A DNA stretch of 64,000 nt from Adineta ricciae. Its lineage: Eukaryota > Rotifera > Eurotatoria > Adinetida > Adinetidae. Shown here in pieces: positions 1 to 64,000 of this stretch. Every line of letters begins with the position of its first letter. The stretch's first letter is position 1. The notes beneath the pieces were generated by a model that saw only the letters and a program-made list of their open reading frames with translations, did no database searches and had not been told where the DNA came from. The translations under genes were made by a program, and so were the position numbers. The stretch covers positions 124,001-188,000 of the forward strand of contig CAJNOJ010000077.1 of NCBI GenBank assembly GCA_905250025.1. Reading direction: 5' to 3'.

Positions 1-48
1 GTAAAAAACCGAAGAATCAATCAATACGTTAATGAGCATCCACTTTAA

Positions 49-1385
49 CTAACTTGGTGAAATTGTGTGTAAGATATGATCCCGATCGGTTACAGGATAG
101 GAGCTATTGATCATCAAATCGTGATATTCTGTTCCCATCATTGCTGCTGTAAAAGAGTCATGTGAAAAAGCTCCGTGTGTCATTAACAATGCTCCTACCA
201 GCTCGATTCGATTGGTCAACCATTGGTTGTAAAATTCGTCGTCGAGCGTTGATAAACCTTTTCAACAAACGAAAATAAGTGAATCATCAAAATAGAAATG
301 TAAAATGATTGATGAATTCAAACAACAAAACCTTTCACCATCAATTTCGATGTTGATGAGTTGATGACAACTTAATTGCAGGTTTACTTTTCTGTTTCTC
401 ATTATGACACATTCTCCGAGCGAATGTATATGAACGGAATCGAGAAAGAGGAAGGTACAACAGCTGTAGCTTATCACGCGATCAACATACCAGTTATTAA
501 CTTGAATGATGCTAAGATTCGTCTCTTGTGCGAGAAACTGTTTTTCTTCTTCTGATGGATATGGATGCTGAAATGAAGAGAAATTGATGATGAATAGTTT
601 CGTGTTACGATCAATCTTACATTCAAATGTTGAAATAACCAAGTCCGCATCAGTGAAGTAGCTGATTTTGGAAATATGCCGCGTTTCTTTTGACGAAATG
701 GTACTCTTACTGGTTGATTGTAGGCATCTCGCTCGAAATTTTCACTACTTTCAGACAGTGAACGAAATGGTTTGATAACTTCTTTAGTTCTTAAATGCTC
801 TGCTTCTACTTCGTCATCGTCGTCGTCTTCTTCTTCGTCGTCTGATTTATAATTCTCCGAAGGAAAATCTCTATGAACAAAGATACAACAAATATAGCAT
901 TCGATCAAAATTATTTCTTACAAACGCATTTTATCTTTTAATAAGTCAATGTATCTTTGACAGAAATTGTCACACAACTCATGCACTTTGTCCATTTCCA
1001 GTAGATGAAATCGTAGAACCTGAATGACTTGTATCATCTGAAAGTAATGTATAAGATTTATCATCAAAAGTTGCTCAACTTACGAAATCGTCGATTTCAT
1101 CATTTGAAACATAATGTCGAAAATGTTCTTTGTTTAGCTAACAGCAAGAAGAACAATCAAACCGTATTGAACTCTGATCAATATTTCATACCTGTTTGAT
1201 AAATTCGATGATATCTTTATTGAATGAATCGAGTGCGTAGGGAGCAATGGTTGCTAATTCACATTTATGAAAAACGATTGTTAATAATGGAAAAAGTGGA
1301 TGACTGAAAACGGAAAAATTTCTTTTCAAAGATCATCGTTTTGGACTGTATCTTACTTTAAAATGAGTTCTTTCGTTGAATTCAT
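49..1385 (-). CDS. Meis/PKNOX-type TALE homeobox transcription factor
   Basis: Joined from about seven exons to roughly 264 residues. The N-terminal Meis/PKNOX domain (which binds PBC-class homeoproteins in the family) begins almost at the start Met: [18 protein letters not shown], then [20 protein letters not shown]. An acidic linker follows (plus-strand 790-840). The TALE homeodomain carries [19 protein letters not shown], the three-residue-loop HPYPSEEEK and QVNNW-FINARRR. An intron of about 250 bases splits helix 3 between W and FINARRR: donor after TG near 504, acceptor at 258, and G at 257 completes Trp. The last exon ends in a short tail with stop at 49-51. The start at 1383-1385 gives an N-terminus shorter than in vertebrate Meis proteins, so an upstream exon is possible. 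Expected role is a nuclear DNA-binding partner of PBC/Hox proteins. Meis versus PKNOX is not settled by eye. Confidence 0.88.
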
Positions 1386-1667
1386 GGTATGAACATTAAA
1401 TTGAAAAGTCAATACTCATCGATCGTGATCGTGTTGTCAATCAAGAAGTAGGAGAAGAAGAGAGAAAAATAGTTCATGATTGGTGGAAAGCTTTCCCTTT
1501 CTCTCTTTCCTGCTGTGTAGCATCTCTCTTTTCAAACTGTTGCGATGCATGTTGTTGAGAAGAATCAATTAATCGAATGATCATGAAGTTGAAACAAGTG
1601 GAATCGAACATTTATTGACAGTTAATTACTTTTCACTTTCGTTACCATAGAATTTCATTTTCAAAAG

Positions 1668-2799
1668 ATGAAAATCAGTCCGAGTATTCATTCACATTCA
1701 TTTATCGATGCACAACGGCAAAATCGTCGTCGTCGTTATTCGCTGAGTTCACCGCAACTATTCGAATCGCGAGCAGACACTTCTCTTCATCATTCTGATA
1801 CTCTCTCAACGAAAATCCATTCGATATCCTCAAATTCGAATCTATTGTTTCCATCGAATGAGACTGACGCAGAAAAGTATGACATTTTGTCAAAGCTGAA
1901 CACTGGAGCATATGGTTCGAGTTATTTAATTCGAGATTCGAACGATGGACAGATATATCTGCTCAAACGGATTGATGATTCCCTACCCGATCGATTTCGA
2001 CAACGTCTATGGGAAGAAAGACGATTGTTAGGTTGTCTAAAATCGAATTATATTCTTCCGCTAATTTCGGCTTATACGGATACGCAACATCATTGTTTTT
2101 CGATGAAATTCGAATATATTAATGGAATAACATTATTACAACTGTTAAGACGCTTTCGTTGGTTTGAAGAGTCAGTTGTAGCCTTTTACAGTGCACAAAT
2201 TGTACTCGCATTCGAATATTTCCACGAGCTAAATCTTATTTATGTAAGCCATTCGAACGTAGTAAAGATGAGCTTCATATAACTATTTGTTCGAATTCAG
2301 CGAAATCTCAAATTAGAAACTATTCTTCTGACAGACCATGGTTATATCAAGCTAAGTGATTTTGCATTCACAAGATTGTTACCATCCCATACAAGTTCAA
2401 CTCATTCCATCGTCGGTGTGCCTGATCTAATGCCACCGGAAATGCTTTTAGGTCAATCGTACTCGTTCTCTGTGGACTGGTGGCAATTAGGCATTGCTAT
2501 GTTTGAAATGTTAACATCATATTCACCATTTTATGCTTCGTCGATGATGCAAACACACGAAAATGTTCTTTGCAATCATCGCGCTAAATTTCCATTACGA
2601 CTCAGTAGTTCAGTCAAATCTACTTGTCGGTTGTTGCTCCAACCTAATGTAAAGAAACGACTGGGTTGTTCGATCATAGGTATGGACGCAAAGGAAGTGA
2701 AGCAAAATCTCTGGTTTCAGAATCATATCAATTGGACGTCGATCATCGAACAATCGTACCCATCACCATATAAAATTTCCGATTTGTTGACGAACTCCA
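1668..2799 (+). CDS. AGC-type protein kinase homologue, likely pseudokinase, 3' end interrupted at N
   Basis: Two exons (intron about 2250-2300) encode a kinase fold. The glycine loop is NTGAYGSSYLI, the ATP-anchoring Lys lies in YLLKRID, and a Glu of helix C is in WEERRLL. The catalytic loop reads YRNLKLET where active AGC kinases have YRDLKLEN, so both the catalytic Asp and the metal-binding Asn are replaced. The DFG motif is SDFAF, and the APE region is MPPEM followed by SVDWWQLGIAMFEML. The C-lobe ends in an AGC-like tail (NHINWTSIIEQSYPSPYKI). A long low-complexity N-terminus (about 70 residues) precedes the domain. The reading frame reaches an undetermined base at 2799 and the true C-terminus is not visible. 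Family membership is clear. Loss of phosphotransfer is inferred from the residues. Confidence 0.8.
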
Positions 2800-2848
2800 N
2801 TAATTATTGCGTTGTTTTTTTTTTCTATAACGAAATGCAAATATTTAG

Positions 2849-3045
2849 GTGATCGCGATCCAAAACACCGCGCCGAAGAAATTATCCGCATCTGTGATGT
2901 AACTGGAAACAAAAAATTAACTAAAGAAGAAGTAAATAGCCTTGCCAAAATATCGCAAATAAAATCCTCAATATCTTCTTTGTAGTTCATCGCCGGTTGC
3001 AAAAACGATCCAGTCATTCGTCGTTTACTCGTTCCAAACGCTTAA
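2849..3045 (+). pseudogene. 3' fragment of a recoverin/neurocalcin-like EF-hand gene
   Basis: Two exon pieces separated by a 56-base intron near 2931-2986 encode about 46 residues. They match the last EF-hand and tail of neuronal calcium sensor proteins: RAEEIIRICDVTGNKKLTKEE joins FIAGCKNDPVIRRLL, like the family's FIRGAKSDPSIVRLL ending. The loop lacks some usual acidic ligands (DVTGNKKLTKEE). The stop is at 3043-3045. A good splice acceptor (ATATTTAG) precedes the fragment, but no upstream exons of the family are present, since a kinase reading frame lies directly before it across the N at 2799. It is either the 3' end of a gene whose 5' part was lost at an assembly join, or a genuine chimeric last exon of the kinase gene. 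Confidence 0.6.
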
Positions 3046-5290
3046 ATCTAGCTAAAATCAATTTGAACGTCATGCGCTAGATTCCATTGTGTTGTGATCC
3101 TCATCGTAGACACTCTGTTTTATCTGTAGATGCGCGTTATTTCATTTTATTTTTTTTCTTTTTCTCGTGTATGTGTTCATTTAAACAGCCAAGCATGTGG
3201 AATTTTGCATTCTTCATCTGCTAAATAAATGTGCGAAAAGCACAAAAACAGTTTTATTCATTAACCTCTGCGTACAAAGAATAAAGGGAGACAGAGAGAT
3301 GAAAAAAACGCACACCTTTGTACTCCTCAGATGTTATTACAGTGAAGCTATAAATGGAATGCAGAAAAGAACGGGGATTCATTTGAGGACGAAAGAGAAA
3401 AACAAAACTCGATTGTGTGACGTTTGGAAGATTTCTGAATCGTTATGTTTTAAATAAAACAACTCAAATAGGATTCAGAGCATTTTTGCCCTTTTTCAGG
3501 ATGATGATACTCGACCAAAACACATCTAGAGTCATGATCGTGTATCGGATAACCTCATTCGATCTATTACCTGCAGTGAAAGGGGGAAAAAGTAAAAAAC
3601 ACATTTGACTGCAATCGTTCTTTGATATTACTGTTTACCAATTAATCATACGAGTAGCGCTCTTGCCTATAGACAGTACGGATGATCAACAAGTGCAAAT
3701 GTGATGAACGATTTAGAAACAGAATCTGATTATTAGCTGTGCTGACTTAGGGAATACATGGAAATGTGAAATAGGCTGAAGTTCAACGATATCCACCTAC
3801 CAAATCACATCATATTATGGTTTAGATGCTGTACGCACAGCATTCTATTTTTACTCTTCAGTTTGTCAATCGTCATAAAAAGGAACCAGCATTTTTGCTG
3901 ACAGCATGTTCATGTAATTGATCTCGACACATTTGTAGGAGTATTGATGGATAGTTCTTTGTCAGTGCATCACATAAATATAAGTTTTCATTATCTGGAA
4001 ACATGACGAGAAATTTTCGATGATTTCGATTTGTGCAGCAACTTATCAACACATATTGTTTCCTAACTCGAAAAAGAACCATGTTAATACTCTCATAATT
4101 AGAATTCATATCACATAACAGATATTCATTCTTGCTTACCTTTTTCTAAGTTTCTATAGTAGATGTGCTCTTTTCTATTTGTGACATCAATATTGAAATA
4201 TCTAGACACCTAAACCAACTTATAGTTTAAATAAGCGTAGAAAATGTATATTATATTCGATTTTCAGTTTTTACACAATTGCCAATCGTAAACTTATAGA
4301 GAAATGCTTTACAATGCACTTTACGAACAAACTGATATCCATGGTTGCTACGCAAAATTCTAAACTGAATTGTCCCCGAATATCTGTCAAGATTCACAAT
4401 AGGTATGCGCGTGAAAGTGAACGATGAATGCCAGGAAGATTTTGACAAGCAGGATATTGATTAGAAACAAAAAAGAGAAAATTTCTTATGCTAATTGCTA
4501 CCGACAAAGCAATTTCATAAGTAAAAAAAGGAATAATTAAAGCATGAGAAGAACATCTCTTACGTCAGAGCAAAGTAAAAATCTGTGGAATTGTCACAAT
4601 CAAAGTTCGATAACATGTTATTTTTCTTGGCGATGTACCCGATGAGCATTTATTCATGATATATATATATATATACAAGACAATTAGCAAATTCGGCATA
4701 AACAGATGTTTGCAACAATTGACGACAATCAGTAGACTTGCTAAGATGAATTCAACCGAAGTTCATTTGTTTATAGCCACATATAGCCAGTCGCGAAAGG
4801 CGATGGTCCATGAAATCATATGAAGTTTCGTATTTCAATCAGATTATACAGAATGTTCACTAAAAATAATTCACGTCCGAACACAATAGAATAGTTTAAA
4901 GGTTACATGAGTTTCTTCTGAAAACTATTCGAGTTCTCAAGACCTATATGATGTCGTCTTATCATGATCATGGCTTTTTTGTCAGAGACACCCAATCGAA
5001 TGAGTTTTGTTTTCATGAATAAATGCAGGACCGAATAGCTTAGTTGACAATGACATTTACGAGCAAGATATTCAGCATCACATTGAGATAAACAGTATAG
5101 TAGGACATCGCGTTCCAGTGAATTTGTCGGTAAGAAAACGCCAGATGAAATAATTATTTGTATATGTGCGTGCGTAGAACGGAAATAGGAATCTTGTAAC
5201 AAGTTACTGGAAAAGATTCAATCCTAACATATAGATTTCCTTTATTTGCCAAAGTACCCTCCTCCGTGGTAATTTCTTCTCAATTTCATC
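3046..5290. other. gene-poor interval
   Basis: No family was recognised on either strand over about 2.2 kb. Short open frames (for example minus 3873-4109, 4251-4448 and 4903-5202) show no domain, repeat or splice-linked continuation that I could confirm. A short (TA)n tract lies near 4660. The interval may hold the 3' UTR of the preceding gene and the promoter of the small secreted gene downstream. Confidence 0.5.
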
Positions 5291-5291
5291 G

Positions 5292-5298
5292 TATAAAA
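5292..5298 (+). promoter_or_regulatory. TATA box of the small secreted-peptide gene
   Basis: TATAAAA lies about 45-55 bases before a non-coding first exon that ends in CATCTTCAG followed by the donor GTAAGT near 5350. The next exon begins after TTTTAG near 5456 and contains the start codon at 5502. The arrangement of a TATA box, a short leader exon, then a signal-peptide exon fits an abundantly transcribed short gene. Confidence 0.5.
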
Positions 5299-5501
5299 CC
5301 AGCGTCGAATAGCGCAATCATTCTTCATATCGTCAGTTAACATCTTCAGGTAAGTTCTTCTTGGAAGAAACAAAGTAAATTACAAGTTAGATGAAATCAT
5401 TCAAAGACATAGATTGAATGTAGGCTCACTTGACGGTTTTGCTTTTTTCCTTTTAGATTAGTTCTATCTATTCAATCATAGTATCATCCATCTTTACAGC
5501 A

Positions 5502-5774
5502 ATGAAACAAACTATAATCTTTACTTTTTGTTTGCTCATATTCCTCGTTCAATTTCATCAACAGAAGGCTGCACCGACATTCGTCTCATCATCCAGAGGA
5601 GATTTCCAAGATGATTTGTCAGTATTGTCCCATCAGCTCAACACACACGGTAGTAAGTTGCTGAACTCTCGTTCAAATCGCTTTTATCAACGTTTGATGA
5701 ACAATCTGTTGCTACACGAACGACAACGGCGATTTGGAAACACCAAATATGGTCGAAGTGTATCCGACGACTAA
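5502..5774 (+). CDS. small secreted protein, candidate amidated neuropeptide precursor
   Basis: An uninterrupted 90-residue frame begins with a strong signal peptide (MKQTIIFTFCLLIFLVQF, with probable cleavage near HQQKAA). The mature region is polar. Near the C-terminus it has RQRR, a furin/prohormone-convertase type basic site, followed by FGNTKYGR, where Gly-Arg is the classic amidation and cleavage signal, and an acidic tail SVSDD. This is the layout of a neuropeptide prohormone that would release FGNTKY-amide, but only one copy is present and I do not recognise the family. A TATA box and a leader intron lie upstream, and an AATAAAA-type poly(A) signal follows near 5848. Alternative: an unrelated small secreted protein. 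The coding call is firm and the peptide function is inference. Confidence 0.65.
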   Translation: MKQTIIFTFCLLIFLVQFHQQKAAPTFVSSSRGDFQDDLSVLSHQLNTHGSKLLNSRSNRFYQRLMNNLLLHERQRRFGNTKYGRSVSDD

Positions 5775-6394
5775 CTAGAAACTCATTCATTGCTTTTTTT
5801 AACGTATGTCATGTTATTATTCGAGTAACACCTATAATGACATGATAATAAAAGAAAAAAAAACCGAACAAGGAAACAGTCAATCTTCAATGTTTCCAGC
5901 AAGTTTTTATTCTGTCAGAGCTTATGTATGTTTGTGTGTCGTACAAATCGTTTGTAATGAAATTTCTATTGATATGTATAGCGATGCAGGTGTTTTGTAA
6001 TGAAGTACGGGAAGGATGCAGAATTTTATGAAATTTTCTTCAAGAAAAATAAAATCGACAAACTGACATACACGTCTGATGTACCGATAACATAATGAAA
6101 ACTGATTTCGCACTTTAATTGCAATTTAACGGAAATGTTTAAGTACGGCATCATAAGGAAAAACGACTAGAGAGTTTGAATAGGATATTCAAAGCAGGCG
6201 TGTAGATTTCACTCGGACGAATTTGGCCTGGTTTCTATTTATAATTTTATTCTTAAAAAAAGTACATGGCAGTTTTTGATTTGCAATGTGTCCAAAAACA
6301 GCAGTAGCACTGTTTCAGTGCTTGCAAGAATAATCTCGAAATATACGTGAAAATGAAAGAAATCATGGATAGTATGAGATGGGGTTGGGTATGA

Positions 6395-8058
6395 TCATAT
6401 ATTTCTGTTGTAGGAAGCCAAATGTAGGTCGACCAATGACTAAAATAACATAAATTGTACGGAATCGGCAGAGAAATGTTCTACCTGAGCTTTCAATATA
6501 GCATCAGTAAGTTGTTGTCGACCTTGACAATCAATTTTGTTGTATCCAATATGTAAAACACCCAATGTCTATATAGAACAGTAACTCGAAGAAAAGAGCA
6601 CGTGGAGGATATGTTAATTACTCGATTATAGTTCAGCATATTTGCAAAAGCTTCTGCTCCTTGATTGTCAATTTGATTCCATCCGAGATGAAGTTCAACC
6701 AACGTCTGACAGGAAAAAAAACGAAAGAAGACTTGAGGTTATTATACTGAACATATTCCCTTCCAATTTTCACCTTGTTTCGAATTAAAGCATCTGCAAA
6801 GTATTGTGCTCCAGTCGAATCAATCCGATTCAATCGAAGATTCAATCTAGTTAGAGCCTAGACGATGCAATGTAGGTATTCTATCGATCACAAAAGTCAA
6901 ATCTTACTTCGTTGTGGTACAATGCATTTGCTAGGTATTTCACTCCGTTAGAATCGATTTTGTTCTCTGATAGAACCAACGTTGTCAAACTCTATGCGAA
7001 CAACGTCAGGTAACCATTGAAATATTGAAATCTCACCTGATTTTGCTCGAGCATATCTGCCAAAGATCGTGCACCTTCATTATCGATGTTATTATTGGAA
7101 AGAACGAGTCTTATCAGTGTCTAATTCATTTGATAAGCAGAGATATTCGCAAAAGAACACGTCTTACTGTATTATTTCGGAGAGCATCTGAAAGATATTC
7201 TACACCCTGATTTCCAATGTTGTTGATTTCGAGACATAACTCTGTTAATATCTAAAAACAAAAGCTCATTCGGATCACAACGAACTATGTCAGGAGAGAT
7301 ATTTTTCCATACGTGATTGTCACGTAATGCATTGGCAATGTAGAACACACCGTCACAACCAATACTATTCCATCCGAGATCAAGTTTTTGAAGCATCTGG
7401 AATTGATCACAAACTTCAGTTTTAAATTAATTACAATGATTTCGAATACTTTGTTTTCGTTTAAAAGATCCGCAATATGTTGAGCACCTTTACTTCGAAT
7501 CAGATTGTTCGACAGAATCAAGTTTAATAATGTCTGCAAAACATCAAACCGAAGTCAATTACGCTCTATCATACGATCGTCTCACCGTGTTCTTCCGCAA
7601 TACATTGCTTAGACAACATATTTTCCGGTCATCGATTTTCTTACAACGAAGATGTAATTCTTTCAATGTCTAAACAAATTCACAGACTCATCTCGGATTT
7701 AATTAGTAGAGCGCTTATCTTACACGATTGTTTTCCAGTCCATGGATCAAATCGTGAAGACTTTGCTCATCAAATTTCTCATGCGTAAAATCCAACTTTG
7801 TACACGCCTAAAGAAGAAAAACAAGTTGTATTGCATTCAATTGAAATCAATTGTCGTTCTCACTTTAAATCTATGGTAGTCGTCAATGATGCTGTCGAGT
7901 CTTGTACATACATTACGAAATGAGATTAAAATTGTTAGTATATCTAGATTGTCCAGAATACGATAGATAACTTCGACTGGCAAAGTCGCGAGCGACGGAT
8001 TTTGCCTATTAAATGTCGACGGTCGCGCTGTAGAAGTGTCAAAGTTTTTCACAGCCAT
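6395..8058 (-). CDS. F-box protein with about ten leucine-rich repeats, one repeat per exon
   Basis: The first exon (8058 to about 7862) encodes an F-box-like motif: LATLPVEVIYRILDNLDILT followed by FRNVCTRLDSI. It is joined through about ten exons of 84 bases, each encoding one 28-residue RNI-type leucine-rich repeat of the form TLxxLxLxxNxIxxxGAxxxAxxLxxN. Examples are TLIRLVLSNNNIDNEGARS, ALTRLNLRLNRIDSTGAQY and TLVELHLGWNQIDNQGAEA. The last short exon encodes SLVDLHLASYNRNI and stops at 6395-6397. Introns are about 50-65 bases with GT..AG ends, and exon boundaries fall at the same point of every repeat. F-box proteins usually bring substrates to SCF ubiquitin ligases with the repeats binding the target. 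The substrate is unknown. Early repeats (exons 2-3) are more divergent. Confidence 0.85.
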
Positions 8059-8061
8059 ACT

Positions 8062-8669
8062 TTACATTATATTTTTCGGACTTTGTCGCCAATATTTACT
8101 CAAATTTTTTGCTAAAAGGTGAATGACTGTATTTGTTTATTTATGTTAAACATCTACCTTTAGACTGCAGTCAATGATTGCAGTTGGGTTTGTTCTTTTA
8201 CCATGTACAATGGCGAAACGTTCTATTCCGTCGAGTTTACAAACAGAAGGGTAAGAAACGTGTTTTTCTTTTCTTTTCCTTTCTTTCTTTCCTACATGGA
8301 CATGGTTTTCAATGCAAACAGACTGAATAAAACTGCTGCAAGTCAAAATTCTTCTATATTTGTTGGCATGTCATGAATCTTTCTCAGTCCAACTAGGTCA
8401 ATTTTGATTGTTTTCATGTTATACAGCATACTGCACAGATTAAATAACCGAATAACCACAATCTATGAGCCTACGCATTGGTTTGTATCATGAAACTTGT
8501 CAACCATCAAAGCCCTTGACTATCAACAAACTAACAGTCAAAACATTGAAATTGTATGATACACAGTCCTACTTATTGGATATCAATCAATGACACGAAA
8601 ATATTTGCCTTTTATTATCAACAAAATGTTACTTTCACACGCACTATACAAATCACAGAGTTTCTTGGC
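8062..8669. other. intergenic region between the F-box/LRR gene and GLE1
   Basis: About 600 bases with no convincing coding potential. It should contain the promoter of the minus-strand F-box gene and the 3' end of GLE1. No RNA gene or repeat was recognised apart from a short T/C-rich run near 8265. Confidence 0.45.
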
Positions 8670-10353
8670 CTATTTATTCAATTGTAAAACTTTTTGTATC
8701 GCTGTCTCGAGTCGCGCGACGTCACTGGGATTGGAGTTTGCCCCAAGTCTTGTGAGATTGGCTTCAATGGTTTTAACCAATTTCAAAAATTGTTTCGAAT
8801 ACGCTTCCATCATCAATTCACCAGCTTCATCAAGAAACACTCGTAAAAGAAGTACCGTAAGATTTGGTCGTGGCGGAAGATTTAAAACATCCGAACACCA
8901 TTGCCACCCGAATGATAAATCTTTATCGAAAGGAGGAATCTTCTTGGCAGCTAATTTCCAAAATAACCGAATCAATCCGCTCATTCGATTTAGAAATTCA
9001 GTTTCAGTTTCTAAACGTGGTAACCTGTTTTCCATTTTTTCTGTATAACCCATTGCTCTAAAAAAAAATGAAATCAGATATAAACCAACTCATTGTCAAT
9101 CGGAACATACTTCAAGTATTCTGCATCATTTGTTGCCGATAACGGTTTCGGATAGAGTGGCACCGTATACGGACATTTCTTGTGTAAACCATCGAGAAAT
9201 ATAGTTCGAAATTCTTTGTGTTGCGGATGACGACTTATGTGATCAATTAAAGGTAGCAGAATTCGAGCTTTCACATCGTTCAAATCACCGCCGAGTAATT
9301 GACTAAGAATCAATTCGGTAAGACGTTTATAACATAAGAAACGTTCTAGAAGTAATCGATTAAGAGAGAACTTTTGGAAATTCCGTTCTTACCTGCACTA
9401 TTTCCTATAGCAATATCTTGGTTGCTTACAGAATACTTCTGACCGTTTAGATACTTGAATAAGTCTTCTTCTAGTTTATTAAATGTATCTTCACGAAGTT
9501 TATTTAGAATATCTCTAGTCGGCTGAGCTAACTGCCTCTCACGCTCTTTTGGTATAGACTCATACTGAGCTTCATATTGTTTAACTTCGACTAAGATTGC
9601 TTCGTATACGTCAAGTGTCGATGGTCTAATACAATCGGGAGCAGTGACGGGCGAAAGATATGCTCTGTTCATAGGTGATGCTTGTTGTGTAGAAATGACA
9701 GTCGGTACTTGTGAAGGAACTATTGGAATAGTCACTGGTAGCTGAGCTGACGTAGACGCTATTGTAGGTAATGACTAGAATTAACAAGTACAAAATTTCA
9801 CGATTACTTCCATGAAATGACCTTACCACATTCGATGAAGTTATTGGTACTGGTTGTGAAACGTCAACTGATGGTTGATCATCATCATTGCTCTCCTCTT
9901 CCTCCTCCTCCTCCTCCTCCTCTTCTTCTTCTTCGTCTTGACGAAATTGATTAATATACTCTTCCAAATCAGCCCTTGTTTTTCTTCGGATATCGTTTGT
10001 ATCGCTGAGACTCTGTTGCTCGAGAATATAAAAAAATCGAACTAAATTATTTGGAAAAGATAGTTCTTTTTTCGAACGAACATGGATTTGCTTACGTAAT
10101 TCATTAGCTGGCCCGATGCTAGTCTTTGAAGATTCACTACAAAATCGAAATTTTAGTTTCGTCTATTAAGATTTAGTTTTCGTACAAATTTCGACGGATA
10201 TTCTCAGCTGCTTCTTTGACTTTTGCTTCATTTTCTTCATATCTTCGAATGATCTGTTCATTTCGTCTCTATTATTACAAAACTATCATATTGTTTCATC
10301 AGAACTCATTCTCTTACATATAATTCCCGTTTATTTTCCTGGATTTCATCCAT
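8670..10353 (-). CDS. GLE1: GLE1-like mRNA export factor
   Basis: About seven exons. The N-terminal part is coiled-coil-prone (ELYRRNEQIIRRYEENEAKV), then come a run of about 16 Glu (plus 9896-9938) and a Ser/Thr/Pro-rich linker. The C-terminal half is the GLE1 domain: LILSQLLGGDLNDVKARILL, HKKCPYTVPLYP (human HKKCPYSVPFYP), FLNRMSGLIRLFWKL, FGWQWCSDVLNLPP and FLDEAGELMMEAYSKQF, ending QKVLQLNK with stop at 8670. GLE1 binds the DEAD-box ATPase DDX19/Dbp5 and IP6 at the nuclear pore to drive mRNA release. The start at 10353 (MDEIQENKREL) sits just after a TTTTAG acceptor. The TIP30 gene on the same strand ends only 90 bases upstream, so the pair may be co-transcribed. Confidence 0.92.
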
Positions 10354-10443
10354 TTTTATCTAAAATTAAATGTAAAAATGCACCAGAAATGATCGTATTT
10401 TTAAAACAAATCAAGTTTAGTCAAAAAAGAATATTAAAAAATC

Positions 10444-11372
<929 letters not shown>

Positions 11373-13061
11373 CTTAAAATTGAATAATAAAAAGGGAAAG
11401 AAACATAACAGTTATTTTGAAATCTACTCCATCACATTCATCTATTCTTATTTACATTCATTTGTTTACCAAAGCATGCGTCATAATTGATTAGGAGAAC
11501 AATAAGATATAATAACCACATGAGAACTAAGAAAAACGTCCTTTTCAAAAGCTAACTCGAAGTATTTGTAATTGTACTGAAGCGAACTATTAATATTCGT
11601 TTAAATGTATTATCCAATGGTAAAATAATATGTCGCTAAATGTTCGATGATATCATCTTGTGGTTTGCGTCACTATCGATGTCTTTCGATTGTGCTCAGT
11701 AGCGACAATAGACGAAATATAAAATCGTAAGTCCCACATGTTTTTTCTTTCTTTCAGAACAAAAAAAAAACAGAACAGTTCCAGATTGAAACAATCGGAT
11801 TCGAGATTCGATCAGTCCTTCATCAGTATGATTTTTTCTCTAATCCGTCGATAATATTTCAAGCATGTTTATTTTACAATTAGATTTTCAACTATCTGGA
11901 ACGTTCGAAATACAAATAAGTATGTATATTATCCTCTTGGATCCGACTTAACATATTCACGAGAGATATGTTCGGAATTTTGAAATGTATAGAAGTTTTT
12001 CGAGTAAGATGATTGTTATATAGGTCAATCGGATAACTTTTGTGACACGGCGCCTTTAGATAAAAAACACGCAAGAGTAATGTATGATAATCGGTCGTGT
12101 GTAAACGCTCGCTGTTTTTTTATTATTCCCAGCTCCATTATTGATGTTGTTTTGCGGTTTCCCCCCTACCGATCACATGCGCGATCAGTTTCGAAACAAA
12201 TCATGATATGTCGAAATATATTGATATGATTGTGATGAAATTCAATTCCTGAAACGATTCGTCATTCATTGTGATTAATATATATCGAAGTAATAGCAAT
12301 ATTTTTTTTTGCTTGCACAGTGCCTAATGACCCGTGTCATCTCGTGGACAAATTATTATTTATATTCCAAAGCGATGAATAAGTGTTCTTTGCTCTTCAC
12401 TTCTCTTGATTTAGTCGGGCGTTTGTTTTTCATATCATCTGACTAGCGAAAGCAAACTACCTTAGACGAACGGACGAGTTATATTAACTGGCAAGTATCG
12501 CTATTGTTCTTGTTGTTGTGCTTTTCATTTCTCATTTGACTTGTAATTTTGAGAAATAAATATATTTCGAATAACAAAGGAAAGGCGTTGTTGCATCCTT
12601 TACCTTCGATTCTCTTGATTGATTTTAATAACGTCCTTGCGTCTTCTCTTGCACCGTCATCATCTTCGCTGTTCTGTTTTAGATGATACATACACGCGTT
12701 GTCGTCACTCAATAAACGGCGAGAAACACGTAGTCAAGTGAGAATACGAGAAAGAATCATTATCATTAACATATACACACACATAGCAAACGATCGATTC
12801 AGGTAAAGATACGCGAAGCGTGCGAATAGGAATGAACAGAATATGAAAAAAAACGCGCCGGAGAAAAAAAAACGCGAAGAGGAAAAAAATCTACATGTAC
12901 ACTCTTGGTTTAATCGTTGTATTATCCTACAATTCACATGTGAAGTACAATAGTATCATTTGTATAGGTATTTGCTCGTCGATCAATTATTCTTCTTTGG
13001 ATGTTCGATAACATATCATCAATTGCTCGTGTTTTATCGTTTTGGTGATATTTCCTTCATC
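11373..13061. other. intergenic region, 1.7 kb, between divergent genes
   Basis: Lies between TIP30 (minus) and the Gln-rich gene (plus), so it must hold both upstream regions. It has A/T-rich runs and a poly-A tract near 11760, but no coding region or RNA gene that I can support. Two short minus-strand frames at 12479-12937 look fortuitous. Confidence 0.45.
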
Positions 13062-16000
13062 ATGGTTAGTTGGTAAGTACCAGGAAAGATTGATTTACAT
13101 TTGTATCTCGAGTAATCATGTTGTTTTTTTTCTTCTTTCTCTCTTGTCTTATCGTAGTGAACCATTTCAATCCTACAAAGTGCCACTGAAAGCGAATGGG
13201 CAATCGATTATTGAGCATAATCTTGTCACAATCTACTTGAATCTGGAATGGTCGGAGAATAATAATGAAAATCCCAATTTGATTATTCATATTATCGATA
13301 AAAGTAAACATCAAACGAATAGGTTAAACGGATCTTTTCATATCTTACATCATTATTTAGAAACATCACCAAAACCATGTAAAAATGAATCATCAATGTC
13401 ATATTTTCAACAAAATCAATCATCATTACTTGTTAATTCTATTCATCACCATCATCACCACCATCAACAGCAGCAACAGCAACAACAGCAACAACAGCAA
13501 CAACAGCAACAACAACAGCAGCAGCAGCAGCAGCAACAACAACAACAACAACAAAGTTTCGGCTCTTCGTATCAGCAACCACCACAACAACAGCAATACT
13601 ATCACCAATCATCTATGCCAAATAATGAACCACCGACAACAACAGCGACGTTAGCATCAGCCGGTGATCATAATGATGTTTCATCGACGACTACAACCGT
13701 TGTTTTCAGTGCTCTACCCGCTCAACCACTTCGTCCACCGTCGTCCGTATCTCATACACCGATCCATCAAATCAAAGCCGAAGTAAAAACTCAACTATCA
13801 CCTATCTATCGACGTCAACAAACGCCAACATCCCCATCAGCATGCTCATCAACGAATCAATCCTATTTATCATCCCAACATGTCATTCAAACCCCATCAT
13901 CCGATATGGAGACGCAATCAAATCTACAAATGGCGCCGTTATCAAAAAGTATCAGGTACATATTAGTAGCTTCGCCCTGGTGAATAATACATTGATAGTG
14001 TCTCACAGGAGTAAAAAATAACCCTTCACATCAGCTTGAATTAGATTGCGATAGCCCAACGTGATTTATTATCGTTTGGTAGCACATTTCCTACAAGGAC
14101 TATACTTTGTTTTGATCACGGTGATATCTTTATTTTAAATTAATCTACTAATAACAACTTTATTTTTGTCATCGATGAAAAATCAGCAGAAAAAAAGGTA
14201 GATCTTATCGTCATGTCTCATATATTAATTAAGTGAAAAATATTCTCTTTTGATGATAAACATCTTCTAATTAACTTTTTATTATATTTTCACTCGGAGA
14301 AAATATTCGTTTACCTGTAGAAAAATTGCATAACATCATTGCCATTAAACGAAATTCATCTGTTTGAACTCGTTCATTGTTTAGTTCAACATCGTTAACG
14401 AATCTTCCAGCAAAGCCGACATTGATTCATCCAAATGATTTGCAACAAACTTCGTCGGTCCCTGCATATCCATTGTCAAGCTCGTCAGCGTCCTCGACAG
14501 TCAAGGCTTTCGTATGCACTTGTTCAAAATCACATCTTGTCCATGAACAATCTTGTCCAACATTGACATTAATCAAACAGCAATCGAATGCCGCCACACT
14601 GGCATCTCAAACTATTATATGCCGGCCACCGATCAATCGAACGATCGCTCAACGTGCTGCCGTGGCCTCACAAATTCGTACAAATCGTTCGATTTCAATG
14701 ACACCTATTAAAGAACAAGGCCAAACACTATCAACAACATTGCTACCGTTTGCAATTCCAAATATGAAAACATCTGATTCGCCGCCAAATATTACAACAA
14801 TTGCGTCACAACAACAACAACAACAACAATCAAAGTAGAGAGAAAGAAAATGTAATCATATTTGACTGACTTCATTGTTTAGTTTTCCAACAATTAAAAA
14901 ACCAATCAATCGGCAACGAAGTATAGGTGTAGTAAATAATCGACAACGGAAAAGACGTATTGTTAAGCAATTAAGTGTTCCAAATGCGATCAATCACGAT
15001 CAAACATCATTTTATAATCAAATTAATTTAAGTATGGCCGAATTTAACTGTAAATATACGGAAAAAGAAAACATGAGATTGTCATTTTTTAGATGAAATG
15101 AAACAACAACCGCCATCAGCATTTTTAATAAAAGAAGAACGTTTGCCATCACCTAATCCAACAACGAAGTCGCCGTCAATAAAATTAGTATCACCTTATT
15201 CGATTCAAACGACGATAAGTAATTCCGATATTGATCAAACGATAGAAGAAGTTATTAACGGTAAAGGAGATATATCGATTAACGAATCGTCACATCTACA
15301 AACGAAAGTACATCATCCTCCTCCACCGCCGCCTTCTCAATTACACCAGACGCCGCAGCCGTCCTCCCAACTCGTCTGGGTACAAAACGGAACAGTAACA
15401 ACGAAAACATGGTTATCACCTTTATATCAAAAGCAACAAGCGCAGCAATCGGATTATGATTCGATTGGATCGACGTTAACTCATCAGGATGTGGTGAACA
15501 TCGCGCAACAAGTTGTCTTTCCTACGAATAATGAACAAAATCAAATGAACACAGTATTGCAACCAACGTTAACGAATAATAGTAAAAAAAGAAATCGATC
15601 AAAATCGACTACGAATGTGACTTTAAAGCGTAATCGCAATCGTAAACCGCTTCTCAATCGTCCTCAATCAGCTGCGATTATATCTCAGCAGGAAATCGGC
15701 AAATCAACAACCTCATCGCCTATCACTCCGACACTGAATCTAATCAATAAACCAGTTACATGGTCTAATATCCCAGCAACCTCAGGTTTTGTTACAACGA
15801 CGACGACTCTTCCTCTCCCTTCGACTGCTACTAACAATCCTTCATTGTTAACTTCGCATCAGCATTTATCATGTTCTTTTGAGAAGAATGATTCGTGGCA
15901 GACCCATTGTGTCGAGAATGTTGATTCAATGCTTGATGAGTTTCAGCTTGTTTCAATTGACGAACAACGAATGAATTCCAATCAGCATTTTGATTTCGAT

Positions 16001-17094
16001 CTAAGTACAGATGGATTCTCGTCGAAAACCAATGATCAATTTGGTGCTTCAACCCCTCCACCACCTCTCCGAACAACTGATAATCCAAGGTACACACTTT
16101 CGTCAACTGATAAACTTGTGAATCCATCGATAAATAGCTCTCGTTTATCTACCGGTGACGTTGATGTTTATGAACATTTTCTTAATCCGTACTCGTCTTC
16201 AATGTGGCAAGAAAATCAAGTGACATCTTCCGTGTCGACTCCACCTGATTTTCAATTAAACACATTTTCCCTTCATCAACATCAACAACAACAACAACAA
16301 CAACAGCAAGCACAATTACATCATCATCAAGGTCAACAACAAGCGCAACAACAACAACAACAACAATATTATTCTTCTCCTCAAATCAATGATGAACATT
16401 TCAATTCCTATAATTTATCATCGCAAGTAAGATTGTTATTCGATGTGCAATCTTAAATGTCAACTTTTCTACTAGGCAACGAATAAAAAATGATACAATT
16501 TCGTTTTCTTTCATCCCTTCACGTTTCGTTTTCTAAAGTTTCAATTAAAATTGTATTTTTACTTCACGCTAATAAATTCATTTGTATTCACTTTTCGTTT
16601 CGTAACTGCAAGATTACATCACGAAATTCACATGATAGACGCGACATCTCTTCAGATCGAGCTGATCGATGAGCTAAGTTTCATTGGAAGATAAGAAACG
16701 AAATAATGACCCAGTTTTGATTTTGATTCGATTTCTTCTATCTTTTCATCATAATCAAATGAATACAAACAATTTTCCACTGCAGACATCACAGCAATCG
16801 AAATCGACCGATGAACAACATTCACACAAGCCAACTTGTACACGCTGTGGTACCAGCCGACTGATTGATATCACACATCACGAATTTCCTAAACAAAAAG
16901 GTTTACTTTACGAATGTATGTCATGTGGAAACAATTCTCTTCGTTCCAATGTCTCAGATGATGAACGACAACGTCGTTTAGAGAAAGTTGCAGCTGATCA
17001 TCTAAATATCACTGAATGTCAATTTTGCTCCCAACGCTTTCATTCCTACCAAGATTACTTGAAACATTTACAAAGCGATCACGCATCACAATGA
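13062..17094 (+). CDS. large Gln-rich protein with C-terminal zinc fingers, unrecognised
   Basis: Six exons. A tiny first exon MVSC is split by an intron with donor at 13073. Exon 2 (about 13160-13955) has a His/poly-Gln tract (13441-13553). Later exons begin near 14383, 14882 (after TTTAG), 15093 and 16786. The exon at 15093 follows a 43-base intron. The protein is about 1000 residues, dominated by Ser/Thr/Pro/Gln with further Gln runs near 14810, 16280 and 16345. The conserved end (last 90 residues) has a CTRCG...CMSCG pair, a possible Zn ribbon, followed by a C2H2 finger CQFCSQRFHSYQDYLKHLQ with SDH. This makes it a likely nuclear, DNA- or RNA-binding regulator. The N-terminal stretch EPFQSYKVPLKANGQSIIEH looks structured but is not assigned to a family. 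Exon joins preserve frame. Confidence 0.75.
13441..13553 (+). repeat. CAN/CAR trinucleotide tract encoding poly-His/poly-Gln
   Basis: CAC/CAT codons encoding about seven His are followed by about 30 CAA/CAG codons, with interruptions mixing the two Gln codons. The tract lies in frame in exon 2 of the Gln-rich zinc-finger gene. It is a candidate length-polymorphic microsatellite. Confidence 0.9.
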
Positions 17095-17572
17095 ATCTTC
17101 TTCTTTTTTTTCTCTTCAGGCCAGTTCTTTTTATACAGTTAGTTATTTATTCGTCTACTTCTTTTTAACTGTTGATATCAATCACACTCTAGACATCTTG
17201 TAGTAAAATATATATCTTGTCCTTGAAATTTCGAAAAGACCATCGATATTGACAATCAGTACCGGATAACCCGAAGATAAAATACCTTGATCGGTGTACC
17301 TATCTAAGCTATCGATCAACGGATGTTTTTCTTTCTATTCTATAAAAAGCAAAAACAACAGCGCAATTGTATCTCGTTGATAAATATGGATAAACAAAAA
17401 CAATGCAGAATAACAGAAATTCGTGTCCTTCATTTTTCTCGTTCGCTAGTCTCGAAGTTTGTTGATATCGATTTGTGAGTCAGATGCACAGTTAATTAGA
17501 TCACTGCTGTCAGTGATAGCTAAGGCGCTAATTATTCGAGCGGAAGCATGTGGCGACTGAGAGATCATCGTC
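17095..17572. other. intergenic region
   Basis: The 3' flank of the Gln-rich gene and the promoter side of the polycystin gene, about 480 bases. No coding region, repeat or RNA gene recognised. Confidence 0.45.
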
Positions 17573-20164
17573 ATGTCCATGAAGACGAATCTTCAACTAA
17601 TGAACACAATTTCATCGACATCAGTTTTAGTTGATCAATCTATTGAAAACGCGAACCCATCTCGGATAGAGAAGCTTGTTCAATTACTTCTCTCATTCAA
17701 TGTTGATCGAAAGCGAATTGATGAAAGCAACCATCAGCATGCGAAACTTGTCCTACGGATCTTCGCTATCTATATGATTTTTGTTAGTAATGTGTTAATC
17801 GTCGCAGTACTAATGCAATCAACGGAAAGTTTTCTCATTACAAATACTTTTGAATACCATCTAATCCAAAAACGATTCGCAGTGAAGACGTTATTGACCG
17901 AACGAAATGTTCAGCATAATGTATACATGATTAATTTTAATCAGATTGCGACAATTCAAGATGTGAGTCATCTGTTTGTCGGTGGTGGAATTTGAGAGTT
18001 TTCCATGTAGATTTGGCAATTCATGAATGAAACACTTGCCGAAGTTTTCTTACGTGTACAACAGCAACCTTCAGGACCGAATTCGACTTTGATCCACTGG
18101 GTATTAGATCACTTTTTGTTGATCGGAGTCGTTCGGATGAGACAAGTTCGTGTCAAACCTGAAAAATGTTACATACCAAAATCGTATTCGGATGAAATCG
18201 CCGATTGTTACCCAGCCTATTCACCCGACAAGAAAGACACCGATCCGTGTAAGCGAAGATAACCGATCGTACTTGAAATCCTATCAAAAATCTCTTCATA
18301 GTTGGTCCAATCACGCTTAGCGATAGTACAGAAATCAATCTAAAGCAACCATGGCGTTTTATGTCCAAAGACAAGACTGGAATGGGCTCGCATACAGGTC
18401 AACACGGCAAATATGATGGAAGTGGATACATAGCCGATCTTGCGCAGTATGATCGAACATATCGACGTTTCACGAAAGATGTCAATGAACTGGAAAGATT
18501 TCATTGGCTTGACAAAGCTACCCGAGCTTTATTTATTGATATAATCACATACAATCCAAGTGTGAATCTCTTTTCATACATAAAACTTGTTTTTGAAATG
18601 CCGTTGACTGGCGGTATTTTTCCTTCCCACAAAATCGAGAATTTTCAATTGTTTCGGGTAATTGAACGGCAAAGAATTGTCTTGTTTCGAGGAATCGTCT
18701 TTCTAGTACGTTGGTTCAAAGAAATATGTTCTGATCACTTGCGAGGCTACTATCGTTCTATTCACAATCATCTTTCTTCTTGTCGAAATTCTAACAATGA
18801 TCAAGTTAAAACTCAAGATTTTTCTCAGTTTCTGGAATTGGATTGACATGATTCTTCTAGTGAGTGTTGATTCAAACCAAACCTCCCTTCAAACGTCTAC
18901 TTATTGCCTAGATCATTTCGATTCTCTTGATTATTGTCAACATCTATCGTCTGATTCTCATCAACTCGACTTTGACCAGTCAATTGTCAATTTATCTCGT
19001 AACATTCGACACAACAATCGTTAAATTACTTCGTCTTCACAATCTATTCGATACTTTGAGCATCCTACTCGCATCGATCAGTATCATTCGTATATTGAAA
19101 TATTGTGATTTTGCTGTGATGTTGATCCGAATCAAAGCAACGATTCAACGATGTCTCGGCGATCTGATCGGATTCCTTGTGATGTTCGTAGCAATAATGA
19201 TTGCCTATGCCCAAGTAGGACACGACTGGTGAAAATACGATGAGCGAGAACTGTCGGTTGTTTAGTTTGGGAATTTAGTCCTTGGTCAACAGGCACCTGC
19301 ATTTTCTACGGTGGGAAAAGCATTTGTTGCTCTATTTCGCACGGTATTGGGTGACTTTAATTTTGAGGATATTCGTGATGCTGCACCAATCGTTGGCCCA
19401 TTATTTTTCTTCTTTTGTATGTATTCCCTACATGAATTCAACTTTGAAAGCACTCAAACACACTTTTAGACATATTCTCTATGGTATTCATCCTATTCAA
19501 CATGGTTCTTGTAGATCGAACTTTTTTTCCTTTTCTTCTCCATATGATAAACTACATTTAGGCTATCATTGTCGACTCATACGAAGAACTTGGCAGCGAA
19601 CGTCGTGATATCATCAATCAAATGTTAGTTGATGTCACACCCTTCATGAAACATTCGATTCAAAGATTTTTCGAGCGACTTGGTGTTTGGACGAAAGTTC
19701 GAGTTCTCGTTCATTCGATAATTCGTGCAGAGGATATTTCCAATACGAAAACCATCGGAGATCTTTTACAAGAATTCAAGTATTCGGCCACTTCGTCTAC
19801 GCTCTATGAAGAACTTCACCAAGCCTTCGTGCATGACATGACAAAGACAATATCAAAGAAAGATTTCGATGCTTTTTTGAAATACGCTCATCGAGATAAA
19901 GATCGTCAACGTGACACTTTACAAAGTTTATTCACAGGAAAGAAGTCATTGATCAATTTCAATGAAGAACAAGACTGGAATACACATGCAAGTAATCTCT
20001 GTACAATACAGCAGTGGGCACAATTACGATATCGGATTGCACGTTTGGAAGAATTTTTCAATTCTATGGATGGAAAATGGAGATATTCGATGAGAACATC
20101 GAAGAATTTGTTTCGAAGAAGAAATGTTTCACGCGAAATTTCCGAGGAGAAGGAAAACACATGA
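17573..20164 (+). CDS. polycystin-2-family TRP cation channel
   Basis: About eight exons rebuilt in frame. A cytosolic N-terminus leads to TM1 (LRIFAIYMIFVSNVLIVAVL). The extracellular TOP domain follows with RVKPEKCYIP, LKQPWRFMS, GSGYIADL and the family signature LDKATRALFIDIITYNPSVN-LFSYIKLVFEMPLTGG. TM2-TM5 come next (ATIVLFTIIFLLVEILTMIK, SFWNWIDMILL, and RILKYCDFAVMLIRIKATI with GFLVMFVAIMIAYAQ). The pore helix and filter are FVALFRTVLGDFNFEDI (PKD2 has FRIILGDINF). TM6 ends FSMVFILFNMVLAIIVDSYEEL. The C-tail of about 170 residues has a degenerate EF-hand-like stretch near DMTKTISKKDFDAFLK and basic residues. The expected role is a ciliary or ER Ca-permeable cation channel. It has no long N-terminal extension. 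Confidence 0.92.
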
Positions 20165-22839
20165 TTATTGTTATTTTATATACATAGTAGTGAATATTTG
20201 TAATAAAGTGGAATGACAGATAGATAGAAGGCAAGGCAGATCACTCTTATTGCGTGATGTTATTTGAATTCTCTTGTGTAACAACAAGACTTCTGATAAG
20301 ACAAATGTTTTTACCGTGCAAAATGCAGTCGTAATCAAAGTAGAGCGAAAATGTGAGACTGTTCGAAGGTAACGGTGAGAATGTTCATGTATTCCCAACT
20401 TCCATTGAAAACGCACGAAATGAACCTTTCATTCATGCTCAGTTTAATTAGCGATGAATACGATAGGTATGTTCTTATTACAGGACATGTCAGCGCATAT
20501 AAAGAATTAAAACAACAATCGAAAAATATACGTAGACACGTCTTAAAGGTCATAGAGATTGTACAGTGCTGATGAAAAGGGTCAGTGTGTAGGTAAAATA
20601 CACCATTTAAAGCCGAAATTTGAACCGAAAACAAAGATACTTAACAGCAGACCAATCTTTGTTGAATTTACACCTAATGGTATTCTTCAATCTGATCAAT
20701 GTTCAACAAAGTTTACGCAAAATCAGAATAGATTCCAATTATGCTTGATAATTATCTTTCACACGTTTACAATTGTAGAACATGAATTATCGTCTACCGT
20801 TTCATTGTAGAAACAGTCTTTCTTCTTTCTTGACCTGAAGCCGGCCAAGTGAACTTTCATCAAATACATACACATGACGGAAGTTCACTTTTCTCCTGTC
20901 GCTCGCTCTCTCTCTCTCTCTTTCTCCTTCTCTCACGTTTTAATTCCGGTAGCTGATACTATACCCACCTTTTGGCGTCATCTACTGCCTACGAAACAAT
21001 GAATGGATAGAACAAAGACGAAAGGAGCAATATGTGGTCAGTTAGTAAGTAATGGTCGATTTTTTTCTCGTTTACCACACACGTTTATAGGTTAATGTCG
21101 TTTGTCTTTCGCCGATGTGTTAACATATTTTATATAAATAACATAGGACAAAGTAAAATCTTTTATAATTTGAATGAGAGAATGAAAATCTGGTTCATAT
21201 GAAGCGCATACCGCTCATTCTTTTTATTCATTCATTCTTTAGATGACAAGGAAAGGTCTATTTAATTTCACTTATATTCTCGTTTGTCGATCGATGTGAT
21301 CATAAACTAGTTCTCAGGAGATTTTCTTTGGCTCTTTACTTAATAGACAAGCGACAAGAGAAGGCAACAGAGAGAGAGAGGAAAAAAATTAGTCAGCAGC
21401 CTTGCCTTCTAAATCATGTTAATGTATTCTATATAGATTGAATCAACGAAGGGAACAAGAGCGTAGCAGAGCGTCGTCTGTCATTCGTTTGTAGTCATCT
21501 TATGTATGTGTTCTGTGCACACAAACTTGGCGATCATTCTCCGAAAACTGAATGATATTGACCATGTGCTAACTTAATTTTGGTTTGCTTAACTCCGTCT
21601 AAGAAAAAGAGAAGAGTTCATCTTGAACTCTTTCACTGTCTTTACATTCGCTCATTTTTTTTTCCTTCGTCTCGTCATCAACACTATATGAGTTTCCATT
21701 TGCTTTCTCCTTGTATGCACACGAGTTTATAGCTACAGCGTTTTTCTTTTCTCTCTCTTCTCCTCATTTTTCTTCAGTCTAGTAGATCAAACATTTGTCT
21801 CGGTGGCGGAGGCAGCAGTAATGGAGTGAAGTAAAGAATGACGAGAAGAGAAGAAAAAAAATATATGAGTCGGCCAAGTGAGAGAGAGAGAGAGAAGGAG
21901 AAACACAGACCAATTTTGTTTTCATACTTCTACTATTGTGTTGTGTCGCTGAATCATCCTTGATTAAGACGAAAGAAAAGGAAAAGAAAGGACAAACGGA
22001 GACGAAGAAGCAAAAAAAAAACAAGAAAACACACAGATTTTTCTTTTCGCTCATTCAGGACGGCCATTGTTGTCGAGTCTTTCATAATAAATTTTTTTGA
22101 CAATCTGGTAAGATACTTTTTTGTTGTTGTTAATATGAATAATATCAAAGTAAAAGACAGAGGAAGAACGATCGATACAAAACGGATGTTTTTCTTTTTT
22201 GATAGCTAAGTTAGTGAGGTGGAAGGTGTTAGAGAGACTATCGAATGACCAATTGCGATCGGCTTGTCTATGTTTGATGTTCAAGCAAACAAATGAGAAT
22301 TCTAATATGCATATCGATGGCAAGGTCATTGGAGATTTTTAATTAGAAATTTTGTTTGATTTCGATAACCCATATATCAATGTGTTTTTCTCTTCTCTCT
22401 CGCTCGCTCGCTTGTTTTTAAGTCCATTAAGATTTCGAATCTCCTGGTGTGATGTACATATACAGGTGAAAGTAAGTGGATTTTTAGACCAGATGCCGAA
22501 GATTAACGTATTCAAACGTGTGTCTAATAAGGTTCAAGAGGTCAAGAGAGGTGTGAAAATGAATGAAGTGTCATAAAGAAAATAACAGTAGTGTGGAGAT
22601 GACATACGATTCATCTTGTATACAGTTAGCCATCTCATAGTATTATCGATTACGAGGTCAGTGTTTGACATTTGAGCATCTGTTTTTAGTTATACATATC
22701 TCATTAATTGCACTACTCTGATATGCATAGCTTCGAGCATCGCTATGTTATTCACTCAGCTTTGTGCAATTGAGATGACAAAATAATGAAGTGTACTTTT
22801 AGATTATTATATATACGTAGTAGAGTCGAACGATTATTC
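20165..22839. other. gene-poor interval, 2.7 kb, with CT/GA microsatellites
   Basis: Holds the 3' flank of the polycystin gene and the upstream region of the Tau-like gene. Contents seen: a CT tract at about 20903-20935, a GA tract at about 21883-21899, and a 10-base perfect inverted repeat at 20847-20890. No protein family recognised in any frame. Leader exons of the downstream gene could lie here. Confidence 0.5.
20847..20890. repeat. inverted repeat (10-base arms, 24-base loop)
   Basis: AAGTGAACTT at 20847-20856 is exactly complementary to AAGTTCACTT at 20881-20890. Each arm also reads as two near-palindromic half sites (AAGTGAACTT is a degenerate palindrome). It could be a hairpin or a paired protein-binding site upstream of the Tau-like gene. 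Confidence 0.5.
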
Positions 22840-25263
22840 ATGTCGGATCAGAATCTAGTTGATGATCCACTTGTTTCGTTTGATCAACCATCACCGACGA
22901 AATCCAAAACGAATGAATCTTATGAGAATCGCTTGCTAGATGATATTGATCCATTCGGAAATCATAATGGAACAAACGGAAATAGTACCAATGATTCCAA
23001 TCAATTTTCCATAACAAATGATCTTTTCCCAACAGATCCCGACCAGGATGAGAAAGGTATAGATTTATTGAAAAGAAAAATCAAATCCATCAAAGGAATC
23101 ATTTATATTTAGCTAATCATCACGAATATTCCACGCAGAAAAATGAAGAATCAAAAGCTTCACCTTGGGATTCTCAGTCGTATATGAATGGTAGTGCAAC
23201 AAATCAAAATTCTCTTTTACTTGAATTCGATCCTGAAGCACCTACTCCAGCAGCCGAAAATTCTACTAATCAAAACGCGCTATTTTCTAATGGCCAACCA
23301 ACGAATACGGCAACTCAGCAAAATAACAAAACTGAAAGTCTTCTTGATTTCGAAGGTTCATCTGATAATACCAATGAGTCCCAGCAACAATCACATTTAC
23401 CTAGCTTCTCCAATCCAGCTCCTAATCTAAAGTCAACAGATACTGATCAGAACGTGCCTTTAACTCCTCAATCCGCTGAACAGGAAAAAGAACTATTGCA
23501 TCAAGCATTTGATGAAGTCGATCATGCTGCTCAAGAATTGGTAGCCAAAGTTGATTTAGTTACAACACCAACTCCACCCCCAACATCCGATTCACAACCA
23601 CCACCATCATTTGATACAGAACAAAAAGCTGATGTTCCGATTGTACCAAAACCAGCTGCTACTGCTACTACTTCAAAAGCAGACTCAGCATCGTCAATAA
23701 AGAAGCCTGCTGCCAGTGCTATACGACCGACCAGTGCTGCCAAACCGAAGGCATCATCAACAGCTGTTGCGGCATCTAAAAGCACAGAACATAAACCAGC
23801 TGCTGCAACTTCAACTACTAAAAGTACAGAGCATAAACCAACGGCTTCGGCAACAAAAACTACTGAATCAAAACCAGCAGCAACTGCGTCAGCGACAGGT
23901 CGTAAGACAATCCACTCTGCACCAGCAACTGGCTCTGCGTCGACAGCTACCAATAGAACAAAAGCAACACCTACTTCACCTTCTGCGGGACCTTCGACAA
24001 CTCCAAAACCAGCGGTAAGTTTAACACTTTATTAAAACGTCTCCGGAATAATAAACTGCCTTCTCTTCAGCGTGATGTTCCATCTAAATCTTCTTCAACT
24101 GCAGCAACAGGAGCAACAGGAACAGGAACAGCATCTTCAACAGCAACTAAGCCTAAGCCTACTGCTAGTTCTACGACAGCAACAAGTACATCTCGACCAA
24201 CAGTTAAACCAGTAACAAAACCAACTCGCCCATCGACAGCTCCCAAAACTTCTGCTTCAACAGCGTCAGCAGCTACTGATCAAGAAACAACCATACTTTC
24301 CACAGCACCAGAGGGTAGTTCTTCGTCTGCACCTACGACAGCGAAACCTAATATACGAGCACCATTGCACTCTACTAAACAACCAACAAAAACAACTACA
24401 ACAACAAGTACTGCTGGTGCCACAGGTACATCGCGCGCAGCTGCATCGACGACTAAATCAACAGCTGTCAAAGAACGACCGACGTCACATAGCCGTGCGA
24501 CAAGTAAAATTCGATTGCAGTCTTTTGTTGAATATCCTACTGTTTATTTCTGTTTGCAGCGAGACCAGCAACTGCCGCTAGTGCATCAGCTACAATAGCT
24601 CCTAAACGGGCGAATAGTGCTAGTCGTCCAGCAACGGCTGATACTGCGTCTCGTCCAGCACGATCAGTTGCGGCCGACGGTGCTTCAGGAACAACGGTAC
24701 ACAAATTCATTTTCATTCTCGTCTTTGTTTCGTTGACATTTCCCTGCTTTTCTATCGTAGTCTGCACGACCACAATGGAATTCGACTACTTCTAAAGTAG
24801 GCTCTCTTCAAAATGCAAGTCACAAAGCTGGTGGCGGTACTGTGAAGGTAAGAAATCTTAATTCTATTCCAGTTTCACAGATGTTGCTGAGACTTATTAA
24901 ATGGTACGTATGCCCATTTTTAGATTCCAAATCAAAAACTTCAGTGGAATGCTAAATCAAAAGTTGGCTCGCTCGACAATGCTAGTCACAAAGCTGGTGG
25001 TGGCACAGTCAAAGTATGTCTAGCGATTAGCCTTGATCCAAATCAAATTTTTGATCGTTCTCTTCTTGTCTTAGATTGAAAGTAAAAAGCTCGATTTCAA
25101 AGAGAAAGCCAAAGCCAAAACCGACAGTGGTCATCACGAAACGATGACATCTGGTAATAGCGATGGGGCAAGTGCTAGTGTAACAGTTAATGATGAACAA
25201 CAGAAAGAAACTCAACCATCAGACGAACAACAAACTCATGATGACGGTGACAAACAAACATAG
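22840..25263 (+). CDS. Tau/MAP2/MAP4-type microtubule-associated protein
   Basis: The N-terminus MSDQNLVDDPLVSFD is acidic, with repeated short LL-[DE]-F and DPF-like motifs (SLLDFEG, DIDPFGN) that resemble clathrin-adaptor ligands. A projection region of about 450 residues is rich in Ala, Thr, Ser, Pro and Lys. The C-terminal exons each encode one tubulin-binding repeat: SKVGSLQNASHKAGGGTVK (exon near 24762-24846), SKVGSLDNASHKAGGGTVK (about 24924-25013), then IESKKLDFKEKAKAKTDSG, matching the end of the Tau/MAP2 repeat block. Only two full KxGSxxNxxHxxGGG repeats are visible, against three or four in vertebrate Tau. The stop is at 25261-25263. Expected role is stabilising microtubules. The start at 22840 is the first Met in the acidic exon. 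Confidence 0.9.
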
Positions 25264-26893
25264 TGATCAATCTGACATAATCAAAACACTTGATTGCATT
25301 TCTTTCCTTCTTTCTTCTCTTTTTATCAAAACATTTAATCTTTCTAGTGGTTATCATCATTGTCCGTGAAAATAATAATCATTATCTTCAATGTCACTCG
25401 ATCTCTACACTTCTGTTCGTGGTCACATTATTCTATATCTTGTCTCGTTTTATATACGTATATACATATATCGACGGAATCATTTTGATGTTCTTTTTTA
25501 GAGCTAGATTTCCTTTCTCTCTCTCTCTTTCTGTATCAATGATCTATACGTTTCTTCTTAAAACATGTGTTTGCTGGTTGTTATCAAGCAAAAAAAGAAA
25601 ATATATTTACTAATTTTTCTCTTCTATTTGTATGAAGCTGATTCAATGAATTTATATACATATTAATCAGAACAAAAAAGCATTACTGAATATTCATGAT
25701 GAATGAAAACTGTTATTTGATCAAGCTGAACTGAGGGAATATTAATTATTCGAATTATGGTCGCAGCTCCATGAAGATATTCAATAAAATAATTACAGCC
25801 GAACGCTTATGATTATATATCGACGATCTCGTCATCACTGTTGCTAACAGCAGACAAAGATTAAGCAATGGTGTTAATGCTATTGATTTCTTTTCAATAG
25901 AGAATATTGCAATCGAATGAAACAGGATACGTTGATCTGTAAAATCAAAATAGAAATGTCTTTTTCTTCCACTAGACACCCAATCTTCTCTCTCACTTTA
26001 TTTTAAATCATCAAGCGAAGGATCAGCGTATTCAAGAGAAACGGATTACTTGCTATGGATTACCAAACACTCATTTCGATAGGAATCAATTATGAACTGA
26101 AGTTCATTGCAGATGAATGAGCGAATACTCCAGGAAGAGACGATATTGATGTCGCCAGTAACCATTTGATATTGAAATGTCTGCCATCTGTGCAATATCA
26201 TCATTGGTAATATTTGATTAGTTATTTTGTTTCTTCTTCAATTGTAAAAAGTAAAAAGAAACTCGAAGAAAACGTATCTTTGTACGCGGGAAACGATGTG
26301 TAGTCCAAGTGAGTGACCTTTTCGCTGAACAAAACAGCAAATAAATAACGTTGACGCTTATTTAAAGAGTAGATTCACTTGGCTGTTGATATGTTTGTCA
26401 GTATTAATCACTTTTATGCATAATTAAGAAGAGAATGAAGACGACGAAAGGGATCAGCATTACCGTTTTCTCTCCCCATTGTTGACTAAAGACAACAAAA
26501 GCAACTGGTCGGATTTATATTGAACTTAGTCTTTCTTTCTTCTTCATATATGCCTTTTGTTTCTATCTCTCTTAAACATGTATTCATACCAAACATATCG
26601 TCATCTTAAGATCAACTGTAAACTGTCCTTCAATCAACAAGCATCCATTGAATGAGAGGAGACAAAACGTTGATCAGTTGTTAGATGAAAGCTGAAACTG
26701 AGTCGACTAACGAAAACGTCGGGCCTTGAGTCGATTATTGTTTTAATTAGATAGACAACATAGACAGAATTGATCTAGTAGATGTGTGCCGAGACATAAG
26801 AGGCAACAAACAGAAAATATGTACTAAGCGAAAAGAAGTCTCATCTTATGTCTATATGCGAGATATACCGGGCGTTTAAATTATAGAAAAGTC
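25264..26893. other. intergenic region, 1.6 kb
   Basis: T/C-rich 3' flank of the Tau-like gene, then AT-rich DNA leading to the LPMO gene. I see no coding region or RNA gene that can be supported. Confidence 0.45.
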
Positions 26894-28241
26894 ATGCGAA
26901 AGTAAGATGAGCGAAATATTTTGTGGTTTAGAAACGAATGATCATTGATTTCTTTTTCTTTTATTAATTAGAAGAATATTCAGTTGGTTTATTGCAATTC
27001 TTTCTCTTCAGCAAGTACATGGACACGGACGACTGGAAGATCCGCCAGCTCGAAATGCTGCGTGGCGTTACGGTAGATAGTTCTAATAGAAATTGTCTCC
27101 TTTCGAAATGAACATTTTGAAATTCTAGGTTTCAATGTTCCGGTTAATTATGATGATGTGGGATTGAATTGCGGTGGATTAAGTATTCAAAAAGCAAATG
27201 GTAACCTTCTCAACTGATGTATGTCTTTCAATTTATGTTTCACTTTTCTAGATGGTAGATGTGGCATCTGTGGTGATTCATATTCAGGTCCACGAGATCA
27301 TGAAATAGGTGGAAAATATGCGACGAATACTATCGTTCGAAACTATATATCAGGTTCTCAAGTCGATGTGAAAATTTTAGTAAGCTAAATGAGCGAGAAG
27401 TGTGTACAATAGATCAGCCCTTGTTTTGTGTTAGCTAACGGCAAATCATGTCGGATTTATGGAACTTCGTTTGTGCCCCTTAGACGATCCCAATAGGGAA
27501 GCGACCCAAGAATGTCTCGATGAGAATTTGCTTTTTATCGAAAGCTTCGGCACGCACTATCCAGTTAACGAAGGAACTGATACGATTCTGTTAAAGTAAG
27601 TTCAACACGTGTAACTCTTAGTCTCATTGGACTTCATCTTACAGAGTTCATCTACCTGCTGGTCTGTCATGTTCTCACTGTGTATTACAATGGCGCTATC
27701 ATGCTGGAAACAATTGGGGTACAGACGGTACGACAGGACGATCATGTCTTGGTTGCGGTTATCAAGAAGAGTTTTATAAGTAATCATGTTCATTTGATAC
27801 TTAACATGTATATACGATTTTCGTCGTCTTAGTTGTGCTGATATTAGTATTGCTCCTGTAGATGGTGATTTCTTAGCAGGCTTATCGACGAGTTCGCCAA
27901 CAGAGCAATCAATCTTCGTTGCTCCATTTGTGGATCCGATATTAATCCCACCCGAAATCGAACAAGCATCGATTCTTTCAAATGAATTCTTCATTACCGC
28001 CACCACACCCACCACCACAACAACAACAACAGCAGCAGCAGCGGTCGAACCATCAATGAACTTCCTCTTTCCGTATCAACCATCCGAAGATTTAATCACT
28101 CAAACAACTAAAAGCAACAAAACTCTCCGTTGTTTTCCAACTCATGAAGTTCTCAAACCGTTAGTCGGAATCGAACATTGGTGTCTCCAACTATGTGTTG
28201 TTCATTGTCCACCAACATTATGTGCATGCGTTGAACTTTAG
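26894..28241 (+). CDS. secreted AA15-type lytic polysaccharide monooxygenase
   Basis: Seven exons. The first is just ATGCGAAA (26894-26901). It joins 26972 to give the signal peptide MRKRIFSWFIAILSLQQV, and cleavage there exposes an N-terminal His (HGHGRLEDPPARNAAWRYG), the copper-brace His of LPMOs. Downstream family marks are NYDDVGLNCGG, CGICGDSYSGPRDHEIGGKY, the second copper His in LTANHVGFMELRLCP, CLDENLLF, LPAGLSCSHCVLQWRYHAGNNWG and CGYQEEFYNCADISI. A C-terminal extension of about 110 residues contains a Thr/Ala-rich linker (about 27995-28045) and a Cys-rich end (CLQLCVVHCPPTLCACVEL) that I cannot assign. AA15 enzymes oxidatively cleave chitin and/or cellulose in animals and algae. 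The substrate cannot be read from sequence. Confidence 0.9.
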
Positions 28242-28765
28242 CTTCTTCCTTTGTATTAAGACTAACGACAGACTCTGAAAACACTTCACTCGTTTTGAAT
28301 CTATTGTGTATCATTCTATTCGATGTAATTCTCTTGACCTATGAAATAATTCTCTTATCTTTTTATTTCAGAAGAAAAGGACTAAGATAGTTAAGTGATC
28401 CATTGGTTATGATCATAAGAAGGGTACATGTTTTAATCTGGTTAACAAAATGAATGTAAGCATGAATTTCTTATTCTGAACGTCGTCAATTGTTTTTTTT
28501 TTTCAATTTAATACCGCACGGACAACTCATGAAAATGATAAGAAGGTCGATTCTATCGCCCTCCCCTCTCACAATACTATCGCACAGGAAAATAACTAAA
28601 TAGATATACAAGCACATGCAGAGGAGAATTGGAAAAATATCATCATCCTTTCACATCTATTACAAAAGAACGAAAAGAAAGGAATATATAGAAACATTGA
28701 CTACGCATAGAAGAAAAGTATACGTTATACATTTAACGACTTGTGTTTCATTTCTTTAGACAATT
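28242..28765. other. intergenic region
   Basis: About 520 bases between the LPMO gene and the ATF7IP-like gene on the same strand. A T-run and a TTTCATTTCTTTAG acceptor-like end immediately precede the next start codon. No other feature seen. Confidence 0.45.
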
Positions 28766-30821
28766 ATGTCTACGAGCATCATTCCAGATATTTATCGTCA
28801 TACGGCACGTAAAAGCACTGTCTCGCGTAATGTGAAGTCTCAAGCTAAGAATGTCGCAAGTCTACCTGTCACGAACACTTGTAAAGAAGAGCCATCGATA
28901 TTCGATACGATTCAATGCGATATCAAATTAGAAAGCGACAGTCCACCTATGGAACAATCGTTTGTAATTATACCTGATAATGAAATCGAACAAATGATTG
29001 TGGAACAAACCAATGATGAAATTATTCGGCAAATTATAGAGCAGATTCAAAATCAAATACAAAATGACGTGCTCATTCAGTTGATGGATGTTCATCCAAA
29101 TTGTACGAGTATTTCCATGGATATTCATCATACAATCGATGCCATGATGGATCAGCTAGAAGAGAACATGTATGATCGTAGTATAAATACAACGAACAAC
29201 GAATGTGAGTAGCAGAATTGTCGTCTCGGCGAAAAAACCATTGTCATTATTTAGCAATAGCAACTGTAAATGAAGTACATACCAGAGATGTAACAAGTAG
29301 CATCAATGAAGACGCCTCAATGGAAAGTGAACATCAGTCTTCAGCTCTTTCACAATCGCATACAAATGACGATGATGATATTGTCGAAATCGAAAATGGT
29401 AAGCTGTGTTTCGGCTTATACTTTCGATAATTTGTGAATGAACTGTTTCAGTGTCCAGATCGGATTCTCATCCACCACTCTGTACTTGCCAATGCCATCA
29501 CAATGTACCGAACTCGACGGCTGACTATCTTCTCTTCGAACAAGCTTTACGACAGACGCGCCAGGAGCAACAACAAGAACGATCGTTAAATAACAATCGT
29601 CTTATTCAAACACTGAAACGTCAACATCAAGAATTAATGACATTTTATCAACGACAATTGTATATTAATAAAATCGATCGTGAACAACAAACGATTCAAA
29701 TTAATCACAATGATACACAAATTCAAACGGATATCTCTACAATTCAACCGACGATATCGAAATCAAATAATCTCGTATGTGTGTGCGATTTTCTTCTCAG
29801 ACTATGTTCTTACTTTTTCATGATAATCTTTCCAGCAAGCAAATGGAAAGCACTCGACACCAAATATGAAAGCTCCTTCGACTGTGTCTGCACGTCCTTT
29901 CAATAGTTTTCTTACTCCAATCCGAACGAAAGGTCCATCGTTACAACAGTTGATACCTTGTCTAACGACGACAACTGCATCAACAACAACAACAGTAACA
30001 AACAAGATATCGATGATTAAAAAACCAGCAACAGTTTCAGTAGTTTCACAAGATGTAGTTGATCTCACCGAAGAAGATGATGATGATAACAGCAGAAATC
30101 GCCCATCAACATCTTCAAGAACAGTTCGTATCGTCTTTCGACTCATATTTCGCACCTAATTTTTCACTCACTTCTTTGTAGCAACAAAATCCAGTCACGA
30201 TCTCTACACCAGCAACTACGACAACAGCATTGATTCGTAGGTTTTTCCTAGACTCATCCATATTTTGAACTCATCTACAATTCATTCTAGAAGCAACAGC
30301 TCGTTCGAATCCTTCGACTCCTGTTGGACAAGTACTGATTTTGTTGGTACCGAAAATCATTCTGTATTCTTCAATTTAGATGTTTCCTCTACGCCCGTTA
30401 CCCGAACAGACATCAGTCGATACAAAAATTGCTCGGCCTCAACTAAGTATCACACAAGACAATGCAATCGTTCGACTGACTTGGAATTTACCTTCGACGC
30501 CGATGGAATTGATTCAAAACTATGAAATCTACGCATACAAATACAGTACTACTGCCAGCACAACGGATTGGAAAAAAGTACCAAGTTTCCCCCGACTTCC
30601 TACCATTCATCGACTTTCGTTTCTAGATTGGAACAGTAAAATCTATGCGATTACCGATGGCTGTTACTCTGAAAGAATTCCAGCCGAACAGTCACTATGC
30701 GTTTGCTGTTCGAGGAGTGTCTACTACCAATCAAATGGGTCCTTTTTGTGAACCAAAAACAATCTTTACAGGAACGACGACGCCAGCTAATTCAAGTCAA
30801 ATACTTAACGGTTCATCCTAA
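28766..30821 (+). CDS. ATF7IP/MCAF-like chromatin cofactor with C-terminal fibronectin type III domain
   Basis: About eight exons. The N-terminal half is acidic and Gln/Ile-rich (EQMIVEQTNDEIIRQIIEQI). The middle has CTCQCHH and a predicted coiled coil around QALRQTRQEQQQERSLNN and LKRQHQELMTFYQRQLYI. Next comes a SIM-like acidic patch VVDLTEEDDDD near 30055-30085, a plausible SUMO-interacting motif also present in ATF7IP. The C-terminal domain matches the ATF7IP FN3: RPQLSITQDNAIVRLTWNLP, NYEIYAYKY, TDWKKIGTVKSMRLPMAVTL, HYAFAVRGVS and MGPFCEP. A 48-base intron lies after WKK near 30578-30626. ATF7IP stabilises the H3K9 methyltransferase SETDB1 and binds MBD1 in heterochromatin formation. 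The stop is at 30819-30821. Confidence 0.85.
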
Positions 30822-31632
30822 TGTGACTACACTCAATTTTGAGTATTTCATCCTATAAGTGATCTCTTTTTCTTCTTTTTCTCGTGCGCTTTCAATGCAC
30901 GAATTATTCTCTTCAGTCGATATTCAACTTATTCCCTTTCTCTTTTTGACAGATATCTTATGTCTTTCATGGAGCAATTCTTTGAATTAGTTGAGAAAAT
31001 TTTCTTTCATTTGTTTATACTAAACAAAAATATGCTTACAGAATGAATAAATCAATGTAATAGACTACAAACTAAATCGAACGTTTTCACAAGATTGCTT
31101 TCGAAAACAAACTTGTTTATATTTTCCATGTCATTCTTAACTTTCAGTTAGTGTTAGCACCGCAACAGTTGATGGCGATGTGACAGGGCCACCGGTGACC
31201 ATCGAGAACGAAATCATACAATACAATGGAAAAAAACAACAACACTTTCACAAACACAATAAATCAACAAAATTTGTCCTCGGTTGATTCAATTTCTTTT
31301 CCAAGCAAACATTTCGATCATATATCGCATCAGAGAGAAGAGGAGAACGTCTCTGCCTACAACTGCAAGCTGTTCTAGTGTTTCTGTTAGCACAAGAATT
31401 CGATAATCATCTCCTTTCGAATCTCAAATCTACCTCGAACAAATCAATCTGGAAATTCGTATTGTCGGCCTGATTCGATTCAATAGAACAACGAAAGAGG
31501 TCACCAGTTATATCTTACTTCGTTTTTTTCTTTTACTTATTCATTGGCTTGTTTGTCATTCACTATCTAACCTTCTATTTCTCCTCTTGTATAAATTGCA
31601 TCGCATTGCATAGTAATTTTTCTCTGTACAAC
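30822..31632. other. intergenic region with a possible orphan exon
   Basis: Mostly 3' flank of the ATF7IP-like gene and promoter of the next gene. It contains an acceptor-preceded open stretch at about 31146-31287 (CTTTCAG then a 46-codon frame ending in TGA), described among the findings. Nothing else recognised. Confidence 0.4.
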
Positions 31633-32644
31633 ATGGTTATAGAGAACGAATCACCGGCGGTTCGATTGCGTCGAAAACTGACTGCACTATCCGATGAGTA
31701 TTCCAAAGACAAACAAATTCATCCGCGAAGTAAATCTGTCAATAGTCGAGCACCTGTCCCATCAGATCCTAACGCTAGTCTTCGTTATCGACGAATGAGG
31801 CGAAAAGTATTTTTCGACCTGGGAAGAAGAATCGTCTTGCAATTGCTTTTCTTTTCTGTTAGGTTGACGTTCTGCGTACTCAGATCGATGCTGCGCTACA
31901 TGATAATTATCTTTCAACAACAGAATTAGTACGTGCGGATGAGCATTTTTCGTTTAAAATCAAACTTTTTCATTTCAGAATTCAGTGAAGGACATGATTC
32001 CAACACGCGACGATGATGCACCATTGAAGAAGAAACACGATGAACAAAACCTTGTTACAACTGAACTTATTCAAGTGCTGCACAGTAAACAGACGAAAAT
32101 CGATGAACTGGAACAACAATTGAAGGACATCGAACAACAAGAATCTCAGTGGAAGGTTAATAGTTCAATCACCTTTTCTCCTTGCTCTAGCTTGCGCATG
32201 TTCATATCGAACAAGAAACGTTCATTCGTTTTTGTTTATTGAAGGCGAAATATGAACGAGAATGTCATCGAAGGGAATCTTTACAAAAAAAATTACTCGA
32301 ACTGGAAAAAGAATTACAAAATCGACAATGTCAATCGATACTTCTTGGACAGTTACAAACTGACGTTGAACGTCTTCACATCGCGTTCAATGCACTCGAA
32401 GTAAACTTCACTGAACGAACGATTCCGATTCGATTGTGTCTTTTTCTTCTTCTTCTAGGCTGAAAACAATCAACTAACAGCACAATTATCATTGGTACAG
32501 AACAGTTGTCCTTCATCCGTACGTCTTTCATCCCAACTCGAAAAATTCCGACATGGTAATTATCTTCTCAAGCAAATGAAATTATACCTTTGCTTTTTCT
32601 TCGTTGTAGAATTAGCGCAAACCTGCCACGAATCGCTATGTTGA
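31633..32644 (+). CDS. small coiled-coil protein, unrecognised
   Basis: About six exons with 50-70-base introns, around 230 residues. The N-terminus MVIENESPAVRLRRKLTALS is basic and followed by a Ser/Pro-rich stretch. From about residue 60 it is a long heptad-like helix: VDVLRTQIDAALHDNYLST, TTELIQVLHSKQTKIDELEQ, QWKAKYERECHRRESLQKK, LLELEKELQNRQCQSILLG, VERLHIAFNALEAENNQLTA. It ends HELAQTCHESLC with stop at 32642-32644. Such proteins are often centrosomal, ciliary or cytoskeletal, but there is no motif here that decides it. Exon joins preserve frame throughout. Confidence 0.7.
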
Positions 32645-33679
32645 CACAGCTATGAATATCTTCCACCGTATTATCTTAACTTCTTATTTGAGAAAGTTAT
32701 TGGTTTGTTTGTAAACGCTTCACTATGCAAATATAATTTTCGCTTTTTTTATGAACATTTTATTTTAACGCAAAAGAAAAAAACACCAGCCAGTAGAAGA
32801 TAATGTACTCGAAACTTTCTCTACATGAATCAGTGTTGACACACGCATAAAAGAGCAAATAAAATGTAAATTGATTTTATGATGTGAAAGTGATGAAGGA
32901 AGGTAACGAGACGAATTTTGTTTTGTCAAAACGATAAACAATGATGTGTTTGCGTTCGCTTTATCTTTGTCAAAAGATTAAGAGCACGTTGTGACCATGA
33001 CTTTATTTCGTGGGATGACAGACGTTCTTGCACAAAAGAACTAATCAACGCTCGTTAGAAGGCTACGTATGGCAAGAAACTAATTACGTCTGGACGGCGA
33101 TGTCAATTGATCAACATATTAATAGAATTTAGAAAGAGAAATAGTTCGATTGACATATCTCAACTGCTGTTTTTCTGTTTACTTTGAAAGTTCTTCGAAG
33201 AAAATTGAGCACATCGAATGTTATTTTTCTGTTAATTAAATATTCGATTGCGTAAGAAATGTAGACAGCAATCTCACGGTAAAAGTAACAGCGCGATATG
33301 ATCAAAAATGGTAAATCATATCAAGAAAAGTTATATACATTCTATTAACACAGAGACGTACATGAACGTCCTTCAATAGTTGAAATATATGCGCATATGA
33401 CATCGAATTTGATAATCTCATCTGAAAATTTTATTCAAATCATGTTCAATATAGCTGTTAAGTTAAGTATGGTGATTTGTTACGAAAAGAATGTGTTGAC
33501 TGTTTGTACAGTCATGTTGAAGAAAAAGAAATGAAAGAGTCGAGACATAATCATACTCAGACATGAAATGATGCAGAATGATTGTATGAACTAACAGTTT
33601 GTTAGTCAATCATCAAAGTATGCGTTCATGCATTAAAGATTAGCGATAAAGTTGTTCTCATTCATCGCAACTAGTATGA
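32645..33679. other. intergenic region between convergent genes
   Basis: About 1 kb of AT-rich DNA between the coiled-coil gene (plus) and the NYN/PIN-like gene (minus). It should contain two 3' UTRs. No coding region or RNA gene recognised. Confidence 0.45.
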
Positions 33680-34393
33680 TTAGTTCGCAGACCAAATTGT
33701 TAATTGAAAACCTTTGTCATTTGCGTAGTGTTCATCTTTTAAATGTTTACCGAATGAATTCTGATTAGACGAATCTGCGTGTTCGATCATGTTTTGACAT
33801 TCGGTGCAGTAGTTATACTGAACATCGGGGTGTTCAGTGTCTAAATGTTGAAGTAGTTGACCGAAACGGTACAAATACGTGGATTGTTCGTCGGTTTCGA
33901 ATGGGCATCGATGAAAGAGTTGAGTTTTGTTATAATTAAGTATGATAGGTTCTTTTCGATCTTGGTTTTCGAAAGATTTCAAATGGCGAAGGAATTGGGC
34001 AAATTCATCGATACCGTTGAAACGCCGAAATTGAACGTGATTCTTCAATTTAGTATTCAGTGAGACTAACCGTTGGCAAATATCGTCATAAACAGGATCG
34101 TAATTTGCAACGATGACAAAATCATCGTATTGGTCATAAATCTGGCCGAGTTTGAAGGATACGTTCATAGTAATGCTATCCTCTGATGTTGGAATAAGAT
34201 AAATGAGATGGCTGTTCGATGCAAAACGTTCCAAGCGACGTTGATAAGACTTCGATCTACTTTCATGATAGAACAAGTAGATTCCGCTGTTCAGTGGAAA
34301 GTTTTGAAGGAATTCAGGTTGTAAACGCCGAGCATTGGTGATAGAGAGACAATCGATAAGAAAGGCGAACTTTCTGATCGTTGTAGAAGTCAT
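33680..34393 (-). CDS. intronless NYN/PIN-like domain protein with C-terminal zinc finger
   Basis: A single exon of 237 residues starting at ATG 34391-34393 (MTSTTIRKFAFLIDCLSITN). The N-terminal region resembles NYN/PIN-like RNase folds. It has a first strand ending in Asp (FAFLIDC), a Gly/Tyr strand SGIYLFYHESRS, a central acidic helix SEDSITMNVSFKLGQIYDQY and a strand DDFVIVANYDPVYDDICQRL, the place of the family's 'vvSgDgDF' motif. The C-terminus has a zinc-finger-like YCTECQ followed by GKHLKDEHY (C-x2-C ... H-x4-H). PIN-like nucleases use three or four acidic residues. At least two candidates are present, but activity is uncertain. It is divergent from NSE4 with 320 bases between starts. 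Family call is tentative. Confidence 0.6.
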   Translation of the reverse strand: MTSTTIRKFAFLIDCLSITNARRLQPEFLQNFPLNSGIYLFYHESRSKSYQRRLERFASNSHLIYLIPTSEDSITMNVSFKLGQIYDQYDDFVIVANYDPVYDDICQRLVSLNTKLKNHVQFRRFNGIDEFAQFLRHLKSFENQDRKEPIILNYNKTQLFHRCPFETDEQSTYLYRFGQLLQHLDTEHPDVQYNYCTECQNMIEHADSSNQNSFGKHLKDEHYANDKGFQLTIWSAN

Positions 34394-34712
34394 TCCGAAG
34401 TTGCGCACTGAAAGACTTTCGATGTGTTCTGTGTTTGCACGGTGCGTAGAGTAATGGAAAAAATTATTCTCTCGCTTTGTATCGGCGTTGTTTTTGTTTT
34501 CGTTGTAGTTTACAGAATGTCACATTGAGGAATAGAGTACAAATTTCATTAAATTCTTTGTAAAACAACTAATCGCACGAAAAGATACTCCGCAAACGAT
34601 GATATCATCCAGTGACACCTATCATCGTATGTCCTTGATTGGACTCTTGGATACGAAAATTTTCTAACCCGAATTTTCGTTCCGTTGACAATAGTTTTCT
34701 TACAAGTTAAGA
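34394..34712. promoter_or_regulatory. shared divergent upstream region of the NYN/PIN-like gene and NSE4
   Basis: About 320 bases separate the two opposite start codons, with no coding region between. It probably acts as a bidirectional promoter, although I see no clear TATA box. Confidence 0.4.
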
Positions 34713-36244
34713 ATGGTCAGCAACAAATCGTCAGACAAAAGCAAAGTAAATTGTTGAATTAGTTATTTCATTTTACATATTGTTCTGTTCGTAACAGAAA
34801 CGGCAAGAAGATAACGATGATAACGAGTACAGAAGTCAGACCCAACGTCCTAGTCAAGTAAGTCGAAGAGTATTCCGAACAACTCATATTTGATACATTT
34901 AGATGTCGATGATTGATGACGAAGCCGAGCTGCGGTTAAGAGTTCGACTGGATTATCGACAGTTTATTGACGATTTGAATGGTAAGAAAATCTCGCGATA
35001 TTCGTTGAAGATCATTTATTTGTTTGGCAGTGAATCGAAAATTGTATACGTCACCCAATAATGACGAATTGGAGAAGAAGATCGACCAAGTTGACAAAGC
35101 TTTTGCGAAAGGTAACATTGTTGTGAAAGATTTTGTGCAAATGAATTCGGTTCGTTGCGTTCAGTGAAAATGCCTCGTGAAGGTGTGCTTGATGCTTCGG
35201 CTCTGCGAACCATATCGAATTTGGCTAGTGTACGAATCCGTGCTGCCGATGAAGCAGGAGGCTTAGATCGTGCTTATGATCTAGCACGAAAATGCGAGAA
35301 AATTCTTTCGAAATTAGTTGGAAATGCCAATGAATTCTATGAAATCTTTGGTAATTTTCATCATATTGTTCCAGCACCGTGTATTATGTAAGTTGATATT
35401 CTCGAGAATGATGAGTTTATTTCTATATCAATAAAGGCATGGACGATTGCCAACGAAACTATTTACCAATGAGTACCAGGAGAAGCAAAAGCAACGTGCA
35501 AAACCTGTGCGCCAACCGAAACTCACTCAAGAAGAATTAGAGAGAACGCGTACACGACCGGAAGAAGTAACAATCTTTATCCATTACCGTTCGATCGTTG
35601 ATACTAATATTTCTTTTAAGGTCAAAGATTTTAGCGCTGAACTCGGTGAACAAACAATCAAACACATCATGCATATTAAACGGTGTCTTGTTAAACATTA
35701 CAAAGCCGCAAATTACAGTCCAATTGATTATTTCGAATTTGTTATTGATCCAGATTCATTTGCTAAAACTGTTGAGAACATGTTTCACGTTTCATTCCTT
35801 ATCAAAGTAAGCAGATATATCCAAACTGTCCAATCGGTCTTCACGCGTTTGTTCTAGGAAGGATTTGTTAATCTCTTTCAAGATGATGTGTCTTTACCAG
35901 CACTTGGTAAGTCAAACGAGTTACAACAAATACATTCTAACCATTCTCGAGGAATTTAGAACCAACAGATAAAGCGATGAATCGAGCGGCAAGTGGTTCA
36001 TCGCAAGCCGGCGAATCAACTACGCATGTGAATCAGATGATAATGGTAAGCATTTTCTCTTTTGCTAGACATCATCCAATTGTGAAATGAACATCTATTC
36101 TCTTTCGCTTTAGTCGATTACAATGGACGAATGGGAGGTAAGACAACCTTTCCTTGAACTTCTTTCTATTACCGATTCTGATTTTAGGAATTGATCAAAG
36201 TATACGACATTACGGAAGCGAAAATTCGGTCAGAGAACAGCTGA
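34713..36244 (+). CDS. NSMCE4A: NSE4 kleisin subunit of the SMC5/6 complex
   Basis: About nine exons. The first (34713-34743) encodes MVSNKSSDKSK. The N-terminal kleisin helix is LRVRLDYRQFIDDLN, then SPNNDELEKKIDQVDKAF and KMPREGVLDASALRTISNLA (family TREAVLDA). The C-terminal winged-helix region carries VKDFSAELGEQTIKHIMHIK, the signature PIDYFEFVIDPDSFAKTVEN (human PVNFFEFVIDPNSFSRTVEN), MFHVSFLIKEGFVNLFQDD and LPALEPTDKAMN. A 40-base in-frame stretch near 35572-35620 between EEVTI and VKDFSA is probably an intron. NSE4 bridges the SMC5/SMC6 heads in DNA repair and chromosome maintenance. The stop is at 36242-36244. Confidence 0.92.
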
Positions 36245-36677
36245 ATGCAGCCATGTTCTTTGTTTTTTTTTCTTTGTCACTGGTGTATATCATTGTGCCC
36301 GTCGTATGGAATATTTTTCTTATTTCATCTTGTATATTCATCGAGAAAACATGTATATGTATTTTTTTTTCTTTGTTATCAAACATGCTGATGATATTAA
36401 TCTATATGGATGTTATGTTGAAATAAAAAGCACACAATAATTTTTTTCATTTGCAACTCATCATTTACTATTCATACAAGTGAAACATTTGAAACTGATA
36501 GCAACGCATTCATGTCGAGTATTTGCCGCGAGAACTAGAGCGCCTTTTCTATTTTATACGTACGGTTACTAACTGCATTGATTTCATTATATCAAACAAC
36601 TTTTATTGAGTTTCTCACTTATTTATCATTCTCAGTTTATTTTTGTTTGCTTCGTTACTCATCATTACCTAACAAGT
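36245..36677. other. intergenic region
   Basis: 3' flank of NSE4 and promoter of the basic protein gene, about 430 bases. T-rich, with no gene recognised. Confidence 0.4.
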
Positions 36678-37045
36678 ATGGCTAGACATCATAAACGATC
36701 AGCAAAAGGTACTAAATCAGGTTCAACCAAACATAAGAAAACTCATCGAGGCAAACGAGCTGGTGCTGCAGCCAAACATCATCGTCAAGTCAAACGAACA
36801 ACTCGCAAAGGTGCTCGTAAGACGCACCGTTCAGGAAAGAAAGCAACGAACAGTAGCTATAATCTTTATATTCAACATACTATCTCTCAGTAAGATTTTC
36901 GCAAGTTTTGTGACTAACACACGAGTTCATTTGCAATCTTAGGATTAAAGCAGCTGATCCCAATATCACACATCAAGATGCGTTCAAAAAAGCTGCTAGT
37001 CAATGGCGTACAGCAGCAGAGAATCCCAAAAATCAACATCATTAG
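36678..37045 (+). CDS. small basic protein with C-terminal YABBY/HMG-like domain
   Basis: Two exons joined across a 59-base intron (from about 36890) give about 103 residues. I chose ATG 36678 (MARHHKRSAKGTKSGSTKHK) rather than an upstream in-frame Met in hydrophobic leader sequence. The first 58 residues are almost pure Lys/Arg/His/Ala/Gly/Ser/Thr, like a histone H1 tail or protamine-like sequence. The last 40 (SYNLYIQHTISQIKAADPN then ITHQDAFKKAASQWRTA) closely follow the helix pattern of YABBY/HMG-like domains (family: [25 protein letters not shown]..AAKNW). Expected role is a nuclear DNA-binding, possibly structural chromatin protein. The YABBY family name comes from plants, but such HMG-like ends occur more widely. 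Confidence 0.8.
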
Positions 37046-37531
37046 ATACCGAGACGATATTTTCATTTCGTTCTAGTAGTTTGTAGAATTTTATTGAAAA
37101 TAAAATATCAAGAACAGATTTTCGTGCGCAGTGTAGCATACCTTTGAAGATGGCTGGAATACCATGAATACTATAGTTCGCGATGGTGACATATCTTCAG
37201 ATGAATTATAACAGAGGTTTTTTCCAAATGTTAGTTCTTCTCCTTACTTTACATATATATGCGCGCAGTACAGATATATACCTTTTCCTCCTTCGATCGG
37301 TCGGAATTTTTCGACAGTAGTTTAAGTTCAGTCTCTAGAGTGTACGTATCCGTTTGCTTATTTTCAAAATGAACCAAGACGCATCTGGGCTTGACAGTAG
37401 ATGTCATTGAGAGACGTAGATTGCTGTCGCTTTTTTACCGAGAGAAATAGTGCGATACGATTGATGTGTGTCTCTACAAATAATTGAGTAAACGTTCTTT
37501 TCTGTTCTGTTCTGTTCAAAATTTCAAGAAA
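37046..37531. other. intergenic region
   Basis: About 490 bases between the basic protein gene and the PHRF1-like gene. No coding region recognised. An AATAAAA poly(A) signal for the upstream gene is visible near 37098. Confidence 0.45.
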
Positions 37532-39716
37532 ATGGCGACCAAATCCGGTATATCAATGTTAAAAAATGAACGAAAACGATCTAGTCAGACAGTAAATGCA
37601 CCTCCGACAAGTGAACCATGCTCAGTATGTCTAAACGAGTTTAAAAATCAAGAAGTTGGAATGCCAGAAGGATGTCAACATATATTCTGTTTCATTTGTC
37701 TTTTCACGTGGACTAAAGTGAGTGAACTGCCAACCTTCTTCAATTGACTGTGAACGAATTCATAGGAAAACCAAACATGTCCACTTGATCGTCAACCATT
37801 GGAGTACATTCTAAAGAAGAAGTCACATTCCTGTTTACAACCATATGCCCGAGTACGTTCAAAAGAAGATGACGTATAATACCATTAAATTCTCTCGTTT
37901 TTCACTAGGTCAGTGCAAAGGATGGAAAATTAGCAGCCTTGATAGATGTAAAAACGAACACCTGCGAAGCATGCGGCGATGGCGAAGGCGAATATGTACT
38001 ATTAGGTTGTAGTCAATGCAATACTAGGTAAGTGTGTAGCACATATACTAAAAACAAATATTTGCATTTGGCATCGTAGTTATCATCCGTTTTGTTTGAA
38101 TTCATCGAATACAGAAGCATGGACGTGTCCATCATGTGGACATACTCATGGAAAAAAACTCTCTATTACTAGTGGTGCCCAAGAACGAGCTAGTAAGTGA
38201 TACTCGACTTCGGATTTGTGCGTGTATTTATTTTTGTTTTTCTTCGGGAAAATAGTTCATGCTCTCAGAGCACATCGTGCCGCGCAAAAGTCTGTAGAAA
38301 AGCTGGATTTGTCTTTGTTTAATCTAATAATCTCTTTGATGTTTCAAGTAAAATGTCTCCACGATCTGCTGTTCCGCCAAGTCAAGCCCGATTCATGTCA
38401 GCGTTGAAACAACATCGACGACGGCTGAGTTATCTTCCAGTAAACGTGCCTGTTGCTCAGCTACCACGAATCAAACGGCGAATCGATGCTCCATCGCGGC
38501 CAAAGATAGTGATTCCAAAAGCCAAACTTTCAGCGAATACTTCTTTCATTGACCAATTACTTAATGCTCAAAGTAATCTTCGGACGTTAGAAAACGTCCG
38601 AATGCACGGGTAAACATACGGGTTGCATTGTATGATTATCTAATTGTTATATATTTAGAGCAAATATACGACTGTCATAATGGATTTCGATCAAATTTTA
38701 TAAATATTTTTTTAATAACCCTGATGAAGCATGTTTACTTCAAGTGTTTCTTCTCGTCAAGAAATAAAGCATTTACTGATTGTGTAACTTTAGATAGTTT
38801 ATATCGTGCTAAACAAAAGTCAAGAGAACTTTCCTTATCGTCAAAATTCGAGATAACCAATAGCAGCAAAAGAACATCTACGACTACACAGAATTCATAA
38901 ATATGAATCTGAAATCTTTTCTTTGTAGATAATATCAATGAGGAACGTAGGTAGAGTGGTCAAGTGCGCAGAGGATGATTTACACGAAGAGGAGAAGCCT
39001 TTGTTCTTAACGTTAACTTTACAAATGAACAAGCAGTATTTACGACAAACGGACGATCATCAATCATGTCATACCATGCTTCGGAATGGTCCGACTCATT
39101 CTGCGACTCCTGTGACATTACCTAATTCTAGTAAGGTTCAATCAACCGCTTGTCAAACATCTGATGGCCTATCAACTAGTAAGGAGAAAAGAAAGTCATT
39201 TTTCTCTCGAAATCGTCGTTTTTATAGTGTTGAACTTATGTGAAGACGAAATCCAAACTCTGCGCAAAATTTCCACTGCAATCGATCAAATCATTCGCAC
39301 TGAGTCAAGTAATATATTTCATCAAATACCTATTGAAATATTCCCTACTGTCTCAGCTTCTTCCATGAACAAAATGAACAATTCAAGGTTACCGTCAACT
39401 GAACGAATGAAAAGAAATCATCACTCTAGTAGTCCTATGCCAAAACGTTTTCAGAAACAAGAACGTTATCAACGTCAGAGACAGATTATTGATGTTGCTA
39501 AACAAGAATTGAAACCCATGTACAAGCAACGTCTTATAACGAAGACAGATTATAAAAAAATAATGAAAAAAGTGGTTGATAAAGTATGTAGCAATCATCG
39601 ATTAGGATAAATGGGTTATCTTTGATTACTTTTAGGCAACTTACGCGGAAAAAATCGATCACAAATGGATCAAGAGAATGATTGACGCATATGTGAATAT
39701 TTATCGAAAAGATTAG
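37532..39716 (+). CDS. PHRF1-like RING and PHD finger protein
   Basis: Many exons. Start ATG 37532 (MATKSGISMLKNERKR). A RING finger reads CSVCLNEFKNQEVGMPEGCQ, HIFCFICLFTW, then ENQTCPLDRQ (human PHRF1: CPICLNAF..VGTPENCAHYFC). A PHD finger reads CEACGDGEGEYVLLGCSQC then YHPFCL and WTCPSCG. The middle is basic and Ser-rich. The C-terminus has the helical domain shared by PHRF1 and SCAF proteins: IDVAKQELKPMYKQRLITKT, DYKKIMKKVVDKA, then WIKRMIDAYVNIYRKD, ending 39714-39716. Exon joins between about 38610 and 38940 are uncertain, because one open stretch ends at a stop near 38898 without a clear donor. PHRF1 is an E3 ligase that binds RNA polymerase II CTD and H3K36-marked chromatin. This protein is much shorter than the vertebrate one. 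Confidence 0.82.
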
Positions 39717-39939
39717 TATCGAAACAATTCCAATTATAAACAGTATTTTGTACATATGTATTCATTTATTTTTTCCAAAACTACAAACATGTAATTTTGA
39801 ACTTTCGGAGAATGTGACATAGAACAAATTTCATTGTTCTTATCTATTGTCATTTCTGTTCGCTGTACCTTACCTATTATCTTTCGTCAATGACTATATT
39901 AAATAGCTGACATTTTCTCACATCTACGGTTTATTTTAG

Positions 39940-40917
39940 ATGTTTCTGATTATACTATTTATCGTACTTTTTATTTATATCGTATTTTTCAAATTATACG
40001 ATCGGCTTGCCTTTCAACACGGTCGTTTGTCACGTCCACATGATCAGATTTCCACTACACCTACAACACGAATGGGTCGTGACCAATTTATCGAACTTTC
40101 CTTCGGTACTGTTCATTACGTTTACCATCCATCTTCGTCGAAATCATTACCATTGAATGTTTTCGTTCATGGCTATTCGACACCAATGGAAATGTGGCAA
40201 GACATATTTCAAGCACTTGTGGAAGACGATCAACCATGTTTAGTTTATGATCTATATGGTCGCGGTTGGTCAGATTCGCCTCATGTTCCGATGAACATCG
40301 ATATCTTTGTTTGCCAGTTGGCTGAACTTTTGTACGCATTAGATCTTCCGTATGATAAACACAACTTCTATGGTGTGAGTATGGGCGGAGCAATTATACA
40401 ACGTTTCACTGAGTTGTATCCATCGAAAGTGTCGAAACTTATTCTTTGTTGTTCTGCTGGGCTCGGTTTAGTCAAACCGCCGAAATACTATTTTTTTGTC
40501 TTATCGATTCCTTTTCTTGGTCCAGCACTTTTCAAACATGTTATGCAACGCGGTAATGAACAAAAAGATCGTATACAATGGGCTTTTCCTGATGGTGATA
40601 AACATCGAGAATACAAACAATTATTTCAACTAGGTTGGCAACAACATCCTGGATATTTACGAGCTTTACATTCGACATTAATTAATTTCGATTTCGAAGC
40701 TTCACTGTCGTCCATTCAAACGATTGCCAAACTGAATATACCTATCCTAATAGTTTGGGGAGATAACGATACTTTAATTCCTGTCGAAAATGCCTATCGT
40801 TATCATCAGCTCTACAAAAATTCGTCGTTGACTGTAGTTCCCGGTGCTACGCATATGCTATTAATTGAACATTCGAAACCAATTATCGATGCTATACGAG
40901 TTTTTCTTCAAAAATAA
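39940..40917 (+). CDS. membrane-anchored alpha/beta hydrolase, intronless
   Basis: An uninterrupted 325-residue frame. The N-terminal hydrophobic anchor MFLIILFIVLFIYIVFFKLY is followed by an alpha/beta hydrolase fold. The oxyanion region is NVFVHGYSTPMEMW, then LVYDLYGRGWSDSP. The nucleophile elbow is GVSMGG in NFYGVSMGGAIIQRF. The acid is Asp in VWGDNDTLIPVENA, and the catalytic His lies in VPGATHMLLIEH. All catalytic elements are present, so it should be active on an ester or similar substrate, which is unknown. The start codon follows GGTTTATTTTAG directly, as in a trans-splice acceptor, and the PHRF1-like gene ends 223 bases upstream on the same strand. The lack of introns stands out in this window and could reflect retroposition, horizontal transfer or chance. 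Confidence 0.9.
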   Translation: MFLIILFIVLFIYIVFFKLYDRLAFQHGRLSRPHDQISTTPTTRMGRDQFIELSFGTVHYVYHPSSSKSLPLNVFVHGYSTPMEMWQDIFQALVEDDQPCLVYDLYGRGWSDSPHVPMNIDIFVCQLAELLYALDLPYDKHNFYGVSMGGAIIQRFTELYPSKVSKLILCCSAGLGLVKPPKYYFFVLSIPFLGPALFKHVMQRGNEQKDRIQWAFPDGDKHREYKQLFQLGWQQHPGYLRALHSTLINFDFEASLSSIQTIAKLNIPILIVWGDNDTLIPVENAYRYHQLYKNSSLTVVPGATHMLLIEHSKPIIDAIRVFLQK

Positions 40918-43900
40918 AGTTAGTCCTCGGAATTTTTTGTTACAGGAAAAGCTCGATTATATCCAGATGAAATGCTCTAACAGCCATGACAGTTAGCAAT
41001 TATTTCGCAATAAAATTAATCATGAGAAAGAAAGAGAGAGAAGGAAAATAACGGTAAAGGAAGAGAATGACAATTCAATAACATATATCTCTCCGAGATC
41101 CGTCCTTAGACTAATGAATTAGAACAGAAAACGACAGCTGCTCACCGTACATTACAACTATTATCAGTAATGATTGCTAGTATCTCGTAATAGCAAATAA
41201 CAATCGCGCAGAAGAGTTTACGAATGATCATTATGCAACGAGATACAATCTCTGTCTGTCCGACATCGAATAAAGTCATCATGGATTACAACGGTAGGTA
41301 TTAGTTCAGATAAAACACGCGCTTAGTTATGTAAGTAGATAGGAAAGAAGACTTTTTTAATGGTGTTTAGCAAACTAACGATAAAACCTTGTGACCTTTG
41401 TTCGCTTTCATGGTAATTATATTAAATTGGTTCGTGGGCCAATACTTTATGAAGAAATCATATATACTTGTTAATCAAAGTGCTTGTCGAATAAATGACA
41501 CAACTTAAAAAACAGAAAACTAATATAATTCTGATAGATTAACTTAAAAATGTTTTTCTCCGAATATTCCTAATGGAATTATTGAAATAAGTATGCAAGC
41601 TATGTTAATATCGAATGCCAAGCGTTGAACATGAACGATCATGATTTTCTTTCACTGATATTTTCTCTTCTAACTTGATTATTTTGTACTCGAATGTTCC
41701 TATCGTTTCACCATTTACTCGATTCACGCATTGATAAATCCCTTCTAGAGCCTCTCATGATAAAGCGTAATAGACGTTCTTCTGTTTGTTCAATCAAATG
41801 TTAATTCCATATTAGCATAGAAAGAAAAACAACGAAAAGTCATTTCTTTTCTTCTTTAGTAGTCAGATTTCATGGACTTTTCTCTCTTCGATTACCATAT
41901 AGCAAATGTCATTGGGTTTTGGTAATGACATTCGCGACAAGCAAGCAGTACATTAACGATCATGTATGCTATTCGTCTGTCGATCTAGTATTCAAAGTAA
42001 TTAGGGACGTTGGGATCATTTGATGATGTTATTAAGTGCGAGTTTTTGTTGTCGTGAACGCTTGTTTTGTAAATGCTGCTTCGAGACAAATCCAAACAAA
42101 CGGAAAAGAGAGAGAGAGAGAGAGAAACCTCCCTGCGTTCGGTTTTACTTGCTAAACGCCGAGCCCGGAGCGAGCTTGTTTTTTGCCAATCGAATCATAC
42201 ACATGGATTGTTCTGTCTTCTGCTTTTTCAGATTAACGATGGAAGCGAAAGATACAACTAGTGAAATGAACGCATCACCTGGAAAAGGCAAGTCAAATAT
42301 TCACTGCGGCCATCTGAATGACGTAAGTTGGCTTTCACTGATGAGAAAGAATACTCATTTCGCAGGAAAGGAATCCCAAAGGGTATTCAAATAAAATCAG
42401 AATACTCTTGTGAAATTCGATCAATTTCAAAATTTATTGAGTCACAAACTCGATAAATATCTTCTAATAGGGAAATATTTCATTATCGTATGTATCATCA
42501 AGTCATATGAAAAGAGATTGATTTTTTTCCTGTTACGTATATGAATATGTAGTCGATCTTGTCCTGTGAGAATTCGATTCAGAGCAACAAAATCATATAT
42601 GTTGCTTGTTTTGATAACTCGCTGTTTTTTTAATCTTTACAATCATTTCACGTTGAGACACTCGAGAGCAAGTCGGTTGGTAACCAGTTCGCGATCATCC
42701 ATCGTTTGGTTTTGAGTATATGTATGTACAAAATAGAAAGTGATTATTCTACAGGTAAATAACAGGAACTGCTGAGAGGAATAAAGGTTTTTGCGGTATA
42801 AAACATTGCGATTGTCATCGATCGAGGTTGATGTTTGACGCGATTGAAAAGCAATACGACGTCATACACTATTGTGTGCAGTAATTTAGTTTTGATTGAT
42901 AAAGGTAATTTTTTTTCTTCTGTGTCGCTGTCTTCCGAAGAACTGTCGTTGATTCGAAAGAATTTACATCTGCCGTGTTCGTTTTGGGCTTTTATTGAAG
43001 GTTAGGATACCGAGTCGAAAAAGTGTTAATGTATAGATTTCTCGTTCGATTCATCATTAATGTGGAGACATTCATTGATACTATCGTCATTCATGAGTTT
43101 GTACCATTCTATTGACAATGATTTCCGTTCATCATAGAAACCATCGACACCAGTTTTTTCTCAACAACATTTTTCTCTTTCATTAATTCCAGTCTGCGAC
43201 GGGTTTTTTTCTCTTCTTCGCTTGTCATTCTATTTTTTGACTATTCCAATAGTATGGATGTTTGTTGATTGATGGTTCTATGAAGTGGTCTCAAGAAAGA
43301 GCACATGTGTCCTGTGCGCACATTCGCATTCAAGACTATCGAACGCGATAATTGCAGTTTTCATCCTTCTCGTGATCTGTTTCTAATCTTTGCTGCAATG
43401 TACACGTTCGATTCCAGTCTAAAAATGCAAGCTCTGTTTGCATATGTGACGTTGACGATTATTGAATGGCAAAGTCAGTTTGTGTACGAGAGCGATCCAT
43501 GCGAATGAAAACAAGACGAACCGTTATTGATTGCTTATTGTTATTCTCGTAGAGCGTGTGCATGAAAGAACAGGATTTATGAAAGAGAGATTATCAAAAA
43601 AGATACGAAGGCTATGTCATGCTGCGGACTTTATTTCTGCTGATTTTGTTTCCTTCAAACAAAAAAGTCTTTCGGTTCACAATGTAAATAGACGGTGCTC
43701 GTTCGCTTTTTAAACTATTGTCTTGATGGATTCTGGCATTCCCTACAAACGATAGTTGTTCTTTTTGTTCCCCCTCTCCCTTCTGTGCTGGCTGCGAGGG
43801 TCTTTGTTTCAGCATCAATCACAATGGAACAAACTACTCCAATCAATCTTAGTGATATAACTTTATACATACGAATTGAGTTACATGTCGAGTGTCTTTG

Positions 43901-45420
43901 TGTGAGGTGAATCGGTACGAAGAAGACAACGAGATGGAAAGGCAGCGAAAGTAAATCTATTTATTTCTGTTGATAATGACATCAAGAAAAATTCTCATCC
44001 TTCTTCTTCTTCTTCTTTGTCTAGTTATTTTTTTATCTTATTATTGTTATTTCTTGATCATTGATTGTTTTTGCCAGTCTGTCTTCTTAGCAATCATTTG
44101 ATCGTAAAGACAAATAGTGAGGCAAGCCTATTGACTTGTGATTTCTTCCTCGTTGTTGCAGAGCTGAGTTTGATATGATCAGCGACGGAAATTTCAGCTT
44201 CTCACAAATACCGGAAATATCACATTGATTTTCGACTGGCGCGTTGCCGACCGATCACAATGATACACGCGCTCTGAAGTCAGGCAACAAAGATTTGTTG
44301 TCGTCAGGTATGAACCTGTTTTGACGCATTGAACTTCTCATCGATGTAAACCGACGCGAGCACTGTTGTTTTCTCCTTCTTCGCTATGCACGATTCGACA
44401 TCTTTCATTTCCGTCGATACACGCATAGTTAATCATGACATTTCGTTGTTTTGTTATGTCATCATTAATTTTAATATATATAATATAGTGGAAAGAATTA
44501 TATTTATAGTTTTTCTTTCTATGTCAATATCCGATATATTCCCTGTTGTCTATTCTTCTCTTTCCTTCTGCCATTTGAACTTGTGAGAAAAGATGAAGAA
44601 ATGCGTTCAACCTTGTCCGGAACTCGTCAACTATCATTAGCATAATTGTATATTATAGTTAGTTCACAAGTCTTCTTGTATTCAATGAAGATAACGAGTT
44701 TTATCACTCTAACTATATATGAAAGCACGAGTATATTTAGATTCTTCGTTGGCTTACGACAAAGAAATAATTGAATTATTCTTCCTCGATGAAAACGAAC
44801 AAAAAAAACTAGAGGAAAAGATAGGGAAAGATTTTCAAAAGGACTGTAAATGACAGTCAATTGATTTACACTCGTGCGATCGTTGGTCGAATCGCATGTT
44901 GTCGAACTGACTAGAATACAAAAGTGCATCATATTTTAAAGAGAAAATATGTTAAAGAATAAAAGATCATTAAAGAAGAACAGATGAGAACGACCAGTTC
45001 CAGGTTTTTCTTTTTGCTCTGTTTTGTCGTGTTGGAAATAATATGATGGAATGAGAACAGCGAATCAAAGACAATCGACCGCATCAGTCTATTTCTTTTT
45101 TCCTTCTTTCTCTTTCTCTTTCTCTCTCTCTCTGTCTCTCTGTCTTTGGCGTCGGATGAAGACATCATCATCGCTGAGTTTTCCTTTTACGATCGTCAAG
45201 AGAAAAAAATGGAAATCGAGATGTGATGCCGTTTCCTCTATGTCACTGTCGATGTTGCGCACAGTGTCGATCGAATATAAGATTGTACAAATAGTTAATT
45301 AAGGCAACGATTGCTACTACTTGTCATCGTTTTCGTCAAGAACTTCAACTGACGACAGACAGCTAACATCATTTCATCGACGGAAGACAATATCAACACA
45401 AAAAAATAACAAAACCTACC
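40918..45420. other. gene-poor interval, 4.5 kb
   Basis: The largest interval without a recognisable gene. It contains a GA tract (about 42107-42125), a CT-rich tract (about 45100-45145) and T/A-rich DNA. A single exon-like piece at about 42232-42320 (acceptor TTTTTCAG, frame MEAKDTTSEMNASPGKGKSN, donor GTAAGT) has no confirmed partner exons. The interval could contain leader exons, enhancers or a non-coding transcript for the ParA-like gene. Confidence 0.5.
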
Positions 45421-47253
45421 ATGGCTTCAGCAGTACTCACGACTCCTATTCCATCACCGGCGGGCAAGGTTTGCACGAGAATTTCCCTTTCCGACAGTAC
45501 TCATAGACAGATACAGAGAATGTATTGATTTTGTAAACATTTATCGAACATCTATGGATCACTGATAATTCTATCTATATTTATATCTATTTAGAAAATG
45601 CCAGTGGAAGGAAGCTATGCTATATGGAATAATCGTGGAGGATCAGGAAAAACCAATTTAACTTATCATTTAGCGATTAAATATGCATATCGAAATCCGG
45701 ATAAAACCATTCTTGTCATTGATATGTGTCCACAAGCTGATCTCAGTCATGCATTTCTTGGTGAGTTCAAGTCGAATTCGTCCCTCATTGATATATTCTC
45801 TACTGATTAATAAGCGTTAAGATTGATAATTAAGGAAAAAGCATAGAGCCGCAAGCAATGGGCAGGAAAAAAAACATATCGAAGTTGGTAATGAGAAATG
45901 TGCTTATACCTAATACGTGTTGATTAACATTAAAAATTAATTCTATTTGATTTGGATCCTATTATTAATTAGAATTGCACTTGTCAAAAAAGTAAAACAT
46001 AGTCATAGCCAGAAAATGTTTTCTCCAGGCTAATCATCACGTTTGTCTCTTTCTTTTCCTATCGTCTTTTGTTCTCGAAGAAAAGAGAAGTTGTCTTCTT
46101 CCGCTTCTAGGTGACGACGAAGAAGGCCATGACTATGTCTCTCAGATAGGTTCACTCAAAAAAGATCCAATGATACTTGACGGACAGCAACGCATACCAC
46201 GCACGGTCGCGGGTTACTTAGATTTATTCACGTCAGTCGGATTACCTACAACAGTGGACCCGCGAACATTTCTTTTCAACGTGTCGAAGTACAATCAACA
46301 GCTACCTCGCAATGTAAGACTTTCAGATCAACTTGAACGTCTTCGTACTTTCTCATTTAGGTTTATCTTTTGTGTGGCGACACTTCACTGGAATTACTAG
46401 GTAAAGCAATGGATTATAAACGTAGCGCCAGTTCGATAAGTCCATATACGAATCCATGGCGAACGATCACGCAGAGTTTACGCGCATTTGTACAGAAAAT
46501 CGGCGAACGTCGTGGAATCAAACTGATGACATTTATCGACACGAACTCATCATTTAGCATCGCAACTGAGATTGCATTGACTGCAGCTGATAGAATCATT
46601 CTACCTGTTAGTGAAGATCATCTGCATCGCAATGGTTTTGAATATCTTTTTAGGTGAGCAAAAGCCAAAGACATGCCAGTAATTCTCGTCTTTTCTTTTC
46701 CTTCTTTAGTCTTCTTTATGGTTTCTCTCAACCGTCCAGTATATATTATTATTATCGACACTATAGTTTCTATTATCGCGCGGATGAAAACGGTGTGAAG
46801 ATCCCGAAGATACATTTGATACTATGTCGGCCATCGTCGATTAATAAAGATTTGAAACTAGGCCTCGGAAGTCAATCGTTTCCCAAAGCTGAAGAAATCG
46901 AGAAATGTTGGCGATTTGTTTACGATGTCTATATGAAACATCGCGATGCATTTGAGATTCATTCGAATACAAAGAGTTCGTTGTCACTGAATGCCTCCTC
47001 GACGTCAATCAATTATCAATCAACTAGTTTAGTGAATAATCACACTCATGCGTCATCCTCTCCAGAAACATTTGAAGATTTCATGCGACAGTATGTCATC
47101 AACATCAGCCATGAGATCAATACAGTTTCCCGACTTGCTGTGAAATCTCATTCACCACTATTAGCTGTTAGACACCCTCACCATTCACATGAACATCAAT
47201 CAACTGCACAAACGTTCGATAAAACATTGAACGAGATCGTCGAACGCATTTAA
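45421..47253 (+). CDS. ParA/MinD-family Walker-type ATPase with introns
   Basis: Five exons (45421-45468, 45595-45760, 46111-46313, 46361-46653, 46767-47253) join in frame to 398 residues. The deviant Walker A loop NRGGSGKTNLTYHLA matches ParA KGGxGKT with its signature residues. Walker A' is ILVIDMCPQADLSHAFLG (ParA DLDPQGNAS). Later come NVYLLCGDTSLELL, a Walker B-like strand GIKLMTFIDTNSSFSIATE and ALTAADRIILPVSEDHLHRN (ParA NALVAADEVLIPV). An insertion of about 120 residues (HFEG-type acidic and Pro-rich) and a Ser/His-rich C-terminus are eukaryote-style additions. ParA proteins segregate plasmids and chromosomes or position complexes in bacteria and archaea. I know of no conserved animal ParA of this subtype, other than the divergent NUBP/Mrp ATPases. 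The four introns show it is not bacterial contamination. Confidence 0.85.
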
Positions 47254-47501
47254 ATTCATGTCTTCCTTATTTGATAACAAAAACACATTAGAGGCAAATG
47301 TCTCTCTTCTGAAGAAAGTGACAATCCTCGTCCTTGAACAAAAGTATAAGCAAATCAGGCTGACACATACCTTCGGTGAATACATCATGATCAAGCAAAT
47401 CAATGTTTCGTGTTATTTATTCATTGCTTCCGTTTTCCCATTGAAACTTAGTCGAAAATCATGCAGTTGATATCTTACCGAGTGAACGACGAACATTTTT
47501 T

Positions 47502-47540
<39 letters not shown>

Positions 47541-48859
47541 AGGAAGATGACAATGTAAGAACATGCTCGTGTTTTTTTTTCTAATATTTGATAGTAAATT
47601 AACAAATTTTGTTCTTTATAAAAGTTTATATAATGAATAAATTAGATTGGATTGAAGTATGCCGGTGTTTATATGTAGTTGCTAATGATAGTGCTTGTAT
47701 CTTTGAAATTTGAGTGTGTTACATCATTTCAAAGGGTTAAAAAACGAAATTTGAGTTCATTGACAAGTGATCAACGAAAGAAATTACGTGAGAACATGAT
47801 TTTATTTATTTTTATATACACCTTTCTAATCCCTCGCTGATCATCATTCATTTTGTTTCCACCTCTCGTACGCACTTCGTTTCTCTCTCTCTCTCTCTCT
47901 CTCTTCTACACGTTGAGTAATCTGTTCGCCTTCATTATGTACATTTATACTTATCTCAAACAGTCGCCAGTGATTAGTTTTATTCATCATGATTGTCATA
48001 TATAGTTGTAATGGTGTATCATCATACACTTCCTAATTCCTCTTTTCTCCCCTCTACAAGGCAACATGACAATAATGATGATCAGGTGTTAGTCTTCCCT
48101 CTCTCTCTCCCTTTTCTTTCATTTCGTTGCTCATTGCTCAATCCAACATATGACATTGGATAAAGCCGTGGAAGAAAAAAAATAGTACCTTAACCGTAAT
48201 TTTATGCAATTGATCATATTACGATCACACCTCAAACTATCTGATCAACATCAGTTCTCAATCTCGAAAGTGTTCTCATCATGGTAAGTGATCTTTACCG
48301 GGGAAAAAGAAGAAGAAGAATTGAGTCGATCTCGTAGTATGATAAATTTTTCTCTACCGAGTTAACATATGACATATCGAGATGAAGGACACTTTCTTTG
48401 TAACATGTTGTTGGCTTTACTCTTGCTTACAGTTGATTATTTTAATCTACTATTAAATAGTTTGAGAGATCTGATTTTCTTGTTCACATGAACTGGAGGT
48501 GAAATGGTAATACACTTCGGGTTTGTTCTTCTCGTACGCGCGTTTTGCTTTTAATCCCTCATCCCTCAAATTGTCCTTTGTGAAATTGAAATTACAATAA
48601 AACAAGAAGACAAACAATAGCGATCTGATCAAGGTTTTTGTCATTCTTGTGCTGAGTGTTTATGTGAACAATGAATAAAATAAAAAGGAAAAAGAAGATG
48701 AAGAACAAGGAAGAGATACACCTTCAACTTTGAAACAAACAGCACAGGGATAGACTAGCGAGTAAATAGCAATTTCTTTTAAATATACAGACGTAAGCAC
48801 AGGATATAAAATCAAGAGAATAAACGTCAATTTGACGACATAATATATTTTTGAAAAAA
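47254..48859. other. intergenic region, 1.6 kb, with CT microsatellites
   Basis: 3' flank of the ParA-like gene and upstream region of the Ly6-EGF gene. CT dinucleotide tracts lie at about 47505-47536 and 47881-47903, with a CT-rich stretch near 48096. No gene recognised. Confidence 0.5.
47505..47536. repeat. (CT)n microsatellite
   Basis: About 15 uninterrupted CT units following a TTTCTTTC lead-in. A second tract of about 11 units lies at 47881-47903. Confidence 0.9.
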
Positions 48860-55485
<6,626 letters not shown>

Positions 55486-56108
55486 GGAGTATAATCTAAC
55501 AACACACATATTTCAACATGGATATATACATAACTATTCTTTTTCCAAGCGTTATTACTTGTAGTTGTTCTACCTGCAGATATACATTTTCTTCTCTTTC
55601 GGAGAACAGTATACGTTCAATATCGTTTATCCTTTCTTTTGTTATTCATTTCGGTTTTCTTCGCTCAGTTTAAAATAAATTGATGATTATAAAAGAAATT
55701 TTTGAAAAAAAAACGGCAACCAAAAACTGATCTGTATTTAGAAAACCGAAAGAAAACGATCGAAGGTATTAGTTAAATTCGAGAAGAGAGTTCAAAAGAA
55801 AACTTTTAAAGTAGAAAGTACGAAGAGTATCGTCAGAGTTTGATGGAACGTACAAATTGATGATGCAGTATTGTCTGACTTAATTGCTTGCAGTATATTG
55901 TATCTAAAGTGAAAAGTATAGAAATATATTAGATTTCACCTTCTATTAGTATGAAATTAGAATCAGCCGACGTATGTGACTATGGCATCTTATCTCTGCT
56001 TAACATCCTTCAAAATTAATAACGCTATTATAAACTACACTGGTCATTACCTATGTACTTCAATACACTTTATTTGAATGTAATGAGCCGAAGGCAGACA
56101 ATAATAAT
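55486..56108. other. intergenic region between convergent genes
   Basis: About 620 bases of AT-rich 3' flanking DNA between the EGF gene (plus) and the repeat-tailed gene (minus). No gene recognised. Confidence 0.45.
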
Positions 56109-57485
56109 TTACCTATTTTTCGTTGTTTCATTTGATGAATGTGCAAGCATAGCGTTTCCATTGACTTCATGCTGGTGTTTACTCCATTGCGTAACCTTAC
56201 CCGTCCATTTTTTAGATACAGGTTGAATTGGTTCTTTGGATACAGGTTGGACTGCTTCTTTCGATACAGGTTGCATTGGTTCTTTGGATACAGGTTGGAC
56301 TGCTTCTTTCGATACAGGTTGCATTGGTTCTTGGGATACAGGTTGGACTGGTTCTTTAGATACGATTTCATGCTTATGTTGAGTTTTTTGCAAAAGTACA
56401 TCTTTATGAGCATCGTGATTTTGCTGCGCCAGTTATTTTTATGGATATGCTTACCTCCAGGTTCAGTTGCATCTTCACATGCCATCCCAGTCGCAGCTTT
56501 AGGTGCAGGTGCCTTTTTATGAGCGTGTTCAGTGGCAAATATATGTAAAGTCGCAGCTGCTATGACAGGATCATATGTGCTGTCTGGATTTGAGAAGAGC
56601 TTTAAAAAAAGCATGGATTTCTTCTCGAACGAAGAAAGTACATTACTGGCTCAACAGATGGACTCTGCGTGATGATTGTCACAGGGCGAAACAAGTTTTT
56701 TGACGATTGACTGCTAACAATTTCGGTTGAATTTGATAGTGTAAAGCTCTGTTGAGCTCTTTCGAGGTTTTTCCAATCTTGGAGAACTATATCACGAAAC
56801 GGCTTACTAATCGTTTTTTCATATTGCTGGTAAAGCTCAGTTCCATTTTGTGCAATTGCATCACGTATTTGTTTTTCGCACATCCATATTCGGATTGGCA
56901 AGTACATTAATCTGAATACATGTTGATTACAATATTTCCTACTCATCTTTCCCATTGCTTTTATAATTGCGCTTTGCGGTTGCTTCGACGAGATTGCGTT
57001 TTCAAAAGCATGCAGAATCGCCTCCTTTTGACCTTTATATTTCTCAAGATATCTGTGTATACAAATGAGAAAACGTTCATGAGTTCAAATTTTCTATTAC
57101 TCTTCACGTTCCTTCATAGCCGATTGGAATTGGTTATAATAAAAGTCACACGGGAAATATAAATACGGATCGCTGTGATGAATTTTTTTCAGTTTCTTAT
57201 GGCTTAAGAGAAGCAATCATATTAATAAATCATCCGAAATCAAGAAGATAAATTGACGAACCATAAGTATATATGATCAATTACGAATTCAAAATTATGA
57301 TTGATATTGGCCAAATAATCATCAAAGGAATTATCTGTTTCCATTGCTGAACAGCATTCATCGTACGCTACCGACGCTTCTGAAAGATGGCGTGTTAGCA
57401 GTGTGTCCACCACGTCCATATATGCTAACAGTTCGTCTTTCATATCCTTCATGTCTTGGCTAATGATTTCAGGTGGCACTGGCAT
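56109..57485 (-). CDS. helical protein with C-terminal 8-residue repeats; possibly the 3' part of the next gene
   Basis: Exons joined in frame from 57485: MPVPPEIISQDMKDMKDEL, a helical stretch, NHNFEFKLKKIHHSDPYL (across an intron), YLEKYKGQKEAILHAF, MGKMSRKYCNQHVFRL, KPFRDIVLQDWKNLERAQ, then Ser-rich SPSVEPLFSNPDSTYDPV. An Ala-rich exon follows (HIFATEHAHKKAPAPKAA), and finally an exon with six 24-base repeats (QPVSKEPM / QPVSKEAV). The join between the Ala-rich and repeat exons is not settled. The stop is at 56109-56111. No family is recognised; the body is alpha-helical and charged. The splice acceptor CGTTCAG just before ACTACAAACAAAATG suggests 57485 may be an internal exon continuing the secreted gene that starts at 60367, with frame-compatible donor AAT-GTATGT near 58002. 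Confidence 0.55.
56215..56358 (-). repeat. six 24-base tandem repeats in coding sequence
   Basis: Units beginning GATACAGGTTG (plus strand) start at 56215, 56239, 56263, 56287, 56311 and 56335. Alternate units are more alike, so the higher-order period is 48 bases. In the minus reading frame they encode QPVSKEP/QPVSKEA octapeptides. Confidence 0.9.
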
Positions 57486-57960
57486 TTTGTTTGTAGTCTG
57501 AACGTCTGATATGTTTTTCCAAGCAAACTAAATATCAATACATATCCGCATTCAGACGATACGAAAAACCGATGTATTATCTTGCTAAAAAAAAGTTAAC
57601 AGTGGCATAAAACTACGACTCAGTAATTTCGGAAACCATCAATATGGAGACTGTAAGTCAAGAAAAACCTATCTATCGTCTGTTGTCAGATAGTACTCCT
57701 CTAATGATTGACTATACTTTACTTGCAGAGAAACGTATGAAAGTATAGAAACATCGATACCGCAAACTTTGATCACATAATATAAAAGGGTAGTAAGTGG
57801 AAGATTTTTTTATACTGCGGACTTCCATTCTAAGCATGTCTAGTAACGAAATTGTCACATCCTCCCCTTGTTGCACTATCCAGTAGAGTTCTTAACATTC
57901 TCTCCATTACAGCATATCTAGACAAATCCTTATTTCTTGACAGATTCAGAAATATCTCTC

Positions 57961-60367
57961 TTATTCGTCTATTATACGAGTGCTTGAGGAGGAGAGGATA
58001 TCAATACATACATTTATTGCGTCGAGTAAAGAAGCTACGACATCAATAAGTCTGGAACTAAGGATTTGAAAGTTCTCGTAACTATCGCCTCCATCGCTTG
58101 CATTCAACAGGAGTAGTCGATACTTCTCTTCGCATATAAGTATTGCTTCAGGATTCCAAATACTTATTAAGACTGATCGGCAAAATGGATACGTTGCATT
58201 TTCATATTCAAAAACCGGCTGCATCGAATTGCTAAATCGTTCCAATGCTTCGTGAACTTTTGGAAATAACAGATTACGAGTGGCTTCCGGAAGCTTTCTA
58301 ATGATGAATTCAATTTTGCATGCCATAGCTATGCATCATGATCAAACTCCACTGACCTGTAAATGTCTCCCCTCATCGCATCTGCATGTTTCATAAACTG
58401 ACTGCACTTGTCAAGATTTTGTGCAGAATGTTTTTGACGGCATACATTCACAATTATAGCTTTCGTTTTTCTTGAAGAATAACTTGCAACGTACCGCCGC
58501 CACAAATCCTCATGCATGATTCCATCCCACATACAGCACATTATAAACACCATAACCAGTGCCCTTTCGTGTTTCACAATCAAATTATCATTTGCTGGCA
58601 ATAAATGGTGCACCAGATTGCTTATTCCAGCCATATCAGTGCGAAAGCCATCTTTCAAACGTTTTATCCTTTCTACGAGTTTCCAATAAACATCCAGCTT
58701 CAAATATTATCATACATACTCGTTGCGTCAAGCTCACTTGCCACAGTTGAAATGGTCGTGACATCAGAAACACTCCATAGTGGAGCGTCTGGGATTACTA
58801 TAACAGTAAATTACGACGAATTTACATCACTGATTCAAGCTAGTCGAGGAAACTAGAGTCATTCTTCACCCTTTACGAGGTCCGTACCTGCTGGTAGAAG
58901 AGGGATCATTGTATCGGCACCTGTTATTTTATCCACAACTGGTGGTGGAGTAACATTCATCACTAAATAAAGCGTTCGCAACAAATATGTGTGATCAAGC
59001 CAAATAAACTGGTATGGTTTGAACCGTTTTTTTTCAAGTACGTACGCGGTGGCAGGGGTGGGATAACTGCGTTAGGGGATGTGCCGGCATCAGCTTCCGC
59101 TGTAGCGTCGGTTGATGGAACAACAGAGTTTACTAAACCAATTATACATTTCAGGTTCTCATTATCAGTGCAAATATATGTGACAAATGAGGAATGCTTT
59201 CGACAAATACATACCTGCTAGTTGAGGCACATTGACGCCATGGGCAGGTGTTGCAGTATCAGAAGGAGCAGCAACAGTTGCAATGGCAGGTGCAACTGAA
59301 TCGATACTCAAAATTAGTCGTCGTCATGAATCCGAATGAATGAACTGAACCGGAAGATGAGTTTTTTAGGCACATACCAGGTGGTGGAGACTGAACTGCT
59401 ACATCAGACGCTGCGGTATGATCGGAACTAATCGCAGAGTTGACTGAGTTGGTTTCTGAGAATTAGATCCCACCATAAATTGAAGAAAATGAATACAAAA
59501 TCAAATCTGTTACACTATGACATACCCGGTGGCAAATGATCGTTCGCTGCTGCGCCATCAGAAGCAGCAGGCATTTGTGCAGTAACAGAGTTCGCTAAAC
59601 CGATTATTGAGAATGAATTTCGATCGCTCGTTCGCAGAGATATATGAAATATTGGCTTTACCTATCATGAACCACATACATAATCTGGTGTGAAAATATT
59701 TGATAGAGAAAGTGACACTGCTATGTGATGCGGAGTCGTGAGAAGTGTTCGAAGGTTGGAAAGATAAAACCTTATTTGGAGTCTGTGTTAAGGCGAAATG
59801 AAATGCAAACGTCTTTCCATGAATTGAAATATGGATGTGCATGATGGTGTAGATGGTCTTCGGGTGGAAAATGTATCGGTAGATTTAATATATATATGAC
59901 TACTCATGCTATGTTATTGAAAAGACTGTATTTTTAACCCGACAGAGAAAATTCGGAGTGGAATAAAGTGACAACGAAAATCACACCAGCGTATTTGGTA
60001 CCTACCTAGGACTGCTTGTGATGTGTCGTTCTCTGAGGTTTCGAACACACCGGTACCTGCGTCTGCATCAGCTGGTTTTGCTTTCGGGACGGAATCCTGT
60101 CGCTTTTCGCGGTGCATGCTATTCATCAGTTTATAATTTGGTGATAAAATCGATCGTACGTTTCGTTGTAAATGTTCTGCATTGACATCATGATCTTGTT
60201 TAAACGGAAGAAGGTGTGCTGCAATGGATAATTAGAACACATTTTCGTATTAATCATATGAATGATCTCTCGTCAGAATGGGAAAGTTTGAAGTTACCTT
60301 CGGTAAATACTGTCAGTTGATAAATATTGAAAACCAAAATAAACGAAAGGAAATACTGGATAATCAT
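57961..60367 (-). CDS. secreted Pro/Ala/Ser-rich exon-array protein with helical domain, unrecognised
   Basis: Starts at 60367 with a signal peptide (MIIQYFLSFILVFNIYQLTV), then a mature exon AHLLPFKQDHDVNAEHLQRN with a dibasic REKRQDS. A series of short low-complexity exons of 70-90 bases follows, each entered and left in phase 1: ANSVTAQMPAASDGAAAND, ETNSVNSAISSDHTAASDV, VAPAIATVAAPSDTATPAHG, VNSVVPSTDATAEADAGTSP, LMNVTPPPVVDKITGADTM, VIPDAPLWSVSDVTTISTV. A larger helical region comes next (KRIKRLKDGFRTDMAG, VMVFIMCCMWDGIMHEDLW, RNLLFPKVHEALERF, YPFCRSVLISIWNPEAI). The 59-base intron near 58289-58347 and a 47-base intron near 58690-58736 keep the frame. The region may end at the stop at 57961 or splice onward into the 57485 exon. 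I know no such family. Confidence 0.6.
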
Positions 60368-60828
60368 AACCGAAGATATTAAATTCAGAACAGAAGGTAG
60401 AACGCAAGATTGATAGTTTTAATTTTGAACAATCGATAGGACAAACAGAGAGAATTGAAAGTGATTGAATGAACTGGAAATAGATTGTTATTCCGATTTA
60501 TCTTAGTGATTAATAAAGCGCTTCACAAAGAATTCACGCGCTCATTCTAGTCGGACAAAAATTGCCGTTTACAGTCGATTCAAATCAAGATGGCTTGAGA
60601 GATATTTCTAGAAAGTAATATCCGCGTACACAACTAGCGCTGCACGATTTACGTTCGTATATTATGGTCGACATTGACTGTGGCGCTATGCATTCATTGC
60701 ACACCAACGGAATAATGATCATCGTTAGTGTCGTTTTCTTTCTTATTTTTTGAAAGATCATATTCTCGAAGGAAAATTCATCAGGAATCGCAGTTTATTT
60801 ATCTCTCAATAGTCACACGATCTCAGAA
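60368..60828. promoter_or_regulatory. divergent upstream region between the secreted exon-array gene and MRG15
   Basis: 460 bases separate opposite start codons at 60367 (minus) and 60829 (plus). Promoters of both genes must lie here. No clear core motif seen. Confidence 0.35.
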
Positions 60829-62221
60829 ATGTCGGACGAAGAAGGCATCCTCGAAGATGGCGATGAAGATGAAGAAGAAGATGAAGAAGAATATAATAAT
60901 CCATCAGTCGAACCTGTCATCGATGTGTTGCAAATTGACAATGAATTATCTTCGACAAAATATCGTTTCAAGAAAAATGAAATCATGCTTTGTTATCATG
61001 GCGTACTTCTCTACGAAGTCAAATGTGTGGATCATAAAATGAAGGAAAACGATAGTGGCAATTTCCATCGTCCATCGTATTTGGTACATTATTGCGGTTG
61101 GAGTTCGAAATGGGATGAATGGGTAGATGAAGCTCGTTTGGTTAAAATGGACGAAGCTGGTTTGAAAAAACAGGCAGAACTACTTCACCAACATGGAAAA
61201 GGTAAAGCGCGCCTGAAAAATTTGCGAAAGAACAACAGTACGAGTCCGTCGAAACGAACAACTAGTCGATCCATATCGGATCATTCGACAAGTACGAATA
61301 TCGACTCGACCACTACTGAATTACCCAACAATACCAATAGTCATTTTCCTCTCGAAGAAACACCATCGTTGTCCGGACGAAGCGATACGGGAAGCAGCAG
61401 CAGTAGCAGTAGTACAACCAGTGAACTGATCACGAACACGGAGTTAGCTGCAACTAGTAATGATATAAGTGAACCTGATGCGAAAAAATTCAAACGAACT
61501 GTGAATACAACTGGAAAGCTACCAACGAAAGATAAAAGTAAGCCGAAGTTCAACCAGAATCCTCTCATTGCTTTTGCATCTTTAAGAAGCAGAAGCAACG
61601 ACAATCATTGTAAATGATTTATCACCAACCATATCTGCTCAACATGAGATATGTCAACGCTTAACTCGTCGATTCTACACCTACCAAATGGAATGGTTAC
61701 ATTTTCCATCCGAACTCGTCGAATTCTTGATAAACGATCGTGATTTAATCAACAATCAAAATTATCTCCTTTCAATCCCACCACTCGATTCGTCGTTGAT
61801 CATTCGAAATATTTTCAATAATTATCTCGAACAGCAAATCAACGAATGTTCATTAGCCGAAGTACTCGCTATTCGAACACTGATTTCCTCGTTAATTGAC
61901 ATGTTTAACATCGCCCTGGGCAAATGTTTATTGTATCGTTTTGAACGTTTACAGCTGCGACAATTGTTAGAAAAAGATTCGTCAATATCTCTTTGTGATT
62001 ACTATGGCTCGATGCATTTACTTCGATTTCTTTGGCGTATTAAAGATTTGTTACGTGATATGAGTGCGAATAGCACTCGCGATGAATTCGGTTTGTTGTT
62101 GAGTCGAATTCAACATATTTTGAATTATTTATATGAAAATCGAACAATGCTTTTTCCTCCTAGTGAATATGACATTTGTTCGACAGAATATTATCGTTGT
62201 TCGTTGCAATGTTTTCAATGA
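60829..62221 (+). CDS. MORF4L1: MRG15/MORF4L1-like chromodomain protein
   Basis: Two exons (60829-61537, 61587-62221) give 447 residues. An acidic N-terminus precedes a chromo barrel domain: FKKNEIMLCYHGVLLYEVKC then SYLVHYCGWSSKWDEWVDEA with RLVKMDEAGL (human VLCFHGPLLYEAKCV, YFIHYSGWNKNWDEWV). A basic Ser/Thr-rich linker follows. The C-terminal MRG domain has MEWLHFPSELVEFLINDRDL, LLSIPP, LGKCLLYRFERLQLRQLLE, YYGSMHLLRFLWRIKDLL and the ending YLYENRTMLFPPSEYDI. The 49-base intron (donor GTAAGC 61538, acceptor TTTAAG 61586) restores the frame between the two halves. MRG15 reads H3K36 methylation and is a subunit of NuA4/TIP60 acetyltransferase and Sin3/HDAC complexes. The linker is longer than in human. 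Confidence 0.93.
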
Positions 62222-62356
62222 GAAAAAAATGCAGTCTGTGTTTTTTTTCGTGTGTATTTTATTATTATTATTAGAAAAGAGACAAAGCTAATAAAGGAAA
62301 AAACGATGTTTAATGTAAAATATTTGATAAAAAGAAGAAATCATTCGTGAAATCAA

Positions 62357-63856
62357 CTAAGTGAGTAGATCAAGTTGTTCCTGTTGACGAGCAGCACAAT
62401 CATGGTCGGATCGAAGTGAACTTTTATGGTGATGTGAGCGGGAATGACGTACAGTTGATTTCTTATGTCGATTGTATTTGGATTTATTAAGAATATCGGC
62501 TAACGCATCGGATGTTAACCAGTCGGAACCGTAGAGATCCTTTGCATTCGAAAGGTTTAAGGAATCAAAGTTACAGGAAGTGTATTTTGAGTGCGGTCGA
62601 TTTTTGCGTCTACTTGAGGTCGTTTCCGTTCTTACACTAGTATTCAGTCCAAGATTAGACAGACTGGCAGCTATTTCTTGGGCCCTCTTACGACGCATAT
62701 CTTTATCCGTTTTCGGAACGGGTGTTTCGCGCTTGGACTGATCAGATGTGACCGATGCTGTTTCCGATGTTGAATCATTTGACCGCATGACTAATGTTTG
62801 ACCAAATCCGTTTTGTGTAAATCCACCTTGCGATGGCAATAATGGTGCTCCAGCAGGTATGCTTAGAGGTTGATTACAACTAGCAACGATCGGCGGCGCA
62901 ACAACAGTAACAGGTCTGGGAACTGGTACCTGCTGAACATTAGGAATGGGAACTGGTACTGGACATGGAACAGGACATGGTTGGGGAACAGATACTGGAC
63001 GTGGGTAATAAGTGATAGCAGGTGGTAATGGTTGTGCGCAAGGTGTACAGTAGTTACAACAGCATGAGAATCCGCCAGCACCATTGAATTGCGGTTGAAA
63101 ACCGCCAAATGTAGGTGTGGCAAGTAGAGGATTCGGTGCGCCATAGGGAACAGTCATAACCATGCCAATGTTATTCGGTAAATCAAAGGATGCCGGTGGT
63201 CGATAAGGCATTGGGCCCGTTGTTAGAGCAGACATAAACGACGAGGGTGTCATGAAATTGGCTGCATTTGCCGTCACTACAGGATACCTTCCCTGAACAC
63301 ATGGATTATAAGCAACAGGTAATGGTGCTGCGATTGCCATCATAGGTGAAGCCATAGGCATAGCGCACGATGGCATGCAAGGTATCATTGGCATGCAGGG
63401 CATCATAGGCATACAGGCACCACCGAAACCACCCATTCCTTGTCGCATAGCATATTTGGCTAATTTTCGTTGCATGTATGGCACCATTTGCATAGTAGTA
63501 TTTCCTAAGTAAAAGTTACCATAGTTCCAAGGAGACATACCACCCATTTGATTATAACCTATATACAAACAAACGTAGAATTCTTCTTTTGTTCAATTGA
63601 ATTTACCTCGGCCATATCGACCACCATAATAATTTGAACCACGTCCGTAGGGCCCGCCGTAAGTTTCAAATGGATCAGTTCCATAATAACCATAACCGTA
63701 CGGATCGGGTTCATATCCACCTAATCCTCCGTATGGATCAGGCCCGGGCGCATAGGAATACGGGCCTGGTAGACCCGTTGGTGCGCCCGGATAGTATGGA
63801 TCATTGTAGAAATTAGGATCATACTGAGTTTTTCGCCTACTAAAGAGACCTCCCAT
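62357..63856 (-). CDS. Gly/Tyr/Pro- and Met-rich protein with N-terminal myristoylation consensus
   Basis: Two exons: 63856 to about 63604, then from about 63556 down to 62357, joined as GRG-YNQMGGMSPW across a 50-base intron. The N-terminus MGGLFSRRKTQYDPNF fits the N-myristoylation rule (Gly2, small residue at 6) with adjacent basic residues, so membrane attachment is plausible. Next comes a Gly/Tyr/Pro-rich stretch (YGYGYYGTDPFETYGGPYG) of prion-like composition. A Cys/Met/Pro-rich region follows (CMPMMPCMPMIPCMPSC, CCCNYCTPC), then proline-valine repeats (PQPCPVPCPVPVPIPN). The C-terminal region is polar, Ser/Lys-rich with His/Arg-rich runs. No known domain recognised. The repeated CxPM motifs could bind metal. 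Length about 484 residues. Confidence 0.75.
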
Positions 63857-64000
63857 AATAGTCTAGAGCAAATCTTCCTTAAATTTATATTTGTTTTCTT
63901 CTCACATGATCACCTTCTAACCGCGTTAATCAAAGCAAAAATTTACTTCTCAGGTTTGTCTACCGTTACCGATGACTGATTTCTTTTTCTTTCGACGTTA

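Follow-up and report, generated by a model that had tools for sequence, protein, structure and literature searches.

The 64,000-nucleotide stretch of DNA analysed here (the window) carries a five-exon gene whose product, judged by its sequence, is a member of the 'orphan' ParA ATPases, a phrog_164-like family of bacteria whose genes stand alone. We consider it probable that this is a nuclear animal gene descended from an orphan ParA of a bacterial mobile element, and that its product now serves as a switch-like ATP-bound dimer or scaffold. It would be a rare non-organellar, non-NUBP ParA in an animal. Bdelloid rotifers are known for their many foreign genes, which are mostly metabolic, and a ParA-type switch of mobile-element origin is of a different sort. 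The genome totals 130 Mb in 1033 contigs, and the window is part of contig C77, which is 406 kb long.

The initial annotation had proposed a ParA/MinD-type ATPase gene with four introns joining in frame; an ATG and a TAA lie exactly at the ends it gave, and the Walker A (GGSGKTN) and Walker A' (DMCPQAD) motifs that it named are present (Table 1). All four introns are of the GT–AG type, their predicted removal yields 417 codons in frame, and the sites of the first three are conserved in a diverged second copy of the gene, the ohnolog described below. Another acceptor for intron 4, at 46766, which gives a 398-residue protein, was dropped; the acceptor at 46709 is favoured by the bacterial relatives, since it restores SLLYGFSQPSSIYYYYRHYS, which aligns to their SLVYG stretch. 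The 398-residue model was the query for the Pfam, PDB, NCBIfam and PHROGs results and for the tblastn results against plasmids and phages. The Pfam result was hardly different when the search was repeated with the 417-residue model.

Table 1. Features of the rotifer gene (window positions), and loci in which an orphan ParA lies directly 5' of a gene of about 200 residues
Feature	Location	Strand	Remarks
Gene, 5 exons, 417 codons	45421..47253	+	ATG at 45421, TAA ending 47253
Exon 1, residues 1–16	45421..45468	+	Ohnolog exon 1 ends at same phase-0 site after ..TGK
Intron 1, GT–AG, 126 nt, phase 0	45469..45594	+	Ohnolog counterpart 481 nt
Exon 2, with the deviant Walker A and the Walker A'	45595..45760	+	
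Walker A-like RGGSGKTN, residues 30–37	45634..45657	+	Arg at signature-Lys position
Walker A'-like DMCPQAD, residues 59–65	45721..45741	+	Cys61 at position of Soj Asp44; alignment to 1wcv/2bek
Intron 2, GT–AG, 350 nt, phase 1	45761..46110	+	Ohnolog counterpart 51 nt
Exon 3	46111..46313	+	203 nt, equal length in ohnolog
Insert KKDPMILDGQQ, 11 residues (88–98)	46158..46190	+	Columns gapped in >80% of 62 bacterial rows
Intron 3, GT–AG, 47 nt, phase 0	46314..46360	+	Ohnolog counterpart 51 nt
Exon 4	46361..46653	+	
FIDTNSSF, residues 197–204	46532..46555	+	Counterpart of bacterial FIDCNPSF
Intron 4, GT–AG, 56 nt, phase 2	46654..46709	+	Acceptor picked from the alignment with bacterial proteins
Exon 5, with the ancestral C-terminal part and the stop codon	46710..47253	+	
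Ser/Asn-rich insert, residues 324–353	46969..47058	+	Weakly constrained between alleles
ParA and ~200-aa gene, genomes	L049, L058, L059, L062, L064, L078, L084, L085, L091, L104		
ParA and ~200-aa gene, viral contigs	L113, L115, L116, L158		

The generic P-loop models AAA_31 and CbiA of Pfam match the rotifer protein above cut-off, and its match in PHROGs is phrog_164, 'ParA-like partition protein' (E 8e-25). Relatives were found by tblastn in 169 of 72,556 plasmid records and in 3 of 50,697 phage records, the plasmid matches being 'ParA family proteins' (35.8% over query residues 14–264, E 2e-35). Every NCBIfam match of the rotifer protein and of four bacterial members fell far under the cut-offs. 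Against a profile of 62 orphan-family members the rotifer protein scores 251.6 bits, compared with 348–404 bits for seven bacterial members outside the profile, 22.4 for P1 ParA, 19.2 for a small Acidovorax ParA, 2.9 for the genome's own NUBPL and 4.7 for the best of 200 shuffled rotifer copies. The plasmid matches and the profile score lie far beyond chance. The bacterial ancestry that had been proposed for this ParA/MinD-type P-loop ATPase is supported. The protein aligns to the bacterial members over its full length, C-terminus included, shares with orphan ParAs of the WP_052761440.1 type the motifs NN[K/R]GGxGK, DxCPQ and F[I/V]D[C/T]N[P/S]SF, and keeps 43 of the 60 family positions that are conserved at 90% or more. 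Several of the 17 near-invariant positions lost lie in the C-terminal part, where the rotifer protein departs from the family's D304, V311 and G316.

Phylogenetic trees, in the second of which the long row L147 was removed by hand, place the rotifer protein inside or beside the orphan family on a long branch (2.43) with no near donor; the nearest bacterial row shows no more than 34% identity over 346 columns. In a tree with far outgroups the long branches meet (SH-aLRT 91), so family membership rests on the profile score, and the position of the rotifer protein within the family is unsure. The same branch length and low identities are what would be seen if the gene had come by way of another eukaryote, or were an old eukaryotic gene present in several lineages, instead of a direct transfer from bacteria, and introns 1–3 were already common to both ohnologs. 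The relatives compared came from plasmid, phage, prokaryote-genome and viral-contig collections and from this genome. A eukaryotic route is nevertheless somewhat unlikely in our estimation, as no report of such a gene appears among the open-access literature matches listed.

The residues of the nucleotide-binding site set the orphan family apart from Soj/ParA, MinD and McdA, and the gene does not encode the canonical ParA that had been supposed. In Walker A' (DxCPQ), 166 of 166 bacterial members and the rotifer protein (C61) carry a cysteine in place of the second acidic residue, where canonical partition ParAs have DxD. This Cys was written into one of the genome-scan patterns and into none of those for the viral scan, from which 79 of the 166 came. 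The position corresponds to the Walker A' Asp of Soj, which is Ala in the 2bek structure. The signature Lys is present in 62 of 62 profile rows and in all 166 members, found with scan patterns that permitted Arg, and only the rotifer shows Arg (Arg30, in all three genome copies). The sequence [KR]GG falls within the wider ParA/MinD motif. The rotifer protein retains K35 and T36 of Walker A, through which it would bind ATP, and it is predicted to form an ATP-sandwich dimer of the ParA type; both expectations draw on the motifs and on the fold predicted for a bacterial relative, the deviant Walker P-loop fold common to Soj/ParA, MinD and McdA. The family-wide Cys suggests a slow-hydrolysing ATP-dimer switch. 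Because the Walker A' Asp is replaced by Cys and the signature Lys by Arg, turnover in the rotifer protein may be slow or partner-dependent, which would give a long-lived ATP-bound dimer or scaffold and not a cycling partition motor.

The rotifer protein further differs from the bacterial orphan ParAs in being encoded in the nucleus with introns, in having Ser for Pro and Ala for Tyr after the switch II-like Asp, and in its diverged C-terminus. Its apparent additions, as read from the alignment, are the N-terminal extension, the 11-residue insert and a 30-residue Ser/Asn-rich stretch. In the alignment GDDEEGHDYVSQIGSL, the segment taken initially for an acidic insert, falls opposite the GGxxxGxxxL stretch of the bacterial proteins, and the real insert comprises residues 88–98. 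Similarly, the long C-terminal tail is new only for about 30 residues; the remainder aligns to the bacterial C-terminus, with conserved residues that have drifted. Unlike Soj/ParA, MinD and McdA, the bacterial members (about 350 residues) and the rotifer protein (417) have an extra C-terminal part.

The bacterial family was examined at 168 loci from bacteria, viruses, plasmids and phages; these gave 166 proteins, two loci (L067 and L108) without a usable frame being left out. The genome scan retained 80 of 313 relatives and the viral-contig scan 80 of 134, and all neighbour and motif counts refer to those retained. The titles of the 80 genome relatives cover Pseudomonadota, Bacteroidota, Bacillota, Actinomycetota, Cyanobacteriota, Acidobacteria and one archaeon. 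One member has 236 residues and the rest 332–378, approximate values that depend on starts chosen by script. The orphan ParA is a stand-alone gene of about 350 codons, often found on prophages, plasmids and integrative conjugative elements (ICEs): it adjoins a CI-like repressor gene in phage phi297, a Klebsiella phage has it near CI, Cro and CII, and in E. coli LF82 the genes around it are those of an ICE. The P1-like plasmid p1493-4 has ParB and AAA-family ATPase genes beside repA and its orphan ParA (WP_052761440.1) elsewhere, so that the orphan is unlikely to be the partition ATPase of that plasmid. The shown flanks of the bacterial members contained no ParB except on an Acidovorax plasmid, where the ParB gene lies 341 bases upstream of the orphan and adjoins another ATPase gene. 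No recurring neighbour was seen in mechanically called reading frames at 16 loci, which included the bacterial branches nearest to the rotifer protein.

An orphan ParA directly precedes a gene of about 200 residues in 14 of 166 loci (Table 1). Two of these 14 neighbours were tested; both match the Pfam model HEPN_RiboL-PSP and have an RHSFAHG-like motif, and the pair is likely a two-gene defence or toxin–antitoxin operon. PADLOC (2023 library) returned one weak match (E 0.008) for four bacterial members, which therefore fit no model there well. At a Rhizobium locus (L020), the second gene downstream of the orphan ParA, at 2937–3629, encodes a TIR domain and matches the PADLOC models PDC-S66 and ThsB-like.

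A bacterial activity may be attached to one part of the family through GiPD474 (WP_000368620.1). It is encoded by a single gene of the Gifsy-1 prophage, 1086 bp long, with GGVGKT at residues 29–34 and repressor, Cro and CII-type genes in its neighbourhood; it reduces plating of Felix O1, Alf5 and T4, and is reported to have no effect on T7, SP6, LPST153, Jbel, VpaE1 and S16 (PMC12724215). A ParA-like gene of Gifsy-1 lacking a ParB is also recorded in a second source (PMC9879122). Two E. coli look-alikes (WP_000606712.1 and WP_021514790.1) are likewise 1086 bp long with regulator genes upstream; the former has GGVGKT at 29–34, scores 350 bits against the orphan-family profile and clades with the P1-type orphan (support 100/97). 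The E. coli and Klebsiella look-alikes score 350–354 bits, and the Klebsiella one has the same Walker A' Cys and lies beside CI, Cro and CII. GiPD474 thus very probably belongs to the orphan family, on a branch other than the rotifer's, a placement for which the basis is its length, the position of its motif, the genes near it and the look-alikes from E. coli. One branch of the family appears to protect bacteria from phages. The rotifer gene is thereby linked to an activity that can be tested in bacteria, and the change from Asp to Cys in Walker A', common to all members examined, predicts how GiPD474 may work.

The look-alikes of GiPD474 share 28–29% identity with the rotifer protein, and since their branch is far away in the tree and the rotifer branch is long, the case for a kept function is weakly based. 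As a guess, and one to which we give well under even weight, its likeliest use in the animal would be as a cytosolic or nuclear switch that binds nucleic acid or a partner and was co-opted from an anti-phage or mobile-element function. The more specific proposal, that it is a domesticated anti-phage ParA-type ATPase acting as a hydrolysis-impaired, ATP-locked dimer in intracellular immunity against viruses or transposons, is unlikely; among the open-access literature matches listed, no comparable immune transfer from bacteria to an animal is reported.

Another reading is a retained spatial role of the McdA/ParA kind, in which a gradient of the ATPase positions a cargo within the cell; the initial annotation had suggested the positioning of a cargo or compartment. 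The Soj/McdA fold predicted for a bacterial member would suit such a role, and McdA (SGGQGKT) and BcsQ (RGGVGTT) likewise lack the signature Lys (PMC9178275). The Cys that replaces the Walker A' Asp in every member examined, however, suits a fast-cycling gradient poorly, and the bacterial relatives have no recurring ParB- or McdB-type partner beside them and no recurring ParA–ParB layout, the Acidovorax plasmid being the sole case of a nearby ParB. Positioning is unsupported here, and we regard it as decidedly improbable.

The genome holds two further copies of the gene. An allele on contig C8 (L015) is 94% identical over 10 kb and has the whole reading frame intact, with dS 0.10, dN 0.009 and dN/dS 0.09 relative to the window copy; within the Ser/Asn-rich insert, dN/dS is 0.64 (3 synonymous and 6 non-synonymous changes). 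The ohnolog on contig C7 (L016) is collinear, far more diverged and keeps exons 1–4, with introns 1–3 at the same sites and of different lengths. Over 597 nt of exons 2–4 it differs from the window copy by dS ~1.6, dN 0.07 and dN/dS 0.04 (Nei–Gojobori with Jukes–Cantor correction, dS being near saturation). The allele and the collinear ohnolog with common intron sites argue against contamination, and the gene is under strong, long purifying selection in the animal nuclear genome. The initial view of an old, domesticated gene holds.

Published mean KS values are 0.135 between homologs and 1.27 between ohnologs in A. ricciae, and 0.05 and 0.61 in A. vaga (PMC5916493). The two dS levels found here resemble the A. 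ricciae divergences, which makes an A. ricciae-like bdelloid the most likely host; if so, the gene is older than the ohnolog split. A piece of bacterial mobile-element machinery seems to have persisted in the animal over a very long period. Exon 4 of the ohnolog is interrupted at an N and its exon 5 is absent in this assembly, which may reflect decay or an assembly join; a genome-wide search for a further exon 5 found those of the window copy and the allele, plus one match at chance level. The roughly 960 bases that follow the break in the C7 copy (L016:6132–7100) have no other match in the genome, the search, which skipped simple repeats, returning only the sequence itself.

That the gene is a bacterial contaminant or a decaying pseudogene, to which the ohnolog without exon 5 might point, is scarcely credible and was rejected, as it is contradicted by the conserved introns and the intact allele, by the low dN/dS (0.04–0.09), by the length of the contigs carrying the copies (0.4–1.1 Mb) and by the EGF-repeat and MSL3/MRG-type reading frames in the same window. 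Between 50000 and 54000 of the window, G+C rises to as much as 0.44–0.45, and the frame at 51307–51783 encodes the EGF repeats; the MSL3-chromo-like and MRG frames at 60754–62221 jointly resemble a gene of the MORF4L/MSL3 type.

There is next to no chance that the protein is a drifted NUBP/Mrp (Fe-S scaffold) or GET3 relative, for although it shares their P-loop superfamily and gives weak PDB matches to GET3 (E 0.1–0.2), it has no match to PF10609 even at E 10, fits the orphan-family profile as the NUBPL of the genome does not, and coexists with separate PF10609 genes on contigs C42, C1 and C97, whose labels NUBP1, NUBP2 and NUBPL are our own. Its placement outside NUBP/Mrp, as originally proposed, therefore stands. 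At the level of the orphan family PF10609 is not a clean divider: of five bacterial members tested, three give weak matches to the P-loop end of the model, L031 just above the cut-off (28.1 bits against 27.1). A sub-threshold AAA_31 match elsewhere in the genome lies near a reverse-transcriptase-like frame with a YIDD-type motif (C435:51790–52062, L011), which we take to be Penelope/Athena-like.
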